Below are positions 1-64,000 of a stretch of 64,000 bases of DNA, in pieces. The stretch is from positions 1-64,000 of the forward strand of contig CAHJWI010000023.1 of assembly GCA_903642225.1 (NCBI GenBank). Direction: 5' to 3'. How positions within the stretch are numbered: the first letter of the stretch is position 1; each line of letters begins with the position of its first letter. The notes under the pieces are model-generated. The model had not been told where the DNA came from. It was given only the letters and a program-made list of their open reading frames with translations, and searched no databases. A program made the position numbers and the translations under genes. This stretch comes from Acidobacteriaceae bacterium. GTDB taxonomy: Bacteria > Acidobacteriota > Terriglobia > Terriglobales > Acidobacteriaceae.

Positions 1-97
1 CATCCGTATCCATCCCATCTCTTGAACCTGACAGTTCTAATGAGCGGAAACATGACACTCCTAACGGGCGCTTACACGGGAGCCCTTGTCGTTCATC

Positions 98-1260
98 CTA
101 GATGGCGGGGCCTGTTTCGAATTCGTGGGCTGTTGCTGCAGAGGTTCGGGGGCCGCGCAGCTTGAGGCCGGGTTTTTCGATGGTGATGTAGAGGATGGCA
201 GCGAGGACGGCGCTGCCGCCAAAGTAAAGGACGAGGCCCGTCCAGGTGTTGGGACCGATGGATTCGGGCAAGTGGTCCGTACAGGCCTCAAGGACAATTT
301 TGTGAGTTAGATAGGTGCTAAAGGCCAGGGTGGCTCCGATTCGGGCAACGATTTGGACACCCGGGGTACACGACCGGCTGAGTGGGCCGTTGCCGAGGCT
401 GGACAGGACGAGCGCAGCGATGGCTACAGAGAGCAGTGGGTAGCCGAACACTGTGGCGAGGGCACCCACTGTATCGAGTGCGGTGCGGCTGCGGAAGAGC
501 CAGCAGGAAAGGCCGACAAGGGCGACACCGGCTGCGGCGAACGACATACCGCAGCGCTGAAGACGTTGCCAGAGGGCCGGGCGGTAGACCTCAGTTGCGG
601 CAAGGACGACACCGGCGAGCAGACCGTCCATACGCGACCAAGTCGGATAGTAGATTCGTTCAACGTAGGTCGGACCTAGGACGTCACTGTCGGGGCCAAG
701 CGGACGGAGCAGGTGGTAGAAGACCCACGTACGCCAAGCAATGCCGAGGGCGAGGACGGCCACGGCTACACCGGTTGAGCGACGGGCGGAGGTTCGGGTT
801 GGAAGCAGGAGGAGAAGCAACGGAAAGGAGAGGTAGAACTGCTCTTCCACACAGAGCGACCAGACGTGGGAGAAGGCTCGCTGAAGAGGGTAATGGACGA
901 AAAGATTGTAGGTGAAGGTGAAGTACTCCCACGAAGGCGCCATTACAGGGGCTTCTCGCCATCGGGGCAGAAGGAGGTACGCCAGAAGTACGGCGATGTA
1001 GAGCGGCAGTACGCGCAAAATGCGGCGGCGATAAAAGCCGCGCCAGTGAATGCGGCCGGTGCGTCGGTGTTCGCGGAAAAGTTGGGAGGCTATAAGGTAG
1101 CCGCTGAGCACGAAAAGAGGTCCACGCCCATCCAGCCGTAGGCCGCGACAGGCTTGAGCGCTGCAGGCACGAAAGAATAGGCGTGGAAGAGCATGACGAG
1201 AAGAATGGCGGCGGTGCGCAGCGCATCGAGTCCGAAATAGCGGCTGGTGGATGGGGGCAT
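98..1260 (-). pseudogene. acyltransferase-3 (OafA/YrhL type), frameshifted near its start
   Basis: Membrane acyltransferase of the acyltransferase-3 family, which O-acylates surface sugars. The long frame (98-1111) carries several hydrophobic segments and the family stretch WSLCVEEQFY. The true N-terminus lies in another frame: an ATG at 1258-1260 opens MPPSTSRYFGLDALRTAAIL and runs to MGVDLF, where the family continues with FVLSGYLIA. Reading VDLF then FVLSGYL needs one more T in the T-run at about 1114-1119, so a single base is missing. The start-frame peptide ends at a TAG near 1093. The joined product would be about 387 residues, normal for the family. It is either a young pseudogene or a homopolymer sequencing error. 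No partner gene is adjacent. Confidence 0.8.
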
Positions 1261-1408
1261 GCGTCAGGGCGGAGCGCAGAGAGACTTAGTATAAGTAGCC
1301 GCGAAGAGGGGGGAGGGAACCTAGCGGAACCAGGAAGGTTACGGGTGCAGAGACAACGTAGGACATTAAACAACTTGAATCGCGCTGGCATATACCTTGT
1401 TACATTCT

Positions 1409-1828
1409 TTAAACCTCGGCCGAGAGTACGGAGGTCTGACCTTTGCGGACGGAGTGCTTCGGTCCGCGCACGGCGTGGGCCGGATGGTCTGCATGATGTG
1501 GCCGGTCACCAACCAGTCGAAGAGCATGCGGATCGCGGCCAGGTGCTGCTTGCCGGTGGGTTTGGAGTGGATCCGGTCGAGCTGCTCGACGTAAGCGGCC
1601 GCGTGCGTGGGCGTCACCCGTGCCAGGTCTTCCAATCCACGTTCCGTGCACCAGGCCGCGAAGATCCTCACGGCTTTGAGGTAGGCGCGCCGGGGTGTTC
1701 GGGTTGCGGATGTTAACGGTGAATAATTCCCAGAAGCGCCGGCCGGCTTCGGGTGTGGCAAGGAAGAGTGCGGGTAGACGTTCAGAGCCAACAACGGCGG
1801 ACAGGGAGACGATGCCGGTTTCGGTCAT
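1409..1828 (-). pseudogene. tyrosine recombinase (phage-type integrase) N-terminal fragment
   Basis: N-terminal SAM-like (core-binding) domain of a tyrosine recombinase. The start MTETGIVSLSAVVGSE leads to FTVNIRNPNT. The continuation RRAYLKAVRIFAAWCTERGL is in another frame, and after MLFDWLVTGHIMQTI the protein returns to the first frame with AVRGPKHSVRKGQTSVLSAE. Two frame changes, at about 1690-1710 and about 1480-1500, are therefore needed. The reading frame stops just before the catalytic domain, so none of the R-H-R-Y catalytic residues is present. The ATG overlaps the stop codon of the upstream kinase gene. Similar recombinase C-terminal pieces occur at 47.7 and 51.4 kb. Confidence 0.75.
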
Positions 1829-2328
1829 CGGCGCGTTCTCTCGTTCCAGGCAGTCACGATTAGGGATGTAATGTCGTCAAGAGGATGGGCTGTGTCGACT
1901 TCAAGGTCATAGTGGCAGAAGCTGTGGGTCTTGAGGTGGTGCGCAGCTTCGCCGACCATGCGATTGCCTCGCGCTACCTCCCGGGCCGTCATCACGTCCG
2001 CCGGTGCATGCACCCCGACCCAAAACACATCGAGGCCGGCGAGCAAGGCGGCAAGGTCATCTGCCCAGTGCTGCTCCTCGACAATATGCTCCACGAGGAG
2101 ATCGAGGCCTGCCGCCGCCATAGCCGGAATCGAGCGATGAAAACCATCGAAGAACATCTCTCTTCCAGCTGCCCGCGCCACCGGTTCTAAAGGTCGAAAC
2201 TCTTCATCAGCAAGCTGATCCGAGGCGTAGTAACAGAAAGTGATGGGCAGCTTTGGACGCAGCGCCCGCGCGAGCGTCGTTTTGCCAGCGGACGAGGTGC
2301 CGTTCAACAAGATGATCCGGCCGTTCAT
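1825..2328 (-). CDS. chloramphenicol phosphotransferase-like P-loop kinase
   Basis: Small P-loop kinase of the chloramphenicol 3-O-phosphotransferase family, about 167 residues against the usual 170-180. The Walker A motif GTSSAGKTT sits at residues 9-17, right after the hydrophobic strand MNGRIILLN. I chose the ATG at 2328 because AGGAGGG lies just upstream. An ATG 30 bases further out lacks such a site and extends into the upstream gene. The start overlaps the stop of the kinase-deaminase fusion (ATGA), so the two are probably translationally coupled. Known members phosphorylate chloramphenicol. Many homologues have unknown substrates, so resistance is only a possibility here. Confidence 0.8.
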   Translation of the reverse strand: MNGRIILLNGTSSAGKTTLARALRPKLPITFCYYASDQLADEEFRPLEPVARAAGREMFFDGFHRSIPAMAAAGLDLLVEHIVEEQHWADDLAALLAGLDVFWVGVHAPADVMTAREVARGNRMVGEAAHHLKTHSFCHYDLEVDTAHPLDDITSLIVTAWNERTRR

Positions 2329-3374
2329 TCGCCCTCCTGAAGTTCTGCGGGCGGCCATTCGTGCAGGGGGAGCAATTCGCGCAACGGCACGGATCGGTTC
2401 CGGCTGGTGATGACCATCGCGGACAGGTTCGCCTCATTAATGCTGCGCATAAACTCACGGCAGATGCCGCAGGGCGGCAGGATGTGGAGCTTGCCGGTAA
2501 TCTCGTCTTTCCAGACGGCGACTACTCGAACGATTCTGTATTGGCCGGCCGTAATCATGGCCGCCAAGGCGCTGCGCTCGGCGCAGAGACCCCAGCCGGC
2601 AGTATCGACCGAAACGCCGGTGAATACTTCGCCCGCTTCGCTCAGCACAGCCGCACCGACGTCCCCGAACAGCCGGTCTTTCACCCGTACCGGTTTCAAC
2701 ACAGCCGTAGCCCTTGCGATCAAATCAGCATTGTCGGGTTTGTTCAGGTTGTTTACAGAGCCTCCACTCTGTTCGCTCACAGGGTTCGTCACAACCAGAT
2801 CGAAGCTGGCGATGGGGCGTATCTCAGAGAAGTGATAGTCCTCGGCCCGATCCCATCGGACGTGCCACATCGCGAGCCAATCAGCCTCTGAGCGCATTTC
2901 GAGCATCTGATGCCGCACCGGAGCCGGCACATCGACCAAAACAGAGAGGTCGATCAGATCCGCCAGTTCCGGCCTAGCCGAATAGGTGCCTTCCACAACA
3001 ATGATGCTGGCGGGCGGCAGGGCTTTTTTCCAGTTTAGAGAGGAGCCGTAGCTTCCATCCGTGCAGACCCCTTGCGTAAAGTCGAACGTGGCCCATCGCG
3101 CTATCTGTCCAGCAACGAGAGGCTCAAGCACCTCCCGCCGCAATCGCTGCCAGTCGATGCAATCTGCAGCCCGCTGCGCCGTATCTTTAGCAGCCCAACC
3201 TTCATGGGTGACATGCGCAGAGAAAAAGTCATCTCTAGGTACGAGGGTGGCACCCAGTTCGGCAGCTACGGCGGCACCGATCGTGGACTTGCCGGAACCG
3301 CTACCGCCATCGATCGCTATGACGAATCGTTTGTCTTCATTACGCAACCGCTGTCGCACCGAAGCGACGATCAC
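2325..3374 (-). CDS. uridine-kinase-like / cytidine-deaminase fusion protein
   Basis: A 349-residue two-domain protein. The N-terminal half (about 1-215) is a nucleoside-kinase-like P-loop domain with Walker A GGSGSGKS at 23-30 and VVEGTYS near 125-131. The C-terminal part (about 230-349) is a cytidine-deaminase fold: CAERSA supplies Cys264 and the catalytic Glu266, and PPCGICREF supplies Cys302 and Cys305, completing the zinc site. Both enzymes act in pyrimidine salvage, and they are normally separate genes. The start is a GTG. The gene overlaps the downstream kinase gene by four bases (ATGA). Deaminases of this fold also include blasticidin-S deaminases, so nucleoside-antibiotic inactivation is an alternative to salvage. 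Confidence 0.82.
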   Translation of the reverse strand: MIVASVRQRLRNEDKRFVIAIDGGSGSGKSTIGAAVAAELGATLVPRDDFFSAHVTHEGWAAKDTAQRAADCIDWQRLRREVLEPLVAGQIARWATFDFTQGVCTDGSYGSSLNWKKALPPASIIVVEGTYSARPELADLIDLSVLVDVPAPVRHQMLEMRSEADWLAMWHVRWDRAEDYHFSEIRPIASFDLVVTNPVSEQSGGSVNNLNKPDNADLIARATAVLKPVRVKDRLFGDVGAAVLSEAGEVFTGVSVDTAGWGLCAERSALAAMITAGQYRIVRVVAVWKDEITGKLHILPPCGICREFMRSINEANLSAMVITSRNRSVPLRELLPLHEWPPAELQEGE

Positions 3375-3532
3375 CTGAACCGCGTCTTTGCCGTGCTGAC
3401 TAGGTGCTGCATCGGTGGCATCTACATATGCTACGTCCTTATCACATGTAGAAAGGTGACTTCGCCGCCGGTCGAAGTAGTCGCATTTCTGCGACCATTC
3501 AGTTACTTTGAACTGCGACGTGAGGAATGGGG

Positions 3533-3875
3533 ATGAAACGTTCTAGCCATGTGGTCGCGCCACTACTCGCTACCACCTCATTGGCCTGATATCAGGTTGT
3601 CACGGACCGGAGATGCAGAGGTGTGTTGATTCCCAGAATCGCGTAGTTGATCAGGGCTTGTGCGCTCTGGACCGCGTGGCGGCGGCGGGTATCACGCCTA
3701 TTACGGTGGGGGAGGCAGCTATCGAGTTGGCAGCACGGTAGAAGGTGGAAGCTTAGAGCCAGCCGGCGGCCACAGCTACTCTACGGCTTCCGGAACCGCT
3801 CGCGGCGGTTTTGGTTCAAGCTTTTCCGGCGAGGGTAGTGGACACGGTGGCGGCCTTGGTGGCGGTGGAGGGTGA
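3533..3875 (+). pseudogene. DUF1190 (YgiB/UPF0441-type) lipoprotein, two frameshifts
   Basis: The ATG at 3533 follows GAGGAA and reads MKRSSHVVAPLLATTSLA before a TGA at 3587. One frame over, the text continues as a lipobox, L-I-S-G-C (Cys codon at 3598), then CHGPEMQRCVDSQNRVVDQ. The third frame carries a glycine-rich tail with GGGGYHAYYGGGGSY and TARGGFGSS, close to the RGGFG element near the end of E. coli YgiB. Two single-base frame changes therefore break a small outer lipoprotein of about 110 residues. The glycine-rich frame ends in TGA overlapping the GTG of the next gene, the usual ygiB-ygiC style pairing, and that partner is broken too. Confidence 0.7.
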
Positions 3876-5050
3876 GAATAGTGCAGCGCCACAGTACTAG
3901 GCCGCGACCAAACTGGCAGGAGATCGTCACGATCCAGGGCCTAACTTTCCATTCGTCCTCAGACGAAACGGACGCTCGGCCCTACTGGGATGAGAGCGCC
4001 TGCTACGAGTTCACCTCCTCCGAAGTGGACCGCCTCGAAGCAGCTGGAAACGAGCTTCAGGTCATGTGTTTGGCAGCTGCGCAGCGGGTGATCGATCAGA
4101 AACGTTACACCGAGCTGGAAATTCCGGCAGAAGCCATGACTTCCATCGATGGGCATGGAAGCAGGAACACCCGCGATTTATGGTCGCTTCGATCTTCTCT
4201 GGAATGGCGAGGGACCGCCCAAGCTACTGGAATACAACGCAGATACGCCTACATCTCTTCTGGAAGCTGCATTCATTCAGTGGAATTGGCTAAGGACGTG
4301 CTACCGTCTGCAGACCAGTTCAATCCCATCCACGAAAGGCTGATTGCCAAGTGGAAGGATGTTCAGTCTTACCTCTCGGAACCGGTCTACTTTGCAAGCG
4401 CTGATAATACGGAAGATCGCCTGACGACGGCGTACCTGCGGGACACAGCGCAGCAGGCTGGGCTGGCTACGGATCAGCTGCTGATGAAAGAGATCGGCTG
4501 GAATGAGCGTCGGGGTTGCTTTGTCGACAACGCGCCAGAGGAGCACGCTATCCGATCAATCTTCAAGCTCTATTCCTAGGAGAGCATGCTTGACGAGCAG
4601 TTTGCTCCGCAGGCACTTCGCACCTACAGGGAGATGCATTGGATCGAACTCATTTGGAAGATGCTGCTTTCAAACAAGGGCATTCTTCCGATCCTCTGGG
4701 CGTTGTACCCCGGACATGAGCTTTTGCTGGAGGCTCATTCAGCTTCTCTAAAACAGGCACCAGCACCAGGCTGGATACGCAAACCGATGCATTCCCGCGA
4801 AGGCGCAAACATTACGCTAGTTCGGCCTGACGGCAGTCTGACCAGAATCGACGGCCCTTACACGGATCGCATGTGTGTCGATCAGCGGCTTGGACAGACT
4901 ACGCACTTCGGAAACGATGCCGGCGGCAGACGCTGGCCTGTGCTGGGTTTGTGGATGGTTGACCAGGAATGCTGCGATATGGGAATCCGGGAAGATGCTG
5001 GACCGATTACTGGAAATCTGTCCAGCTTTGTCCCACACTGCTTCCGCTGA
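3872..5050 (+). pseudogene. glutathionylspermidine-synthase-like ATP-grasp enzyme (YgiC/YjfC family), broken
   Basis: Homologue of the synthetase domain of glutathionylspermidine synthase (YgiC/YjfC family). It would have had about 390 residues, close to family length. Recognisable pieces in order are ACYEFTSSEVDRLEAAGNEL, then in a second frame [20 protein letters not shown] and [18 protein letters not shown], then back in the first frame [17 protein letters not shown], and near the end GLWMVDQECCDMGIRED and SSFVPHCF. Frame changes occur near 4150 and 4295. A TAG at 4577-4579 sits where the family has a Trp, so it is a nonsense change. The start is a GTG overlapping the lipoprotein stop. Three independent lesions make a sequencing artefact unlikely. 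Confidence 0.8.
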
Positions 5051-5104
5051 AACGCACGTTTGAGCGAATACAGGCAGGCTTCCAGGGTCGCTATACTGGC
5101 CCGC

Positions 5105-5698
5105 ATGCGATCAGTCATTTGTCTGGGCGGGATGTTGGCTTTCGGCGTAGCTTTTCAACAGGGTGATGCGCAGCTTCCCGAGAAACCGCTCGCGGTTTCC
5201 CTTTGCCAAGTGAGAGCTCATCCTGAAAACTTCCTGCACAAGCTTGTTGAGGTCGAAGTCACGGCTTCGCACGGATTTGAGGATTCGATGATCGATGACC
5301 GTGGATGCGCCTGGCCTAAAGTCGGTCCAGGTATCTGGATGGAGTATGGCGGCACGCGATCAACGGACACCATGTACTGCTGCGGGTTTTTCCCAAAGCC
5401 AGTTCGAGAAAAGCCGCTAGTCGTTGACGGGATTCCCCTGGATCTGGTGGACAATCAGCTGTTCAAGGAGTTTGATGAACGACTCCGCCTAAAGCACTCA
5501 AAGCCGCAACGAGGGTCCAATACTGTTCGTGCTACATTGCGTGGTCGAATATTTGCTCGACGTGAAGGCATCGGAGGAACACAGCAAAATCCTGCATGGA
5601 TGGGATACGGCCATATGGGTTGCTGCATGCTGTTCGTCGTAACGGAGGTAGTTTCCCTTGTCCCGCTTGACGAAAGCACCGGTACTCAGCGCAGATAG
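5105..5698 (+). CDS. secreted protein of unknown function
   Basis: A 197-residue protein that I do not recognise. I prefer the ATG at 5105 over one at 5060 because it opens a typical export signal: MR, a hydrophobic stretch (VICLGGMLAFGVAF) and a likely cleavage after GDAQ. The mature part has several Cys residues (LCQV, RGCAWP, MYCCGF, GHMGCCM), suggesting disulfides outside the cytoplasm. A phrase near the middle, LVEVEVTASHGFEDSMI, recalls OB-like domains found in acidobacterial secreted proteins, but this is weak. It starts 54 bases after the broken synthetase gene and looks intact although its neighbours are decayed. Confidence 0.6.
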   Translation: MRSVICLGGMLAFGVAFQQGDAQLPEKPLAVSLCQVRAHPENFLHKLVEVEVTASHGFEDSMIDDRGCAWPKVGPGIWMEYGGTRSTDTMYCCGFFPKPVREKPLVVDGIPLDLVDNQLFKEFDERLRLKHSKPQRGSNTVRATLRGRIFARREGIGGTQQNPAWMGYGHMGCCMLFVVTEVVSLVPLDESTGTQRR

Positions 5699-6030
5699 CA
5701 GTTCTGCTCCTGCTGCGCCGTCACCCACGACAACCACGGCTGTCAGGGGTAGGTGCTCTAGCGCAGGTTTTAGGAGGCCAAGCTGTTTAGCGTTCAACCG
5801 CCGTGTGCTCCAGCGGCGAGACGGCAAGGTCGAGCGTCATGAGGAAGTGTTCTCGGCGCCAGTCCTGCACCATGCCGTTGCCCTGAAAGCTCCAGAGTGT
5901 CGCTCTGATCTCGTCTCGCTCGAGATGGTCAGCAAGCAGGCGAAGTGCGGAAGGGAGGTTCTGACGGCACAATCGCTCTAGGAATTCGGGATCGAAAACC
6001 TTCGCGGCCCATGCGTACCTCGAATATGTG
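5690..6030 (-). pseudogene. coding remnant, unrecognised, one frameshift
   Basis: The minus strand reads TYSRYAWAAKVFDPEFLERL, then CRQNLPSALRLLADHLERDE, then LWSFQGNGMVQDWRREHFLM. After DLAVSPLEHT the sense switches frame near 5805 to RLNAKQLGLLKPALEHLPLT and GDGAAGAELLSALSTG. The composition and continuity across the frame change look like real protein, but no clear start is present and I cannot name the family. It lies between the secreted protein and the plasmid-type remnants, so it could belong to the same decayed mobile module. Confidence 0.4.
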
Positions 6031-6128
6031 AGTCGGAACAGCTACGCCCAAAGCTTATCCAAGCCGAATCCAGCAGTGCAGGATGCCACGCTGATCCAGA
6101 CTATGAGCTCAACGAGCGTTTTAAAACG

Positions 6129-6148
6129 CTAGCGTGTTAGCAATCTAA
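6129..6148 (+). repeat. 20-bp CTAG-type motif, copy 1
   Basis: CTAGCGTGTTAGCAATCTAA. It belongs to a family of four copies with the shared form CTAG-N5-YAGCRATCTAR (others at 6809, 7221 and, inverted, 7921). The right half continues into a short inverted repeat, TAGCAAT-CTAA-ATTGCTA. This copy lies at the downstream end of the minus-strand ParB fragment. The copies cluster only around ssb and ParB remnants, so iteron, parS-like or repressor-site roles are possible. Confidence 0.6.
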
Positions 6149-6493
6149 ATTGCTAAAAATCGCAGAAGCAACAACAACAGCGCAGATGTGGCTCTGGCTT
6201 CTGCCGCACTTGGACGCAAGCGCCGCTACGTCGTAGCCGGGCAGGTCCAGAAGTCGTTGATAGCCTGCCGCCTCCTCGTAGGGGTGTACGTCCTGGCGCT
6301 GGCTGTTCTCGATGATCTGGACCTCAAGGGTAGGCACGTCGGCGAGGTCTGCGATCTGCGCGGCACGGAAGCGCCTCGCACCCGCGACTACCTCGAAGCG
6401 GTCACCTTTTGGGCGGCTTGGAAGCCGTAACGGGCAAGGCAACAAGTAGAGCATATCGCTTACCTGTGAGCTCTCGGAACCTTGACGCAACAC
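6137..6493 (-). pseudogene. ParB-family protein, internal fragment (ParB/Srx domain)
   Basis: A fragment of a ParB/RepB-type nucleoid or plasmid partition protein. It shows GDRFEVVAGARRFRAAQIA, the conserved GERRFRAA-like box, then VQIIENSQRQDVHPYEEAAG, YQRLLDLPGYDVAALASKCG and RSQSHI, which is the start of the helix-turn-helix region. The first 20 or so residues of the open frame (before PKGDRF, about 6430-6493) do not look like ParB. The missing N-terminal part is found on the opposite strand at 7709-7871. The C-terminal half is gone after QSHI. It is non-functional as it stands. Confidence 0.75.
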
Positions 6494-7220
6494 CCTGAGT
6501 TCCTGATCAGCCTTGATGTTCGACGACAGGTCCAGATCGTTCGCAATCTCATCAGCGGTACGGCTCCGGGTGAGATTGATGTACCCCGGAAGAACTGAAA
6601 TTACAAGGTAAGCGACGATTCCTTCTCATAGGCATAGTTGAACAGCGCCTGTCCTGCGGCTTCGAGGTAAGAGGTCTTTAACTGAGATGCGTGACTGGTA
6701 GGGTCTTGGCATTTGCGGCTCCGTTCCCAATCAAAATACACCCCCTTAGTACTGCTTAAGCGTTGGAAGTGGGCTTCCGCGTCTCCAGCCGTTTACCCGT
6801 CCAGCGTTCTAGCCTGCCAGCGATCTAAGGCATCTGGCAGCTTAGAACGGGGAAGGCGCTCTGCCCTTCCGCCGGCTCCCAGCCAGCCCCGGCGATAGGG
6901 CTGGCCGGTGCCGTCTTGGAGACTCCCCATCCCCACGGGGGTACCCCGTAACGCTCCAACAGCAAGTCTGCGCGTGGCCGCGCAATGCGGAAACCAGGCC
7001 TGCTAAGGGTGTGCGACACCCTCGCGCCCGCAAGAGCCACCTTTATCTTCCGCGCTGCGCTTGTGCAGACCGGGCAAACAACGCTCGCCGTTCGGGAAAG
7101 GAATCCGACTCTTGCGCTTGCCGCCCCTGCTGGCGTGGGCCAGGGCCAAGGCGTGTTTCTGAACAAAACACAGCCAAACCATTCAAGAGCGAAGTGCCAG
7201 CCTCTTGAGCCGTTGACCAA
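6494..7220. other. gap between plasmid-type remnants: no gene, structured repeats
   Basis: No credible gene in about 730 bases. On the minus strand, weak protein-like text (INLTRSRTADEIANDLDL) precedes the ParB fragment at about 6500-6590, but I cannot assign it. At 6769-6828 lies one arm of a 60-bp inverted repeat whose partner is at 7921-7980. At 6806-6848 an imperfect hairpin is formed by GTTCTAGCCTGCCAG and CTGGCAGCTTAGAAC with a 13-base loop. The GC-rich stretch 6850-7220 before ssb shows no frame that I trust and may be a leader or origin-type segment. Confidence 0.5.
6769..6828 (+). repeat. 60-bp inverted repeat, left arm (contains CTAG motif copy 2)
   Basis: Matches the reverse complement of 7921-7980 at about 53 of 60 positions, counted by eye. 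The conserved core includes GTGGGCTTCCGCGT and CCAGCCGTTTACCCGTCCAG. The right end, CTAGCCTGCCAGCGATCTAA (6809-6828), is copy 2 of the 20-bp motif. The two arms enclose ssb and the ParB N-terminus, about 1.1 kb. Confidence 0.75.
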
Positions 7221-7240
7221 CTAGAGCGCTAGCAATCTAG
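7221..7240 (+). repeat. 20-bp CTAG-type motif, copy 3, upstream of ssb
   Basis: CTAGAGCGCTAGCAATCTAG, about 30 bases before the ribosome-binding site of the ssb remnant. This is where an operator for ssb would sit. The last eleven bases agree with copy 1 except the final one. Confidence 0.6.
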
Positions 7241-7269
7241 CCGCCTCACCATCTGAAGGAGAACACAGC

Positions 7270-7629
7270 ATGATCAGCAACCTGAACCGCTCCACCTTTA
7301 TGGGCCACCTTGGAGCCGACGCCAAGCAAGCCAACGGCACCGCGCCTGTGACCTTTTTAATAGCAGTGTCTTCTCACTGAACCGACAACGCGGGCGAGCG
7401 GCAGACCCGCACCGACTGGCAGAACATCGTCGTTTTCGGCAACCTGCGCAAGTACGCGGCCAAGCTGAAGAAGGGCGACCGGGTGTATGTCGAGGCCGAG
7501 GCCAGGAACAACAACTACGAGCGCAAGGTCGGCACGGAGACCGTGAAGTTCTACGAAACGGAATTCCTTGCCGCCGCCATCGAGCGGGTTGCGTCGAAGG
7601 CCGAGGCAGACGCCGACACCGACCAGTAG
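7270..7629 (+). pseudogene. ssb: single-stranded DNA-binding protein, in-frame stop
   Basis: SSB of the plasmid-borne short type, 119 codons plus stop. AAGGAG precedes the ATG at 7270. The frame reads MISNLNRSTFMGHLGADAKQ, then, after a TGA at 7378-7380, TDNAGERQTRTDWQNIVVFG and NLRKYAAKLKKGDRVYVEAE, ending in an acidic ADADTDQ tail. SSBs commonly have a Trp just before the TDNAGERQ-like segment, so TGG to TGA is the likely lesion (codon 37). The rest of the OB fold is intact and no frameshift is seen. This single nonsense change is not the homopolymer type of error. It lies directly upstream of the ParB N-terminal fragment in the same direction, as in plasmid maintenance modules. Confidence 0.85.
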
Positions 7630-7708
7630 TTGGCAAGAGCTTGAGTGGGGCAGTGCAGGAACACTGCCCCCAACCATCCACGATGCACACACCCGTCAGG
7701 AGAAGAGC

Positions 7709-7924
7709 ATGTACACCACAGCGATTGCAGAGACAGGATACCGGAACCTCCCCCTTTCCATGCTGGACGAATCGAGCACCAACCCACGCCGCACCTTCGA
7801 GCCGACCAAGCTGGTTGAGCTGGCTCACAGCCTCACCATGCACGGCTTTATCCAGCCCATAACCGTGCGTGAATCGCTCCAAGAGAGAAACGGGCTCGTA
7901 AAGTTGCTCCGATCGGAGTGCTAG
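7709..7924 (+). pseudogene. ParB-family protein, N-terminal fragment
   Basis: The ATG at 7709 follows AGGAG and gives MYTTAIAETGYRNLPLSMLD, then STNPRRTFEPTKLVELAHSL and MHGFIQPITVR. This is the beginning of a ParB domain (the box S-x-x-NPR-x-x-F and I-x-QPI-x-VR). After ITVR at about 7871 the similarity ends and the frame closes at 7922-7924. The expected continuation, GDRFEVVAG, is on the other strand at about 6427. Inverting 6431-7871 would rejoin the two pieces as one gene downstream of ssb. A second, unrelated parB copy is the alternative. Confidence 0.75.
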
Positions 7925-7980
7925 ATCGCTAACAGGCTAGATGGCTGGACGGGTAAACGGCTGGGTACGCGGAAGCCCAC
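7921..7980 (-). repeat. 60-bp inverted repeat, right arm (contains CTAG motif copy 4)
   Basis: Reverse complement of 6769-6828 with about seven differences. Read on the minus strand it ends in CTAGCCTGTTAGCGATCTAG (bases 7921-7940), copy 4 of the 20-bp motif. It lies immediately after the closed ParB N-terminal frame, about 50 bases beyond the apparent rearrangement point near 7871. Confidence 0.75.
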
Positions 7981-8067
7981 CTTGCCTGAATGAGCATCAG
8001 GCTTGCTACTATGCCTTGTTTGTCTACGACCCCATGCTTTTCCGTAAACCTCTCAGCGAGAGAAACA

Positions 8068-9070
8068 ATGAAGCATGTTTGTGCGGGTCTTCTCATTCTT
8101 TGCAGTGCGCTCTCTGCGCAGAAGCCGGTGTGGCAACCAACCGCTGGTCATACTCAGGTACCGATGTGGCCTGGTGCAATCCCTAACCCGCAAGTCACAT
8201 CCGGTCCAGAGTTCGAAGGAACCACGCCAAAGGAGTTTCCTGTAGGCACGGGAAGAACGGCAACAGCGATCAACAACGTCACCCGGCCAACCATGACGGT
8301 GTACTCGCCGAAGGGGAACAACACCGGTGTCGCAGTAGTTGTCTTTCCAGGTGGCGGCTATCAGAGCCTCGCGATCGATCTCGAAGGGACAGACGTCTGC
8401 GATTTGCTGGTGCCACGCGGCATCACCTGTGTGCTCTTTAAATATCGAGTCACCAACATTGGACCGTACCCGAAATCTGGACCGTATCCTGAGTCGCCCA
8501 TGGCTATGGAAGACGCTCAACGTACGGTAGGCCTGGTCCGTTTCCGCGCGGCAGAACTACTATATCGATCCTAACAAGGTAGGCGTGCTCGGCTTCTCCT
8601 CTGGAGGTCACCTCGTAGCGGCCATCAGCACTCACTTTATGAAGCGAATCTACTCGCCCGTCGATGCGGCGGATGCAGTCAGCTGCAGACCCGACTTCGC
8701 CGTCCCGATCTATCCCGGCCATCTGTCTTTGCACGCAGCGGAGTGGGACGCCCGCCAGGGCAAGTCGAGGTACGTCATGCCAGCATCGGTGTTGTTCGCC
8801 TGCAAGGACCACGAGCTGTGCCTGAACCCAGAAGTTCCGGTCTCCAGCCAGACACCGCCGACGTTCCTGCTGCAGAACGAAGACGATCACGTGGACAATG
8901 TGGACGACGCCCTTTCCTACTACATCGCGCTTAGGAAAGTGAAGGTGCCGGTTGAGATGCACTTGTACGCCCGCGCTCGGGCCTGCAGGCTCACTACTCA
9001 GATATCTACCGTCCGGCTGAAGCATCTCGCCGAGGTGAGCTTCCAAAGGCGCGGGAGTACTCGCGGCTGA
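8068..9070 (+). pseudogene. secreted alpha/beta hydrolase (acetylxylan-esterase-like), frameshifted
   Basis: Serine esterase of the BD-FAE / acetylxylan-esterase-like group, exported (MKHVCAGLLILCSALSA signal from the ATG at 8068). It shows the oxyanion box VVVFPGGGYQSLA, then GFSSGGH with the nucleophile Ser, and the Asp region FLLQNEDDHVDNVDDALSYY. Around 8545 the frame changes: AAELLYRS then stop in one frame, QNYYIDPNKVGVLGFSSGG in the next. Towards the end (about 8960-9000) the expected Tyr-x-x-GGHA segment with the catalytic His is scrambled to YARARACR, so a second lesion is likely. The gene would have encoded about 300 residues. Its tail overlaps the convergent AraC gene. Confidence 0.75.
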
Positions 9071-9905
9071 ACTGTGAAGGGCTTGCGTACCCAACGTCAA
9101 ACGCGGCCGTTTCGACATTCGCGTCGCTGAACATCATCAGCCGCCGCGCTTCCAATAGACGAAGCTGTTTTTTGTACTGAAGCGGAGCCATCGAAGTGAC
9201 AGCTTTGAACTGCCGAAAAAAGGTGGTTGGACTCATTTGCGCAGCTCGGGCGAGATCTTCGATGCGGAGAGAATCCCGGAAACGATCGCGGAGGAGATGA
9301 ATGGTCTGCATGAGCTTGCGATCATGTCCGCCACCCAGCAAGAGAGTCTCAGCGCCACCAGGACTGTTTAGCAACCAGTAGCATAGCTCCCGCGTGATCG
9401 CCGGATACAAAGCCTTGATCGCATTCGGGCTGTCCAGAAGTTGAACCGCGCGCACAGCACAATCGATAAGCTGTTCATTCATTTGCAGAACAAACGCACC
9501 ACACGCCTTACCCTTGGTCTGACCCGCCTTCACCAGCTCAAGGTCATCCGCCACGGCTTGCAACATTTCCAAATCAATCTCGAAGATCAGGCCCAGATAC
9601 GGTTGTGTTTTGCTGGCCGCAAATGCGGTGCCGTGCGACGGCATATCGACTGTTACCACGAGAGCCTGGCCAGCTCCGTAGTCGTAGCGCTTCTTCCCAA
9701 AAGTCGCAAACTTGCCTCCTTGGGCCGTTATACAAAGGGCTGGCTTGATCATGCATTGCATGGGTTGCTTCAAAGGATCAGAGCGCAGAATCGACATACC
9801 CTCGATCGGCGTGCTCAATGAGTCGGCTGCCGCCTTCCCGTCGGTATACCGATGCAACAGGACTGCGAGCTCCAACAATTTTAGGGACTGCTCATGTTGC
9901 TGCAT
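9006..9905 (-). CDS. AraC-family transcriptional regulator
   Basis: About 299 residues from the ATG at 9905 (MQQHEQSLKLLELAVLL). An ATG 54 bases upstream is possible but adds a tail poor in family features. The N-terminal half is the AraC_N cupin-like sensor (GMSILRSDPLKQPMQCMIKP, PALCITAQGGK). The C-terminal 100 residues hold two helix-turn-helix units (LRIEDLARAAQMSPTTFFRQ and VETAAFDVGYASPSQFSREY). It is transcribed away from the molybdenum hydroxylase operon across a 290-base gap, so control of that aldehyde-oxidising operon is a fair inference. Its 3' end overlaps the broken esterase gene. Confidence 0.88.
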   Translation of the reverse strand: MQQHEQSLKLLELAVLLHRYTDGKAAADSLSTPIEGMSILRSDPLKQPMQCMIKPALCITAQGGKFATFGKKRYDYGAGQALVVTVDMPSHGTAFAASKTQPYLGLIFEIDLEMLQAVADDLELVKAGQTKGKACGAFVLQMNEQLIDCAVRAVQLLDSPNAIKALYPAITRELCYWLLNSPGGAETLLLGGGHDRKLMQTIHLLRDRFRDSLRIEDLARAAQMSPTTFFRQFKAVTSMAPLQYKKQLRLLEARRLMMFSDANVETAAFDVGYASPSQFSREYSRAFGSSPRRDASAGR

Positions 9906-10198
9906 AAACTTAGGATAGCAGCTGGAAGGATTAGGCAAGTTTCTGGAAGAGCCGGGCATTTACAGGGCTCTCTTCGAAGACTACCTTCATCAACAGGGCC
10001 GAATTTGATCAGGTTCTCAGTCTCCCGTGCGGAGCGGCCTCGCAGTGGAAACACCGGATCGACTCCGGCGCATTTACATGAACTCTCGTCGAGAGCCTCC
10101 GTACCTCCAGCCAAGCCCGCTTCAGGGTTTGTGCCTCGATTCGGTTGCTAGGTGCACGTTGCACGCGAACAGGCCAAAAAAGAGATCAAGGAGGCCAA

Positions 10199-10723
10199 TT
10201 GATCAATGAAGCAGCGGTTGAAAGACACTCGGCATTAGCCGTCGAAACGCGGCTGACAGTGAACGGTCACGCTCATACCTTGTATATAGAGCCTTGGACC
10301 TCCCTCCTGGATCTTCTCCGCGAGAACCTCAGACTGACCGGTAGCAAGAAGGGTTGCGATCACGGACAGTGCGGCGCATGCACTGTGCTGCTTGACGGTG
10401 TTCGGGTTAACAGCTGTCTGTGTCTCGCCGTCATGCATGATGGTGCCGAGGTGACGACGATAGAAGGTCTAGGCGGCGAGACACACCTCTCGCCAATGCA
10501 GCAGGCCTTTGTCGATCACGATGGATACCAGTGCGGCTACTGTACGCCAGGGCAGATCTGCTCCGCGGTGGGCATGCTGCGCGAAGGCCACGTTAAAACC
10601 GAGGCTGACATCCGTGAGCAGCTGAGCGGTAATCTCTGCCGCTGTGGTGCCTACCCCAACATCGTTGCGGCAGTAAAGCATGTGATGACGGCCGCTGCCG
10701 CAGGTGAGGGAGGTGCGCAATGA
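10199..10723 (+). CDS. molybdenum hydroxylase, 2Fe-2S subunit (PaoA/YagT-like)
   Basis: Small iron-sulfur subunit of a xanthine-oxidase-family enzyme. I chose the TTG at 10199 because AAGGAGG sits at the right distance; an ATG further out has no such site. The product is 174 residues with four-cysteine sets for two 2Fe-2S clusters: plant-type C53, C58, C61, C73 (GCDHGQCGAC) and alpha-helical C112, C115, C147, C149 (CGYC and CRC). E. coli PaoA has a Tat signal. None is visible here, so a cytoplasmic enzyme is likelier. It overlaps the FAD subunit gene by four bases. Electrons would pass from the Mo site through this subunit to the flavin. Confidence 0.9.
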   Translation: MINEAAVERHSALAVETRLTVNGHAHTLYIEPWTSLLDLLRENLRLTGSKKGCDHGQCGACTVLLDGVRVNSCLCLAVMHDGAEVTTIEGLGGETHLSPMQQAFVDHDGYQCGYCTPGQICSAVGMLREGHVKTEADIREQLSGNLCRCGAYPNIVAAVKHVMTAAAAGEGGAQ

Positions 10724-11718
10724 ACAACTTTCAGTACGTGCGTGCAGCCGATCTTAGCGGAGCCGCTCAGTTTGCAAGCAGCCGTGATGGAGTCAGCTTT
10801 ATCGCCGGAGGCACCAACCTCGTCGACTTGATGAAGTATTCGGTCGTACACCCGACGGCTCTAGTGGACTTGAATCGTCTGAGCCTTCATGAGATCACCG
10901 ATCGCCCTGAAGGGGGGGTAAGGATTGGAGCTCTGGTCACGAACAGCAATCTCGCTTATCACCCTGTCATTTCTGCCCGTTACCCCATGCTTTCGCGTGC
11001 CATTCTCGCAGGTGCCAGTCCGCAGTTGCGCAACAAGGCGACGACGGGTGGCAACCTCTTGCAGAGAACCCGTTGCGTCTACTTCTATGACCCCGCCGTG
11101 CCCTGCAACAAGCGCGAACCTGGCACCGGGTGCCCTGCGAAAGAGGGTGCCAATCGTATTCTCGCTATCCTGGGCACCAGCGTGCAATGTATTGCGACTC
11201 ATCCCTCCGATATGTGCGTCGCCATGGCTGCTCTAAGCGCAATCGTTCAAGTGACTGGTCCCTCGGGTGATCGCAGTGTTCCCCTCGCAGACTTTCATCG
11301 CTTGCCGGGGGAGCACCCGGAGATCGACACTGTCCTGTCGAAAGGCGAAATCATCACCGCGGTGGACTTACCCGCAACGGGTTTCGCCGGGAACTCTGCA
11401 TACGTCAAGGTACGCGACCGTCAGTCCTACGCGTTCGCTCTGATCTCCGTTGCGGCTGGTCTTGAGATCGTGGATGGTTTCATCACTCATGCTGGGGTGG
11501 CATTGGGCGGAGTCGCGCATAAACCGTGGCGCAGCGCCGAGCTCGAACAACGGTTGCTCGTCGGTAAACCCGCCAACCGCAACACCTGGCACGACTTCCA
11601 GACTGCCTTGCTGGATGGTGCGCAAGGCTTTGGCGAGAACGATTTCAAGCTCAAACTCGCCCCTGTCACGCTCGTGCGAGCGTTAGAACAGGCCGCCCAT
11701 GAGGGGGAAACTATATGA
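10720..11718 (+). CDS. molybdenum hydroxylase, FAD subunit with 4Fe-4S insert (PaoB/YagS-like)
   Basis: 332 residues, CO-dehydrogenase-flavoprotein fold. The flavin loop FIAGGTNLVDLMK is at 28-39 and TTGGNLLQRTRC at 108-119. As in E. coli PaoB, an insert carries four Cys (C119, C129, C138, C157; RTRCVYFYDPAVPCNKR, GTGCPA, SVQCIA) that bind a 4Fe-4S cluster not found in ordinary xanthine dehydrogenases. This puts the operon in the aldehyde oxidoreductase PaoABC class. The start overlaps the upstream stop (ATGA) and the stop overlaps the next start, so the three subunits are made from one mRNA. Confidence 0.9.
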   Translation: MNNFQYVRAADLSGAAQFASSRDGVSFIAGGTNLVDLMKYSVVHPTALVDLNRLSLHEITDRPEGGVRIGALVTNSNLAYHPVISARYPMLSRAILAGASPQLRNKATTGGNLLQRTRCVYFYDPAVPCNKREPGTGCPAKEGANRILAILGTSVQCIATHPSDMCVAMAALSAIVQVTGPSGDRSVPLADFHRLPGEHPEIDTVLSKGEIITAVDLPATGFAGNSAYVKVRDRQSYAFALISVAAGLEIVDGFITHAGVALGGVAHKPWRSAELEQRLLVGKPANRNTWHDFQTALLDGAQGFGENDFKLKLAPVTLVRALEQAAHEGETI

Positions 11719-13949
11719 ACACGCATCTGATCGGCACCGATGTAAACCGAATTGACGGCCCCGCGAAAGTCTCTGGTGCGGCGAAGTACGCCGGCGAATT
11801 CTTCGCTCCGGATATGCTCTACGCCTATGTTGTCTCAGCGTCAGTTACGCACGGCGAAATCAAGTCGATTAATATCGACAAAGCAATGAAAGTGCCCGGT
11901 GCCGTAAAGGTGTTTACGCACAAGAACCGGCCACATCTTCCATGGTTCGACCGAACCTATTTGGACGAAGATGCGCCTATCGATGGCAGTCCGTTGCGCC
12001 CGCTCTATGACGCCAGAGTTCACCACAATGGGCAGCCCATCGCGCTAGCGGTGGCCGAAACCTTCGAAGCCGCACGGTACATGGCGACGTTAGTCTCTAT
12101 TGAGTATAAAGCGTTGACGCACCAGACCGACATGGCGATTGCCATACACGAAGCGGAAAAAGTTAAAAAAACAAATAGAGCCGGCATTGAGGCTCCGCCG
12201 AAACTTCGGGGGAACTCAGCCGAAGCTTACGCGGCGGCTGCGATCAAACTCGACAAGGAGTACCACTCTCCAACCGAGTTTCACAACCCGATGGAACTGT
12301 TCACGACCACAGTCGTTTATAACTCTGACGAGACGCTCACCATTTACGACAAAACTCAGAGTGTCTCCAATAGCCAGCTGTATGTGACCAACATCTTCGG
12401 TTATTCCAAAGATGAGGTCCGCGTGGAGTCGCCCTTCGTTGGGGGTGCCTTCGGGTCCGCGCTTCGTCCCCAGCATCAGCTTTTCTTGGCCACCCTTGCG
12501 GCCAAGGTGCTCAAGCGGTCGGTACGGCTGACTCTCACGCGTGATCAGATGTTCACCCTCTGTCACCGGCCGGAAACGCTCCAGGAGATCCGTCTTGGAG
12601 CGGACACCGACGGAACGTTGCAAGCCATTCATACGGAGACGTTTCAAGTGACTTCTCGTTATGAGAACTACTTCGAAGTCATCGCCAACTGGAGCGGCTT
12701 GAGCTATCGGTGTGACAACGTCACCATGGAAGAAAGCACGGTGGCGATGGATACCGTTACGCCGGGCGACATGCGTGCGCCTGGTGCGGCGCAGGGCGTG
12801 TGGGCGATTGAGACAGCTATGGACGAACTCGCAGTTGCGACTGGCCGCGACCCCATCGAGCTTCGCCTGCAGAACTACGCGGACAAAGATCAGAATCACG
12901 ACAAGAAGTATTCCAGCAAAGAGTTGAAGGAATGCTATCGGCAGGGCGCAGAACTCTTTGACTGGACTCGGCGCAAAAGCAAGCCGCGAAGCAATCGCCG
13001 CGGGAGCACCCTGATCGGACACGGTATGGCGGGTGGAGTATGGGAATCCCCGCAGATGCCTGCTGCAGCAAAGGCCTCTTTGTCGCCCGACGGCACGCTT
13101 ACCGTGGCGAGTGGGACATCCGACATTGGCACCGGCACTTACACAGCGATGGCTATCCTCGCGGGCGAGACGTTAGGCTTGCCGCTGGACCGCATCATCG
13201 TCAAACTCGGCGATACGGAACTCCCCGTCGCGCCTCTGGAAGGTGGATCGTGGACTATCTCCTCTGTTGGAACTGCGGTCACTGAGGCGTGCAAAGCCGT
13301 ATCGAAGAAGGTGCTCAAGCTGGCAGCCGGCCTGGATAACTCTCCGCTCAAAGGGGCTTCTTTGAAAGAAGTCGAGTTTTCAGAGGAACGTATTCTCCTC
13401 CGCTCTGATCGCTCCAGGTTCGTGAGTTTGCAGGCAGCGCTTGCGGCGGGAGACGGCAAGCCCATCGTTGAGAAGGCGAAGAGCGGTCCAAGCTTGCTAA
13501 AACAGCATGGCTACAAGAGCTTCACCCACTCCGCTGTTTTTGCGGAGGTTGAAGTAGACGAAGACTTCGGTACCGTATCCGTCTGCCGTATCGTCAGTGC
13601 CATCGCTGGCGGACGCATCATCAACCATGAGGCTGCCCGTAGCCAGATCATCGGCGGCATCGTCTGGGGCATCGGAATGGCTTTGCAGGAAGAAGCCGTC
13701 ACAGATCATCAACTGGGACGTATCATGAACCACAATTTCGCCGAATACCATACTCCAGTGAATGCCGATGTACATGACATCGAAGTGATCTTCGTGCCTG
13801 AAGTGGACGACATTGTGAATCCGATTGGAGCCAAGGGTCTCGGCGAAATAGGCCTGGTCGGCGTCGCGGCGGCGATCGGCAACGCGATCTACAACGCCAC
13901 AGGTGTCCGCGTGCGGAAGTTGCCTATCACTCTGGACAAGCTGATCTAA
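11715..13949 (+). CDS. molybdenum hydroxylase, Mo-cofactor catalytic subunit (PaoC/YagR-like)
   Basis: 744 residues, the large aldehyde oxidase/xanthine dehydrogenase subunit. The N-terminal hammerhead domain begins RIDGPAKVSGAAKYAGEF. The pterin-binding region shows FVGGAFGSALRPQHQL, then DMRAPGAAQGVWAIE and GTSDIGTGTYTAMA. The catalytic base is Glu711 in GAKGLGEIGLVG near the C-terminus. It oxidises aldehydes to acids with water as the oxygen source; the real substrate is unknown. It is the last gene of the three-gene operon. The maturation gene that follows (XdhC-like, 14067) is broken, so enzyme activation may be impaired unless another copy exists. Confidence 0.92.
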   Translation: MNTHLIGTDVNRIDGPAKVSGAAKYAGEFFAPDMLYAYVVSASVTHGEIKSINIDKAMKVPGAVKVFTHKNRPHLPWFDRTYLDEDAPIDGSPLRPLYDARVHHNGQPIALAVAETFEAARYMATLVSIEYKALTHQTDMAIAIHEAEKVKKTNRAGIEAPPKLRGNSAEAYAAAAIKLDKEYHSPTEFHNPMELFTTTVVYNSDETLTIYDKTQSVSNSQLYVTNIFGYSKDEVRVESPFVGGAFGSALRPQHQLFLATLAAKVLKRSVRLTLTRDQMFTLCHRPETLQEIRLGADTDGTLQAIHTETFQVTSRYENYFEVIANWSGLSYRCDNVTMEESTVAMDTVTPGDMRAPGAAQGVWAIETAMDELAVATGRDPIELRLQNYADKDQNHDKKYSSKELKECYRQGAELFDWTRRKSKPRSNRRGSTLIGHGMAGGVWESPQMPAAAKASLSPDGTLTVASGTSDIGTGTYTAMAILAGETLGLPLDRIIVKLGDTELPVAPLEGGSWTISSVGTAVTEACKAVSKKVLKLAAGLDNSPLKGASLKEVEFSEERILLRSDRSRFVSLQAALAAGDGKPIVEKAKSGPSLLKQHGYKSFTHSAVFAEVEVDEDFGTVSVCRIVSAIAGGRIINHEAARSQIIGGIVWGIGMALQEEAVTDHQLGRIMNHNFAEYHTPVNADVHDIEVIFVPEVDDIVNPIGAKGLGEIGLVGVAAAIGNAIYNATGVRVRKLPITLDKLI

Positions 13950-14066
13950 GACGCCATTCGCAGCTTAGTTGCACCAGGCGTACCGTAAGCGACTAATCGC
14001 CAATTTGGCACCACGCTAAGCTGTTCAACCTCGTGAACAGTCACCGCTGACAAATGATCTTCCGGA

Positions 14067-15302
14067 GTGGTTTCGGTGCAAGAAGCTCAACGCATCCTGG
14101 ATCTTTCGAAACGTGCAAGGAGCCGGGGCGAGCAGATGTACCTCGCCACGGTGGTGCATGTGCAGGGCTCTTCATACCGCAAACCCGGAGCTCGCATGTT
14201 AGTTACAGCAGGAGGAGAACGGGCCGGCACAATTAGTGGTGGCTGCCTCGAAGCAGAGGTGGGTCGAAAAATTGCATGGCTGACCGTTGGAGGTGCATTC
14301 ATCGCGCGGTACAGCTCTTCGTTCGATGATGAGAACGAGGGCGTTCCATACGGGGCTGGGGTGCGGAGGAACGATCTGGAGTTTGATGGAGACCGGCGAG
14401 GCAGTCTTCGCGGTGCTGGATGCAATGGAGCAAGCGCTCACTGAAGAGGAGTCATCCCTGGTCATCGCGTCTCTTTCTGAAAAGGTGACTGGAACTGTCG
14501 CTATCGTCAAAGGTTCGCGGAGTGCTGGAGGTTCTCGCCTGAATCCAGCGGAGCTTTCATCACTGGAAGACCTTCCAATTCTCTACGAACGCCCGAGCGT
14601 TACGCTTTCCAGTCAGATATCGCTAGTTTCGGGAGAGGCTTTCGACTTGCCGAACCTGGTGTGTATGCCGATCAAGCCGCCACCAAGCGTAACAATCTTC
14701 GGAGCCGGAGATGACGCTCAACCTCTAGTCCGCTTCGCCGCAGAGCTGGGATGGCGGGTGACTGTTTCGACGGGCGAAGTCACCTACTCACCCCGCAGCG
14801 ATTTCCTCAGGCGGATTCCTTGCACTTGCTTTCTTACGCTCTGAGTGAGGAAAGGTCCGTCGGCCGATGGGAACTGACAGCGGCGACTGGGATCGAAGTA
14901 GACGAGTACGCGGTCGTCCTCACACACTCTTACGAACAGGACCAAGCTCTACTACGCGAACTGATTCCACTCGATTTGCAATACCTTGGCATCCTTGGTC
15001 CCTTGCATCGCACCGAGCGTTTGGTCAACGTGGTAGCTCCGCAACTTGGAATGAGCTGCCATGAATGTTTGCGGAAAATCAACGCACCTGTTGGTCTTGA
15101 TTTCGGCTCAGATGAGCCGACGGTGATCGCTCTCTCAATCGTTTCTGAAATGCAGGCGACCCTGCTGCAAAGAACCGGTCGTCTCGAACGATCGCACCCC
15201 TTATCTTCACCCGCCGTTCAACCAGAAGAGTTCACGCTTCTGCGCCCCACCCTGCTCAAGCAGGAAGTAGATTACAAGCCCAACATGTTAGCCCTGCTTT
15301 AA
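14067..15302 (+). pseudogene. XdhC/CoxI-family Mo-cofactor maturation factor, two frameshifts
   Basis: XdhC-type proteins bind molybdopterin, help sulfurate it and insert it into xanthine-oxidase-family enzymes. The frame starts at a GTG (VQEAQRILDLSKRARSRGEQ) with GSSYRKPGARM and GTISGGCLEAEV. Near 14340 sense passes to a second frame (HTGLGCGGTIWSLMETGE, then PPSVTIFGAGDDAQPLVRFA). Near 14765 it passes to a third stretch (FDGRSHLLTPQRFPQADSLH, AVVLTHSYEQDQALLRELI, YLGILGPLHRTERL). Joined length is about 410 residues, slightly long but normal in order. Two separate one-base lesions suggest decay, or low consensus quality. It follows the Mo enzyme operon after 117 bases. Confidence 0.85.
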
Positions 15303-15404
15303 GCCAGCGGCCACGGCTTCCTCAACGCTAGGTCATAGAAGAGAGCAATAAGGTTCTGCGACCAGGCTTAAGCAATGCGAACTTCGTCGAAGAAAAGGTG
15401 AACC

Positions 15405-16458
15405 ATGTCACACGCGACAATTGCCTATGCTGCTCAAAGTGCGACTACGCCGCTCGCGCCCTTCCACATCGAACGTCGGGATACATCCGCTGCCGATGTT
15501 TCCATCGACATTCTGTTCTGCGGGGTCTGTCACTCAGACCTCCACCAATCTCGTAACGACTGGGGTATCAGCAACTTTCCCATTGTGCCTGAGCATGAGA
15601 TTGTCGGCCGAGTCCATGAAGTGGGAAGCGCTGTAAAGCGCTTTAAGCCAGGCGAGATCGTTGCGGTTGGTGTGTTGTACGACTCCTGCCGGACCTGTGC
15701 AAACTGTAATGCTGGTATCGAGCAGTATTGCCTCAATGGCGCGACAGAGACCTACAATAGCGTCGATAAGCGGCACGGCGGCATTACACGAGGCGGCTAC
15801 TCGAAACTTATCGTGGTTGATGAGGCTTACGTCTTTCATGTCCCCGAGAACCTCGACCCGGCTGCTGTCGCACCTTTGATGTGTGCGGGCATCACGACCT
15901 ATTCACCGCTGATGCATTGGGAGGTCGGTCCAGGACAAAAGGTGGGAGTCGTGGGGCTAGGCGGCCTCGGCCACATGGCTCTCAAGATCGCGCACGCTTT
16001 GGGTGCCAGTGTCGCCCTCTTCACGACCTCTCCCGGCAAAGCTGCCGACGCACGCCGTCTAGGCGCGGACGAGGTCATTATTTCGAAGAACGCAGAAGAG
16101 ATGACTGCGCATAAAGGATCGTTTCGATTTTATTCTTGACTGCGTTGCGGCTCCGCATGATCCTAACGAATATCTCGATCTCCTGAAGACCGATGGAACC
16201 CTGGTCTTGGTGGGCCTTCCCGAAACCCCTCTCGCAGTGCGAGCTTTCAGCCTCGCTCTTGACCGGCGTTCGATGGCTGGGTCGTATATCGGCGGTGTTC
16301 CCGAAACCCAGGCGATGCTTGACTTTTGCGGACGGCACAACATCGTCAGTGACATCGAGATGATCCGCATGGATCAGGTGAATGAGGCCTATGAGCGGCT
16401 ACTCAAAAGTGATGTGAAGTACCGATTCGTGATCGATATGGAGTCTCTCAAGGCTTAG
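15405..16458 (+). pseudogene. zinc alcohol dehydrogenase, YahK-like, one frameshift
   Basis: Medium-chain NADP-type aldehyde/alcohol dehydrogenase related to E. coli YahK. The ATG at 15405 reads MSHATIAYAAQSATTPLAPF. Zinc ligands are visible: GVCHSDLHQ (Cys and His region), PEHEIVG, and the structural set CRTCANCNAGIEQYC. The Rossmann motif is VVGLGGLGHMALK. The frame breaks at about 16112-16125: SFRFYS then stop, whereas the next frame reads DRFDFILDCVAAPHDPNEY and finishes KYRFVIDMESLKA. The joined product is about 350 residues, the family norm. Its place behind a Mo aldehyde oxidase operon would fit alcohol-aldehyde-acid conversion, but the gene is broken. Confidence 0.88.
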
Positions 16459-16998
16459 ATATCGAACCGACCAGGTCAAATCAGCGATCACTCTCGCGAT
16501 AAAGCTCTCTACACCGGCTAGGGTCCCGTCCGTCCTGCAAAGGCCCCTGGTCAGGGTGAGCGCTGGAAAGCGATTATGCTAATCGTCGCAGGCGAGACAC
16601 TCAATTTCGCGGCCTCTTGGCGCGAAGCTCTTGGTAAGTCCGACCAGGAGTTTTAATCTGCTGACGCTTCTCTTCTCGGCGTCCGTGACCTAACTCCATT
16701 TCCAGGACGGCCGTTTATTGAACACACCGCGAACCAGCAAACGCTGGTTTCGCCGTAACGGTATATGGGCTCGCTCTCGCTGCGCCGATCGCAAAGTGGT
16801 TCTTGCGCCGGCTTTGGGGGAGTGTTGCGCAGTCTTTATGTGCGAGCACTCACCCTTAATCTGCGGTCGCACTATCCGGCGTGCTCGTGTTGATGCTGAC
16901 TCAACACTCTAGAGTCGGCCTCTTTACCGAGGCTGCGTCGACGGCAAGCTTCCTCTTGCCTTCGGTCCATCCTCGCTGGATCTCATCGAGGAAGAACG
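16459..16998. other. gap: no intact gene, possible membrane-protein scrap
   Basis: About 540 bases without a gene I can support. Around 16738-16815 the plus strand reads NAGFAVTVYGLALAAPIAKW and FLRRLWGS, resembling a transmembrane segment of a cation/proton antiporter, but the text runs out within about 30 residues. It fits the debris seen on both sides. Confidence 0.35.
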
Positions 16999-17300
16999 AT
17001 GCAGCGCTTTCAAATTTCAGTTGAACGGTAGTAGCGGAGGGGCACCGCTGGAGACCCCTCCGCTTCGACGTTACCAACCACGACAGCATCCTCGAGATTG
17101 TGAACCGTCGTACTTCGCGTTTCGTATCGACCGAAGATGAGACCAAAGCCATGATGGTTGGGTTAAAGCTGTTGAGTGAGGTCGTGTTAGAACACAGAGC
17201 GCACGAGCCATTTAGCAGCTTGCGGCCAGCACTCCGTGAGTTCACCTGCGGATGGAGGCTGAGGGGCAATAGTCAATGCGTCAAAGCAGCCCTGTTCTAA
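16999..17300 (+). pseudogene. DUF3861-family small protein, disrupted
   Basis: DUF3861 proteins are small (about 90 residues), cytoplasmic and of unknown function. Here GAGGAAGAA precedes an ATG at 16999 giving MQRFQISVER, followed by two TAG codons. In another frame the body continues LRFDVTNHDSILEIVNRRTS, then MVGLKLLSEVVLEHRAHEPF and SSLRPALREF, matching the family pattern NHDDI...VGLKLFSEVML...F..LRP. A frame change of one or two bases at about 17030-17060 plus the stops break it. The open frame then runs on to 17300 beyond the expected end. Confidence 0.65.
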
Positions 17301-17539
17301 CGATCGCTGCAGTTCGACCAGCCGCATGTCAGTCCAGTTGCTTGCTTCCACTGAAGCCCTGGCCGTTCCTCGCTCTCCGGCCTTTGATCCGGACGGAAAT
17401 GTCACGCTCCATGCTGTAAAGCGGCTTTCGCTACAATCCATTCCTCGTCACGAACAAGCGTTATGCTTCGGGGTCATGACGAGGCACAGACCGCGCGGAT
17501 CTAGGAATCCTGCGTAATTCCTCCCTACTTGCGTATACA

Positions 17540-17765
17540 CAGAAATGCTCGACCGAGATGCTGAGCCCAGCTTCGATAAAACCTGATGGTGTCGGCGGTC
17601 GCGCTGGGTCTGCGTCAACGGGACTCGGCCCTGCTGCAGTTTCTTGTGGAGCGCTATCAACAGCGTCTCATTCGTTATCTGATCTACATCCTCGCTAGAG
17701 TCCGGAGTTCGACTCTGTACCAGTCAACAATACGAGCGCGGAAGTCTAGGGCAAGGGTCCGCTTT
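17540..17765 (+). pseudogene. ECF-type sigma factor, N-terminal fragment
   Basis: The plus strand shows VSAVALGLRQRDSALLQFLV followed by ERYQQRLIRYLIYIL, which is the beginning of sigma region 2 in extracytoplasmic-function sigma factors of acidobacterial type (LVERYQQRLxRYLxYIL). The remaining domains (rest of region 2 and region 4) are absent; sense is lost by about 17700. Function is presumably lost. Confidence 0.55.
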
Positions 17766-17974
17766 TGACAAGACGGCGTCTGCAATCAAGCGTCCGCTCG
17801 ACCGCCCCCCGTCACAACTCGATACCTTTGACCTCGCGAAAAAACGCTGATCCTCATCCCCTTTATACAAATTGAAGCTCCTAAACGAGCGGGAACTGAC
17901 ATTTCTGCTTGGCAGCTACACACGCGTTACATAGCATCCTTACCAAATTTCCACCTCCTCTCGAGCCAACCCTA

Positions 17975-18532
17975 CTAAGAAGGCGAAGGCTGCCGCACAT
18001 TCAGCGCGACGTAGCCGTCGCGGGCGACGATCTTGCCTCGCTCGCGGTAGAGTTCGGGGTTGTCCGGCTGTACCGTTGCCAGGCCGTCTACGTAGCGGTT
18101 GTACATGCAGAAGGCAGCCGCGATAAGCACGGTGTCGTGGATGTCCAGGTCGGTGGCACCCTGCGCGCGGGCGGCGGCGACGTCGTCGGCGGTGACGTTT
18201 TTGCCGCCTTGCTGGACGTGTGCCGCGATGCGGAGCAGGCTCTTCAGCTTGGGCGAGATGCCGGCGGCTTCGTAGTCGCGCTTGACGCACTGGACGAGGT
18301 CCTCGTCGTCCTGAAGATGGGCAGCCGCGATGGCGCCGTGGATGGACTGGCAGTAGTGGCAGTCGTTGAGCGACGACACGTAGGTCGCGATCAACTCCCG
18401 CTCGCCGGGGGCGAGGGACGTGGTGTCGCGCAATAGGACGTCGACGAGTTCGTTGAGAGGCTTTGAGGTTTCCGGGCGGAAGGCCATGGGGCCGCGGATT
18501 CCGGGCAGGTTGGGCAGGTCGATGTGTGGCAT
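17975..18532 (-). CDS. AhpD-like / carboxymuconolactone decarboxylase-family protein
   Basis: 185 residues, all-helical AhpD-like fold of the peroxidase-related type. The redox motif CHYCQSIH gives C58, C61 and H65 (C-x-x-C-x3-H), preceded by GERELIA with the usual Glu. Family members use the Cys pair to reduce peroxides or act as carboxymuconolactone-decarboxylase relatives. It is the last gene of the minus-strand operon, 26 bases after the MFS gene. In that setting it may protect the oxygen-sensitive corrinoid/iron-sulfur enzyme from peroxides, or act in the same catabolic route. That role is inferred from position only. Confidence 0.85.
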   Translation of the reverse strand: MPHIDLPNLPGIRGPMAFRPETSKPLNELVDVLLRDTTSLAPGERELIATYVSSLNDCHYCQSIHGAIAAAHLQDDEDLVQCVKRDYEAAGISPKLKSLLRIAAHVQQGGKNVTADDVAAARAQGATDLDIHDTVLIAAAFCMYNRYVDGLATVQPDNPELYRERGKIVARDGYVALNVRQPSPS

Positions 18533-18558
18533 GGGTCCTCTTCTCTTTGTTGCATCGT

Positions 18559-19812
18559 TTAGCCGACGTTGACGAGAACGTCGGACGGGTGTGGGGCCGC
18601 TTGCGCGTCCGGCTTGAATGGTGGAAACAGCAGCTGCAGGAGGGCTGCCGCGACGGAGGGTACGGCGAAGAGCAGGACGGTGGCCGCTGCGTAGGCATGG
18701 TGCCGGTCGAAGGCGCGGCCCATCAGCACCGGGCCGAAGGCGGCGCCGAGCGCGTAGGCCGTCCAGGTGAGGCCGTAGATGGTGGCGAAGCGTTGCTTGC
18801 CGAAGACCTTGGCGACGACATACGGCACCACATCCGACTCGCTGCCGGCACCGAAGCCGATCAGGAGGGCACCCAGGATGCCTGCCCAGCCGGTGGAGGC
18901 ATAGCCCAGCACGGCGACACCGGCGGCGGCAATGAGCATGACCGCCGCCGAGACGAACGGCGCGAAGATGCGATCCAGCAGGAAGCCGGTGGACAGCCGG
19001 CCCACAATGCCGGCGAGGCCGAGCACCGAGAGAGCCAGCGCTGCGTCTTTGCCCGGCACCCCGCGGCTGGTGAGCAGGGCCGCGAGGTGGGCGATGACCG
19101 CGTTGGCGCTGAACGCGGCAAGCAGGACCGGCACGGCGATGAGCCAGAACGCGGGGCGACCGGCGACCGACCGGAGCCTCAGCGGCGCTGGTGGCTGCAC
19201 GGTGAGCATGGTGGGCTCAGGCCGGTTGCGGACGAGCGCCGCGGTGAGGACGAGGCCCAGCAGACCGATGGCGCCGAGCGCGACGTAGCCGGAACGCCAG
19301 CCGCGAGAGCCGATGACGGCCTGTGCGACCAGAGGCATGAGGACCGCACCGACGGCGTTGCCGCAGAGGACGAGCGCGAAGGCGATGCCCCTGCGCCGGT
19401 CGAACCATGACAGGACGGCCCGCGAATAGGCGAGTTGCGCGGTGCCGTTTGCAACGACGCCGAGCACGAAGTAGGTCGCGTAGAACTGCGCGATGCCGCC
19501 GCGCAGCAGGGCAAGGGACATCATGGCGGCCGAGAAGACAAGGATGCTGGGCAGGATGATGTGGCGCGGCGGGCGGCGGTCGAGCAGGTGACCGATCCAC
19601 GGCGAGCAGAACGCGACCGTGATGGCGGTGATGGCGAAGCCGCGGGAGATCGCCTCCACCTTCCAGCCGAAGGCGGCATGCAGCGGGCCGATGAAGAGGC
19701 TGAAGGTGTACGGCACGATGGCCGCAAAGCTGACCATGACGCCGATGGACGCGGCCAGGGTGACTCGCCAGCCCTCGTAGCGCAGGGATTGTTCCGTGAG
19801 GTGGTTACGCAT
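18559..19812 (-). CDS. MFS transporter (monocarboxylate/oxalate-formate antiporter-like)
   Basis: 417 residues from the ATG at 19812 (MRNHLTEQSLRYEGWRVTLA). The frame stays open well upstream, but that part is a shadow of the next gene. Twelve hydrophobic segments are expected; the loop 2-3 motif appears as GHLLDRRPPRHIILPSI and the second half has GRLSTGFLLDRIFAPFV. The opening, with a hydrophobic helix ending in VPYTFSLFIGPL, resembles the oxalate/formate and monocarboxylate porter groups, so an organic acid is a plausible cargo. Its start overlaps the stop of the dehalogenase-like gene by eight bases, implying coupled translation. Confidence 0.85.
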   Translation of the reverse strand: MRNHLTEQSLRYEGWRVTLAASIGVMVSFAAIVPYTFSLFIGPLHAAFGWKVEAISRGFAITAITVAFCSPWIGHLLDRRPPRHIILPSILVFSAAMMSLALLRGGIAQFYATYFVLGVVANGTAQLAYSRAVLSWFDRRRGIAFALVLCGNAVGAVLMPLVAQAVIGSRGWRSGYVALGAIGLLGLVLTAALVRNRPEPTMLTVQPPAPLRLRSVAGRPAFWLIAVPVLLAAFSANAVIAHLAALLTSRGVPGKDAALALSVLGLAGIVGRLSTGFLLDRIFAPFVSAAVMLIAAAGVAVLGYASTGWAGILGALLIGFGAGSESDVVPYVVAKVFGKQRFATIYGLTWTAYALGAAFGPVLMGRAFDRHHAYAAATVLLFAVPSVAAALLQLLFPPFKPDAQAAPHPSDVLVNVG

Positions 19813-20878
19813 GGCGCTCCGTGTCCGGGGGCGGCGGTTGCCGGTCGAGCGGCGTCGGGGTCTCGGCCGGGTCTGCGTCTGCCGTTGCTGCCGGCGGTTC
19901 GCATGCCGCCATCTTCTGCAGCAGTTTGGGGCGCACATCGGGGCGCGTCCACGGGCAGACGGCAAAGCAGATGCCGCAGGAGGCCGCCTCCGCGAAGTAG
20001 GGGATGCACTTGTCGAAGTCGACGTACCAGCGCTCCTGACCGCGGACCATCTGCTTTTCGGGAGCGATGGCGGCGGGCGGGCAGCTGTTCGTGCAGATCT
20101 GGCAGGAGGTGCAGAAGCTGTCCGCGCCGAAGCGCACGGGCCTGTCCGCGGAGAGCGGCATGTCCGTTGTGACCGCTGCCAGGCGAACGCCGGAGCCGAA
20201 CTGCGGAGTGATGAGCGACCCGTGCTTGCCGAGCTCGCCCAGACCGGCAGCGATGGCCGGCGGGATGAGGAGCAGGGCGTCCGCGGAGGGGCCGGGGTAC
20301 GGTTTCGCGTGGTATCCCTGCGAGCGAATCCAGTTGGCCAGGGCGTAGGAGATGCGTGTGCCCCGCGCGTATTGCGTGCCGATTTCCGTGACGCCCACGC
20401 CGTTCGTCTCGTCGGAGGGGACCTCTTGCAGGTCGTCGTAGTTGTGCGCGAGCACGATGACGATGACCCAGGGATCGTCGATGGTGTACCCCTGGAAGAC
20501 GAACAGCGGGTCCATGCGCGCGATGCCGACCGCATCCACACCGGCGGAGAGCGCCCATTGCTTCACCTGTGCGGAGAGTGCCTCGGGCGAGCCCTCAAGC
20601 TTCGTTGCGGATGGAGCTTGGAGGGGCGGGTAGGTGTAGGCCTGCTGAAAGACCGGGCCGGTGCCGGGGCATTTGCGCGAGTTCGTCCGTGCGATGGTTT
20701 GCAGGTCGCCGTACGGATGAAGGGTGGGCGGGTGCCAGAAGAACGGCGATGCCTGCCGCACCGCGGTTTCACCCACGCCGTTGATGACGTTTCCCGACGT
20801 GACGACGAGGGATGCGATCTCAGGCCTGGGCCGGTAGGTGCCGCGTTTCGGACGCCTTGCATTGGGTGTGTAGGGCAT
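19805..20878 (-). CDS. reductive-dehalogenase-like corrinoid/iron-sulfur protein
   Basis: 357 residues. It shows the core RdhA/QueG-type signature GLGELGKHGSLITPQFGSGV, then TTDMPLSADRP, followed by two cluster motifs. C256, C259, C262, C266 (FCTSCQICTNSCP) form a classic 4Fe-4S set, and C291, C301, C304, C308 (CGICFAVCPW) form the spaced second set seen in reductive dehalogenases. No Tat signal is visible, and no RdhB membrane anchor gene is adjacent, so a cytoplasmic, non-respiratory role is likelier. RdhA enzymes remove halogens with a cobalamin cofactor. QueG (epoxyqueuosine reductase) is a relative, but the N-terminal 110 residues and the operon context argue against QueG. The substrate is unknown. 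Confidence 0.75.
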   Translation of the reverse strand: MPYTPNARRPKRGTYRPRPEIASLVVTSGNVINGVGETAVRQASPFFWHPPTLHPYGDLQTIARTNSRKCPGTGPVFQQAYTYPPLQAPSATKLEGSPEALSAQVKQWALSAGVDAVGIARMDPLFVFQGYTIDDPWVIVIVLAHNYDDLQEVPSDETNGVGVTEIGTQYARGTRISYALANWIRSQGYHAKPYPGPSADALLLIPPAIAAGLGELGKHGSLITPQFGSGVRLAAVTTDMPLSADRPVRFGADSFCTSCQICTNSCPPAAIAPEKQMVRGQERWYVDFDKCIPYFAEAASCGICFAVCPWTRPDVRPKLLQKMAACEPPAATADADPAETPTPLDRQPPPPDTERHA

Positions 20879-20893
20879 GGTCCCCTCCTGCCG

Positions 20894-23800
20894 CTAGTAG
20901 GTGAGTTTGAGTGAAAGCTGCAGCTGCCTGGCGGGGCCGGTGAATGTCGGCGTGCCGAAGGTGGGGTTCGCCGCGCTGGTGACGCCGTCGCCGTAGCCGC
21001 GCGGTACCGGGCCGGCAAACTGCGCGGCACCGTAGACCTGATCCACGTCCTGCACGTTCACACGGTTGAAGACGTTCAGTGCCTCGAAGCTGGCGTTCAG
21101 CTTTGCCCGCTCGGTCAGGGCAACGAGGCGTTGCAGGCGAACGTCGGTGTCGTAGTAGGCCGCGCCGCGGTAGCTGTTCCGGCCGATGCTGCCGACGCGG
21201 TCGTTGAAGGGGAAGCCGTCGCCGTTCACGTCGGACCCGGCCAGGATGTTGTAGAACTGCGGTGTTTGCAGCGTGTTTAGGATGGAAAACTGCAGGTGGC
21301 GCAGGGCCGGCGACCAAGTCTCCGGTGCCTCCGCCAGTGCCGTGAGCGTGAGGCGGTGGCGCACGTCGTTGTCGCTGACGGCGCGATCCAGGTCGGGCCG
21401 CAGATAGTTCTGGGGCTCGTCCTGCAACTGGTTTTCCGTCGCCACGTCGATGGACTTCGCGTAGGTGTAGTTCGCCAGGAGGCTGAAGTGCTGTGCCATC
21501 CCCCTGCGGAGCGTGAGCGTGCCGGCGTTGTAGATGGACCAGCCGGAGGGCGTTGCGTACAGGGCGAAGCCGAAGTTGCTGTCGGCGGGCGTGAACCTTT
21601 GCCTGCCGTCGATCAGGGTGCCGGCGGGAGCACCGTTAATGGTGTTCGAACTCAGGAGGTGCATGGCGTGAACGTAGTGGTAGCCCGCGGTCAGGAACCA
21701 CCTCCGGCCAAGGTCGTTTTCGAACTCCAGCGTCGCCTGCTCGGAGTAGGCGTTGGGGAACTTGCGCCGGACGAAGCCGAGCGGAAACTGCTTGAGAACC
21801 GCGGGGCTGGGATAGATGCCGTTGCGCGTGAAGTTGGAGAACGCCGCGGCGGACGTACCCGGCCCGACCGTCCCCACCATGCCGGCCTCGCCGAAGCCCA
21901 CGAGCTGGTTGGCCGGGTCGCTGAACTCCGGCAGGTACGGCTGGTTCATGGCGGTGAAGGCGGACGCACCGTGCCAGCCGTTGACCGTGCTGCTGTACTC
22001 GAACGAGCCGGTATACAGGCCGAAGCTGCTGCGAATCACGCTCCTGTCGTTCCGGAACGTGTACGCAACGCCCACGCGCGGTTGCACGTTGCCGTAGTTG
22101 GTCGGGTTCATGTTGCCGAGGATGCCGAGGTCCGCGGCCGAGGGAAAGACATCGATGTCGTACCGCAAGCCGAGCGAGACGGCGAGTCCGCTCCCCGGTT
22201 TCCACTGGTCCTGCACGTACAGCGACACGAGCCTGTGCCAGAAGGCGACGGCATCCGCACTCTGGCGGGCCGCCGCGTCTGGCCCGGTGTAGAAGCCGTT
22301 CTGGAAGGGCAGCGCACGTTGCGGCACCTGCCGGCCAAACTCCGTGCGCGGCTGCTGGAAGAGGAACTGCACGGCGGTGCCGGGGCCGAACGCGGCGAAG
22401 GGCCCGGTGCCGAAGAAGCTTTGCGGGCTGAAGATGCCGACGCCCGGCGTAAAGTACGGCGTTTGCGCGGCGAACCAGATGGGTTCGACGTCGGCGCCGA
22501 AGGTGACCGAGTTGCGATCGCCGCTGCGGGTAAGCGCCTCTTTCGCCTGGAAGTGGTGCTCGCTGTAGTAGCTGACGCCGCCCAGGAAGCCGCCGCTGTA
22601 CAGCGTGTCTGCGACGTTGAGCGATGGCTCGAAGCCGGCGCCGACGGGATTCGTGTGGAAGATGCGCCGGCCGAAGGTCAGGGCACTTTCCGAGTTCCAG
22701 CGCGCCCCCATCAGGTGGAAGAAGTCGCCGTAGACCGTCTGGTCGTGGATGCGGTTGTCGCGATAGCTGGAGGGCAGGCCCTGGCCCGGCGAGGCGGCCG
22801 GCGTGCCCCCGTTGTGGACGGCGGTATACAGGTAGCCGACGTTCAGCGTGGAGCGTTCGCTCAGCACGTCGGTGAGCTTGCCGAAGGCGTTGTTGTAGTC
22901 CGCCGTCAGCAGGTTTGCGCGGAGGTTTTCCGGCGCCAGGCCAAGGCGCGTCTTCACCTGGTTGATGCTTGGCGTGCCCGGCCCAAGGCAGCCCTGCGTG
23001 TCGATGCACCGCAGGATGAAGCTGGAATAGAGCGGCGATTGCGCGCGGCGCTGGCCCTCGAACCCGGCGAAGAAGAAGGTCTTCTCCTTGCGAATGGGGT
23101 CGCCCGCCGTGGTGCCGAACTGGTTGAAGCGCAGCGCGTTGAAGCCCGGGGCGGACAGGAGGTTGTTTGCGTTGAGCGCGTTGTTGCGGAAGTAGTCGTA
23201 CACCGAGCCGTGAAAGGTGTCTGTGCCGGAACGCGTAATGGTCGCTACGGAACCGCCCATGTTCAGGCCCTCCGTGGCGCCGGGGCCGTTGACGACGCGG
23301 AACTCCTGCACCCACTCGATGGAAGGGCTGACGCGCTGAATGCCGGAGACGGTGGTGGTGTAGTCGATGCCGTCCAGCCCGTAGAAGACGCTGTGCGTCT
23401 CCCGAAGCCCGCCGAAGCTGATCTGGAGGACCGGCTCCTGGAAGGCGGACTGCGCGCCCGTGGTGAAGTTGCGGCCGATGGCTGCGGTCGGCGTGAGCAG
23501 GGCGAAGTCGATGAAGTCCCGCTCCAGGATCGGCAGGTTCTGGATCTCGCTCGGGCTGATGACCTGGCTGGGCGCGGTGCGATCCGTTTCGACGCCGACC
23601 GGGGTGTCTCGCACGTCCACCTCTTGGCTGGTGCCGGCCACCTGCAGCCGCGTGTGCAGGGAGGCGGACTCGCCCAGGGCAAGGGTCAGCGGCGTCTCCG
23701 CGATGGCGAAGCCGGCGGCGCTGACACGAACTATGTATATTCCGGCAACAAGCCCCGGTACTTCCGCGTCGCCGGTTTTGTCCGAAGACACGTAGCGGAG

Positions 23801-24109
23801 GACACCCGTGTCCTTGTTTTGTACAGAAACTTTTGCTTCCGGAATCAAACGTCCAGCAGCATCCTCAACGGTGATTCTCACCGTCGCAAACTGCTGTGCG
23901 ACGGCTTGTACACCACCGGACACGAACATTGCGCACGCAGCAAGGCTGACAAATGCTCGTCTGGTAGCAGGGTTGGAGCGTTCATTGCAACGCTCAGGCA
24001 AGTCAGACAGATGGAGAAACCGCGGTGAAACCAAGGGACCTCGCGCAGCGATAAAAAGTGTTTGTTGATTGCGCTGAGAAGTATGGTTCGTAGGTTCAAA
24101 CATGAACAA
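20894..24109 (-). CDS. Oar-like TonB-dependent outer-membrane receptor
   Basis: Up to 1071 residues. A probable export signal (RRAFVSLAACAMFVSGGVQA) is followed by a carboxypeptidase-regulatory-like domain (VRITVEDAAGRLIPEAKVSV), the plug (SPSEIQNLPILERDFIDFAL) and a large barrel ending in LQLSLKLTY. The long N-terminal extension before the signal suggests that the true start is downstream of 24109, perhaps a TTG near 24001; I could not fix it. Such receptors take up large or scarce compounds using TonB energy. It heads the operon, 15 bases before the dehalogenase-like gene. The whole 17.9-24.1 kb block looks more GC-rich by eye than its neighbours. Confidence 0.88.
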   Translation of the reverse strand: MFMFEPTNHTSQRNQQTLFIAARGPLVSPRFLHLSDLPERCNERSNPATRRAFVSLAACAMFVSGGVQAVAQQFATVRITVEDAAGRLIPEAKVSVQNKDTGVLRYVSSDKTGDAEVPGLVAGIYIVRVSAAGFAIAETPLTLALGESASLHTRLQVAGTSQEVDVRDTPVGVETDRTAPSQVISPSEIQNLPILERDFIDFALLTPTAAIGRNFTTGAQSAFQEPVLQISFGGLRETHSVFYGLDGIDYTTTVSGIQRVSPSIEWVQEFRVVNGPGATEGLNMGGSVATITRSGTDTFHGSVYDYFRNNALNANNLLSAPGFNALRFNQFGTTAGDPIRKEKTFFFAGFEGQRRAQSPLYSSFILRCIDTQGCLGPGTPSINQVKTRLGLAPENLRANLLTADYNNAFGKLTDVLSERSTLNVGYLYTAVHNGGTPAASPGQGLPSSYRDNRIHDQTVYGDFFHLMGARWNSESALTFGRRIFHTNPVGAGFEPSLNVADTLYSGGFLGGVSYYSEHHFQAKEALTRSGDRNSVTFGADVEPIWFAAQTPYFTPGVGIFSPQSFFGTGPFAAFGPGTAVQFLFQQPRTEFGRQVPQRALPFQNGFYTGPDAAARQSADAVAFWHRLVSLYVQDQWKPGSGLAVSLGLRYDIDVFPSAADLGILGNMNPTNYGNVQPRVGVAYTFRNDRSVIRSSFGLYTGSFEYSSTVNGWHGASAFTAMNQPYLPEFSDPANQLVGFGEAGMVGTVGPGTSAAAFSNFTRNGIYPSPAVLKQFPLGFVRRKFPNAYSEQATLEFENDLGRRWFLTAGYHYVHAMHLLSSNTINGAPAGTLIDGRQRFTPADSNFGFALYATPSGWSIYNAGTLTLRRGMAQHFSLLANYTYAKSIDVATENQLQDEPQNYLRPDLDRAVSDNDVRHRLTLTALAEAPETWSPALRHLQFSILNTLQTPQFYNILAGSDVNGDGFPFNDRVGSIGRNSYRGAAYYDTDVRLQRLVALTERAKLNASFEALNVFNRVNVQDVDQVYGAAQFAGPVPRGYGDGVTSAANPTFGTPTFTGPARQLQLSLKLTY

Positions 24110-24438
24110 CGGAGAGAAGGCTGAATTTGTGCTCCTACTTTGGGAGGGAGAGATTCACACTTCTCGCTCACCAAGCATAAGCACGGGAAAGTACCCGATC
24201 ATGTCAGCGCAGACCCGTCGTTTCGATGACATCACGGTATGAGGAGTATGGCGGAATGGCTACGAAGCTACGATTTCTTTACAGGAACGACTTTGATAAT
24301 GAAACTGTTTGGCGTGAGCGCAATACCAGTTTCAGTCGCCCAATCCACCGAAGAACCATTGCTCGCCTTCTGCGGAGTATCTACAGAAGCCACATGTACC
24401 CGCAAGAAGATCGGCGACGCTAAGTCGCAGTGGTGTTG
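24110..24438. other. gap upstream of the receptor operon
   Basis: About 330 bases between the tetR stop (24439) and the receptor start, probably the promoter region of the receptor operon on the minus strand. I found no convincing -35/-10 pair, terminator or small gene. Confidence 0.4.
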
Positions 24439-25113
24439 TCAACGTCGGTCTGCGCAGACAGAGAGGGCTCCACGCCAGTACTCCGTGAGTGCATCGCGCA
24501 GCTCTGCACCGAAAGGATTTGCGACCAGTCTCTGGGAGATGATGACGCCCGCCGAGACCGTTTCTTCCGTGTGCTGGTACGACTGCCAAAGCCCTCGGGT
24601 CAGGGCGTACGTGCGCATGAAAAGCTGGATCCCACGTCCTTCCGTGAGTCGGAGTGCACTGTCGATCACGCTGCCGGTCTTTTCCAGACGCATCATGAAT
24701 TCCGCTTTGTGGGTCACCAAGACAGCGTGTGACATGTTCTTCTCCAGGACGCTGTAGCCGAGTGCGTCTAGCCGAAGAAGCTCTGGATGATTTTCTAGAT
24801 GAGCCACAAGCCCAGCGAGAAACGCACTCACTTTCGCTGCGCGTGTTCCCTTCGTAGTCTGCAGAAGCGCCTGGCTCTCTTTCATCACGGTGCTCCACTT
24901 CTGTAGGAGAAGGGCTGCGAAAATCTCTTCTTTCGTTTGGAAGTAGAGGTAAACGGTTCCTTTGGCAAGGCCAGTAGCCGACGCGATCACGGCTGCTGTC
25001 GGCAGGTGCCCTGGTCCCGCCGCGAACGAGACATCGGCAGCCTGAAGGATGGCCGTGCGGCGCGCTGCTTTGTCCTCCACAGCGTGCGCATGAGCTGCAA
25101 TGACTCTTTTCAT
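24439..25113 (-). CDS. TetR-family regulator
   Basis: 224 residues. The N-terminal DNA-binding domain begins RRTAILQAADVSFAAGPGHL; the recognition helix region is ASATGLAKGTVYLYFQTKEE (about 45-64), typical TetR. The C-terminal ligand domain is variable. Its ATG overlaps the stop of the SDR gene (ATGA), so it is co-transcribed with it. The two tandem palindromes in front of the SDR gene are the natural operator, giving autoregulation of the pair. The ligand is unknown, perhaps the SDR substrate. Confidence 0.9.
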   Translation of the reverse strand: MKRVIAAHAHAVEDKAARRTAILQAADVSFAAGPGHLPTAAVIASATGLAKGTVYLYFQTKEEIFAALLLQKWSTVMKESQALLQTTKGTRAAKVSAFLAGLVAHLENHPELLRLDALGYSVLEKNMSHAVLVTHKAEFMMRLEKTGSVIDSALRLTEGRGIQLFMRTYALTRGLWQSYQHTEETVSAGVIISQRLVANPFGAELRDALTEYWRGALSVCADRR

Positions 25114-25886
25114 TTGGAGATGCGGTACGTCAATTTCGCTTGTAGATGCCGAGAGGTGAATCGATTGGAGAAGGCCGTTAGCCGGTTAAGCTTTCCGACG
25201 ATCACGCTGGACTTTCCGGCAAACATCGCCATCAAACCAGCTTCCGCGACCTTAGTCGGAGAGACAATAGCCGGTTTCAACGAGGCTTTCGGGCGAAACC
25301 CGGAAACTTCGTTGAACTCTGTATCCATAAGTCCAGGTGATACCACAGTGACGATGACCTTAGGAGCCAATTCTACGTGCAAGGCGACACCGAGTGCGAG
25401 AACGAAATGCTTCGCCGCGCCGTAAGCTGCCAGCAACGGATCGGGTTGGTAAGCAGCGAGGCTTGCCACAAGTAAAATGTGGCCTCTTCCTTGGTCCACC
25501 ATACGTTTGCCAAACAAATGGGTTAGTTCCGTCACGGCAAGTATGTCCAGATTGAGCATCTCGCGCAGACGATCCGTGTCCTGCCCGAGAAACTCGCCGC
25601 TCAGCCCGAAAGCTGCATTGTTGATGAAGACCGAAGGCGCCACCCTCCGCTCGTCAAGTCGACTTTGAAGCTCGACTGGGCTGCCTCCAATGCTTAGATC
25701 GATTGGCTCAACGAGTACTTCGACGGCGTGTTGCAGACGAAGCTCCGTTGCCAGGGCCTGCATCGGCTCTTCCCGACGAGCTACCAGCACCAGATTGTAC
25801 TTACGCGAAGCGAGCGCTCGCGCAAATTCCTTGCCAAGCCCGCTCGACGCCCCTGTGACCACAGCCCAATTAGATGACTTTGACAT
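25110..25886 (-). CDS. short-chain dehydrogenase/reductase
   Basis: 258 residues from the ATG at 25886, preceded by GGAGG; the adjacent ATG at 25889 is too close to it. Classical SDR: cofactor motif TGASSGLG (11-18), NNAA (89-92), and catalytic Ser142, Tyr155 and Lys159 (YGAAK). The group, with VLVARREE and LHVELAPKVIVTVVSPGLMD, resembles YbbO/DltE-like NADP oxidoreductases. The substrate cannot be told. It forms an operon with tetR behind the tandem operators. Confidence 0.88.
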   Translation of the reverse strand: MSKSSNWAVVTGASSGLGKEFARALASRKYNLVLVARREEPMQALATELRLQHAVEVLVEPIDLSIGGSPVELQSRLDERRVAPSVFINNAAFGLSGEFLGQDTDRLREMLNLDILAVTELTHLFGKRMVDQGRGHILLVASLAAYQPDPLLAAYGAAKHFVLALGVALHVELAPKVIVTVVSPGLMDTEFNEVSGFRPKASLKPAIVSPTKVAEAGLMAMFAGKSSVIVGKLNRLTAFSNRFTSRHLQAKLTYRISK

Positions 25887-25895
25887 CATGCCTCC

Positions 25896-25930
25896 ATGAC
25901 TAATGGTCATTATACATGACTGATGGTCAT
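25896..25930. promoter_or_regulatory. two tandem palindromic operators for the TetR regulator
   Basis: ATGACTAATGGTCAT (25896-25910) and ATGACTGATGGTCAT (25916-25930) are near-identical 15-bp copies separated by five bases. Each has perfect ATGAC/GTCAT inverted half-sites. They begin seven bases before the ribosome-binding region of the SDR gene, where bound TetR would block transcription of the SDR-tetR pair. Confidence 0.8.
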
Positions 25931-26526
25931 GGATCAAAGTATAAGTCAATTGCTTTTTGAACGCTGCCGGCCGTTCAAGCAAAACTTTTTGGGAAAGGCC
26001 CGCGCTGCACGCGACGAGCGACTTTGGTCTGCACCAGTCGCCTACAGGAACGACGATGCGCCGAACAATCCCTTGTCTAAGGCGACTGATCCTGACTGCC
26101 CAATCCGTGCGAATCGGAAGCAGATGGTCTTACCCTGCGTAAGGTCTTCCCCGCAGGTGCGTCCCAAGGTGGACTAAAGAATGTCGAGCTTGGGAAGGAG
26201 CTTTCAAGCGATATGCCCTTGGAGCGTGGGGAGAGGAACACGAGGAACTCTTCAAGAAAGCCCCGGGCTCAGGCATACAAAAGCGTTAGTTAGACGTATT
26301 AGCTGTCCTCTATCTTTAATGTGAAAAGGGGCTCGGCTCAGCGGCCCTAAGCCTTACCACCGTCTGCCACCAGAGGCGGTAAGACAGCTACACGGGCTCA
26401 TGTATGTGGGGCTAAATTTACACAGGCTTAGGTTCCGCCTGAAGCTGCAGTGGAGGGAACCTGCACGGGCCGATCTTCGCCGGGGTCCGATGCTGCGCCA
26501 AAGCTGCCACGCAAGCAGCGTCACGA
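25931..26526. other. gap between the SDR-tetR and ethanolamine operons
   Basis: About 600 bases. I see no supported gene. Around 26350-26381, CTTACCACCG and GGCGGTAAG can pair to form a modest hairpin, without a clear T-run. Confidence 0.35.
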
Positions 26527-27395
26527 TCAATCTTTGCCAACAGCAGGCGGAGCGTTTTCGGTCTCTTCCTGATCAAAAACAGTGTCGGTTTGCATCAAAT
26601 AGCTTTTCAGTCGCTTGAGGTCTGGAGATCCAGCATTGGGAGCGGGCAATTCAGGCAATGCGGCGTTGTCCTTCAGCGCCACCCCACTTCGTCCTAGCGC
26701 CCGCGCGCCGTTCAAAAGATAAACCAGCTTTGTAACAGCCAGGGAAACACTCAGCCCACCGGCACGAATATTTGAAACGCAATTACGCAGAGCGTCTGTT
26801 GTGCCCACGCGCGGTGCATACGTCAGGTAGGCACCGAGACTTTCCGGGACTTCAAGCCCGGTCGTTCCCCCAGCAGCACCAGCACGGCTTCCGCTTGGCG
26901 CAGCGCGCCTACCTCGTCTCCCAGTGCCACGCGCGCTTGCTCTGCAATCACGACCGTATCCATCGTCCAATCCGTCAGCCGCGCGCGCAGTTCCTTCAGT
27001 ATCGGAATGCCGTAGCGTGGAGCCGCCGCAGAAGAAAGTCCGTCGCATACGACCACTGTCAACCGATGTGTCGTCGTTGTCAGCCCACACAACAACGCTT
27101 CGGCAGATGCAGCATCGAGTCTTCGCCCAAGGTCGGGTCTACGCAGATACTGTGCCCTGCTGACGGCCTGGCTCCTCACCGCCGCCGTCTGAAAACCCGC
27201 ATAGTGCAAGTCCGTGGCCAGCTTCTCCACGTCCAGCCGGGCATGCACGGCATCGCGTGCCGCCGCATGGTCCGCGCCAAAATCCAGGTTTGCGACAGTC
27301 GGCATGCTCGCTCCCACTCTGCCCAGGGCTAAACGCGCCTCGGTCCACGCGCGCAGCTGTCGCAAGTCCGCCGCTTCTACGATCAGGCCGCTCAT
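26527..27395 (-). pseudogene. eutC: ethanolamine ammonia-lyase small subunit, one frameshift
   Basis: EutC forms the adenosylcobalamin enzyme with EutB, splitting ethanolamine to acetaldehyde and ammonia. The ATG at 27395 overlaps the eutB stop (ATGA). The first frame reads MSGLIVEAADLRQLRAWTEA, ARLALGRVG, then VVVCDGLSS and [11 protein letters not shown]. The family continues [15 protein letters not shown], found in the next frame followed by [19 protein letters not shown]. Adding one C to the CCC run (complement of 26846-26848) restores [17 protein letters not shown] exactly, so a single base is missing. This may be a real mutation or a homopolymer error. The C-terminus after [11 protein letters not shown] is about 35 residues longer than usual. 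Confidence 0.88.
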
Positions 27396-28759
27396 CCAGC
27401 TCCTGGAAGTGCAACCTGCGATCCCAGCAACTCCCCATTCGTACCCGTCACACCCATGCGTTCCAGCCACGTTTCAAACTCTGGTGCGCGCCGCAACCCA
27501 AGCAGCCGCCGCAGGTACAGCGCGTCATGAAACGAAGTGCTCTGGTAGTTCAGCATGATGTCGTCTGCGCCCGGCACACCCATCACAAAGTTCACACCTG
27601 CCGTTCCAAGCAGCGTCAGCAGCGTATCCATGTCGTCCTGATCTGCCTCGGCATGGTTTGTGTAGCACACGTCGCAACCCATGGGCAGGCCCAGCAGCTT
27701 GCCGCAAAAGTGATCCTCCAGCCCGGCGCGCACAATCTGCTTGCCGTCATACAGGTACTCCGGTCCGATAAAACCAACTACGGTATTGACCAGCATCGGC
27801 TTGAACACACGTGCCACCGCATACGCCCGCGCCTCAAGCGTCTGCTGGTCGACACCGTGGTTCGCCCCTGCGGACAAGGCGCTGCCCTGGCCCGTCTCGA
27901 AGTACATGCAGTCGTCCCCGACCGTGCCTCGCCGCAGGCTCAGCGCCGCCTCCTGTGCCTCGCGCAGCATGTGCAGCGACACGCCAAACGACGCGTTCGT
28001 TCCTTCCGTTCCAGCAATGGACTGGAACACCAGGTCGACCGGTGCGCCCGCTTCCATCGCCTCCATCGTGTTCGTCACGTGGGTCAGCACGCAGCTCTGC
28101 ATCGGAATCTCAAACCGCAGCCGCAAGTCATCCAGCATGTGCAGCAACTCTATAGCGCCCGACACGCTGTCCGATGCCGGATTGATACCCACAACGGCGT
28201 CGCCGCACCCGTACATCAAGCCGTCCATCGTCGACGCAAAGATGCCGCGCAGGTCGTCCGTCGGGTGATTGGGCTGCAGGCGAATGGCGAGTCGTCCCGG
28301 CAGCCCGACCGTCGTGCGAAATCGCGTGACCACGGTGCACTTTCTTGCTGCCAGGATCAAGTCCTGGTTTCGCATCAGCTTGCTCACCGCCGCCGCCATC
28401 TCGGGCGTAATCCCCGGGCGTATCCTCTCGAGCGCCACGCCGTCCACCGCATCACTGAGCAGCCACTCCCGAAACCCTCCAACCGTCAGTGACCCGACAG
28501 CTCCAAATGCCGTGGCATCATGCGAGTCCAGGATCAGCCGGGTCACATCGTCCGCTTCGTATGGCACCACGGCTTCGTTCAGAAAGTGCCGCAAGGGCAC
28601 GTCCGCCAGTGCATACCGCGCAGCTGCCCGCTCGGTCTCACTCGCCGCTGCAACCCCCGCCAGCTCATCGCCAGACCGCAACGGCGTCGCGCAAGCAAGT
28701 AGCGCCTTCAGGTCCTGAAACCTGTAGCGCACCCCCCGCAGCGTGGCCGCAAATTTCAT
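27392..28759 (-). CDS. eutB: ethanolamine ammonia-lyase large subunit
   Basis: 455 residues, full length for EutB, which carries the TIM-barrel active site and binds substrate and B12. Typical blocks are LMRNQDLILAARKC, RLQPNHPTDDLRGIFASTMD, GDAVVGINPASDSV, THVTNTMEAMEAGAPVDLVF, SIAGTEGTNASFGV, and CDVCYTNHAEADQDDMDTLL. The start ATG overlaps the stop of the permease remnant (TGATG) and its stop overlaps eutC. No microcompartment shell genes are nearby, so this is the simple eat-eutBC type in which acetaldehyde is handled elsewhere. Activity depends on whether eutC is really broken. Confidence 0.95.
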   Translation of the reverse strand: MKFAATLRGVRYRFQDLKALLACATPLRSGDELAGVAAASETERAAARYALADVPLRHFLNEAVVPYEADDVTRLILDSHDATAFGAVGSLTVGGFREWLLSDAVDGVALERIRPGITPEMAAAVSKLMRNQDLILAARKCTVVTRFRTTVGLPGRLAIRLQPNHPTDDLRGIFASTMDGLMYGCGDAVVGINPASDSVSGAIELLHMLDDLRLRFEIPMQSCVLTHVTNTMEAMEAGAPVDLVFQSIAGTEGTNASFGVSLHMLREAQEAALSLRRGTVGDDCMYFETGQGSALSAGANHGVDQQTLEARAYAVARVFKPMLVNTVVGFIGPEYLYDGKQIVRAGLEDHFCGKLLGLPMGCDVCYTNHAEADQDDMDTLLTLLGTAGVNFVMGVPGADDIMLNYQSTSFHDALYLRRLLGLRRAPEFETWLERMGVTGTNGELLGSQVALPGAG

Positions 28760-28956
28760 CAGGCGGCGGTTGCAGATTCCAGCGTTTGCAACCGCCTATG
28801 CGGCACAATCGCCGCCAGCGTGGTCATGATGAGGCTAAGCGTTCCCGAGCTTGCCCAGTTGTGGCTCCAGCCAAGGTACTCGCGAGCAGACACAAAACCA
28901 ATTGTGATGATCCAAAGCTGCCACGGACGTGGCGTCGCCTTCAGTCGCTTGTGCAT
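28759..28956 (-). pseudogene. ethanolamine/amino-acid permease remnant with internal deletion
   Basis: An ATG at 28956 gives MHKRLKATPRPWQLWIITIG, then FVSAREYLGWSHNWASSGTL and SLIMTTLAAIV. This is the first transmembrane segment and a half of an Eat-type permease (family pattern G-x-x-ISG-x-x-GW...GG). It then jumps to PHRRLQTLESATAA and a stop overlapping the eutB start, which looks like the original C-terminal tail. Roughly 380 of the expected 450 residues are missing in an in-frame deletion. It cannot transport anything but preserves translational coupling to eutB. Confidence 0.65.
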
Positions 28957-29156
28957 GTGTGAACGTTCGACGATGCTCGATCCTCCCCATAGTCTGTCGC
29001 CGCGGTGCACCCAGCGTAGATGAAAAGACAGTAAAAGTCCCCTCCACAGCGCAGATATTTACGCGCAACACTATGGTTTTGAGGCACACTACCCTCATTC
29101 ACAGACGTAGCAGGGGCAACCAAGCCCTCAAAACTGTAAGCGACCCTAGGAGTGCC

Positions 29157-32100
29157 ATGCAACCCTCACGACTTCTCGCGCTTGTACCGCTCGCCCTTGT
29201 CTCCACTTCTCTCCACGCTCAGTCCACCCAGGCCACCGTCCTTGGCGTCGTGAAGGACGCCTCAGGAGCCGCCATTCCGGGCGCAAGCGTCACCCTTGCA
29301 GGCACTGACACCGGCGTGCGTCGGACCGTAACCACAGATGGCTCCGGCAACTACCAGCTCTTGAATGTCAGCCCAGGTCGCTACTCGCTGTCCGTGACCG
29401 CCTCGGGCTTTACCACCGAGGCCACGACGGACCTGACCCTGACTGCACGGCAGGAGCTGCGCCGCGACGCCACCCTTACACCGGGCATGGTCAGCCAGGA
29501 GGTAACTGTCAATGCCTCGAATGCCGGCACCATCGACACCGATTCTTCTTCGATCGACGCCACGCTGAATGCGAACGAAGTTCTTTCTTTACCTGCGAAT
29601 TACCGCGCCAGCGTTAGCGGCACCAGCCCGCTCACGCTTATCCAGACACTGCCCGGCGTGCAGACTGACGAAGATGGCAACTACTCTGTCCAAGGCGGCC
29701 TGCCCTTCCAGACGGAGGTCTCCGTCGACGGCATCACCTCGCAGAACACCACCAGCAACAGCCCGCTACCAAATGCTTTTCCTTCCGCTGACGCCATCGC
29801 CGAATTGCGTGTTGATGGCGTGTTGAACAACGCGGAGTTCGGTCAGCCAGGCGAAGTTACCACTGTCACAAAAAGCGGCACCAACGCCCTGCACGGTGCC
29901 GTCTTCTACTACCACCAGGACAGCAGCCTGCAGGCGAAAGCCTTTGGCGCCACCAGCAAGGCAAAGCTTGTCACCAACGACTTCGGCGGCTCAATCAACG
30001 GTCCCGTCTTCCTTCCTCACCTCTACCATGGCCAAAACCGCAGCTTTTTTCTGGGCACCTATGAGGGCTACCGCAGCCCGCGCACCAGCCTCTACCAGGC
30101 GGTCGTGCCCACCGCCGAAATGAAGGCCGGCAACTTCACCAATGCCGGTGTCACCGGCCTCACTGATCCTTACACCGGTGGCAACTACTCGCTTAGTGCC
30201 GTGCCCATCAATCCCGTCTCTCAGAAGTTCCTGCAGTTCTTCCCCGACCCTAACTACATGGGCCCCAACGGCACCACGCCGCTGAACGTGTTCACCGGTG
30301 CTACCAACTACTCCACCAACAAGGACACTTCGCTCTCCTCCAACCAGTTCGACGTGCGCGGCGATCAGTATTTTGGCCAGAAAGCCCTCGTCTTCGCTCG
30401 ATTCACCTGGAAGAACCAGAACCCGAACGCGTATCAGCCCCTCTCCGTCCCCTCCAGTGTCAACTCCACGCAAGACCGCATCCTCGTTGTGGCCGGTAAC
30501 TACAACTTCACCGCAAACCTGGTCAACGAGTTCCGCTACGGCTTTACCTTTGATACCGCTGGCAATACCAATCCTTTCGACGGGAAGGCCTTCACCCAGA
30601 GTTCCGGTCTGCAAGGATTGCAAAACCTGTTCTATAACGGCATCCCGGAGCTTGACTTCAGCACCCTTACCGGCCTCACTGCCGACCGCCTTACCAGTAC
30701 CACCAAGTCCCGCACCCACGTCTTTACAGACAATCTGAGTTGGGTGCGCGGCAACCACAATTTCAAGTTCGGTGTCGACATACGGCGTATTGAAGCCCTC
30801 ACGCCGTTAGGCTTCAATGGTGCCGACAACTATGGCACCTTCGACTTCAGCTCAGCTACTTTTACCGGTAACGAGTTCGCCGACTTTCTTATCGGCGCAC
30901 CTAGTAACACCTTCTACGACGTCGTGCAGTCCGACAACGACGGCAAAACGCTGCACTACCATGCCTACGCGCAGGACCAGTGGAAGGCTTCCCCGCGTCT
31001 CACCCTCAACTACGGCATTCGCTACGAGTTTCATCCCGCGTACCACGACCCAACCGGCAACATCGGCAACTTCGACCCTTCCGTTGCCAAGTCCGGCCGT
31101 GTCGTCTATCCGAACGGCCACGGCAATCTCGTTTCCACGGCTTTTCTCCGGAGCTTTAACTCCTGTGGTTTAGGCCAGGCTTCAGGTGTCGCCGATCAGA
31201 ATGGGGCACCCTGCACTCCCACCCTTGACAACAATCAAGCAGGATTACCCGATGGCCTTCGCACCTCCATCAAAACTCGCTTTGCTCCACGTTTCGGATT
31301 TGCTTATCGCCCCTCCGCCAACAACCGCACTGTTGTCACCGGCGGCTATGGCCTGTACAACATCACCTTGCTGGGCCGCAACTTCTACTCCCTGACAGGT
31401 ACGCTGCAGGCCGACACCAGTTTTTACGGCAATGTGGAGACGGCAACGGGTCCGCAGTACACCTTTCCGCAGATTTACGCCGGCTCTGGCGGCAGCTTCG
31501 ACGCAGTAAACTACGGCCAGGCGTACTTCGGCACTGCAAACGACGTTCATTGGAAAGATCCTTACTCACAGCAGATCTCGCTTTCCGTGGAGCACGACCT
31601 CGGCAAAGGCTACGGCTTCCGTGCATCCTACATCGGCATGGTGACGCGGCATCTGGTGTGGGCGCCTAACCTGAACGACCTTCCCTACTCCACTACGGTT
31701 TCCGCAGCAAACCAGCCACTGTCGGCGAGACCTTTCCCAAACTGGGGTCGCATTAACACCCGCTCGACCGGAGCTACCGCCAATTATCAATCGGGCCAGG
31801 TTGCGTTCTACCACCGCCTAACGCAGGGCCTCACATTCGACAGCACCTACACTCTTGCCAAAAACCTGACGAACAACCAGGGGCCCGGTAGCGCCGCTTT
31901 CGCCGGAGAAAATGGCGGCAGTCGCGCCTCCTATGCCGGCACGCCAGACGTCGACTTTGGCCAAGCGTACGGCACGCGCCGGCACCGCTGGAACAGCACC
32001 ATGGCCTACGCCCTACCGGTCGGGCGCGGTCGCCAGTTCGGCAGCAACATGAATCGCGTCACAGACGCCCTCATTGGTGGCTGGCAGCTTTCCAACATCT

Positions 32101-32666
32101 TTGTCCTGCAGAGTGGCCCGTTCCTCTCGCCGTACTTTCCCAGTGGCCAGGGCGACCCTTCCGGTACGGGCTCCGGCCTAAGCACTGCAGCCAACGGTGC
32201 TTCGTTGGGCGGTCGCTCGCAGAAGCCAGACCGCGCACCAGGCCAGGCACTGCAGGCCGCGCACCCTACCGCCGGTCAGTGGTTTAACGCTGCCGCGTAC
32301 ACCTGCCCCGGCAATCCGAACTATGTTGCGGGCACGGCTTGCACCACCGGCCGCGGGCGTGCGGCGACGACCACCACCGCGGCGGACCCACTCCCTATCG
32401 GACGTTTCGGCGACCTGCAAAATGGCTCTGTCGTCGGTCCGAAGACCGTTGTTCTGTCCAGTGGTCTCAGCAAGAGCTTCGCCATTACGGAGCGCGTTTC
32501 CTTCCGCGCGGAAGGCACCTTCACCAATATCCTGAATCACACCAATCTCGGCAACCCAGGACTTAATGTCTCCGCCCCGGGCAGCTTTGGTGTGATCACC
32601 AGCACCAATACTGGAGATTTCGCCGGACCGCGCACCGGACAGATCTCCGGCCGACTCCAATTTTGA
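29157..32666 (+). CDS. Oar-like TonB-dependent outer-membrane receptor
   Basis: 1169 residues from the ATG at 29157, preceded by AGGAG; the open frame upstream is not coding. Signal peptide MQPSRLLALVPLALVSTSLH is cut near HAQS. Carboxypeptidase-regulatory-like domain VLGVVKDASGAAIPGASVTL is at about 25-110. The plug includes LIQTLPGVQTDEDGNYSVQG and VTTVTKSGTNALHGAVFYYH; the barrel ends TGQISGRLQF. The family imports unknown, usually large organic nutrients. It is divergent from the eut remnants with a gap of 200 bases and is followed by a strong hairpin. No partner enzyme is adjacent, so the substrate cannot be guessed. Confidence 0.92.
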   Translation: MQPSRLLALVPLALVSTSLHAQSTQATVLGVVKDASGAAIPGASVTLAGTDTGVRRTVTTDGSGNYQLLNVSPGRYSLSVTASGFTTEATTDLTLTARQELRRDATLTPGMVSQEVTVNASNAGTIDTDSSSIDATLNANEVLSLPANYRASVSGTSPLTLIQTLPGVQTDEDGNYSVQGGLPFQTEVSVDGITSQNTTSNSPLPNAFPSADAIAELRVDGVLNNAEFGQPGEVTTVTKSGTNALHGAVFYYHQDSSLQAKAFGATSKAKLVTNDFGGSINGPVFLPHLYHGQNRSFFLGTYEGYRSPRTSLYQAVVPTAEMKAGNFTNAGVTGLTDPYTGGNYSLSAVPINPVSQKFLQFFPDPNYMGPNGTTPLNVFTGATNYSTNKDTSLSSNQFDVRGDQYFGQKALVFARFTWKNQNPNAYQPLSVPSSVNSTQDRILVVAGNYNFTANLVNEFRYGFTFDTAGNTNPFDGKAFTQSSGLQGLQNLFYNGIPELDFSTLTGLTADRLTSTTKSRTHVFTDNLSWVRGNHNFKFGVDIRRIEALTPLGFNGADNYGTFDFSSATFTGNEFADFLIGAPSNTFYDVVQSDNDGKTLHYHAYAQDQWKASPRLTLNYGIRYEFHPAYHDPTGNIGNFDPSVAKSGRVVYPNGHGNLVSTAFLRSFNSCGLGQASGVADQNGAPCTPTLDNNQAGLPDGLRTSIKTRFAPRFGFAYRPSANNRTVVTGGYGLYNITLLGRNFYSLTGTLQADTSFYGNVETATGPQYTFPQIYAGSGGSFDAVNYGQAYFGTANDVHWKDPYSQQISLSVEHDLGKGYGFRASYIGMVTRHLVWAPNLNDLPYSTTVSAANQPLSARPFPNWGRINTRSTGATANYQSGQVAFYHRLTQGLTFDSTYTLAKNLTNNQGPGSAAFAGENGGSRASYAGTPDVDFGQAYGTRRHRWNSTMAYALPVGRGRQFGSNMNRVTDALIGGWQLSNIFVLQSGPFLSPYFPSGQGDPSGTGSGLSTAANGASLGGRSQKPDRAPGQALQAAHPTAGQWFNAAAYTCPGNPNYVAGTACTTGRGRAATTTTAADPLPIGRFGDLQNGSVVGPKTVVLSSGLSKSFAITERVSFRAEGTFTNILNHTNLGNPGLNVSAPGSFGVITSTNTGDFAGPRTGQISGRLQF

Positions 32667-32713
32667 AGCAACAATGTCCCAAGCGGCACGCAACGAGAAC
32701 GCATCCATACCCA

Positions 32714-32755
32714 GAAGCTGTTTCACTCCCGATTCACTGGGAGTGAAACAGCTTC
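32714..32755. terminator. perfect 17-bp hairpin after the receptor gene
   Basis: GAAGCTGTTTCACTCCC, an 8-base loop, then the exact complement GGGAGTGAAACAGCTTC. It lies 47 bases past the receptor stop. No long T-run follows, so it may act as a stabilising 3' stem or a bidirectional terminator. Confidence 0.75.
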
Positions 32756-33572
32756 CGTTGTAGAGTTCTCCATGTCGCCACCACCGTTGGCACCTGATCC
32801 GCTCCGGCACCCGCAGACTGCCTTGGTGTTTAAGTAGTAAGTTCGTACTCACCAAGCCATGTCAACGAGAAAGGCTTACTGAGCGTGGCGAAGAGATGCT
32901 TTAGTGAAAAGGACATCATGGAGCCCAATCTAAGGCGCGAAGCGTACTAGCGGCTCCGCTGTGTACACATACGACTCGCTTCTTCATTGACGGAGCATTT
33001 TGAAACATACGCCGTATGTAACGCGACGGCCGTATCGTGCTTTCCTTGAGTTGCTGCGAGGCGAACTACGGTTGGGCAGCCACTTACGGAATGTAGCCGT
33101 TGAAGTCATCACCATCGAATTGGGCAGCCTTGCCGTTCCAGGTCGGGACCTTGTGAAAGACGCCACGGAACTCGACAGTCTTCATGGTTAGTAACGAGAG
33201 GAACGCGATAAGAGGCGACGTCACAAACACCTTTGCTTGTTGCAGACTTCACCATTTCAGATGCTCTGACGGATGAACGCGAGTCGACCTTTCATAAGGA
33301 TTGGCGCAGCTTCGGTAGTGCGCGCTACCGCCATCGATCCTATGCAGGCCCTTTGCTTGGAGCAACGAGCTCTCCGCCTGCAACTGACTACGGACCTTAT
33401 CACCCCTTAGTGAATAAGGAGGGGTAAAAGCTAGAGGCTGCTTTGAACATCAGCATGCCGAACGCATCCACAGCGAAGATGATCGAGATACTTAAGAGGT
33501 TATAAAGAACAGCGTGTGCTTCTTCTTGACTCCACCGCCGCCATGACGGTCTGAGGGTCCAGCTGCAAGCTT
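32756..33572. other. gap of about 800 bases, no supported gene
   Basis: Nothing I can name. On the minus strand an ATG at 33187 opens a 33-residue peptide, MKTVEFRGVFHKVPTWNGKA..., that closes at 33089. It could be the head of a lost gene, but there is no ribosome-binding site that I trust. The rest shows no repeats or long frames. Confidence 0.4.
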
Positions 33573-34433
33573 TCAAGCTGACGCAGCGCAGCGAAATCCA
33601 ATGTTGGACGTCGAGCTGCTTGCGTCGTTCTGGGTGCGCGCTGCAACACGGTACCGATTGCAGTACGAGGCATGGCAAAGAAATGATCCGCCACGCATCG
33701 ACCTTCCTGCGGATGCTTCGGGCGCACAGCAGCCTGTATCACCAACGGACCTTGCAGCAAAGCTATCTGCACACCACTCCCACACATTGCCTGAACAGGA
33801 GTAAAGGCCATACCCATTTGGTGGAAACGTGCATACGGGGCAGGTGCCCGCAAAACCGTCTTCCGCGGTATCTAACGTCGGAAAGCGGCCCTGCCAGATA
33901 TTGCAGTGATGCTGTCCACCGGGCAACAGATCATCTCCCCATGGGTAGCGCTGTTGCACCAGGCCGCCGCGTGCTGCATACTCCCACTCCGCTTCTGATG
34001 GCAGCCGGCCGCCGGCCCACGCCGCGTACGCTGAAGCGTCGTTCCAAGAAACGTGCACCACCGGGTGGTCCTCAATGCCTGCAAGGTCCGTCCCCGGACC
34101 GTAGGGATGATCCCAGGCAGCCTTCGGAACCTTGCACCACCAGGGCGCCTGTGCCACGGTGTCCTCCACCCACTCACGAAGACGTTCCTGCGGAATTTGC
34201 AACCAGAACACAAATGACCAGCCAAAACGCTCGGCTTCCGTCCTGTACTGGGTGGACGCGATAAAACAGGCAAACTCCTGGTTGGTGACCGGGGTTGCTC
34301 CGATGGAAAACGACGCGATCTGAACCGGGCGCACCGGGCCCTCCTGGTCCCCAGCAAATCCATCAGGGTCGTCCGTGCCCATGAGGAACGTTCCGCCCGA
34401 AAGAGACACCAACCGACCGTGATCTTCTGCCAT
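33573..34433 (-). CDS. formylglycine-generating enzyme (sulfatase-activating)
   Basis: 286 residues, FGE-sulfatase domain over the full length. It oxidises the active-site Cys of sulfatases to formylglycine. Family blocks are GGTFLMGTDDPDGFAGDQEG, PVVHVSWNDASAYAAWAGGR, LPSEAEWEYAARGG and GNVWEWCAD. The copper-binding catalytic pair is present as Cys253 and Cys258 in RGGSFLCHASYCNRYR, which separates true FGEs from look-alikes. No signal peptide is seen, so it acts on sulfatases in the cytoplasm before folded export. That fits the divergent neighbour, a Tat-exported sulfatase starting 116 bases away. Confidence 0.93.
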   Translation of the reverse strand: MAEDHGRLVSLSGGTFLMGTDDPDGFAGDQEGPVRPVQIASFSIGATPVTNQEFACFIASTQYRTEAERFGWSFVFWLQIPQERLREWVEDTVAQAPWWCKVPKAAWDHPYGPGTDLAGIEDHPVVHVSWNDASAYAAWAGGRLPSEAEWEYAARGGLVQQRYPWGDDLLPGGQHHCNIWQGRFPTLDTAEDGFAGTCPVCTFPPNGYGLYSCSGNVWEWCADSFAARSVGDTGCCAPEASAGRSMRGGSFLCHASYCNRYRVAARTQNDASSSTSNIGFRCAASA

Positions 34434-34483
34434 GACTGGATTGTAGGAGTCCTTGACCGAGTCGAGCGTGAACGGGCGGACTG

Positions 34484-34495
34484 GGAAACGCTTCC
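34484..34495. promoter_or_regulatory. possible LacI-type operator between the FGE and sulfatase genes
   Basis: GGAAACGCTTCC is a 12-bp near-palindrome with the central CG typical of LacI/GalR operators and one mismatched pair. It sits in the 116-base divergent region, 55 bases before the sulfatase start. It resembles in type the perfect operator at 52768, but the core differs. Confidence 0.35.
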
Positions 34496-34549
34496 GTGCT
34501 GCGAGTGCAGAGATTCAAGTCCTATGATGGAGCCATACTGGAGATGACC

Positions 34550-36040
34550 ATGCCGGAAGAGACATCGATCGACGCGATCTATAACGAGTGGAACCGTCGC
34601 GAGTTCATCGCGGCAGGTCTGGCCGCGGGCGGATCAGCCGTTTGGCCAATGTCTGCAATGGCCGACGAATCAGCTGGCGCTCCTGCAGCCCAGCCAAACC
34701 TTGTCTTCCTCTATGGCGAGGGCCATCGCTGGGATTGCCTTTCGGCTGTCGGGCACCCGATCCTGAAGACACCCAACCACGACCGTATCGCCAACGAAGG
34801 TGCACGTTTTGAAAACGCTTTTTGCACGAATGCGCTGTGTGCTCCGGCCCGAAGTGCGGCACTCACGGGCATGTATTCGAAGTCGACCGGTGCTCTCGGA
34901 AACGAGAACTTAGACAAGCCTCTCGACATACCCTACTTCACCGACATGCTGCGCGAAGCCGGGTACGAGATCGCCCTGGTGGGCAAAGCACATTGTCGTG
35001 ACGGTGCCAAAGATCGGCACTGGGATTACTACTTCGCATTCAACGACGCCGTGGCGGACTACTACCAACCCAAATTCATCGAGGGACGCGGTGCGGATCT
35101 TGGACCGGAAACAACCTACGACGGGTACGCCGACGACATCGCGATGGATAAGGCGATTGCGTGGCTGAAAGAGCCCCGCACAAAGCCGTTCTGCCTGCTG
35201 TTCTGGCCGATGACACCGCATTCACCCTTCTATCGGGCGCGCCGGCATCTCGATTTGTACAACGGCGTCAGCATCCCCAAGCCATCCACCTTTGACGATG
35301 ACTTGAAGGGTTGGCCAGGACGATCTACGCCGGTGATCGAAGCCAAAAACAAGATTGGAACCCATGTCAATCCGGACGGCACGCGATCGCTGGAGGAACT
35401 GGTAAAGGATTACTACGCTGGCCTGGTTGCTGTGGACGACATGATCGGCAGACTTTTTTCCGAGCTCGAATCCAGTGGGCGCATGGAGCAAACCGCGGTC
35501 GTCCACACCTCAGACCATGGCTACTTCTTGGGCGAGTTCCGGATGTTCGACAAGCGCTTAATGTACGAGCCCAGCATTCGGGTGCCGATGATGATCCGAT
35601 ACCCGAAGCTCATCAAAGCCGGCGCTGTACGCAAGGAGATGGTGCTGGACATTGATATTGCACCAACATTGCTGGAGCTTGCGGGAGTGCGGCCACGCAA
35701 AGAGATGCAGGGGCAGAGCATACTCGGTCTTGCGAGCGGCCATAGCGACCCACAATGGCGCAAAGAGTGGCTGTATGACTACTACGAATATCCCGGCTAT
35801 GAGGATGTTCGCCAACACCGCGGAGTCCGTACGGAAACGCACAAGCTGCTGCACTTCTACACGGTAAATGAGTGGGAGATGTACGACGTCGCAAGTGACC
35901 CTGACGAGAGGAACAACCTGTATGGCAAGCCGGAGTATGCCTTTCTGCAGAGTGAACTGACATCTGCACTGGACCGGCTCTTCGAGCAAATCCCACAACG
36001 GCCCGGAGCAACACGGACCGAACCTGCGGCGTCTTTCTGA
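34550..36040 (+). CDS. Tat-exported arylsulfatase-family sulfatase
   Basis: 496 residues from the ATG at 34550, chosen because GGAG lies seven bases upstream. Twin-arginine signal: NRREFIAAGLAAGGSAVW (Arg16-Arg17). The sulfatase signature is CAPARSAALTG at 97-107, where Cys97 would become formylglycine, matching the neighbouring FGE. HTSDHGYFLGEF is the second metal region. The first metal motif, usually TDD or TDQ followed by RWD, here reads YGEGHRWDCLS, so the leading ligand Asp is replaced. It hydrolyses sulfate esters, probably on a glycan given the surrounding hydrolases, in the periplasm. The substrate is not deducible. Confidence 0.9.
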   Translation: MPEETSIDAIYNEWNRREFIAAGLAAGGSAVWPMSAMADESAGAPAAQPNLVFLYGEGHRWDCLSAVGHPILKTPNHDRIANEGARFENAFCTNALCAPARSAALTGMYSKSTGALGNENLDKPLDIPYFTDMLREAGYEIALVGKAHCRDGAKDRHWDYYFAFNDAVADYYQPKFIEGRGADLGPETTYDGYADDIAMDKAIAWLKEPRTKPFCLLFWPMTPHSPFYRARRHLDLYNGVSIPKPSTFDDDLKGWPGRSTPVIEAKNKIGTHVNPDGTRSLEELVKDYYAGLVAVDDMIGRLFSELESSGRMEQTAVVHTSDHGYFLGEFRMFDKRLMYEPSIRVPMMIRYPKLIKAGAVRKEMVLDIDIAPTLLELAGVRPRKEMQGQSILGLASGHSDPQWRKEWLYDYYEYPGYEDVRQHRGVRTETHKLLHFYTVNEWEMYDVASDPDERNNLYGKPEYAFLQSELTSALDRLFEQIPQRPGATRTEPAASF

Positions 36041-36105
36041 TTCGTCCTTCCCCGCTTCGTGTGCTCTCCTCATCGTTCGGAGCGTCGCCCGGGTCGGCGG
36101 TCCGC

Positions 36106-37629
36106 TTAGAGGTCGTGGTGCACGGACGTAACTGTGCTGATCGAATCCGGTGCGAGTTCAACCGCGAAAGCTTCCATGCCAATTTGCATTTGGACAAATT
36201 GGGCGTGTGGCAACTCATTCCGTAAAAGCAGAACTACCCTGCCATCGGGATTCCGAAATGCCAGAGCGTTGTCGCAGGTGCCTGTAAGTGGAAGAAAGCC
36301 GGAGCCAACATCGACGAAATGCGTAAGGTGTTTCAGCAGGTAGTAATCAGGCGTAAAACGATACGTCGAGGTCGAAGGATCAACCAGTACCAGTGAGTTC
36401 TGCGACCATCCCCACGTGCTTTTACCGCCCTGTTCCAGCGCGATATTCCAGTACATGTAGCCGCACACACCGCTGTGGAAGTACGCCTTGAGCAGATCCC
36501 AGCAGTACCCGCTGTACGACCACGTGTTCGTACCGTCCCCACACTCCTGCTCTGACCCAAAGAGAGACAAGTCAGGATAGCGCTTCTGGAGCCCGGCAAG
36601 AGCGTTCTTGCCGGCCCATTGCACACCCACGCCTAGCAGGAAAGCTCCGGCAACAGGATCGGCGTAAACAGCACCGAAGAGGGCCGGGTTACCTCGCTCC
36701 AGTGTTCCAAAGAAGATGTCGATGCCCAGGCTATGCATCTGCGGACCGAGTGCACGAATGAATTGAATGAGCCCCTGAGGCGTCCATGTGCAGCTTGGAA
36801 AGTTCTGAGCAGAGTTGAACTCATTCTGCGGCATCACCATGCTTACGGAGATACCTTCGGCACGGTATGCCTTGATGAACTTTGCGAAGTAGCGGGCGTA
36901 TGCCTCGATGTAGCGCGGCTCAAGGATGAAGAAGTCCTGGCCCTCGTGGCCGACCTGGTCCGGCCTGATGCCATTTGGCTTCCAGCCAGCAATCGCTTCA
37001 GCTTCCGCGTAGAAACGGTTCTTTTTCATCCACGCAGGGGGTGTCCACGGCGATGCCCATAGGCGTAAGGCCGGATTGTGCTGCTGGGCTGCATGGATAA
37101 AGGGGATCAGAGTTTTTCGATCGTGTTCAATCGAAAAGTGCTCTAGCTCGAAGTCGCCATCCTGCTCGTCGTAGCTGTACGCCTCGGTAGAGAAGTCATT
37201 TGCACCGATCGGCATTCGGCAGTAGGAAAACCGAGCTCCAGCCGTTGGATGAAACAACTCACGCATTACTGCATCGCGGTCTGCCACCGACAGCTTGCTT
37301 AGCGCAGTCCAGCCAAGTTCGTTGAAGCAGGCGCCAAAACCCTGCATGGGCCGATCAGGCTTGGATTGCTGCTGCAGGTCCGCCGCGCTGATATTCAGAT
37401 TGAGCATGTCCCAGCGGAAAGTTGGTTCGTACACCGTGCCGGGCTGCCATGCACCTGCGGCCGTGGTCGTCGTCAGGGTATGCCGCTGACTAGTCAGGGG
37501 AACGGGCGGCGGAAGCTGCTGACCGCTCCCCATTCGAGCCATACCGGCCGCCGCGCCCAAAGCGCCGAAGCGAAGAATCTGCCTTCTGTTCCAGGATGTC
37601 TCGGCCACACTGCCACACTCCGTCTGCAA
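36106..37629 (-). CDS. GH30-family glycoside hydrolase, Tat-exported
   Basis: 507 residues. Twin-arginine signal near the start (NRRQILRFGALGAAAGMARM). Glycoside hydrolase family 30 barrel: GFGACFNELGW, LRLWASPWTPPAWMKKNRFY, acid/base Glu270 in MPQNEFNS, nucleophile Glu360 in LFGSEQECG. It ends with the GH30 beta-sandwich (LALRNPDG-like ALAFRNPDGRVVLLLRNELP). GH30 members include beta-glucosidases, glucuronoxylanases, fucosidases and beta-1,6-glucanases; the subfamily cannot be told by eye. It is convergent with the sulfatase across 65 bases. Using the Tat route in both genes suggests cofactor-bound or fast-folding proteins. Confidence 0.9.
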   Translation of the reverse strand: MQTECGSVAETSWNRRQILRFGALGAAAGMARMGSGQQLPPPVPLTSQRHTLTTTTAAGAWQPGTVYEPTFRWDMLNLNISAADLQQQSKPDRPMQGFGACFNELGWTALSKLSVADRDAVMRELFHPTAGARFSYCRMPIGANDFSTEAYSYDEQDGDFELEHFSIEHDRKTLIPFIHAAQQHNPALRLWASPWTPPAWMKKNRFYAEAEAIAGWKPNGIRPDQVGHEGQDFFILEPRYIEAYARYFAKFIKAYRAEGISVSMVMPQNEFNSAQNFPSCTWTPQGLIQFIRALGPQMHSLGIDIFFGTLERGNPALFGAVYADPVAGAFLLGVGVQWAGKNALAGLQKRYPDLSLFGSEQECGDGTNTWSYSGYCWDLLKAYFHSGVCGYMYWNIALEQGGKSTWGWSQNSLVLVDPSTSTYRFTPDYYLLKHLTHFVDVGSGFLPLTGTCDNALAFRNPDGRVVLLLRNELPHAQFVQMQIGMEAFAVELAPDSISTVTSVHHDL

Positions 37630-37795
37630 TGTCAGTGATAACGTTTCGCGTCGTAACCCGCGCGGATTCGCCTCAGCAGACTACTGAAGCTGCTCGGGGC
37701 TTCTCGGTTTCGTCGCGATCTCCGTATAACGTCAATTCCACCTGCCTCATAGCACTTAAGTTACCACCGCCGCGTGACTTGCGGCCGCAGTGCTG

Positions 37796-37825
37796 TTGAC
37801 ATCCATCTTTATGTGGAGCTCTAAT
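37796..37825 (+). promoter_or_regulatory. sigma-70-like promoter upstream of the receptor-TPR-UnbV genes
   Basis: TTGACA (37796-37801), an 18-base spacer, then TCTAAT (37820-37825). It is 92 bases before the receptor ATG. The -35 is a consensus match; the -10 differs from TATAAT at two bases. Confidence 0.45.
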
Positions 37826-37916
37826 GGTTGTCGCACTAGCAGATACAAGGGGTGTTCTGGCGAGGACCAGGCAAACCCCTGGATTGGCTTTGTAGCACCT
37901 TATCTGGAGGTCTCGC

Positions 37917-40900
37917 ATGAGACGCAATATCGTACCAATCGTGCTCGCGGTGTCGTGCCTATCCGTTGGCTCTTCGGCCATTGGGCAAAGTGCGAACGCT
38001 GGTGACATTCGTGGAACAGCAACTGACGCGACGGGGGCCTTAGTGCCTGACGTCACCGTAACAATTTTGAACACCGCGACTGGCGTCTCCAAGGCGTTGA
38101 CGACAAACAAAGACGGCCTCTATGACTCCGGTCCAATCGTCACCGGCAACTACTCCGTCACGTTTAGTAAAGATGGCTTTTCCAATTACACTCGCACGGG
38201 TCTGAACCTGGACGTGGCAACGGTCACGGTTGATGGTTCCCTGAAGATCGGCGCTTCTTCGGATACCGTCTCGGTCAACACGGACGTGCCGCTTATCGAG
38301 ACAGAAACGGGCGAGCAGTCCGCAACGCTGACTTTTCAGACCCTGAATGAGCTGCCCAACACCGGCGGAAGCGGTACCGGCCCCACGTGGGAGAACTTCA
38401 CCACCCTGATCGCTGGAGCTGCAGCCACCCCTTCCGCTCCGTTAGGCAACACGCCTGGCCAGTCAGTCGCCGTCAACGGCAATCTCCCGTATAACTCCAT
38501 TCTGTCCGACGGTGCGGAATCTACCCTGCCCAGCTCCGCAAATGCGGATACCTACGTCTTTGAGGTGGTCCAGGAAGTCAAGGTCAGTACCTCGGCCTTC
38601 TCCGCGCAATATGGAGTGGGCGGTGTCTTGTTTAACCAGATCAGCAAAGGTGGCAGCAACCGTTTCCACGGCGCCGCCTACCTGTACAACCAGAACGACG
38701 CGTATAACGCCATTTCTTACTTCTCAGATACCAAAAGCCGTGTCCGCTTCAACAATTTCGGCGGCTCGATCGGCGGCCCGATCCTCAAAGACAAGGCATT
38801 CTTTTACTTCAACTACGACCAAATCAACAACAACTCCGCCGTGAACGGCTTCGCAACGGTGCCAACAATGGCGCAGCGCAACGGTGATTTCTCCCAGCAG
38901 TTGGTGCCCGGCGTCACATGCGCAGCCACCACTCCCGGCGGTCCCAGCAGCCCAGGTTGCATCTACGATCCCGCGTCAACAGTCATTACCAACGGCCAGA
39001 TTAGCCGCACGCCTTTTGCCGGCAACATCATTCCACAAGCTCGTTTCGACACGGTGGCCAAAAACATTCAAGCGTTCTTCCCGGCCCCAAATCGTGTCGT
39101 CAATACTCCACCTGCTTCGTATGACCGCGCAACGGGTGCGTATACCCCCGCACTGACCACTAGCAATTATTTCTACCAAGGAACGCAATCCAACCCATAC
39201 AAGAAGTACTTTGGTCGACTCGACTTTAACCTGAGTGAGAAGAATCGCCTCACAGCCACCGTACAGAAACGTGACAATCCAGCGTTCAATATTGGCCAGG
39301 ATATCTGCCCGGTCAACTGTTATGCCGGTGACGTCGATAGTTACAACGCGCAAATCACCGACGTTCACAGCTTCAGCAGTAACTTTGTGAACGAGGTGCG
39401 TTTCGGATACACAAATCAGCTGAATTTCTTTGTGGGTCAGAGCTTCGGCGGAGGCTACCCAGCAAAGCTCGGTTTTCAGTACGTAAAGGCTGACGGCTTT
39501 CCGAGCATCAATTTCAGCAATGGCACTTTGGGTCTTGGACCCGGCATCAACGCTATTTACAAAGAGCACGTTTTCGATCCTTCTGACGTAGTCACACTCA
39601 TTCGCGGTCGGCACGTCCTCCACTTCGGGGGCGAGGTCTTGATTAACGAAGATAACTCGACCGCATGGGGCAACCTGAATCCGGGATCATTTGGGTTTAC
39701 GGGCGATTACACCAAAGGCAGCCTTGCGGACAAGAACTCCGGTTTTCAGTATGCCGACTTCCTGCTCGGCACGGCACACGACTGGAGTGCTCAGGTACAG
39801 CCGGAATATGCAGGGCGTCAAAAGACTCCGCAGATCTTTATTCAGGACGACTACAAGATCCGTCCGAACCTGACCCTCAACCTTGGCTTGCGCTATCAGG
39901 TTCAGCTTGGGTGGAAAGACGCAAAAAACGATCAGGCGACGTTCGATCCCACAATCCTGAACAGCGCGACCAACACCCTGGGAGCCATCTGGTTCGCCGC
40001 AAACAAGACCAACGGCCGTACAGCCTTGCAGGAGAACAAATACGATATCGTTCTACCCCGCGTTGGATTCGCGTACACCGCGAGGCCAGACATGGTGCTG
40101 CGGGGCGGCTTCGGTATCTACTCCTATGACTGGAGCCTCGACCAGTATGGTCAGGGTGAGGGTCAGGCAATCAACACGACCGGCAACGCCTCAGACAACA
40201 GTAACGGTCTGGCCTATGTCACAGCGCTCGCAGGTACTGGTGCTAATCTGCCCTTTGCTCCGGTGAGCACAGATCCGGCTAGCCGCAACAATCAGGACTT
40301 CAACTACGTGCCCCATAACACACCTGTGGCTCGTATCCTGCAGTACAACTTCAGCATGGAGAAGCAGTTTACCAACAATTTTGCCGTACAGCTGGCCTAC
40401 GTCGGTAGCCACGGCTATAACCTTGTTTTCCCATCTAGCATCAATCAGCTCACAGTAGGTAACTTGGGTAAAGGTCCGGCTGCAAGGCCGTTTCCGCAGC
40501 TCAACAGCCTTGCGGGCTATCAGGTTGGAGCTATCTCCAACTACAATTCTGCACAGGTCAGTGTTACCAAGCGGTTCACGCACGGTTTCAGCTTTGATAC
40601 CAACTACGTATGGTCCAAGTTTTTGGACGATATCGATTCCTCCGGCTGGGGTAGCCGTGCGGGTACGTTGCAGTATCAGGACGCGTACGATTTTGGAGCG
40701 AACTACGGACCGTCTAACTTCGACATCAGAAACGCCTGGAAGGGCAACGTAATTTATCAGTTGCCTTTCGGTATCGGTCAGCAATTTCTTAATAGCAACC
40801 ACTTGCTCGACGCGGCGATTGGTGGATGGCGCGCCTCTGCTACCTTTCAGGTACAGGATGGTAACCCGTTCACGCCAACGATCAACGGCCAGATTGCGAA

Positions 40901-41273
40901 CAGCAATGAGCTTGGTGGGGGAAGTAATTTCCGCCTAAGACCAAATCTCGTTGGTAATCCGATACCCACACATCGAACGTTGCAGACGTACTTCAATGAA
41001 GCAGCGTATGCAACCCCAAATGCAAATAGCTTTGGCAATGTGCGTCGGAATAGCCTATACGGTCCCGGCTACGAGAGCTTCAATGTCTCTCTCGGCAAAA
41101 CTTTCCACTACAACGAAACCATCGGGCTTGCTATTCGTGCCGATGTACAAAATGTCCTCAACCACCCCACCTTCGGTGTTCCAAATACGGATACAACGAA
41201 CACGGGAGCTCAGATCACAAGTACAAGCAACCAGGCCCGCAACATGCAGCTTAGTGGTCGCTTGTTTTTCTAA
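37917..41273 (+). CDS. Oar-like TonB-dependent outer-membrane receptor
   Basis: 1118 residues. GGAGG precedes the ATG. The signal peptide MRRNIVPIVLAVSCLSVGSS is cleaved near AIGQS. Carboxypeptidase-regulatory-like domain DIRGTATDATGALVPDVTVT is followed by the plug (FQTLNELPNTGGSGTGPTWE, VVQEVKVSTSAFSAQYGVGG) and a barrel ending NMQLSGRLFF. It begins a three-gene plus-strand set: a hairpin separates it from the TPR and UnbV genes, so the latter may be expressed at a lower level or separately. By analogy with SusC-type systems it probably imports oligosaccharides released by the neighbouring hydrolases. Confidence 0.92.
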   Translation: MRRNIVPIVLAVSCLSVGSSAIGQSANAGDIRGTATDATGALVPDVTVTILNTATGVSKALTTNKDGLYDSGPIVTGNYSVTFSKDGFSNYTRTGLNLDVATVTVDGSLKIGASSDTVSVNTDVPLIETETGEQSATLTFQTLNELPNTGGSGTGPTWENFTTLIAGAAATPSAPLGNTPGQSVAVNGNLPYNSILSDGAESTLPSSANADTYVFEVVQEVKVSTSAFSAQYGVGGVLFNQISKGGSNRFHGAAYLYNQNDAYNAISYFSDTKSRVRFNNFGGSIGGPILKDKAFFYFNYDQINNNSAVNGFATVPTMAQRNGDFSQQLVPGVTCAATTPGGPSSPGCIYDPASTVITNGQISRTPFAGNIIPQARFDTVAKNIQAFFPAPNRVVNTPPASYDRATGAYTPALTTSNYFYQGTQSNPYKKYFGRLDFNLSEKNRLTATVQKRDNPAFNIGQDICPVNCYAGDVDSYNAQITDVHSFSSNFVNEVRFGYTNQLNFFVGQSFGGGYPAKLGFQYVKADGFPSINFSNGTLGLGPGINAIYKEHVFDPSDVVTLIRGRHVLHFGGEVLINEDNSTAWGNLNPGSFGFTGDYTKGSLADKNSGFQYADFLLGTAHDWSAQVQPEYAGRQKTPQIFIQDDYKIRPNLTLNLGLRYQVQLGWKDAKNDQATFDPTILNSATNTLGAIWFAANKTNGRTALQENKYDIVLPRVGFAYTARPDMVLRGGFGIYSYDWSLDQYGQGEGQAINTTGNASDNSNGLAYVTALAGTGANLPFAPVSTDPASRNNQDFNYVPHNTPVARILQYNFSMEKQFTNNFAVQLAYVGSHGYNLVFPSSINQLTVGNLGKGPAARPFPQLNSLAGYQVGAISNYNSAQVSVTKRFTHGFSFDTNYVWSKFLDDIDSSGWGSRAGTLQYQDAYDFGANYGPSNFDIRNAWKGNVIYQLPFGIGQQFLNSNHLLDAAIGGWRASATFQVQDGNPFTPTINGQIANSNELGGGSNFRLRPNLVGNPIPTHRTLQTYFNEAAYATPNANSFGNVRRNSLYGPGYESFNVSLGKTFHYNETIGLAIRADVQNVLNHPTFGVPNTDTTNTGAQITSTSNQARNMQLSGRLFF

Positions 41274-41290
41274 AGTCACTGCGTCAGGTC

Positions 41291-41323
41291 AGCGGGGGCG
41301 ACCAGAAATGGTTCGTCCCCGCT
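41291..41323 (+). terminator. GAAA-tetraloop hairpin after the receptor gene
   Basis: AGCGGGGGCGACCA, loop GAAA, then TGGTTCGTCCCCGCT pair along almost their whole length with one bulged T. TTTCTATTTG follows. It is a good intrinsic terminator or attenuator 18 bases after the receptor stop and before the TPR gene. Confidence 0.8.
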
Positions 41324-41369
41324 TTCTATTTGTCTCAAAGGTAGTCTTTTCGGTAGGGTGTTTAAGGTG

Positions 41370-42572
41370 ATGCAGACCTGTACACAGAATTGGGCCTGGA
41401 CGCTGCTGGCCGGCTGTACCTTCTTTGCAACGGCCGACGGCAGCCTTGCAGCGCAGGCGGTCGCCGTCCCGGCCAGTTCCGCACAGCACCTGCAACGTGC
41501 CCATGAGCTCCTGGTACAGAAACAGCCGGGTCAGGCTGTTGCTGAGTTCCGTGCCGTGCTGCAGGCTGACCCGGACAACATCGATGCCACTGCCAACCTT
41601 GGCGTACTTCTCTATTTCGATCGTGACTACACCGAAGCGGAGCCTCTGCTCACCCGTGCCGTTGCAGCACAGCCCGTTCCGAAGTTGAAGGCGCTGCTCG
41701 GTCTGGCGCAACGACGCAACGGCCACCCCGACCTCGCCCGCGCCACCCTGGCGAATGCTCTACCCGAACTTAAAAACGATCAGGCAAGCATCTTTCGTGA
41801 AGTCGGCCTGGAGCTTGTCGAGCTTGATACCGCTGCGGACGACCTTCCGGCTGCGGCCGCCATTGCAGCCCAGTTACGAAGCCGATTGCCAGAGGATCCC
41901 GGCGTGCTCTATGCCGCTTACCGCATCAACACCGATCTCGCCAATGAAGCCATGCTCGACCTTTCGATTGCCGCGCCCAAATCCGGCCAAATGCATCAGG
42001 CGATGGCACATGAACTGTCTCGTGAGCGGGATCTGAAAGGTGCCATCACCAACTATCGAGCCGCCCTGGCCGCAGACCCGGACCTGCCGGGCGGTCATTA
42101 TGAACTGGCTGAGGTGCTGCGGCAGTCAGCAGAACCCGCCCAGAAAGCCGAAGCCGAGCAGCAGTATCAATTTGCGCTGAAAGCGAATTCGTCAGACTTC
42201 CGATCCATGACCCGCTTGGGTGACCTTGCTGCCGAGCGCGGCGAGCACGACGGCGCCACCGGCATGTACCGTCATGCGCTGGAACTGTCGCCTGGTAACA
42301 CCGACGCTAACGTGGGACTGGCACACGAGCTGGTGGAAACGAATCATCTCACTGAGGCACTGCCCATTCTGCGCTCGCTGGAGAAGGCGGACCCCACTGA
42401 TGTGCTGGTTCATTTTCGGCTGGCAGCTCTGTACCGCCGGTTAAAGCGTCCGGAAGAAGCCCGGCGCGAGGTCGCCGCATACGATAAGTACAAGGCGATC
42501 AAAGAACAAATGCGCGCTCTCTACCAGGAGATGCGCTTGGACACGCCGGGCCCAACGGCGGTGCAACCCTGA
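41370..42572 (+). CDS. exported tetratricopeptide-repeat protein
   Basis: 400 residues from the ATG at 41370; a GTG at 41358 is an alternative. The export signal is NWAWTLLAGCTFFATADGSL, followed by AAQA. At least six TPR units are visible, e.g. HELLVQKQPGQAVAEFRAVL, ANLGVLLYFDRDYTEAEPLL, MYRHALELSPGNTDANVGLA, ALPILRSLEKADPTDVLVHF. TPR proteins scaffold other proteins. It is periplasmic by its signal, and its stop lies one base before the start of the UnbV-domain gene. TPR plus CRTAC1-type genes next to large receptors recur in Acidobacteriota, as far as I recall, but the role is undefined. Confidence 0.85.
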   Translation: MQTCTQNWAWTLLAGCTFFATADGSLAAQAVAVPASSAQHLQRAHELLVQKQPGQAVAEFRAVLQADPDNIDATANLGVLLYFDRDYTEAEPLLTRAVAAQPVPKLKALLGLAQRRNGHPDLARATLANALPELKNDQASIFREVGLELVELDTAADDLPAAAAIAAQLRSRLPEDPGVLYAAYRINTDLANEAMLDLSIAAPKSGQMHQAMAHELSRERDLKGAITNYRAALAADPDLPGGHYELAEVLRQSAEPAQKAEAEQQYQFALKANSSDFRSMTRLGDLAAERGEHDGATGMYRHALELSPGNTDANVGLAHELVETNHLTEALPILRSLEKADPTDVLVHFRLAALYRRLKRPEEARREVAAYDKYKAIKEQMRALYQEMRLDTPGPTAVQP

Positions 42573-42573
42573 T

Positions 42574-44289
42574 ATGGCGGATCTCCGCAACGCACTTTCG
42601 CAACTGCTCTTCGCATCTGCATCGCTTTTGGTCCTAACCCTGCCCCCCTTGCACGCTCAGGCCGTCCCAGCGTTGGTCGACATAACCGCCTCAACCGGTA
42701 TCCACTTCAACCACCTTTCAAGCCCCGATCAGAAATTTATCGTCGAGTCGATGAGCGGCGGCGTCGCACTCATCGACTTCGACGGCGATGGCTGGCTGGA
42801 CATCTACTTCACCAATGCACCCAGTGTAGGCATGGCTCTGGTTGGCAAGGCCGCCCACAGTGGCCTGTACCACAACAACCACGACGGCACGTTTACCGAC
42901 GTTGCAGAGAAGGCCGGTGTCGCGACACCCTGCTGGGCCATGGGTGCGGCCGTCGGTGACTTCAATAACGACGGTTGGCCTGATCTTGCCGTAAGCTGCT
43001 TCGGCGGCGTCGTGCTCTACCGCAACAATCACGACGGCACGTTTGAAGACGTGACTGTGAGCAGCGGCTTGAAAGCGGACACGGGATGGGCGACCGGTGT
43101 CACGTTTGGCGACTATGACGGGGACGGCTTCGTCGACCTGTTTGTGCCTCACTACGTCGATCTGGACCTGGCAAACCTGCCGGCTTTTGGATCGCTTAAA
43201 ACCTGCCAGTACCATGAAATTTCCGTGCAGTGCGGGCCCCGCGGCCTAAAAGGCAAAGGCGACACGCTGTGGCACAACAATGGCATTGGCACCTTCACCG
43301 AAGTCGCCCGAAAAGCCGGTGTCGACGATCCGAAACATTTTTTCGGCCTGGGTGCTGTCTGGTCCGACTTTGACAACGACGGTAAGCTTGACCTGCTCGT
43401 TGCCAACGACGGTGAGCCAAACTACCTTTACCGAGGCTTGGGCAACGGCACCTTTAAGGAGATCGGCGCAGATGCCGGCGTCGCCCTGAGTGAAGAAGGC
43501 AGTGAGCAGGCCAACATGGGCGTCGCGATCGGCGATTACCTGCGCACCGGCCGCATGAGCGTTGCCATCTCCCACTTCAGCGACGAGTACGCGGAGTTGT
43601 ACCGCAACGACGGCGACATGAACTTCACAGATGTCGCTCACTCCGCTGCCATCGCGAAAAACAGCGTGCCGTACGTCGGCTGGGGCGACGCCTTCCTCGA
43701 TACCTCAAACCGAGGCCTGCTCGACCTGATCCTGGTCAACGGCCATGTCTACCCGCAGGTCGACAGCTCCAAGCTTGGCACGGCATACCGTGAGCCCAAG
43801 CTGCTTTACGTCAATCAAGGCGACGGCACTTTTCGTGAGGTGGGACTACAGGGCGGCCCTGCCTTGAGCACACCGCAGGTAAGCCGCGGCCTTGCCGTGG
43901 GCGACCTGTTCAACTCGGGCAAGCTCAACGTCGTGGTTGAAAATCTCACCGGCGAGCCCATGATCCTGCAGACCACCCCGGCACCCGGAAATCACTGGAT
44001 CTCGTTTCGCCTGCTGGGTCAGCCGTCCAATCGGCTCGCCCTCAACGCACGCGTGTTCGTCACCACGGGCACCACCACACAAATGCAGGAGGTACTCAGC
44101 GGTGGCAGCTACCTGTCGCAAAGTGACTTGCGCCTCCATTTCGGCGTAGCGGCTACAGCCACGGTTGATACAGTGGCTGTGCTGTGGCCCGACGGCAGGC
44201 GGGAAACTTTTCACCACATCGCCGCAGACCACTTTTACGTGCTGCAGCAGGGCGGCCAGCCGGAGCTGGACCCCAAGGCGAAGCGTTAG
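42574..44289 (+). CDS. CRTAC1-type protein: FG-GAP/VCBS propeller with ASPIC/UnbV domain
   Basis: 571 residues, exported (SASLLVLTLPPLHAQA). The body is a beta-propeller of FG-GAP repeats with calcium loops: DFDGDGWLDIYFTN, DFNNDGWPDLAVS, DYDGDGFVDLFVP, DFDNDGKLDLLVAND, each followed by LYRNNHDGTFEDVT-like ends. The C-terminal 100 residues are an ASPIC/UnbV domain (LNARVFVTTGTTTQMQEVLS, SDLRLHFGVA, VLWPDGRRETF). Such proteins bind calcium and probably carbohydrate or protein ligands at the surface. It is translated directly after the TPR gene. As a pair downstream of the receptor they may do the ligand capture that SusD does in Bacteroidota; this is inference only. Confidence 0.9.
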   Translation: MADLRNALSQLLFASASLLVLTLPPLHAQAVPALVDITASTGIHFNHLSSPDQKFIVESMSGGVALIDFDGDGWLDIYFTNAPSVGMALVGKAAHSGLYHNNHDGTFTDVAEKAGVATPCWAMGAAVGDFNNDGWPDLAVSCFGGVVLYRNNHDGTFEDVTVSSGLKADTGWATGVTFGDYDGDGFVDLFVPHYVDLDLANLPAFGSLKTCQYHEISVQCGPRGLKGKGDTLWHNNGIGTFTEVARKAGVDDPKHFFGLGAVWSDFDNDGKLDLLVANDGEPNYLYRGLGNGTFKEIGADAGVALSEEGSEQANMGVAIGDYLRTGRMSVAISHFSDEYAELYRNDGDMNFTDVAHSAAIAKNSVPYVGWGDAFLDTSNRGLLDLILVNGHVYPQVDSSKLGTAYREPKLLYVNQGDGTFREVGLQGGPALSTPQVSRGLAVGDLFNSGKLNVVVENLTGEPMILQTTPAPGNHWISFRLLGQPSNRLALNARVFVTTGTTTQMQEVLSGGSYLSQSDLRLHFGVAATATVDTVAVLWPDGRRETFHHIAADHFYVLQQGGQPELDPKAKR

Positions 44290-44294
44290 CCGCT

Positions 44295-46160
44295 CTACGG
44301 AAACGACGTAAGCATAGGTGTGACTCTCGGCTCAATCTCTGTGCTCTGCCCCGTGTCGTTAATGACATGCGAGATGGCGCCGAGATTGTCCAGTGCCACG
44401 GTGATCATGTGTTGGAACTGCACTTCTGGGGTCACTGGGACCTCGATCGCACGGTCCAGCGTGACATCCGGATGCCGAAAGACGCTATACACGCCAAGCC
44501 CCCACGCCTGGTGGTGCTTCACACCGTCCGCAACCTTGTACGACGCCCAGCCCTTGGCACCGTTCGCTGCCATCCAGGCCGACTGCGTTGGCGGATCGTA
44601 GGGGATCTCCGACTGATAACAATATGTGCGTCCATAGTCCCCGTTCCACAGCACCTGGTACTGCTGGTGGTGCTCCACAAACAGGCCGTACGCCGTCACA
44701 CGATTTCCGTTCACCACCAGGCCGTTGCGGCTTAGGTTTGCCGTCCAGCCAACACCGCTGCCGTGGTCCGCCCGCCAAATCCACGTGTGATCGATCAGCG
44801 TGTCGTCGCTGTTCACCACGATGCCTGCTTCCGTCGCCCCCGGCCCTGCACCACCTACTCGAACAAACACGTCGTACAAGGCGGTGGGATCGGCACCGTG
44901 CAGGTGATGGATGCCTGGCTCACCGACGCGTAGCAGCGTGGGCGACCTGGCGGGTCCCGCGTCGAATAGAAGACCCGCAACAGAGGCACCATCCACGTCT
45001 GAAACGATCATGGCCTCGGTTCCCCGTGTCGGTTTCAGCGTTGCGAATCCCATACCCAGCACAATGGTGCCCTTGCGCGTCACACGCAACGGCTCGGTCA
45101 GCTCATACGTGCCGGGCGTCAGCAGCAGGTGTTTGCCTTGCCGCAGCATGCGATTGATAGTTTCCGCCGTATCCCGCTCCGCATGCGCGATGTAGAAACT
45201 TGATAGCGGCACCGACCGGCCAGCCGCCTGCTCTTCTCGCCACCGCACACCTGTCGTGTCCCGCGCCAACGCTGGCACACGCACGCTGTAGTGCCCTGCC
45301 ACATCCACCTGCAGGAAAGGTTTCTCGCGTAACACCGACACTGACCTTACCGTCGTAAACGGAGGCTTCGGCCACTGTCCCGCAGGCGGATTTGTCACTC
45401 CGATGAACACCATGTTCCAGTTCGACCCCGTCCATCTCCGCCACTGCGTATTGCGCGATATCCACTGTTGCTGTGTACCCGAATCCACCTCACCGTCTAC
45501 AACCGTGTCGGACATCCATCCGCCGCTGGCCCACCCGTGCTCCTGGTTCAGCACCATGCCGCCGTGCACATGCATGCGGCGAAACGAAACGGCCTGCGAC
45601 ACCGCCCACTGCATCGTGCCGCCCACCGGCTCCACAGCGAAGTTCTCCGCAGAACGCCAGAACGTTGTTGTGGCATTGTTGTTTTGTGCAGCCGCATCGA
45701 CGTGCACATCGCCCGTAATCGTCACATCGTCCGGCATCGCGCCCAGGCCTGACACCTGCGTGTAAAAGCCGACTGGTACATTCAGGTGGTATGCACCCGG
45801 CGCAAACAGAAGCGCATAGCGCCCACTGCCAAATTCCCTGTGCTGTTGGCTTCGGTACACATCCTGGATCCTGCGCTGCATGTCGACCGCATCCATCCCG
45901 GGCCGAAACACCAGCACGTTGGGCCCCAAATCCGGACTTGCCGGTCCTTCAGGCACCGTTTCCGCCTCTCGCGACGGCGAAGACGCAAACCTGGCAGCAG
46001 CTTTCGTCCGCTGCTGGCCTCTGAGCCACGTATTTCCAAGAGGCAGCAGCAGGCAAAGCAGGCTCGCCAGCACGCGGCAACCACACCAGCGTCTCCCCTG
46101 CCTTAGTGAAGAGCACGGCCCCGCACTGCCCAAACTGTGCGTCTTACCTGCCGCTACTTC
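44295..46160 (-). CDS. exported right-handed beta-helix protein (putative polysaccharide-active)
   Basis: About 621 residues from the ATG at 46160; a start at 46205 would overlap the upstream gene more deeply. A hydrophobic export segment (VLASLLCLLLPLGNTWL) is followed by a pectate-lyase-3-like start (NVLVFRPGMDAVDMQRRIQD, YALLFAPGAYHLNVPVGFYT). The rest is a parallel beta-helix family often mislabelled adenylyl cyclase: LTPGTYELTEPLRVTRKGTI, MGFATLKPTRGTEAMIVSDV, GLLFDAGPARSPTLLRVG, TLIDHTWIWRADHG, GLFVEHHQQYQVLWNG, EIPYDPPTQSAWM. No catalytic residues can be assigned. It overlaps the GH30 gene end (ATG inside the last codons), so the two are coupled and probably act on the same glycan. Confidence 0.75.
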   Translation of the reverse strand, partial: EVAAGKTHSLGSAGPCSSLRQGRRWCGCRVLASLLCLLLPLGNTWLRGQQRTKAAARFASSPSREAETVPEGPASPDLGPNVLVFRPGMDAVDMQRRIQDVYRSQQHREFGSGRYALLFAPGAYHLNVPVGFYTQVSGLGAMPDDVTITGDVHVDAAAQNNNATTTFWRSAENFAVEPVGGTMQWAVSQAVSFRRMHVHGGMVLNQEHGWASGGWMSDTVVDGEVDSGTQQQWISRNTQWRRWTGSNWNMVFIGVTNPPAGQWPKPPFTTVRSVSVLREKPFLQVDVAGHYSVRVPALARDTTGVRWREEQAAGRSVPLSSFYIAHAERDTAETINRMLRQGKHLLLTPGTYELTEPLRVTRKGTIVLGMGFATLKPTRGTEAMIVSDVDGASVAGLLFDAGPARSPTLLRVGEPGIHHLHGADPTALYDVFVRVGGAGPGATEAGIVVNSDDTLIDHTWIWRADHGSGVGWTANLSRNGLVVNGNRVTAYGLFVEHHQQYQVLWNGDYGRTYCYQSEIPYDPPTQSAWMAANGAKGWASYKVADGVKHHQAWGLGVYSVFRHPDVTLDRAIEVPVTPEVQFQHMITVALDNLGAISHVINDTGQSTEIEPRVTPMLTSFP

Positions 46161-47545
46161 CATACAAACGTCGCCGCAGCGCCCGCAGGTAAGGAGCTGT
46201 TCCATGTCCGCGAACCTTCCCGGATCGCAAAGTTCTGCGCCGTTGCTGACGGGTTGCTCACAACCAGCACAGTTTTGCCCTCAGGCGTGCGGAACGCCAC
46301 ATTCGGCAACGTGTCGCTTGTGTTTGAGCCGATGCGCACCGACTTTGGCGGCACGAACTTTGACGTATGGGCCAGGGTATAGAAGGCCAGCAACCGAGTC
46401 ACAGTATTGCCGTCGATCGTCAGCGCGCCGCGGCAACCCGTGCACCCGCCGTTGTTGGTATGCGGCCCATTTTGCGGGTCTGCCGCCAGATTCCATAAAA
46501 GAATATTGCGGCTCCAGTTCCTGCTCACATCAATCACCACCCGCGACACCGGCACGGCGATCGGTGTGGTGCTCCCGTTCCGCTCCGTAGTGCTTTGCTC
46601 AGTGAAGTAGATATTTTTGTTCGGAAACTCTTCATGCACCTGCGTCATGGCACCGACCTCTCCGCCGTACAGGTGCCATCCGCTTCCATCCACAAATTGT
46701 GCTGCAGCCTTGTCCCGCAAAATGTTCAGCACATAAAGCGGGTGATCCAGGTTGTGGTCGTACAGGACGATTCCCGTTTTAAGGCCAGCGTTTCGAAAGG
46801 CCGGACCCAGGTTCTCCCGGACAAACACATTCTGCTCCTCACCCAGCATCAGCATGCTGGGCGTGTTCTTTTCGTTGAGCGGCTCGTTCTGAATGGTCAG
46901 CGTGGTGATTCCTATTCCCTCCGCCTGCATGGCCTGCACGTACTTCGTCAGATACAGGGCATACGCCGGGAAGTCCTCTGGCTTTAAGACTCCGCCCTGC
47001 GCTTGGCCTGTCGTCTTCATCCACAGCGGCGCTGACCACGGCGAAGCCAGTACCTTTACCGTTGGGTTGATGGCCAGAATCTGCTTCATCACAGGAATGA
47101 CATCCGCCCGATCTGCATCCAGCGAGAAGTGGGCCATCGTCGGGTCAACCTGCCCATCCGGCAAATCGTCATACGAGAATACATGGTCGTTCATGTCGGA
47201 TGCGCCGATGGAAAGGCGCACGTAGCTGACGCCGATACCATCCTGCGCCGGCGAAAACACCTCCCGCAGAACAGCCCCGCGCTTGTCCGCATCCATTTTC
47301 TTCAACAACTGCGCACTGCCCCCCGTTAGTGCAAAACCGAACCCGTCCATGGTCTGGAACGTTTGTTTGGGCTCAACCGTAATGACCTGGTTTGGCTGTG
47401 TCGCACCCCGGTCTGCCACCGGAACTTCACTATGTGCGAGCGGTGTTTGTCGGTTTGCTGTAGTCAACCACATCGAAGCGGTCTGCGCCTGCGCGCCAAG
47501 CCCGGCACCGGCAAGCACCGCAATCGCAAAACAACTGCGAACCAA
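46154..47545 (-). CDS. GH30-family glycoside hydrolase (glucosylceramidase-like), secreted
   Basis: 463 residues. Sec signal FAIAVLAGAGLGAQAQ. GH30 barrel: QTFQTMDGFGFALTGGSAQL, VKVLASPWSAPLWMKTTGQA, acid/base Glu221 in TIQNEPLNE, nucleophile Glu316 in IYFTEQSTTE. The closing sandwich ends RTWNSSLPAGAAATFVWK. It is the classic glucosylceramidase-like branch (beta-glucosidase or beta-1,6-glucanase), distinct in its middle region from the Tat-type GH30 at 36.1 kb. It is the first gene of a two-gene operon with the beta-helix protein. Confidence 0.92.
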   Translation of the reverse strand: MVRSCFAIAVLAGAGLGAQAQTASMWLTTANRQTPLAHSEVPVADRGATQPNQVITVEPKQTFQTMDGFGFALTGGSAQLLKKMDADKRGAVLREVFSPAQDGIGVSYVRLSIGASDMNDHVFSYDDLPDGQVDPTMAHFSLDADRADVIPVMKQILAINPTVKVLASPWSAPLWMKTTGQAQGGVLKPEDFPAYALYLTKYVQAMQAEGIGITTLTIQNEPLNEKNTPSMLMLGEEQNVFVRENLGPAFRNAGLKTGIVLYDHNLDHPLYVLNILRDKAAAQFVDGSGWHLYGGEVGAMTQVHEEFPNKNIYFTEQSTTERNGSTTPIAVPVSRVVIDVSRNWSRNILLWNLAADPQNGPHTNNGGCTGCRGALTIDGNTVTRLLAFYTLAHTSKFVPPKSVRIGSNTSDTLPNVAFRTPEGKTVLVVSNPSATAQNFAIREGSRTWNSSLPAGAAATFVWK

Positions 47546-47709
47546 ACGAGAAGAAGAGGTGAGCAGAAATTCCTCCTAGATATGCCAAGCTTGCGCCTAG
47601 TCTCGGCGAGCCCATCCGGTGGCCAAGTTTAATCCATCCCTTAACAACATCGCAACGGAACTCCGGCAACGGCTGTGTAGATTGTTCTCAAATCTCACTT
47701 ATGAACCCT

Positions 47710-47880
47710 TCACAGCCCCAAACTGTTGTTGACCGCCACAGCGATCCTGCTCTGACCCAGGATAACGTTCTGTTGTCTGGATCGAGCTGTGCCGAGCAGC
47801 AGTTTGGTCTGCTCCAAATCGCCACCAGCCTTTCGGCAGAGCTTTGCACAGGTACGCCGGAGACGTTGAGCGAGGCTAGC
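47710..47880 (-). pseudogene. tyrosine recombinase C-terminal fragment
   Basis: The minus strand reads RLRRTCAKLCRKAGGDLEQT, KLLLG, then in the next frame HSSIQTTERYPGSEQD, then back to IAVAVNNSLGL and a stop. This is the end of a phage-type integrase: the second Arg (RRT), the box His (LGHSS) and the nucleophile Tyr (ERY) are all recognisable, but in two frames. Two one-base lesions flank the HSSIQTTERY stretch. The fragment is in opposite orientation to the similar one at 51.4 kb. Confidence 0.7.
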
Positions 47881-49151
47881 TCCCTTCTCCGGAGAAAGCG
47901 ATCTTAGCGGCTGTCGCGGAGCAGGAAGCCGAAGCATCAGCAAGCGGACCAAGGGGCGCTGGCGGCGGCGAAGAACGAGGCACGGTGCTGGGTGCCCGGC
48001 GCGCGTCTGCGGAGCGGTTCGCGGAGATCGCGACGGCTTCGCGGCAGACCTTTAGCACTAGGTCAGCAAAGGAGAGGGTGCTGGTGTTTTCTGTCATTGC
48101 GGAGATTCAATGGCAGGGGAATCGGTACGCTACGCGCAATTTGTTACGGAGCTGAACAACCGCACAAGTGGTGCACCTCGCGGCGGCCATGGAGAGCGGT
48201 CCAAGTTCAGCGTGTGCTGATTGTCCGCTGTGGCCGTTGACGAAGAAACGCAGTTCCATATGCCCCTACGCCGCAGTCCTCGAGCGAAGCTGCGTCCTTT
48301 CGGCTGAGGCTCGCCGCCGCACCCACGTTGACTTCGGCGGAACTGAATCGCATAAAGACGGTATCCGACACGTCCGTGGTCTCCACTTCTTCGACCAGCT
48401 CTTCGCGGACCTTTTGACGGCTCTGTGCCGCCTCATTTCGACGATTGATAACGTCCTCTATCAAGCGTGGACTCTTGGCCGAGTAGGTGCTTGGCGCGGC
48501 GTTCCTATGCGCTGCTCTATGGTGTCGTTCTCCAGCTAAACTGCACGAGCAAGGACGGAGAAATTGCGTAGCACGCAATAGAGCGCTCTTCGACTTATAA
48601 CATTGCTGGGAATGCAGCGGTAGAACAGTATTGTTGTTCAGAGTCACGCGCTATTCACTCTTGCTCTTCTTCTGCGTCGCCTTGGCTTAGCTTGCCGGAC
48701 AGCCTGGGCTTCGTGGTTTGCGTTAACGTCAGAGAAAGAGAACGACTTTCAGGGTGCCGCATCTTTGCTAACCATTTCATAAGAACGCATGGAGAAGGAA
48801 ACAATGACGTACCCGGTTGAACGGGTAGTTCAGAGAAATAAGAGCTTGTCAGTGCAACTGGAGTAGCAACTCGACTTTCTCTCTTTCTGTTCACGAAACG
48901 CGCATAAGGACCTATTCAGCAGACCGTCCTTTCTTCGCTGGCATCACGTGGTGCACGCGCAGATTGTAAAGGGAAGTGCCTGTAACATGAAGGTAAACAT
49001 GGCCCGAGGGAGAGTAGGCTTAGCGGTTTACACTGGAACGCTTTCACGATCACCAAGAACCACCCCCGACTACGGCTTCGGAGATCGTGGGAAACTTTGT
49101 CGCCCCCGTGGAAGTAGCAAGCCGCATTATTGCCAATCGCTCTGAAACTGG
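47881..49151. other. gap of about 1.3 kb, decayed DNA without a supported gene
   Basis: Several overlapping frames of 60-146 residues occur on both strands, none with family features. The minus-strand text SPRLIEDVINRRNEAAQSRQ followed by KVREELVEEVETTDVSDTVF (about 48340-48490) looks protein-like and may be a remnant, perhaps of the element that carried the recombinase. No promoter, repeat or RNA gene is evident. Confidence 0.4.
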
Positions 49152-51017
49152 TTATTTCCGTCGCATCAGGCTATCGCGCCAAGCTTGATCTACTTGCGGG
49201 TCATAGTCCGGCATGGCCGGCGCACGTTGGACGGATCCACTGGTTGAAACTGCTAAGTCTTCCAGCGGTACCTTCGGGGAGCGGTCCGCATAAAGTAAGC
49301 CGTTGATCTCTTGGTAGGTGTCCGTGAACTGCGTGTAGCAAAAGCCAGCCAGGGCGGCCATGGCGCGAACGCAATTAAGCAGAGTGCGGTAACGCTCCAC
49401 AAACTGTTCCTCGGTAAGCGCACGAGAGTAGCCCCAGCCGTCCGGGCTTTCGCTGGACTGAGGGCTGCGCCCGTCGAAAGCGATGCCGCCAAATTCGGTA
49501 ATCATTAAAGGCTGCTGGTGACCGACTTCGTGCCCTTCCAGAGTAAGTATGCGGCCGCCCGGACGTTCTTGCTTGAGCAATTTGGATTCGATGTCGTTTC
49601 GGCCGTAGCGGGCGCCCATGCGTGCGGGTTGGTCATCGTAGTCGTGTATGCCGATGATGTCCGTGGCCACACTTTCCCAACCGTCGTTGCCGATGACGGG
49701 ACGGCTTGGATCTATCGTCTTAGTGAGATGATAGAGCGCTTGGACATAGTGCCGCTGTGCTGGGCTGTCCGGAAGATCGGGAACACCCCAGCTTTCATTG
49801 AAAGGCACCCAGGCCACGACGCATGGATGACTGCGGTCGCGCTCAAGCACCTCCATCCACTCCCGTGTGACGCGTTGGATCGATTGCGTAGTGTAGCGAT
49901 AGGCGCTCGGCATTTCCTCCCAGACAAGCAGGCCCATGCGGTCGGCCCAATAGAGAAAGCGCGCGCTCTCTATTTTTTGGTGCTTGCGAACTCCGTTGAA
50001 GCCAAGCTGCTTGACCAGGGAAATGTCGAGGCGCAGCGCCGCATCGTTCGGCGGTGTCAAGCCGGTTGCAGGCCAGTATCCCTGGTCGAGCACGAGACGC
50101 AGATTGAGCGGGCGACCATTCAAGATGAATCGATCTCCCTGGGTCGCCACCGAACGCAAGGCGGTGTAGCTGCGCACGTGGTCGAGTAGCTCACCTTCGT
50201 TGGTACGCAACTCAATGTCGGCGTCGATCAGCGTCGGAGAAGACGGTGACCACAGCAAGCCGTTTCGAAAATCGTCGATACCGGGGTCGGAAAGGGCGAT
50301 GCGTCGATGAACCTCGCCGGCGATGACAGTGTAGGTATCTTGCGCGAGCAGTTGACCTTGCACGCTCAGGCGCACTTGCAATTGCATGGGCTCCGCACGA
50401 ACACCGATGATGAGTGCTTCGAGTCCAATTTCCCACCGGTCCAGACTGCTGGCCCACTGAACGGAATGAATCCGTTCCTGGTTCACCGTCTCCAGCCATA
50501 CGCTTTGCCAGATGCCGGTCGTACGGGGGTACCAGATGGAGTGTGCTTCACGCAGCCAGTCTTGCTTGCCGCGCGGTTTAGCCAGATCTGACGGGTCGTC
50601 TTGTGCGCGAACCACAATCTGCTGTGTCGTTCCGGGTGCCAACTCAGAAGTGATATCGGCCTGAAACGGCGTATAGGCACCCTCGTGCGTCCGAACGCGT
50701 TTGCCGTTCACCCATACCGTGGCTCGCCAGTCCACCGCTTCGAAGTGCAGCAGGAGTCGCTCGCCTGTAGCCAAAGGGGCCTGTTCCCAGGTGCGGCGAT
50801 ACCAGACCGTGTTATAGAAGCCGGTGTCGTCAACGCCGCTGGCCGCAGTTTCCGGGCTGAAAGGCACGCGGATCGTGGTTTCGTAGTGCACCAAATTGTG
50901 CTGCGAGAACTGCTGATCACGGCCCTTGCTGAACTCCCATTCGCCATCCAGGCTGTGCCAGGCACGTCGCATTTGAGGGCGGGGGTGCGTTGCTGCATGC
51001 TCTTCACGCGTATCCAT
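49152..51017 (-). CDS. GH2-family glycoside hydrolase (beta-galactosidase/glucuronidase-like)
   Basis: 621 residues with no visible signal peptide, so probably cytoplasmic or periplasmic by another route. GH2 domains in order: sugar-binding jelly roll (WHSLDGEWEFSKG, FYNTVWYRRTWE, VDWRATVWVNGKRV), immunoglobulin-like domain, and TIM barrel from about 290. Acid/base Glu408 is in WVPFNESWG and nucleophile Glu508 in MITEFGG. It lacks the large C-terminal LacZ domains, so it belongs to the short GH2 group acting on beta-galactosides, glucuronides or arabinosides. It stands alone between two recombinase fragments and is transcribed away from the LacI-controlled run. Confidence 0.9.
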   Translation of the reverse strand: MDTREEHAATHPRPQMRRAWHSLDGEWEFSKGRDQQFSQHNLVHYETTIRVPFSPETAASGVDDTGFYNTVWYRRTWEQAPLATGERLLLHFEAVDWRATVWVNGKRVRTHEGAYTPFQADITSELAPGTTQQIVVRAQDDPSDLAKPRGKQDWLREAHSIWYPRTTGIWQSVWLETVNQERIHSVQWASSLDRWEIGLEALIIGVRAEPMQLQVRLSVQGQLLAQDTYTVIAGEVHRRIALSDPGIDDFRNGLLWSPSSPTLIDADIELRTNEGELLDHVRSYTALRSVATQGDRFILNGRPLNLRLVLDQGYWPATGLTPPNDAALRLDISLVKQLGFNGVRKHQKIESARFLYWADRMGLLVWEEMPSAYRYTTQSIQRVTREWMEVLERDRSHPCVVAWVPFNESWGVPDLPDSPAQRHYVQALYHLTKTIDPSRPVIGNDGWESVATDIIGIHDYDDQPARMGARYGRNDIESKLLKQERPGGRILTLEGHEVGHQQPLMITEFGGIAFDGRSPQSSESPDGWGYSRALTEEQFVERYRTLLNCVRAMAALAGFCYTQFTDTYQEINGLLYADRSPKVPLEDLAVSTSGSVQRAPAMPDYDPQVDQAWRDSLMRRK

Positions 51018-51239
51018 GTTGCTGATGATGTCACACGTGGAAAGCGCGTATGTTGGCGACGATAGATTATTGAGCCGTACGTGCTTTCAGCGGGTGCTTC
51101 TATGCCGACATTTAACCCATGTACCAGTCCATCCGCTGCAGATCTGCAGCGACGAACATTCGGCGCACGGATGCTAGGCTGCTCTGCATGCCCCTTGCCG
51201 TACCTGGTCACCGTCGAATGGTCAGAGTCACCCACGCCA

Positions 51240-51533
51240 GAGGCGCGGAACGTAATGGTCGCTGTGCTTACCGAACAAGGTTTTACCGAGGTGCGAGACG
51301 CTGAAGGAGCCAAGCTGGCGGCAAGTGGCTTTTGCGCGGCGCGAGCGTACAACTCGCCTCACATCACGCGAGAAGCTATGTCGAATGCTGGACGGGATCT
51401 GGAGCAGATCAACTTGCTGCTGGTACAAAGCTTAAGTCAGACTAGAGAGCGGTATCTGGGGTCTGAGCAGGAGATCGCCGTCCCGGTCAACGACAGTCTA
51501 GGGCTCGAAGAGCCGATTCGCAGCCGCCAATAG
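51240..51533 (+). pseudogene. tyrosine recombinase C-terminal fragment
   Basis: The plus strand reads NSPHITREAMSNAGRDLEQI, NLLLVQSLSQTRERYLGSEQ, then EIAVPVNDSLGLEEPI and a stop. Compare with the 47.7 kb piece: DLEQxKLLL, ERY, GSEQ and AVxVNxSLGL are shared. The catalytic Tyr is kept (ERYLG), but the conserved GHSS before it has become VQSL. Text resembling KLCR appears in the neighbouring frame (about 51370), so a frameshift is also present. It is inactive. Confidence 0.65.
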
Positions 51534-51575
51534 TCAGCGTGGGATCCACATAAAAGGGTTTGTGAAAGAAAGTCA

Positions 51576-52613
51576 TCAAGCGGGGTCTGCCGGTCTCTGG
51601 CCAGTAGACTTTCGGACTAAGAGCGTCGTTCGAAGGCGTAGAAGTTGACCGGGCTTTCCGCTGGTAAGCGCTTGAAGAACAAGCCGACTAAGGTCGCCGC
51701 GGGAAATATCCACCGTAGAGAGTGGTGGGTGAAGGAAGTGGCTGAAGTGAGTATTGTCGAAGCTGACCACCGAAACATCTTGCGGGATGCTGAGTCCGAG
51801 CGATTGAAGACCGCGATAGACGCCTAGTGCAACAACATCGGTCATTGTTATGACAGCGGTAAAGCGCCGCTCCTGAAAGGCGGTGAGCACAGCTCTTTCC
51901 CCCGCTTCTGCGCCGGGTCCCGGTATATCGAGCATTTCTGTTTGGAGCTCTGACACGCAACACGCCCGGATGGCGGCAGCGAAGCCTTGCCTGCGTTGAA
52001 GGTGGGACCGCAATAGCGCGTCCGTAGTGTTTTGGGAATTCTGAACGTACAGCAGGTCACGGTGCCCAAGCGAAATCAAATGATTCACAGCGGCACGCAT
52101 GCCGCCCCTTGCATCGACACGGATCGATGAAAGGCTGTGGCCTGGTTTGCCCGCATCCAGGAAAACTGTTGGGACGCCGCTTTCCCGCGCCATTGCAATC
52201 GAGACTGAATCGCTCTCAGACGTGAGTACAGCAAGCCCGGCGATGCGTGCCTCCAAGAGGCGGCTGATGGCCGCTCGAAGCTTCAGGGGAGAGAAGTCGG
52301 TCGCCATCAGGGAGAGTTGGAAACCTTGGCGCTCCGCCTCCTCTTCGACTGCCTGCGCCGTCTCCGCAAAGAAGGGATTCTGAAGATTGGACACGATCAA
52401 GCCCAACAAGCGGGTTTCCCGGCGCGCCAGTTGACTGGCATACAAATCACGGCGGTACCCAAGATCCGCGATCGCTCTCCGCACCCGCTCCCTTGTCGCT
52501 TCGCTCGTGCGGCCATTCTGATTCAGAACGGCAGAGACGGTGCCCAGCGATACGCCCGCCAGTTGCGCAACGTCGCCTATCTTGGGACGCGCCGACGGAG
52601 CCTGACCCTGCAT
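51576..52613 (-). CDS. LacI-family transcriptional regulator
   Basis: About 345 residues from the ATG at 52613 (MQGQAPSARPKIGDVAQLAG); a GTG at 52700 would add 29 residues without family features. Helix-turn-helix and hinge: KIGDVAQLAGVSLGTVSAVL, NQNGRTSEATRERVRRAIAD. Effector domain: RLLGLIVSNLQNPFFAETAQ, VTSESDS-like ligand loops, ending ISRGDLSRLVLQAL. The effector is probably a sugar from the cluster. A perfect 18-bp operator lies in front of the divergent gene run at 52807, about 155 bases from this start, so it likely represses that run and perhaps itself. Confidence 0.92.
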   Translation of the reverse strand: MQGQAPSARPKIGDVAQLAGVSLGTVSAVLNQNGRTSEATRERVRRAIADLGYRRDLYASQLARRETRLLGLIVSNLQNPFFAETAQAVEEEAERQGFQLSLMATDFSPLKLRAAISRLLEARIAGLAVLTSESDSVSIAMARESGVPTVFLDAGKPGHSLSSIRVDARGGMRAAVNHLISLGHRDLLYVQNSQNTTDALLRSHLQRRQGFAAAIRACCVSELQTEMLDIPGPGAEAGERAVLTAFQERRFTAVITMTDVVALGVYRGLQSLGLSIPQDVSVVSFDNTHFSHFLHPPLSTVDISRGDLSRLVLQALTSGKPGQLLRLRTTLLVRKSTGQRPADPA

Positions 52614-52767
52614 TTGAACAGATAGGTGTTTTAACAGCACAGGCGCCTTAGGAATCTTTGACGCTGTTGGGGACGCACGCGCAATGGGTTGTCCCTTCAC
52701 ATCACCAGAGTACGTCTTCCTACCTCAAAGTGTTCTTGACAGAAGTGGCGGCGCTAAGTCATGCTCC

Positions 52768-52785
52768 TGCTGAAACGTTTCAGCA
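52768..52785. promoter_or_regulatory. perfect LacI-type operator
   Basis: TGCTGAAACGTTTCAGCA reads identically on both strands, with the central CG typical of LacI-family sites. It ends 21 bases before the ATG at 52807, between the divergent lacI-type gene and the dioxygenase-to-arabinofuranosidase run. It is a textbook position for repression of that run. Confidence 0.85.
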
Positions 52786-52806
52786 AGGCAGAAGGACGAG
52801 AATCGC

Positions 52807-53247
52807 ATGCACACCCACCAAACGGAGCGCGAACTACAGGCAACGCTCGACAATTCTTTACCGCTGACTCCGGACCAGGCCCGCCTTTATCCGGTCAACG
52901 GCTGCGTCAAGCTGAGCAAGGTGCTACTGGCTGCCGTTGTGGAGCAGGCCTTGCAGCAGTTTGATCTAAACGAGAATGCGTATGCGTTTGGTGATGTGAG
53001 CTTTCACTCTAGCTGGACGTTGCAGCGAGCGGGCGTAAATGCAATGGATCGCCCTCGCGTGGTAACGACGACGACCTACAGGGACCAAAAAAGTTCGTTT
53101 GACTGCCCCGAAACCAAGAACTACGTTGAGGATCTGGAGCGTTGGGCACCAGGCTTGCAGGCCGGAGAAGCGCTGGCCCCGCCGTTGAACCCCATCACTC
53201 ACTCCTTCAACAACGGACACCCAACGGTTGCGCAAGATGCGTGGTGA
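52807..53247 (+). pseudogene. phytanoyl-CoA-dioxygenase-family protein with internal deletion
   Basis: 146 residues in one open frame. The start (LTPDQARLYPVNGCVKLSKV) is the N-terminal 40 residues of a PhyH-type Fe(II)/2-oxoglutarate oxygenase. After LLAAVVEQALQQ the text jumps to the C-terminal part: GDVSFHSSWTLQRAGVNAMD, RPRVVTTTTY, CPETKNYVEDLERWAPG and NPITHSF. The family is about 270 residues, so some 120 central residues, including the HxD iron-binding motif, are missing in frame. Only the distal His region remains, so catalysis is impossible. It retains its place as first gene after the operator, and its stop overlaps the next start. Confidence 0.7.
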
Positions 53248-54400
53248 ACAGTCATCGATCGTGCGAAATGCCTCGGCGGCGGTGGGCGACGGGATGGGTG
53301 GCTTCTCGATCCAAGCCATTCATCTCGGTGCACCCGGACCTGGCGAGGTGTTGATAGCCTTGAAGGCCAGTGGCGTTTGCCATACGGATTGGGATTCGCT
53401 GAGCTGGGGACGGCGGGTGATCCTTGGGCACGAGGGTGCGGGGTTGGTCGATTCAGTGGGTGAGGGTGTCACCCGCTTTCGTGCGGGTGACCGCGTGCTG
53501 CTTAATTGGGCTATTCCGTGCGGCGTCTGCTTTCAGTGCGAGCGTGGTAACGAGAGCATTTGCGAAGACCGTGGGACCGTTCCCGATGCGCGATACCAGC
53601 AACCTGGATACAGTTCTCCAGGCGGCAGTGATGAAAGGGCGTCCGCCCGGAACACCGGGGCGGCCGGGCCTGGCGGCTTAAACGCGTCCTTCTCGCTGGG
53701 CACCATGGCAACGCACGCCGTAGTGCCGCAGGCTGCAGTTCTACCGTTGCCAGCGGACGTGTCTTTTGAAATTGGTGCGATTTTCGGGTGCGCCGTAATG
53801 ACCGGTTTTGGCTCGGCTGTGAACGCGGCCAGGGTGGCGTCCGGCAGTACCGTCGTGGTACTCGGCTGCGGTGGTGTCGGGTTGAGCACGATTCTTGGAG
53901 CGCGCTACTGCAACGCCGCGCGCATCCTCGCCATCGATCTCAACCCCGGACGGCTGGAGATGGCTCTGCAGTTCGGTGCCACGGAAACCTTGCTTGCTCA
54001 TCAGGAAGATGTTGGCCTGCTTGCCATGGCCGCAAGGGTCAGGCAAGCTACCACGGGCCGGGGCGCCGAATACGCCTTTGAGTGCACGGCAGTTCCGGAA
54101 CTTGGCGCGGCCCCACTGGCCATGATCCGCAGCGGTGGGACTGCCGTTGGCGTCAGCGGTATCGAGAAGATCGTTCCCGTCAATATGGAGGTTTTCGAGT
54201 GGAACAAGACATACATCAACCCGCTGTATGGCGGCTGCCGTCCACAACGGGACTTTCCCTTGATGCTGGGCTTGTACCAGTCTGGCAAGCTTCCTTTAGA
54301 AGCAATGATTACGCGCAGATACCCACTGCAGGACCTCGGGCAGGCTTTTGACGATATGCGCTCCGGCAATGGCGCAAAGGGAGTATTGATCTTTGAATGA
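53237..54400 (+). CDS. zinc-dependent alcohol dehydrogenase (class III-like, medium chain)
   Basis: 387 residues from the ATG at 53237, which overlaps the upstream stop. Catalytic zinc residues are Cys48 (GVCHTDWD) and His65-Glu66 (LGHEGAG). The structural zinc lobe is Cys95, Cys98, Cys101 and Cys109 (PCGVCFQCERGNESIC). Rossmann motif VLGCGGVGLSTILGARYC; C-terminal GCRPQRDFPLMLGLYQSGKL is typical of the class III/long-loop branch. It oxidises alcohols with NAD; substrates in this branch include hydroxymethyl-thiols. It is coupled to the esterase gene (overlap of eight bases) and controlled by the upstream operator. Possible roles are oxidation of a released sugar alcohol or of formaldehyde. 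Confidence 0.88.
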   Translation: MRGEQSSIVRNASAAVGDGMGGFSIQAIHLGAPGPGEVLIALKASGVCHTDWDSLSWGRRVILGHEGAGLVDSVGEGVTRFRAGDRVLLNWAIPCGVCFQCERGNESICEDRGTVPDARYQQPGYSSPGGSDERASARNTGAAGPGGLNASFSLGTMATHAVVPQAAVLPLPADVSFEIGAIFGCAVMTGFGSAVNAARVASGSTVVVLGCGGVGLSTILGARYCNAARILAIDLNPGRLEMALQFGATETLLAHQEDVGLLAMAARVRQATTGRGAEYAFECTAVPELGAAPLAMIRSGGTAVGVSGIEKIVPVNMEVFEWNKTYINPLYGGCRPQRDFPLMLGLYQSGKLPLEAMITRRYPLQDLGQAFDDMRSGNGAKGVLIFE

Positions 54401-55226
54401 GGGTGCCGGCAGTATTCACTTTCCAACGGTTGAACTCTCCGACCCAGCATTTGAGCGGGACGGCCTTCGCTACGTCACGGTACGAAGTCCAGCGCTCGGC
54501 CGGCGGGCTGACGTCACGCTCTGGATTCCTGACGCTCCCCGCATCGACACAGTTCTCCTCTTGCTGCACGGGGTATACGGCAGCCATTGGGTGTGGTCAT
54601 TGAAGGCCGGAGCGCACCGCACTGCACAGGCCCTGCTGGAACGCGGCGAGATCGAACCCATGGTGATCGCCATGCCCACTGACGGCCTTGACCGTGACGG
54701 CAGCGGATACCTGGCATGGCCCCAAGGGCTGGACGTCGAGCGATGGATCGTGGAGGAGGTGCCAGCAATTGCGCGCCTCGCTGCGCCTGCGCTGACCCCC
54801 ACCCCGCGCCTTGCGATTGGCGGTCTATCGATGGGCGGCTACGGTGCCTTGCGATTGGGCGCAAAGTTCCCGCATCTCTTTCACGCCATCTCCGCGCACT
54901 CCGCCATTACCCGTATCCCGGACATCGCACCGTTTGTGCAAGAGCCGTTGGAACAGTATCTCGCATGCTCCTCCGCCCAGGATCTTGATCCGCTGTACTG
55001 GATGCGTCGACACCATCGGCAGCTTCCGGCCCTGCGCTTTGACTGTGGTGTCAGCGACCCTCTTCTGCCCGGCAACCGTGCACTGCACGACGCACTTGAA
55101 ATGGAAGGCGTCGCGCATGTCTTTGAGGAACTGCCGGGTTCTCACGACTGGCCCTATTGGGCAAGCCACTTCGAAAGAACGCTGCGGCACGCGGACCTGC
55201 ACTGCCGCCCGAAAGAACGGACATGA
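54393..55226 (+). CDS. alpha/beta-hydrolase esterase (Esterase/PF00756 type)
   Basis: 277 residues. The start is a TTG at 54393 with GGGAG upstream; the nearby ATG is in another frame. Catalytic triad: Ser146 in GGLSMGGYGALR, Asp222 in CGVSDPLLPGNR, His251 in LPGSHDWPYW. LLLLHGVYGSHWVWS is the oxyanion strand. No signal peptide, so cytoplasmic. The family includes feruloyl and acetyl esterases and S-formylglutathione hydrolase; this one is closer to the sugar-esterase type. It overlaps both neighbours (alcohol dehydrogenase and GH51), so it belongs to one polycistronic mRNA and may deacylate arabinose-containing oligosaccharides taken into the cell. Confidence 0.87.
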   Translation: MNEGAGSIHFPTVELSDPAFERDGLRYVTVRSPALGRRADVTLWIPDAPRIDTVLLLLHGVYGSHWVWSLKAGAHRTAQALLERGEIEPMVIAMPTDGLDRDGSGYLAWPQGLDVERWIVEEVPAIARLAAPALTPTPRLAIGGLSMGGYGALRLGAKFPHLFHAISAHSAITRIPDIAPFVQEPLEQYLACSSAQDLDPLYWMRRHHRQLPALRFDCGVSDPLLPGNRALHDALEMEGVAHVFEELPGSHDWPYWASHFERTLRHADLHCRPKERT

Positions 55227-57253
55227 AACGCATTTGCCGCCACCTCCTGCCGCTGATCTGCTTGCCTATAGCGCTGCATGCTGCAACAGGCCCGCAGGAC
55301 GCCGTGCGGGCAACCATCCGGATCGATTCCACCCGCGTCGAAAACCACATCAGTCCACGCATGTATGCGGCGTTTGTCGAAATGATGGCAGAAGACGTGA
55401 AACGTGGCCTGACCGCGGAGATGCTTCTGGATCGCTCTTTGGAAGATCCGGTAGATTACCTTGGGCTCCCCGCGCACTGGCAGCTTGAGCCAGATGAGCG
55501 AAACGATAACGTCGCAGCGATTAAGTTCAAGCAAACGGCCGACGAGGCTTATCCCCGCAACGATGTCGCGACGAACACCGCGAACCACGCGCTTCAACTC
55601 ACGCTTGCGCCCGGCGACATTACGGATGCGCGTCGCGGACTGTCGCAGGGCCGGCTTTCGCTGCAGGCCGGCCGACGATACTCCGGTTATTTCTGGGCGA
55701 AGCGGGCTACGGTCGACGGATATGACGGTCAGGTACGAATTTTGCTTGAGCAGGACGTCACCGACGGCCAGGTTTACGCCCAGCAAATTATTCCATCGCT
55801 GCAGGCAGGCGATTGGCAGCGCTACGACTTCTCGCTAGCGCCAACCTCTATGGACCGCTTTGCGAAACTGACTCTTCTCTTCGACGGACACGGCGTTCTG
55901 TTCCTTGACCAGCTATCCCTCATGCCTGCGGATGCGCAAACGCAGGTACGTCCCGACGTCGAAGCGATGGTGAAGTCGCTGCGGCCGTCATTTTTGCGTT
56001 GGCCGGGCGGCAACGTCGCGCAGGACTACCACTGGCAGTGGGGCATCGGCCCGCGAGACCTGCGTCCCGTATGGGTCAACAAAGCATGGAGCAACGCGCC
56101 GGAGCCGGACGACTTCGGCACAGACGAATACCTGGCCTTCTGTGAACGCTCCGGCCTTCAGCCCTCTATTACCGTGAACGTCGACGGCGCGGGCGCAACC
56201 CCAGCTGAAGCTGCCGCATGGGTGGAATACGCCAACGGGCCAGCGACCTCAAAGTACGGAGCCATGCGCGCCGGCAACGGACACCCGGCACCCTACGGGG
56301 TCAGGCAGTGGGAGCTTGGGAACGAAATCTTTGGCGGTTGGGTACGCGGTCACGTCACGGCGGAAGCCTACGCACAACGCGCTGTGCAGTATGCCCGGGC
56401 TATGCGTGCTGTCGATCCCACACTGCAACTCATCGCTGTGGGTGAGGGGGTCTTCGACGGTAGCGACGCCTGGAACTCCACGGTTGCCCGCATCGCCGGA
56501 AAGGACATTGAGTTTCTCGCAATCCACGATTACACGTCTGTCGCTCAGAATGCGAAGGATCCCCACCCACGCGACGCCATGATGGCCCGTGCTGGCGAGT
56601 TTGAAGCGAACTATCGGCACATGGCCGGTCTGCTCCGCGGCAGCTCGACCAATCCTACCCTCAAGCTGATCGTCAACGAATGGAATCTCTTCTATGACGC
56701 TGCAACGATCCAGTCCATGGAAGGCGCGGTGTATGCCTCCCGCATGATGAATGGTTTCGAGCGCGATGGCGACATCGTAGAGGCAAACGCCATCTCCGAC
56801 CTCTTGAACGGCTGGGTCGGCGGCATTCTTCAGGCGAGCCGCGACCGCGTTTATGCCACGCCGCAGTACTTTGCCGTTAAAATGTATCGCGAGCACCTGG
56901 GCGTTGACCGCTTAGCCGCAGTCACGGCTTCACCGGCGCTCCCCTCCGGCTTGGCGGCGATTGACGCCGTCGCAACGCGCAGCGCTGATGGCCGTTCCGT
57001 CTTTATCAAACTCTCGAATGCAGACCAACACCGCGGCATTTCCACCTCTGTCGAGTTGCACGGCGTACCTGGTAACAGCTCCGCGCAGGTAGAGATGCTC
57101 ACCGCTGCAACAACCGCCAGTCGGAACAGCTTTGAGAATCCGCTTCAGGTGCATCCCGTATCCAGCACGATTTCCTGCGCGAAAGCATGTACCGTGCAAA
57201 TGCCACCTGATTCTGTCGCGGTGTTGACTGTCCACGTGCACGTCGCTCCCTAA
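55223..57253 (+). CDS. GH51 alpha-L-arabinofuranosidase, exported
   Basis: 676 residues from the ATG at 55223, which overlaps the esterase stop (ATGA). Signal peptide ICRHLLPLICLPIALHA. GH51 layout: N-terminal carbohydrate-binding-like module (about 100-235), TIM barrel, C-terminal beta-sandwich. Acid/base Glu368 is in QWELGNEIFGG and nucleophile Glu486 in LIVNEWNLF. FLRWPGGNVAQDYHW and IAIHDY-like FLAIHDYTSV are family blocks. It removes arabinofuranosyl side chains from arabinan or arabinoxylan outside the cytoplasm. It is the fourth gene of the operator-controlled run. Confidence 0.93.
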   Translation: MKRICRHLLPLICLPIALHAATGPQDAVRATIRIDSTRVENHISPRMYAAFVEMMAEDVKRGLTAEMLLDRSLEDPVDYLGLPAHWQLEPDERNDNVAAIKFKQTADEAYPRNDVATNTANHALQLTLAPGDITDARRGLSQGRLSLQAGRRYSGYFWAKRATVDGYDGQVRILLEQDVTDGQVYAQQIIPSLQAGDWQRYDFSLAPTSMDRFAKLTLLFDGHGVLFLDQLSLMPADAQTQVRPDVEAMVKSLRPSFLRWPGGNVAQDYHWQWGIGPRDLRPVWVNKAWSNAPEPDDFGTDEYLAFCERSGLQPSITVNVDGAGATPAEAAAWVEYANGPATSKYGAMRAGNGHPAPYGVRQWELGNEIFGGWVRGHVTAEAYAQRAVQYARAMRAVDPTLQLIAVGEGVFDGSDAWNSTVARIAGKDIEFLAIHDYTSVAQNAKDPHPRDAMMARAGEFEANYRHMAGLLRGSSTNPTLKLIVNEWNLFYDAATIQSMEGAVYASRMMNGFERDGDIVEANAISDLLNGWVGGILQASRDRVYATPQYFAVKMYREHLGVDRLAAVTASPALPSGLAAIDAVATRSADGRSVFIKLSNADQHRGISTSVELHGVPGNSSAQVEMLTAATTASRNSFENPLQVHPVSSTISCAKACTVQMPPDSVAVLTVHVHVAP

Positions 57254-57328
57254 GCGCCGCAACCTCACCTTTCCAAGGACACATCCTTCACACCAGATCT
57301 CCAATCCGCGCAAACGGACAAACAAGCC

Positions 57329-59404
57329 ATGACATCAAACGATTTGACAGTAGAGCGAGCTCAGAATCAGGCATTCAGGCAGAGCCTCTGGGTGCTGGTT
57401 TTGAGCATGGCCGGTGCCGGCCTCCTTCGGGCGCAGATGGCGGAAAGCCCTGCTTCTACGGACGGCATCACCCACATAAAGATCATTCAGCCAGCCACGC
57501 CCAAGGTAATTCCAGAGGCTTTCTTCGGCAGCTTCCTTGAACCCATCGGCTCCTCTACCTATGGGGGCCTGTGGGCGCAGGTACTTGAAAATCCATCTTT
57601 CGAGGAGGGCCTCTGGTCGGCGAATCATGTCAGCGACATGTTACGCGTGAAGCCCGAACTGCACCGGGCCAGCGATCTTGGGCTGCCGTTACCTTGGCAA
57701 CCACTCGATGGCCAGCAGGGTAGCCGTTATCTCGTTGTGCGAGGAGACGCTGGCAATTCGAATCAATCGCTGCTTTTGATGTCTCTGCCCGACACAGAGG
57801 TAGGCGTTCTGCAGGAAATTTATTTGCCCGTTCAGCGAGAGTTGGACTACACCGGCGCGATCATGCTGAAGCACGTGCGCGGTCCGGTAGATGTCACGAT
57901 TTCACTTCGCAAGCATGCCCACCCGGACCAGGTTCTTGCGGCCGCAACACTTCAAGCGAAGGCTGACCGATGGACAGAATACCCTTACAAGCTTTTCCTG
58001 AAGCCAGGCACTGTCGCACCGCTTGAGCCATTGGACCTTGTAATTTCTGTTCGTAACGACGCTCGGGCGCAGATCGATAACATTCTTTTGAACCCTGCGG
58101 ACGCGGTGGATAGTATGGACCCCGATGAAGTGGCTATGGCGAAAGATCTACATTCGCCCGTGATCCGCTTCGGTGGGAATTTCACCTCGTCTTATCACTG
58201 GCAAGACGGCATCGGCCCGGAGGCGAAGCGCGTCTCCATGCTGAATCCGTCTTGGGGTATACCGGAATACAACACCTTCGGCACAGACGAATTTCTGCAG
58301 TTCTGCCGGCTCGTCGATGCTCAGCCTCAGATCGCGCTCAATCTTGGCACGGGCACGCCTCAGGAAGCGGGAGAATGGGTTCGCTATGTCAAGGCTCACT
58401 GGGGCGATCATCACGGCGGCCTGCTTTGGGAGATGGGAAATGAGCTATGGGGTGACTTCCAGATCGCCTACCCTGCTGCACAGACCAACGGCGCTGTTAC
58501 GCTGGCCACAAGCCAGGCTGTCCACGCCGTCGACCCAGCAGCTCGTCTCATTGCGACCGGTGGAGATGAAGATTTCTTTCATGATTGGAACGCCCGCCAG
58601 CTTGCAAATCCGAAAGGTACTTTTGATCTTATTTCCACTCACTTTGTGGTCAATGATCGTGTCGAGTTACGAAATGCCTCCAATGACTTCCGCACAATGG
58701 CTGCGCTTGCCCTGCCATGGGGTTTGGCATCGAGGATGCGATCGATTCACCAGCAGGCGGTAGACGCAGGCCAGCCAAATGCGAAAGTTGCGTTCACTGA
58801 GTGGCTGATGGTCTCAGATCACCGTGATGGTCCGAACTTCTCCAACATGGGTGGGGCGCTTTTTGCGGCCGGTTTCCTCAACATGCTGTTTCGTAATACT
58901 GATGCGCTGGCCCTTTCTGACATGACCGGCATCATGGAATTCGGAGGCATTTGGAAAAAACGCGCCCAGGTGTATGGAGCGCCCGCCTACTGGGTGCTAC
59001 GGGAGTACAGCAACGCACGCCCTCATAACCTGCTTGCCTTAACAACGGATGGACCAACCTACTCGATTACACACGGTATCCAGCGACTACCAGAGATCAA
59101 GGACATACCCTACCTGGACTGCGTCCCTGCAACCACCGCAGATGAGTCAACGCTTGTACTCACTTGCGTGAACCGTAGCCTCACGCAGGCTCAACGGACT
59201 GAAATCGATCTAGGCACACTCGTACGTCACACTGTTATTGCAAAAACGAGTACGCTACGCGCGGATAGTATTCTGGTTGAAAACGACGAAGAAGAACCGC
59301 ATCGTGTAACGCCATCACGGAACACCTGCAAAATTGACGGAGGCAAGCTCATCTACAGCTTTCCCACTTCAAGTGTCACGGTATTGCAGATCCCGCTGAG
59401 ATAA
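57329..59404 (+). CDS. GH51-like alpha-L-arabinofuranosidase, second type, exported
   Basis: 691 residues. Signal-like segment SLWVLVLSMAGAGLLRAQM. It shares the GH51 plan with the previous gene but is only distantly similar: PEAFFGSFLEPIGSSTYGGL, VIRFGGNFTSSYHWQDGIGP, acid/base Glu372 in LWEMGNELWGD, nucleophile Glu491 in VAFTEWLMV. The pair is therefore not a recent duplication. It lies 75 bases after the first GH51 gene and probably has a different linkage preference. Some GH51 members are endoglucanases, so arabinosidase activity is likely, not certain. Confidence 0.87.
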   Translation: MTSNDLTVERAQNQAFRQSLWVLVLSMAGAGLLRAQMAESPASTDGITHIKIIQPATPKVIPEAFFGSFLEPIGSSTYGGLWAQVLENPSFEEGLWSANHVSDMLRVKPELHRASDLGLPLPWQPLDGQQGSRYLVVRGDAGNSNQSLLLMSLPDTEVGVLQEIYLPVQRELDYTGAIMLKHVRGPVDVTISLRKHAHPDQVLAAATLQAKADRWTEYPYKLFLKPGTVAPLEPLDLVISVRNDARAQIDNILLNPADAVDSMDPDEVAMAKDLHSPVIRFGGNFTSSYHWQDGIGPEAKRVSMLNPSWGIPEYNTFGTDEFLQFCRLVDAQPQIALNLGTGTPQEAGEWVRYVKAHWGDHHGGLLWEMGNELWGDFQIAYPAAQTNGAVTLATSQAVHAVDPAARLIATGGDEDFFHDWNARQLANPKGTFDLISTHFVVNDRVELRNASNDFRTMAALALPWGLASRMRSIHQQAVDAGQPNAKVAFTEWLMVSDHRDGPNFSNMGGALFAAGFLNMLFRNTDALALSDMTGIMEFGGIWKKRAQVYGAPAYWVLREYSNARPHNLLALTTDGPTYSITHGIQRLPEIKDIPYLDCVPATTADESTLVLTCVNRSLTQAQRTEIDLGTLVRHTVIAKTSTLRADSILVENDEEEPHRVTPSRNTCKIDGGKLIYSFPTSSVTVLQIPLR

Positions 59405-59549
59405 AGAATAGTTGTGGTTATTGTGGGAACAGCGAAGAGGTTGTTATGCGACTCGGAGCGCAGCAACTGCGTCAAGCTCAAGCTTGTGGAGTGATCACAT
59501 CGCTCGGTACGGGTCCTATGCTGCCTCGCTTGTTGAGGAGTCTTTCGAA

Positions 59550-60830
59550 ATGAACAGGGCCGCAAGCAAAGGCGGCCGGCGTTGGCGCATTGGCATGCTG
59601 CTCGCAGTGGGCGTGTTGGTGAACTACTTCGACCGGGTAAACTTGTCGGTGTCGCACGGCGCACTTTATGCCATGTTCGGTATTTCCGATGTAGCGTTCG
59701 GTTATCTTTCGGGAGCATACAACTGGACCTACGCTCTATGCCAGCTCCCCATCGGTCTGCTACTGGACCGTTTTGGGGTGAAGCGTATTGGGCGCATCAG
59801 CATTCTCCTGTGGAGCGCAGCATCATTCGCAGCCGCGCTGGCACCAGGCCTGCCAGCCTTGTTCGGAGCGCGGTTACTGCTCGGCGTTGGTGAGGCCCCA
59901 ACGTTTCCTGCCAACGCAAAAGCCATCGGCGCCTGGTTTCCATCGGAAGAACGAAGCATCGCAACCTCACTCTTTGATGCGGCGGCCAAGTTTGCTTCGG
60001 CGATTGGCGTGCCCCTGCTTGGGTTTGTGCTGCTGCATATTGGTTGGCGTTGGAGCTTCGCCATGACAGGAATTGTGAGTTTACTTTACTTCCTCCTATT
60101 CCAAAGGGTTTACCGAGAACCCAGTGAGGACATGAGTATCTCGGAACAGGAGCGTGCCTACATCAGCGGACGGGAACTCCGCGAAGATACTCCACTCAGC
60201 AAAGCTTCACTAACTTATTTGTTGAAGCAGAGAAAGGTGCTTGGCCTTGCGCTTGGAATGGGTGCGTACAACTATGTCTTTTATTTACTGCTGACGTGGT
60301 TGCCAAGCTATCTTTCTGCAGCATTGCGCATCGATCTGATGCACTCGTTTCTATATACCGGAGTGCCATGGTTGGTGGCAACAGGAACGGACCTGCTAAG
60401 CGGGTGGGGCACGGACAAATTGATTCAGCGCGGCTGGGATGCTAGCCGGGTCCGCCGGACCGTCCTGATCTGTGGCATGACGTTTGGTTTAGGTTTGCTG
60501 GGCGCAGCAAATGCACACACCGCCACTCGCGCGCTGCTATGGATCAGCATTTCGATCGGTGGACTTGCTGCAGCAGCACCAATTGGTTGGTCCATCCCTT
60601 CCATCATCGCTCCAAGGGGAAGCGTCGGTACCGTAGGCGGGATTGTGAACTTCGCCAACCAGCTTTCGGGCATCGCCGCGCCAATCGCAACGGGGTATCT
60701 GGTAGCGGCAACGCACAGCTACGTCTGGGCCTTCCGTGTTGCAGTCCTTTATCTGGCCGTCGGTATTGCGAGCTATGTCTTTCTCCTGGGGAGGATAGCG
60801 CCGGTGCCGGATGAAGCAGCAACGGCTTAA
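59550..60830 (+). CDS. MFS transporter, anion:cation symporter (ACS) family
   Basis: 426 residues from the ATG at 59550 with AGGAG upstream; the longer frame is not coding. Family features: LVNYFDRVNLSVS in the first helix, GYLSGAYNWTYALCQLPIGL, LLDRFGVKRIGR in loop 2-3, and LLGVGEAPTFPANAKAIGAW in helix 4, which is characteristic of hexuronate, glucarate and galactonate porters. Twelve helices are expected. It most likely brings sugar acids or short glycosides into the cell and fits with the idonate/gluconate-type dehydrogenases that follow on the opposite strand. Confidence 0.9.
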   Translation: MNRAASKGGRRWRIGMLLAVGVLVNYFDRVNLSVSHGALYAMFGISDVAFGYLSGAYNWTYALCQLPIGLLLDRFGVKRIGRISILLWSAASFAAALAPGLPALFGARLLLGVGEAPTFPANAKAIGAWFPSEERSIATSLFDAAAKFASAIGVPLLGFVLLHIGWRWSFAMTGIVSLLYFLLFQRVYREPSEDMSISEQERAYISGRELREDTPLSKASLTYLLKQRKVLGLALGMGAYNYVFYLLLTWLPSYLSAALRIDLMHSFLYTGVPWLVATGTDLLSGWGTDKLIQRGWDASRVRRTVLICGMTFGLGLLGAANAHTATRALLWISISIGGLAAAAPIGWSIPSIIAPRGSVGTVGGIVNFANQLSGIAAPIATGYLVAATHSYVWAFRVAVLYLAVGIASYVFLLGRIAPVPDEAATA

Positions 60831-61100
60831 TGAGAGCTATATGTTTAAGTGAAGCCCGTTAGAACGCCTGTACTACCCATTGGCCATCTCGCTGACAACA
60901 GTCTGAAAAGCTCTGCTATCCGCGTCCCGTAGCAATGCAGGCTGCCGAGGAGTTCCCGAGACCGGATTCTCAGAATGATGCAACGATCAAAGTCGTTTGA
61001 TTCCGTGCATCTCTTAAGGTTAGTGGTTTGGCGAGCCGCTCTTGTTCGCACCGTTGAGGACGTGATACTGGTGAGCAGGCAAGCGCAACAACTACAGAGC

Positions 61101-61910
61101 TCAGCTTTGATGTACCTGCTTGGCGGGTGCGACCGTAGCACGAGTCGCACCGGTGGAGATTCCTCCATCGACGAGTAAAGTTTGACCGGTGATGTAGCGA
61201 CTAGATTCAGAGGCCAGGAAAACAATGGCGCCATCGAGATCGTGTGGTTCCCCAGGGCGCTTGAGCGGAATCCGATCCACCAGGTAATCTACCCATTCTT
61301 TATTTTGGTACATGACGCGGTTCTGAGCAGTTTCAAACCAACCCGGAGCGAGGCAGTTGACGGTAATGCCGTAGGGCCCCCAATCGTCCGCAAGACTCAT
61401 GGTGAGCTGGCGGGTTCCGCCCCGACTAGCTCCATACGGACCGAGCCCGGCATAGCCGGCGACACTTGTGACTGATCCGATGTTAATGATGCGTCCGTAG
61501 CCGTGTTGGACCATGTTGCGCGCGATTGCCTGCGCAACGAAGAAGGTTCCGCGCAGATTCGTGTCCAGGATGAGGTTCCAGTCGTCCCAGCTGACATCCA
61601 GCGCCGGTTTCCGAATGTTGCAACCCGCGTTGTTCACGAGAATGTGAATTTGAGGAGCCACCTTGGTTGCGGCGTTCACCATGGCTTCGATACTGAACTG
61701 ATCACGTACATCGAGAGAAAGTGGAACGGCTTTGCGACCCAAAACCCCGATTTCTGCAATGAATGGGAAGAGATCCTCTTTGCGCCGGCTAGTCAGAATC
61801 AAGTCTGCACCTGCATGGGCAAGCGCACGAGAGAGATACTGGCCCAGTCCACGGCTGGCCCCGGTCACAAGGGCGACCTGCCCGGTGAGATCGAAGAGCT
61901 TTGACTTCAT
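61101..61910 (-). CDS. SDR oxidoreductase, gluconate-5-dehydrogenase (IdnO)-like, Lys-to-Arg at the active site
   Basis: 269 residues. Opens KLFDLTGQVALVTGASRGLG as in IdnO/KduD-type reductases; NNAG is at 93-96 and Ser146 is in IGSVTSVAGY. The catalytic motif Tyr-x3-Lys reads Y159-G-A-S-R163: the lysine is replaced by Arg (codon CGG, two base changes from Lys codons). The C-terminal AIVFLASESSRYITGQTLLV is standard. IdnO interconverts 5-keto-gluconate and gluconate. Arg may weaken proton relay or shift the pH optimum. It overlaps the stop of the zinc dehydrogenase (ATGA) and is second in that operon. Confidence 0.9.
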   Translation of the reverse strand: MKSKLFDLTGQVALVTGASRGLGQYLSRALAHAGADLILTSRRKEDLFPFIAEIGVLGRKAVPLSLDVRDQFSIEAMVNAATKVAPQIHILVNNAGCNIRKPALDVSWDDWNLILDTNLRGTFFVAQAIARNMVQHGYGRIINIGSVTSVAGYAGLGPYGASRGGTRQLTMSLADDWGPYGITVNCLAPGWFETAQNRVMYQNKEWVDYLVDRIPLKRPGEPHDLDGAIVFLASESSRYITGQTLLVDGGISTGATRATVAPAKQVHQS

Positions 61911-62974
61911 TTCGCACCCTCCACTCGCAGGCCTTGGGGTGAGCGAGGGTCAAGCACAACTTTCATCAGGTTGGGCTCCCTGGCATGCAAACGCCTGAAC
62001 CAGGAAGCGCCTTCGGCGAGTGGACAAACCGCTGTTATAAGGGAATCGACTTTGATCGCGCCACAGGCGATCAGACGGATTGCCTCTGGATACTCGCCAG
62101 AAGAAGCGCACGATCCTTGCAGCCGAATCTCGCGGGAAACAATTTTCTGCAGTGGAAGCGGAACACTGGGAGAAATGTTGCCGACCAGTGTGACGGTACC
62201 TCCCTTGCGTACGCAATCGACTCCGACGGCGATCGTTTCGGGTCTACCTACGGCTTCAAGAACGACATCTACACCACGGCCGTTGGTGAGTTCCCGAACG
62301 CGGGCCGTCAAGTCATCTCCAGAAAGGCAGAGCGTCTCTGTTGCACCGAGCTCAGCGGCAAGCTGGAGTCGAGTCGGATCGATATCGCTGATCCAAATGC
62401 TGGCCGCGCCTGCAACATGCGCGGCCTGAAGGAGCAGCAATCCGATCATGCCGGCACCAAGAATAAGTACAGTAACACCAGCTTTGACGTTGGTGACGCG
62501 GATGCCATGCAGAGCTACGGACACGGCCTCAAGCATCGCCGCCTTGACGAAAGGGAAGTCGTCGGGTAAGCGATACAGGATCCGCTCTGGGACAACAATG
62601 TACTCTGCGAAAGCGCCATTCCGACGGTATTCACTGCATGAAACGCCGAGTACCTGTCGGTTGTTACATAGATTAACGTCACCCTGAAAACAGAATTCGC
62701 AACGACCGCAATACACAGTTGAATCGAACGTTACCCGTTCACCAACACGGAAGGTGGTGACGTGTTTCCCGACGCTGACGATGAGCCCTGCGGCCTCGTG
62801 TCCCATAACGATAGGAGGAATACGCCTTCCACTGCTTCCATCGAAGCCGTGAACGTCACTTCCACAAATTCCGCAAGCCGCTACCTCCAGAAGAACTTCG
62901 TGTGAGTCAGGGACTGGCTTCGGGAGTTCAACGATATCGAGCTGGTTGTACTCGGAAAGGAGCAGTGCTTTCAT
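61907..62974 (-). CDS. zinc-dependent polyol/idonate-type dehydrogenase
   Basis: 355 residues from the ATG at 62974 (MKALLLSEYNQLDIVELPKP); an upstream in-frame start lacks a better site. Medium-chain dehydrogenase of the sorbitol/threonine/idonate branch. Catalytic zinc: Cys37 (ACGICGSDVHGFDG), His59-Glu60 (MGHEAAG). Structural zinc: Cys89, Cys92, Cys95, Cys103. Rossmann LILGAGMIGLLLLQ. With the IdnO-like SDR coupled downstream it recalls the IdnD-IdnO pair, which turns L-idonate into gluconate via 5-keto-gluconate. Other sugar acids or polyols are possible. The pair faces the MFS transporter gene convergently. Confidence 0.88.
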   Translation of the reverse strand: MKALLLSEYNQLDIVELPKPVPDSHEVLLEVAACGICGSDVHGFDGSSGRRIPPIVMGHEAAGLIVSVGKHVTTFRVGERVTFDSTVYCGRCEFCFQGDVNLCNNRQVLGVSCSEYRRNGAFAEYIVVPERILYRLPDDFPFVKAAMLEAVSVALHGIRVTNVKAGVTVLILGAGMIGLLLLQAAHVAGAASIWISDIDPTRLQLAAELGATETLCLSGDDLTARVRELTNGRGVDVVLEAVGRPETIAVGVDCVRKGGTVTLVGNISPSVPLPLQKIVSREIRLQGSCASSGEYPEAIRLIACGAIKVDSLITAVCPLAEGASWFRRLHAREPNLMKVVLDPRSPQGLRVEGAK

Positions 62975-63239
62975 GGCGGAGATGTTCGATCCCTTTCTAT
63001 CAAGCTGCCTTCGCAGGATTCCTGCGTGCGTTAGGGCCGGTCGCGCCACTCAGATTATGACTATTTTAGATCCCTTACATCTCCAACCGTCTATGCACAA
63101 GCAAGGGGTCACTGACCGGCCGAGACAGCCCGGTAGGTACACAGAATGATGTTTTAGTCGTCTTCGAAATTTCTTTGGCGAGCATCGGCAACCGCACCAC
63201 TTTAATCCTTCACTCGCACATGCGTGCTACATTGCCGCA

Positions 63240-63626
63240 ATGATCATAATTAGTTGGCGATTGTTCGTCGCAGCGACCCTATGCAGTATGGCCGTGACCG
63301 TCTCGTTGGAAGGTCAGGAGTCAAAACAGGGTGTCGACCTTCCGAGCAGCAAGGCCATTCTGTCACCAGTGCCTGGCTCACCGCAGCGGCTGAACAGTTT
63401 GCCCATGGCATTTGCGCTCTCGGCTGACAAGAAATATACCGCCATCGTCAACGCCGGCTATGGCACGATGGAATCTGACTACCAGCAGTCGGTTGCTCTT
63501 TTCGACAATGCCACCGGCAAGCTGACCGATTTCCCAGAACAGCGCACCGGTCTGCGCGCAGGCCAGACACTCTACAACGGTGAGAATCTCAACTGTTGTT
63601 GGCGATCTGAGGCACAGGGGACATGA
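63240..63626 (+). pseudogene. YncE-type beta-propeller/phosphoesterase protein, truncated
   Basis: The ATG at 63240 gives an export signal (WRLFVAATLCSMAVTVSLEG) and the first part of a propeller: PVPGSPQRLNSLPMAFALSA, NAGYGTMESDYQQSVALFDN and LTDFPEQRTGLRAGQTLYNG. This is the beginning of bifunctional YncE-propeller/alkaline-phosphatase-like proteins (800 or more residues). After about residue 118 the similarity stops, the frame ends at 63626, and no continuation is found to the window end. A deletion or insertion has removed the rest; the join is near 63585. Confidence 0.65.
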
Positions 63627-64000
63627 CGTCGCGCTACGTCTCTGCCGGTTGACGGCGATGCTCTGGGGACGAGCTGGTGGCCGCTGTGAACTCGCGGGTT
63701 GTATTCGCCTATCTGGATGTCTCTAGTGACCCAGAGTGAGGTAAATGTCGCGCAGAAGCCCAGATGCGCTCGTTCAGTCCTTTCGGACCTTAACCATAAA
63801 AGATCCGGATTGTCTGAAGGTTTCGGTGCTTCCTCGCCTCCCAGTTCAAATGCTCGAACGACTCGCACAGGCAACCAGCGGAACCGAGAACTCCGCCACA
63901 GGTAGTTCACCAATCTGTGGGTTGATGACGACAAGCATGGCGCGGATGAGCGGACGCGGCGTGTAGTGCTCCCGCCGTTGTGTCCGCGTAACCCCCGCTG
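63627..64000. other. gap at the window end, possible coding scraps
   Basis: Plus-strand text GDELVAAVNSRVVFAYLDVS (about 63673-63735) and, from an ATG at 63745, SPDALVQSFRTLTIKDPDCL look protein-like, but I cannot place them. They begin where the truncated propeller ends, so they may belong to inserted DNA. No recombinase or transposase motif is visible. Confidence 0.35.

Follow-up and report, generated by a model that had tools for sequence, protein, structure and literature searches.

An acidobacterial operon that may couple outer-membrane uptake to a deep, apparently uncharacterised branch of vitamin-B12 reductive dehalogenases

Do four closely packed genes of a soil member of the Acidobacteriaceae form a unit that takes up a halogenated organic compound and removes its halogen? 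The question is raised by a stretch of 64,000 nucleotides (hereafter, the window), for which a sequence-only reading had proposed that a receptor, a reductive-dehalogenase-like protein, a porter, and an AhpD-like protein act together. The ORF coordinates confirmed the arrangement then described: all four genes lie on the minus strand, separated, from the receptor to the AhpD gene, by 15, −8, and 26 bases, with purine-rich, ribosome-binding-like letters 5' of genes 2–4. Gene 1 (20894–24109) codes for an Oar-like, TonB-dependent-type outer-membrane receptor of 1071 residues (TTG start; true start uncertain), gene 2 (19805–20878) for a predicted RdhA-branch corrinoid/2[4Fe-4S] reductase of 357 residues (RDH), gene 3 (18559–19812) for an MFS porter of 417 residues from the ATG at 19812 (a longer open frame exists), and gene 4 (17975–18532) for a dithiol protein of the AhpD/CMD family of 185 residues. 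The operon itself embeds no ferredoxin or reductase gene, which counts against dehalogenation, and Rfam gave no match of any kind at gathering scores within the window, so that no cobalamin riboswitch was found there. In the open-licence PMC literature, no title or abstract described the operon or the RDH clade, and no paper was found that combined a reductive dehalogenase, an MFS transporter, and a TonB-dependent receptor.

The two cysteine cluster motifs previously noticed in RDH are indeed present (C256-x2-C-x2-C-x3-CP and C291-x9-C-x2-C-x3-CP), as is the GLGELGKHG signature; moreover, no Tat-type leader is visible by eye, and the gaps between the genes are too small for an RdhB gene inside the operon. 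The score of RDH against the TIGR02486 reductive dehalogenase model, 115.7 bits, lies under the curated cut-off of 160.35, a result that speaks against dehalogenation; the QueG model came second, with 51.6 bits versus a cut-off of 200. In the phylogenetic tree, the RDH clade was sister to 34 RdhA sequences (93/87 and 99/97) and QueG was set apart (100/100), with long-branch warnings. The structural model of RDH aligned over residues 38–327 to one core, and the fold comparison separated RDH from QueG. Tree and fold together rule out the membership of RDH in QueG, and the window genome harbors a separate QueG-like match (G000:C3). Furthermore, RDH possesses the catalytic Tyr plus Lys/Arg pair of RdhA, the basic residue being absent from the QueG sequences, and its eight cysteines, Tyr170, and Arg232 are kept in 50 out of 50 aligned members of the clade. 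The phenol-binding Ser422 and Arg552 of NpRdhA are replaced by Ile166 and Phe295, which again weighs against dehalogenation. The closest matches in plasmid records were RdhA proteins, 26–30% identical (10 records). According to these data, the enzyme class of RDH is well supported, and the protein represents a deep branch of the vitamin-B12 reductive dehalogenases that appears to be uncharacterised. Its short size is not special in itself, since some other acidobacterial RdhA sequences (e.g., L125, L137, and L139) are also short and devoid of a Tat pattern; its separate clade is.

Near-full-length relatives of RDH were retrieved from 12 of the 150 genomes of the family, that of the window included, the others being 62–71% identical; the remaining listed matches were partial (approximately residues 167–336) and most of them QueG-like. 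A scan of genome contigs yielded 331 relatives among 347 candidate stretches, and the 79 loci kept (43–71% identical) belong, by record title, to Acidobacteriota, Alpha-, Beta-, and Gammaproteobacteria, and a few others. RdhA proteins over the model cut-off, below which the window RDH falls, occur in 34 out of 396 Acidobacteriota genomes; diverse other RdhA of this phylum, several with Tat-like leaders, are found at L116–L145. In two loci (L066, 4280–8927, and L070, 4382–9032), RDH comes after two genes akin to indolepyruvate:ferredoxin oxidoreductase, a possible electron source, the alpha model of which was matched below its cut-off.

Within the genus, RDH is present in only one of 19 genomes, that of the window, and the composition of the operon suggests how it arrived there. 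A high-GC block spans positions 17975–23750, with a GC of about 0.66–0.69 per gene and a GC3 of 0.84–0.95 over most of it; the GC3 is 0.84 for RDH, 0.88 for the MFS gene, and 0.86 for the AhpD gene, and 0.58–0.75 for six nearby genes. In the receptor gene, GC3 amounts to 0.45–0.55 over codons 1–120 and to 0.82–0.95 over codons 121–400 (in steps of 40), so that one edge of the block, which ends at 17975 on the other side, is a sharp step at about 23750, inside the reading frame. In the relatives, the operon genes depart from the median of the surrounding ORFs by no more than about 0.11 (17 loci with other ORFs). The window block may thus have been imported recently from a high-GC donor, with one junction falling within the receptor gene. 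An assembly error at the step is unlikely because the reading frame runs on across it and the whole protein is a full-length relative of the other receptors. The search of the genome for a resident paralogue as the source of the low-GC start gave proteins just 32–35% identical at best; among the relatives, too, similarity is lowest in the N-terminal part, and the search for flanking repeats as insertion marks gave only short, imperfect pairs. At lower coordinates, an XdhC-like protein is split across three overlapping frames (14067–15302) and a zinc alcohol dehydrogenase shows a frame shift near 16100 (15405–16460), in both cases through sequencing errors or gene decay. On the other side, a few kb from the operon, lie the genes for EutC and EutB, the B12-dependent ethanolamine ammonia-lyase (26823–28759); these, together with an adenosyltransferase family match in the genome, make the use of corrinoids by the host plausible.

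The linkage of RDH with the other three genes was then checked in 32 distinct acidobacterial RDH loci, window included, within 5 kb, several of them having shorter flanks. An MFS gene of the window type was found in 16 of the 32 (15 of the 31 other loci) and an AhpD-type gene likewise in 16 (15 of 31), 11 being of the window type and nine of a second type; the window receptor type was present in eight loci, and a halogenase-like FAD gene in five. At least one among receptor, MFS, and AhpD accompanies RDH in 20 of the 31 other loci, and all three do so in five (L033, L035, L038, L044, and L058). The receptor lies directly upstream of RDH in five other loci (53–81 bases, tblastn ends), and the receptors in this position in L033, L044, L051, L058, and L165 are 65–69% identical to that of the window; in 10 of these 31, the next gene downstream of RDH, in the same orientation, is the MFS gene (33–135 bases). 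Hence, the gene content on which the sequence-only reading was built recurs, and its exact order does not: it was found in none of the 31 other loci, three of which (L033, L044, and L058) share the order receptor-RDH-AhpD-MFS. Ten of the 32 loci lack the receptor, MFS, AhpD, and halogenase-like genes near RDH, a fact that tells against dehalogenation.

The co-occurrence of these genes was also evaluated in 149 genomes of the family besides that of the window, with hypergeometric p values that ignore kinship, E-value limits of 1e-60, 1e-35, and 1e-40 for MFS, AhpD, and halogenase-like proteins, respectively, and only the best candidates per genome scored. The MFS gene was present in nine of the 11 RDH genomes (2.0 expected, p 2.6e-6), AhpD in nine (2.1 expected, p 5.4e-6), and the halogenase-like gene in five (0.9 expected, p 5e-4). 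For the receptor, taking all matches and at most five candidates per genome, the association was not significant (4/11, p 0.10); at an identity of at least 56%, a threshold picked after the list had been seen, it was (4/11, p 2e-4). MFS occurs in 27 genomes, AhpD in 29, and both in 20, so the pair exists also without RDH (e.g., in G095, G128, and G137), which weakens the case for dehalogenation. RDH, therefore, looks like an addition to a broader MFS/AhpD module. Five loci devoid of RDH (L158, L160, L161, L169, and L171) have the MFS gene and at least one AhpD gene, some of them with receptor genes.

Regarding the partner proteins, the receptor matches CarboxypepD_reg (PF13620) and OMP_b-brl_4 (PF25183), which we take to be an Oar-like barrel, both over the cut-off, and no Plug domain model matched it at E ≤ 1e-3. 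Receptors of the same broad kind are abundant in the window genome (35 matches), and this counts against the uptake-and-dehalogenation reading. The porter is an MFS_1 protein whose nearest models, L-lactate and oxalate/formate, were matched below their cut-offs. Gene 4 belongs to the CMD family and scores over the cut-off of TIGR01926 (peroxidase-related); the motif E-x11-CxxC-x3-H, presumably the AhpD active site (Glu ... CxxC-x3-His), is found in it and in 43 of 43 and nine of nine clustered ORFs, and among its solved relatives peroxidase-related AhpD proteins prevail. The role of peroxide-defence partner previously assigned to this protein is nevertheless unproven, since the AhpD/MFS pair also occurs without RDH and since Bmp8, a CMD homologue, is called a dehalogenating enzyme and is also said to decarboxylate in the excerpt of PMC7918430. 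A role as a thiol-based dehalogenase is possible.

A second assembly involving the same enzyme was recognized by searching the proteins of locus L063 against 57 loci, four of which (L052–L054 and L058) are also among the 32. The genes receptor-RDH-MFS, in one direction, are found in three of them (L059 and L063, Sphingomonas; L060, Niveispirillum), and eight further loci gave weaker, partial receptor matches (26–37%). At L063, the receptor is of the TonB_dep_Rec/Plug kind, i.e., of another type than that of the window, and the nearest models of its porter are 3-(3-hydroxyphenyl)propionate and aromatic-acid transporters, below their cut-offs. That one enzyme is found next to unlike receptors and porters speaks for genuine uptake; this finding and the linkage support the uptake part of the proposed uptake-and-dehalogenation unit, and the uptake linkage of the RDH operon is well supported. 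The receptors and porters of these three loci also give a hint of an aromatic carboxylate substrate.

On the whole, we regard it as modestly probable that the four genes work as one operon for taking up and reducing a halogenated organic compound of small size, most probably a carboxylate, aromatic or otherwise; judging from sequence comparison, dehalogenation by RDH is likely. The Oar-like receptor would import the halogenated compound across the outer membrane, and the MFS porter would move it, or a product, over the inner membrane, the RdhA-branch enzyme then reducing the imported compound in the cytoplasm. Electrons would pass from a general ferredoxin or flavodoxin through the two [4Fe-4S] clusters to base-off cobalamin; the cobalt would interact with the carbon–halogen bond, Tyr170, tuned by Arg232, would donate a proton, and the halide would leave. 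The AhpD-type dithiol protein might carry out another redox step, either thiol-based halogen removal or one involving peroxide.

A different possibility, which we judge rather unlikely, is that the enzyme, a corrinoid reductase sharing the RdhA fold, acts on a non-halogenated group (an epoxide, ether, hydroxyl, or activated double bond) of an imported soil aromatic. QueG has this fold and acts on an epoxide, and the RDH clade, a deep sister of RdhA, lies between RdhA and QueG; Tyr170, Lys218, and the cysteine motifs are common to RDH and QueG, which detracts from dehalogenation, and among the neighbours of the broad family are CoA ligases and aromatic hydroxylases, not genes with an evident link to halogens. 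However, Arg232 and Trp284, which correspond to Arg/Lys and Trp/Tyr in the RdhA sequences, are missing from 12 out of 12 QueG sequences, and the excess of halogenase-like genes in RDH genomes reported above also disagrees with this possibility.

That halogenase-like gene suggests, in turn, the tailoring of, or self-protection against, a halogenated secondary metabolite, to which a halogenase-like enzyme would add halogens that RDH and AhpD remove, receptor and porter moving the metabolite. The FAD protein lies near RDH in L031, L036, L043, L051, and L165; in L165 and L176 (the latter being the same locus as L051), the genes are collinear in the order AhpD-DinB-FAD protein-receptor-RDH, and in L177 the halogenase-like gene stands beside a truncated RDH. 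Among solved structures, the L176 protein matches halogenases best (5buk, 5e-21; 8zop, 3e-18; PltA, 4e-17; CmlS, 7e-14). The motif WxWxIP is present in all 10 fetched loci with the gene, and [YF]KRH in seven out of seven members of one ORF cluster (one locus appearing twice) or, with a stricter pattern, in six of the 10 loci; we assume both motifs to be halogenase marks. The gene is accompanied by MFS in 11 of the 12 genomes harboring it, and in the bmp cluster a flavin halogenase stands together with a CMD homologue (PMC7918430, excerpt). Seven of those 12 genomes are without RDH. On the other hand, the window genome has no match to the halogenase-like gene, 26 of the 31 other loci, some with short flanks, lack it within 5 kb, and the best NCBIfam match of the L031 protein, below the cut-off, is the monooxygenase QhpG, so that halogenation by these proteins is uncertain. 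We therefore consider the metabolite scenario quite improbable. It is doubtful, albeit slightly less so, that a mosaic module for handling halogens exists in the Acidobacteriaceae, combining a B12 reductive dehalogenase from the deep uncharacterised branch with dithiol AhpD/CMD-type proteins that serve as another, metal-free dehalogenase and, in certain strains, with a flavin halogenase, all directed at one class of imported compounds; if this were true, aerobic soil bacteria would both add and remove halogens on one natural scaffold. Finally, a QueG paralogue or a chance neighbourhood without common function would agree with the motifs shared with QueG, the 10 loci without partners, and the unique order of the window, and is very improbable given the tree and fold, the separate QueG-like match, and a co-occurrence of RDH with its partners far above expectation.

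If the uptake-and-reduction operon is what it appears to be, a single-core RDH branch with its own uptake operons, distributed across soil and marine bacteria, would give natural organohalogens a route of turnover in peat, lichen, and forest soils, habitats named in the record titles, and would supply a new enzyme set. In one forest soil, according to the excerpt of PMC4926216, only pceA-related reductive dehalogenase genes were found. The RdhA subfamilies are described in the excerpt of PMC10463259 as two catabolic (with a vestigial duplicated core), one respiratory, and one transmembrane, the catabolic enzymes characterised so far having ortho-halogenated phenols as substrates and a duplicated core. 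The window RDH differs from the catabolic NpRdhA/BhbA type of that account in having one core and no fused reductase, and from NpRdhA also in the phenol-binding positions and in its separate clade; by comparison with the transmembrane subfamily, it has no membrane part (PMC10463259, excerpt). Unlike the PceA-type respiratory enzymes, it lacks a Tat leader (by eye) and RdhB, and it has Phe295 where PceA-like sequences have Trp. T7RdhA, assigned to the PceA branch in the excerpt of PMC10008544, also has a Lys-His near a cluster, with a Tyr-to-Lys distance of 45 versus 48 in RDH, as compared by printed residue numbers. The epoxyqueuosine reductase QueG belongs to the same corrinoid/4Fe-4S superfamily, sharing with RDH the Tyr and Lys mentioned above. 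Lastly, some relatives of the window operon resemble the bmp cluster for marine brominated pyrroles and phenols in pairing flavin-halogenase-like with CMD/AhpD genes, a likeness by description and CMD family name in the excerpt of PMC7918430, and, unlike bmp, they add a B12 reductase, a receptor, and a porter.
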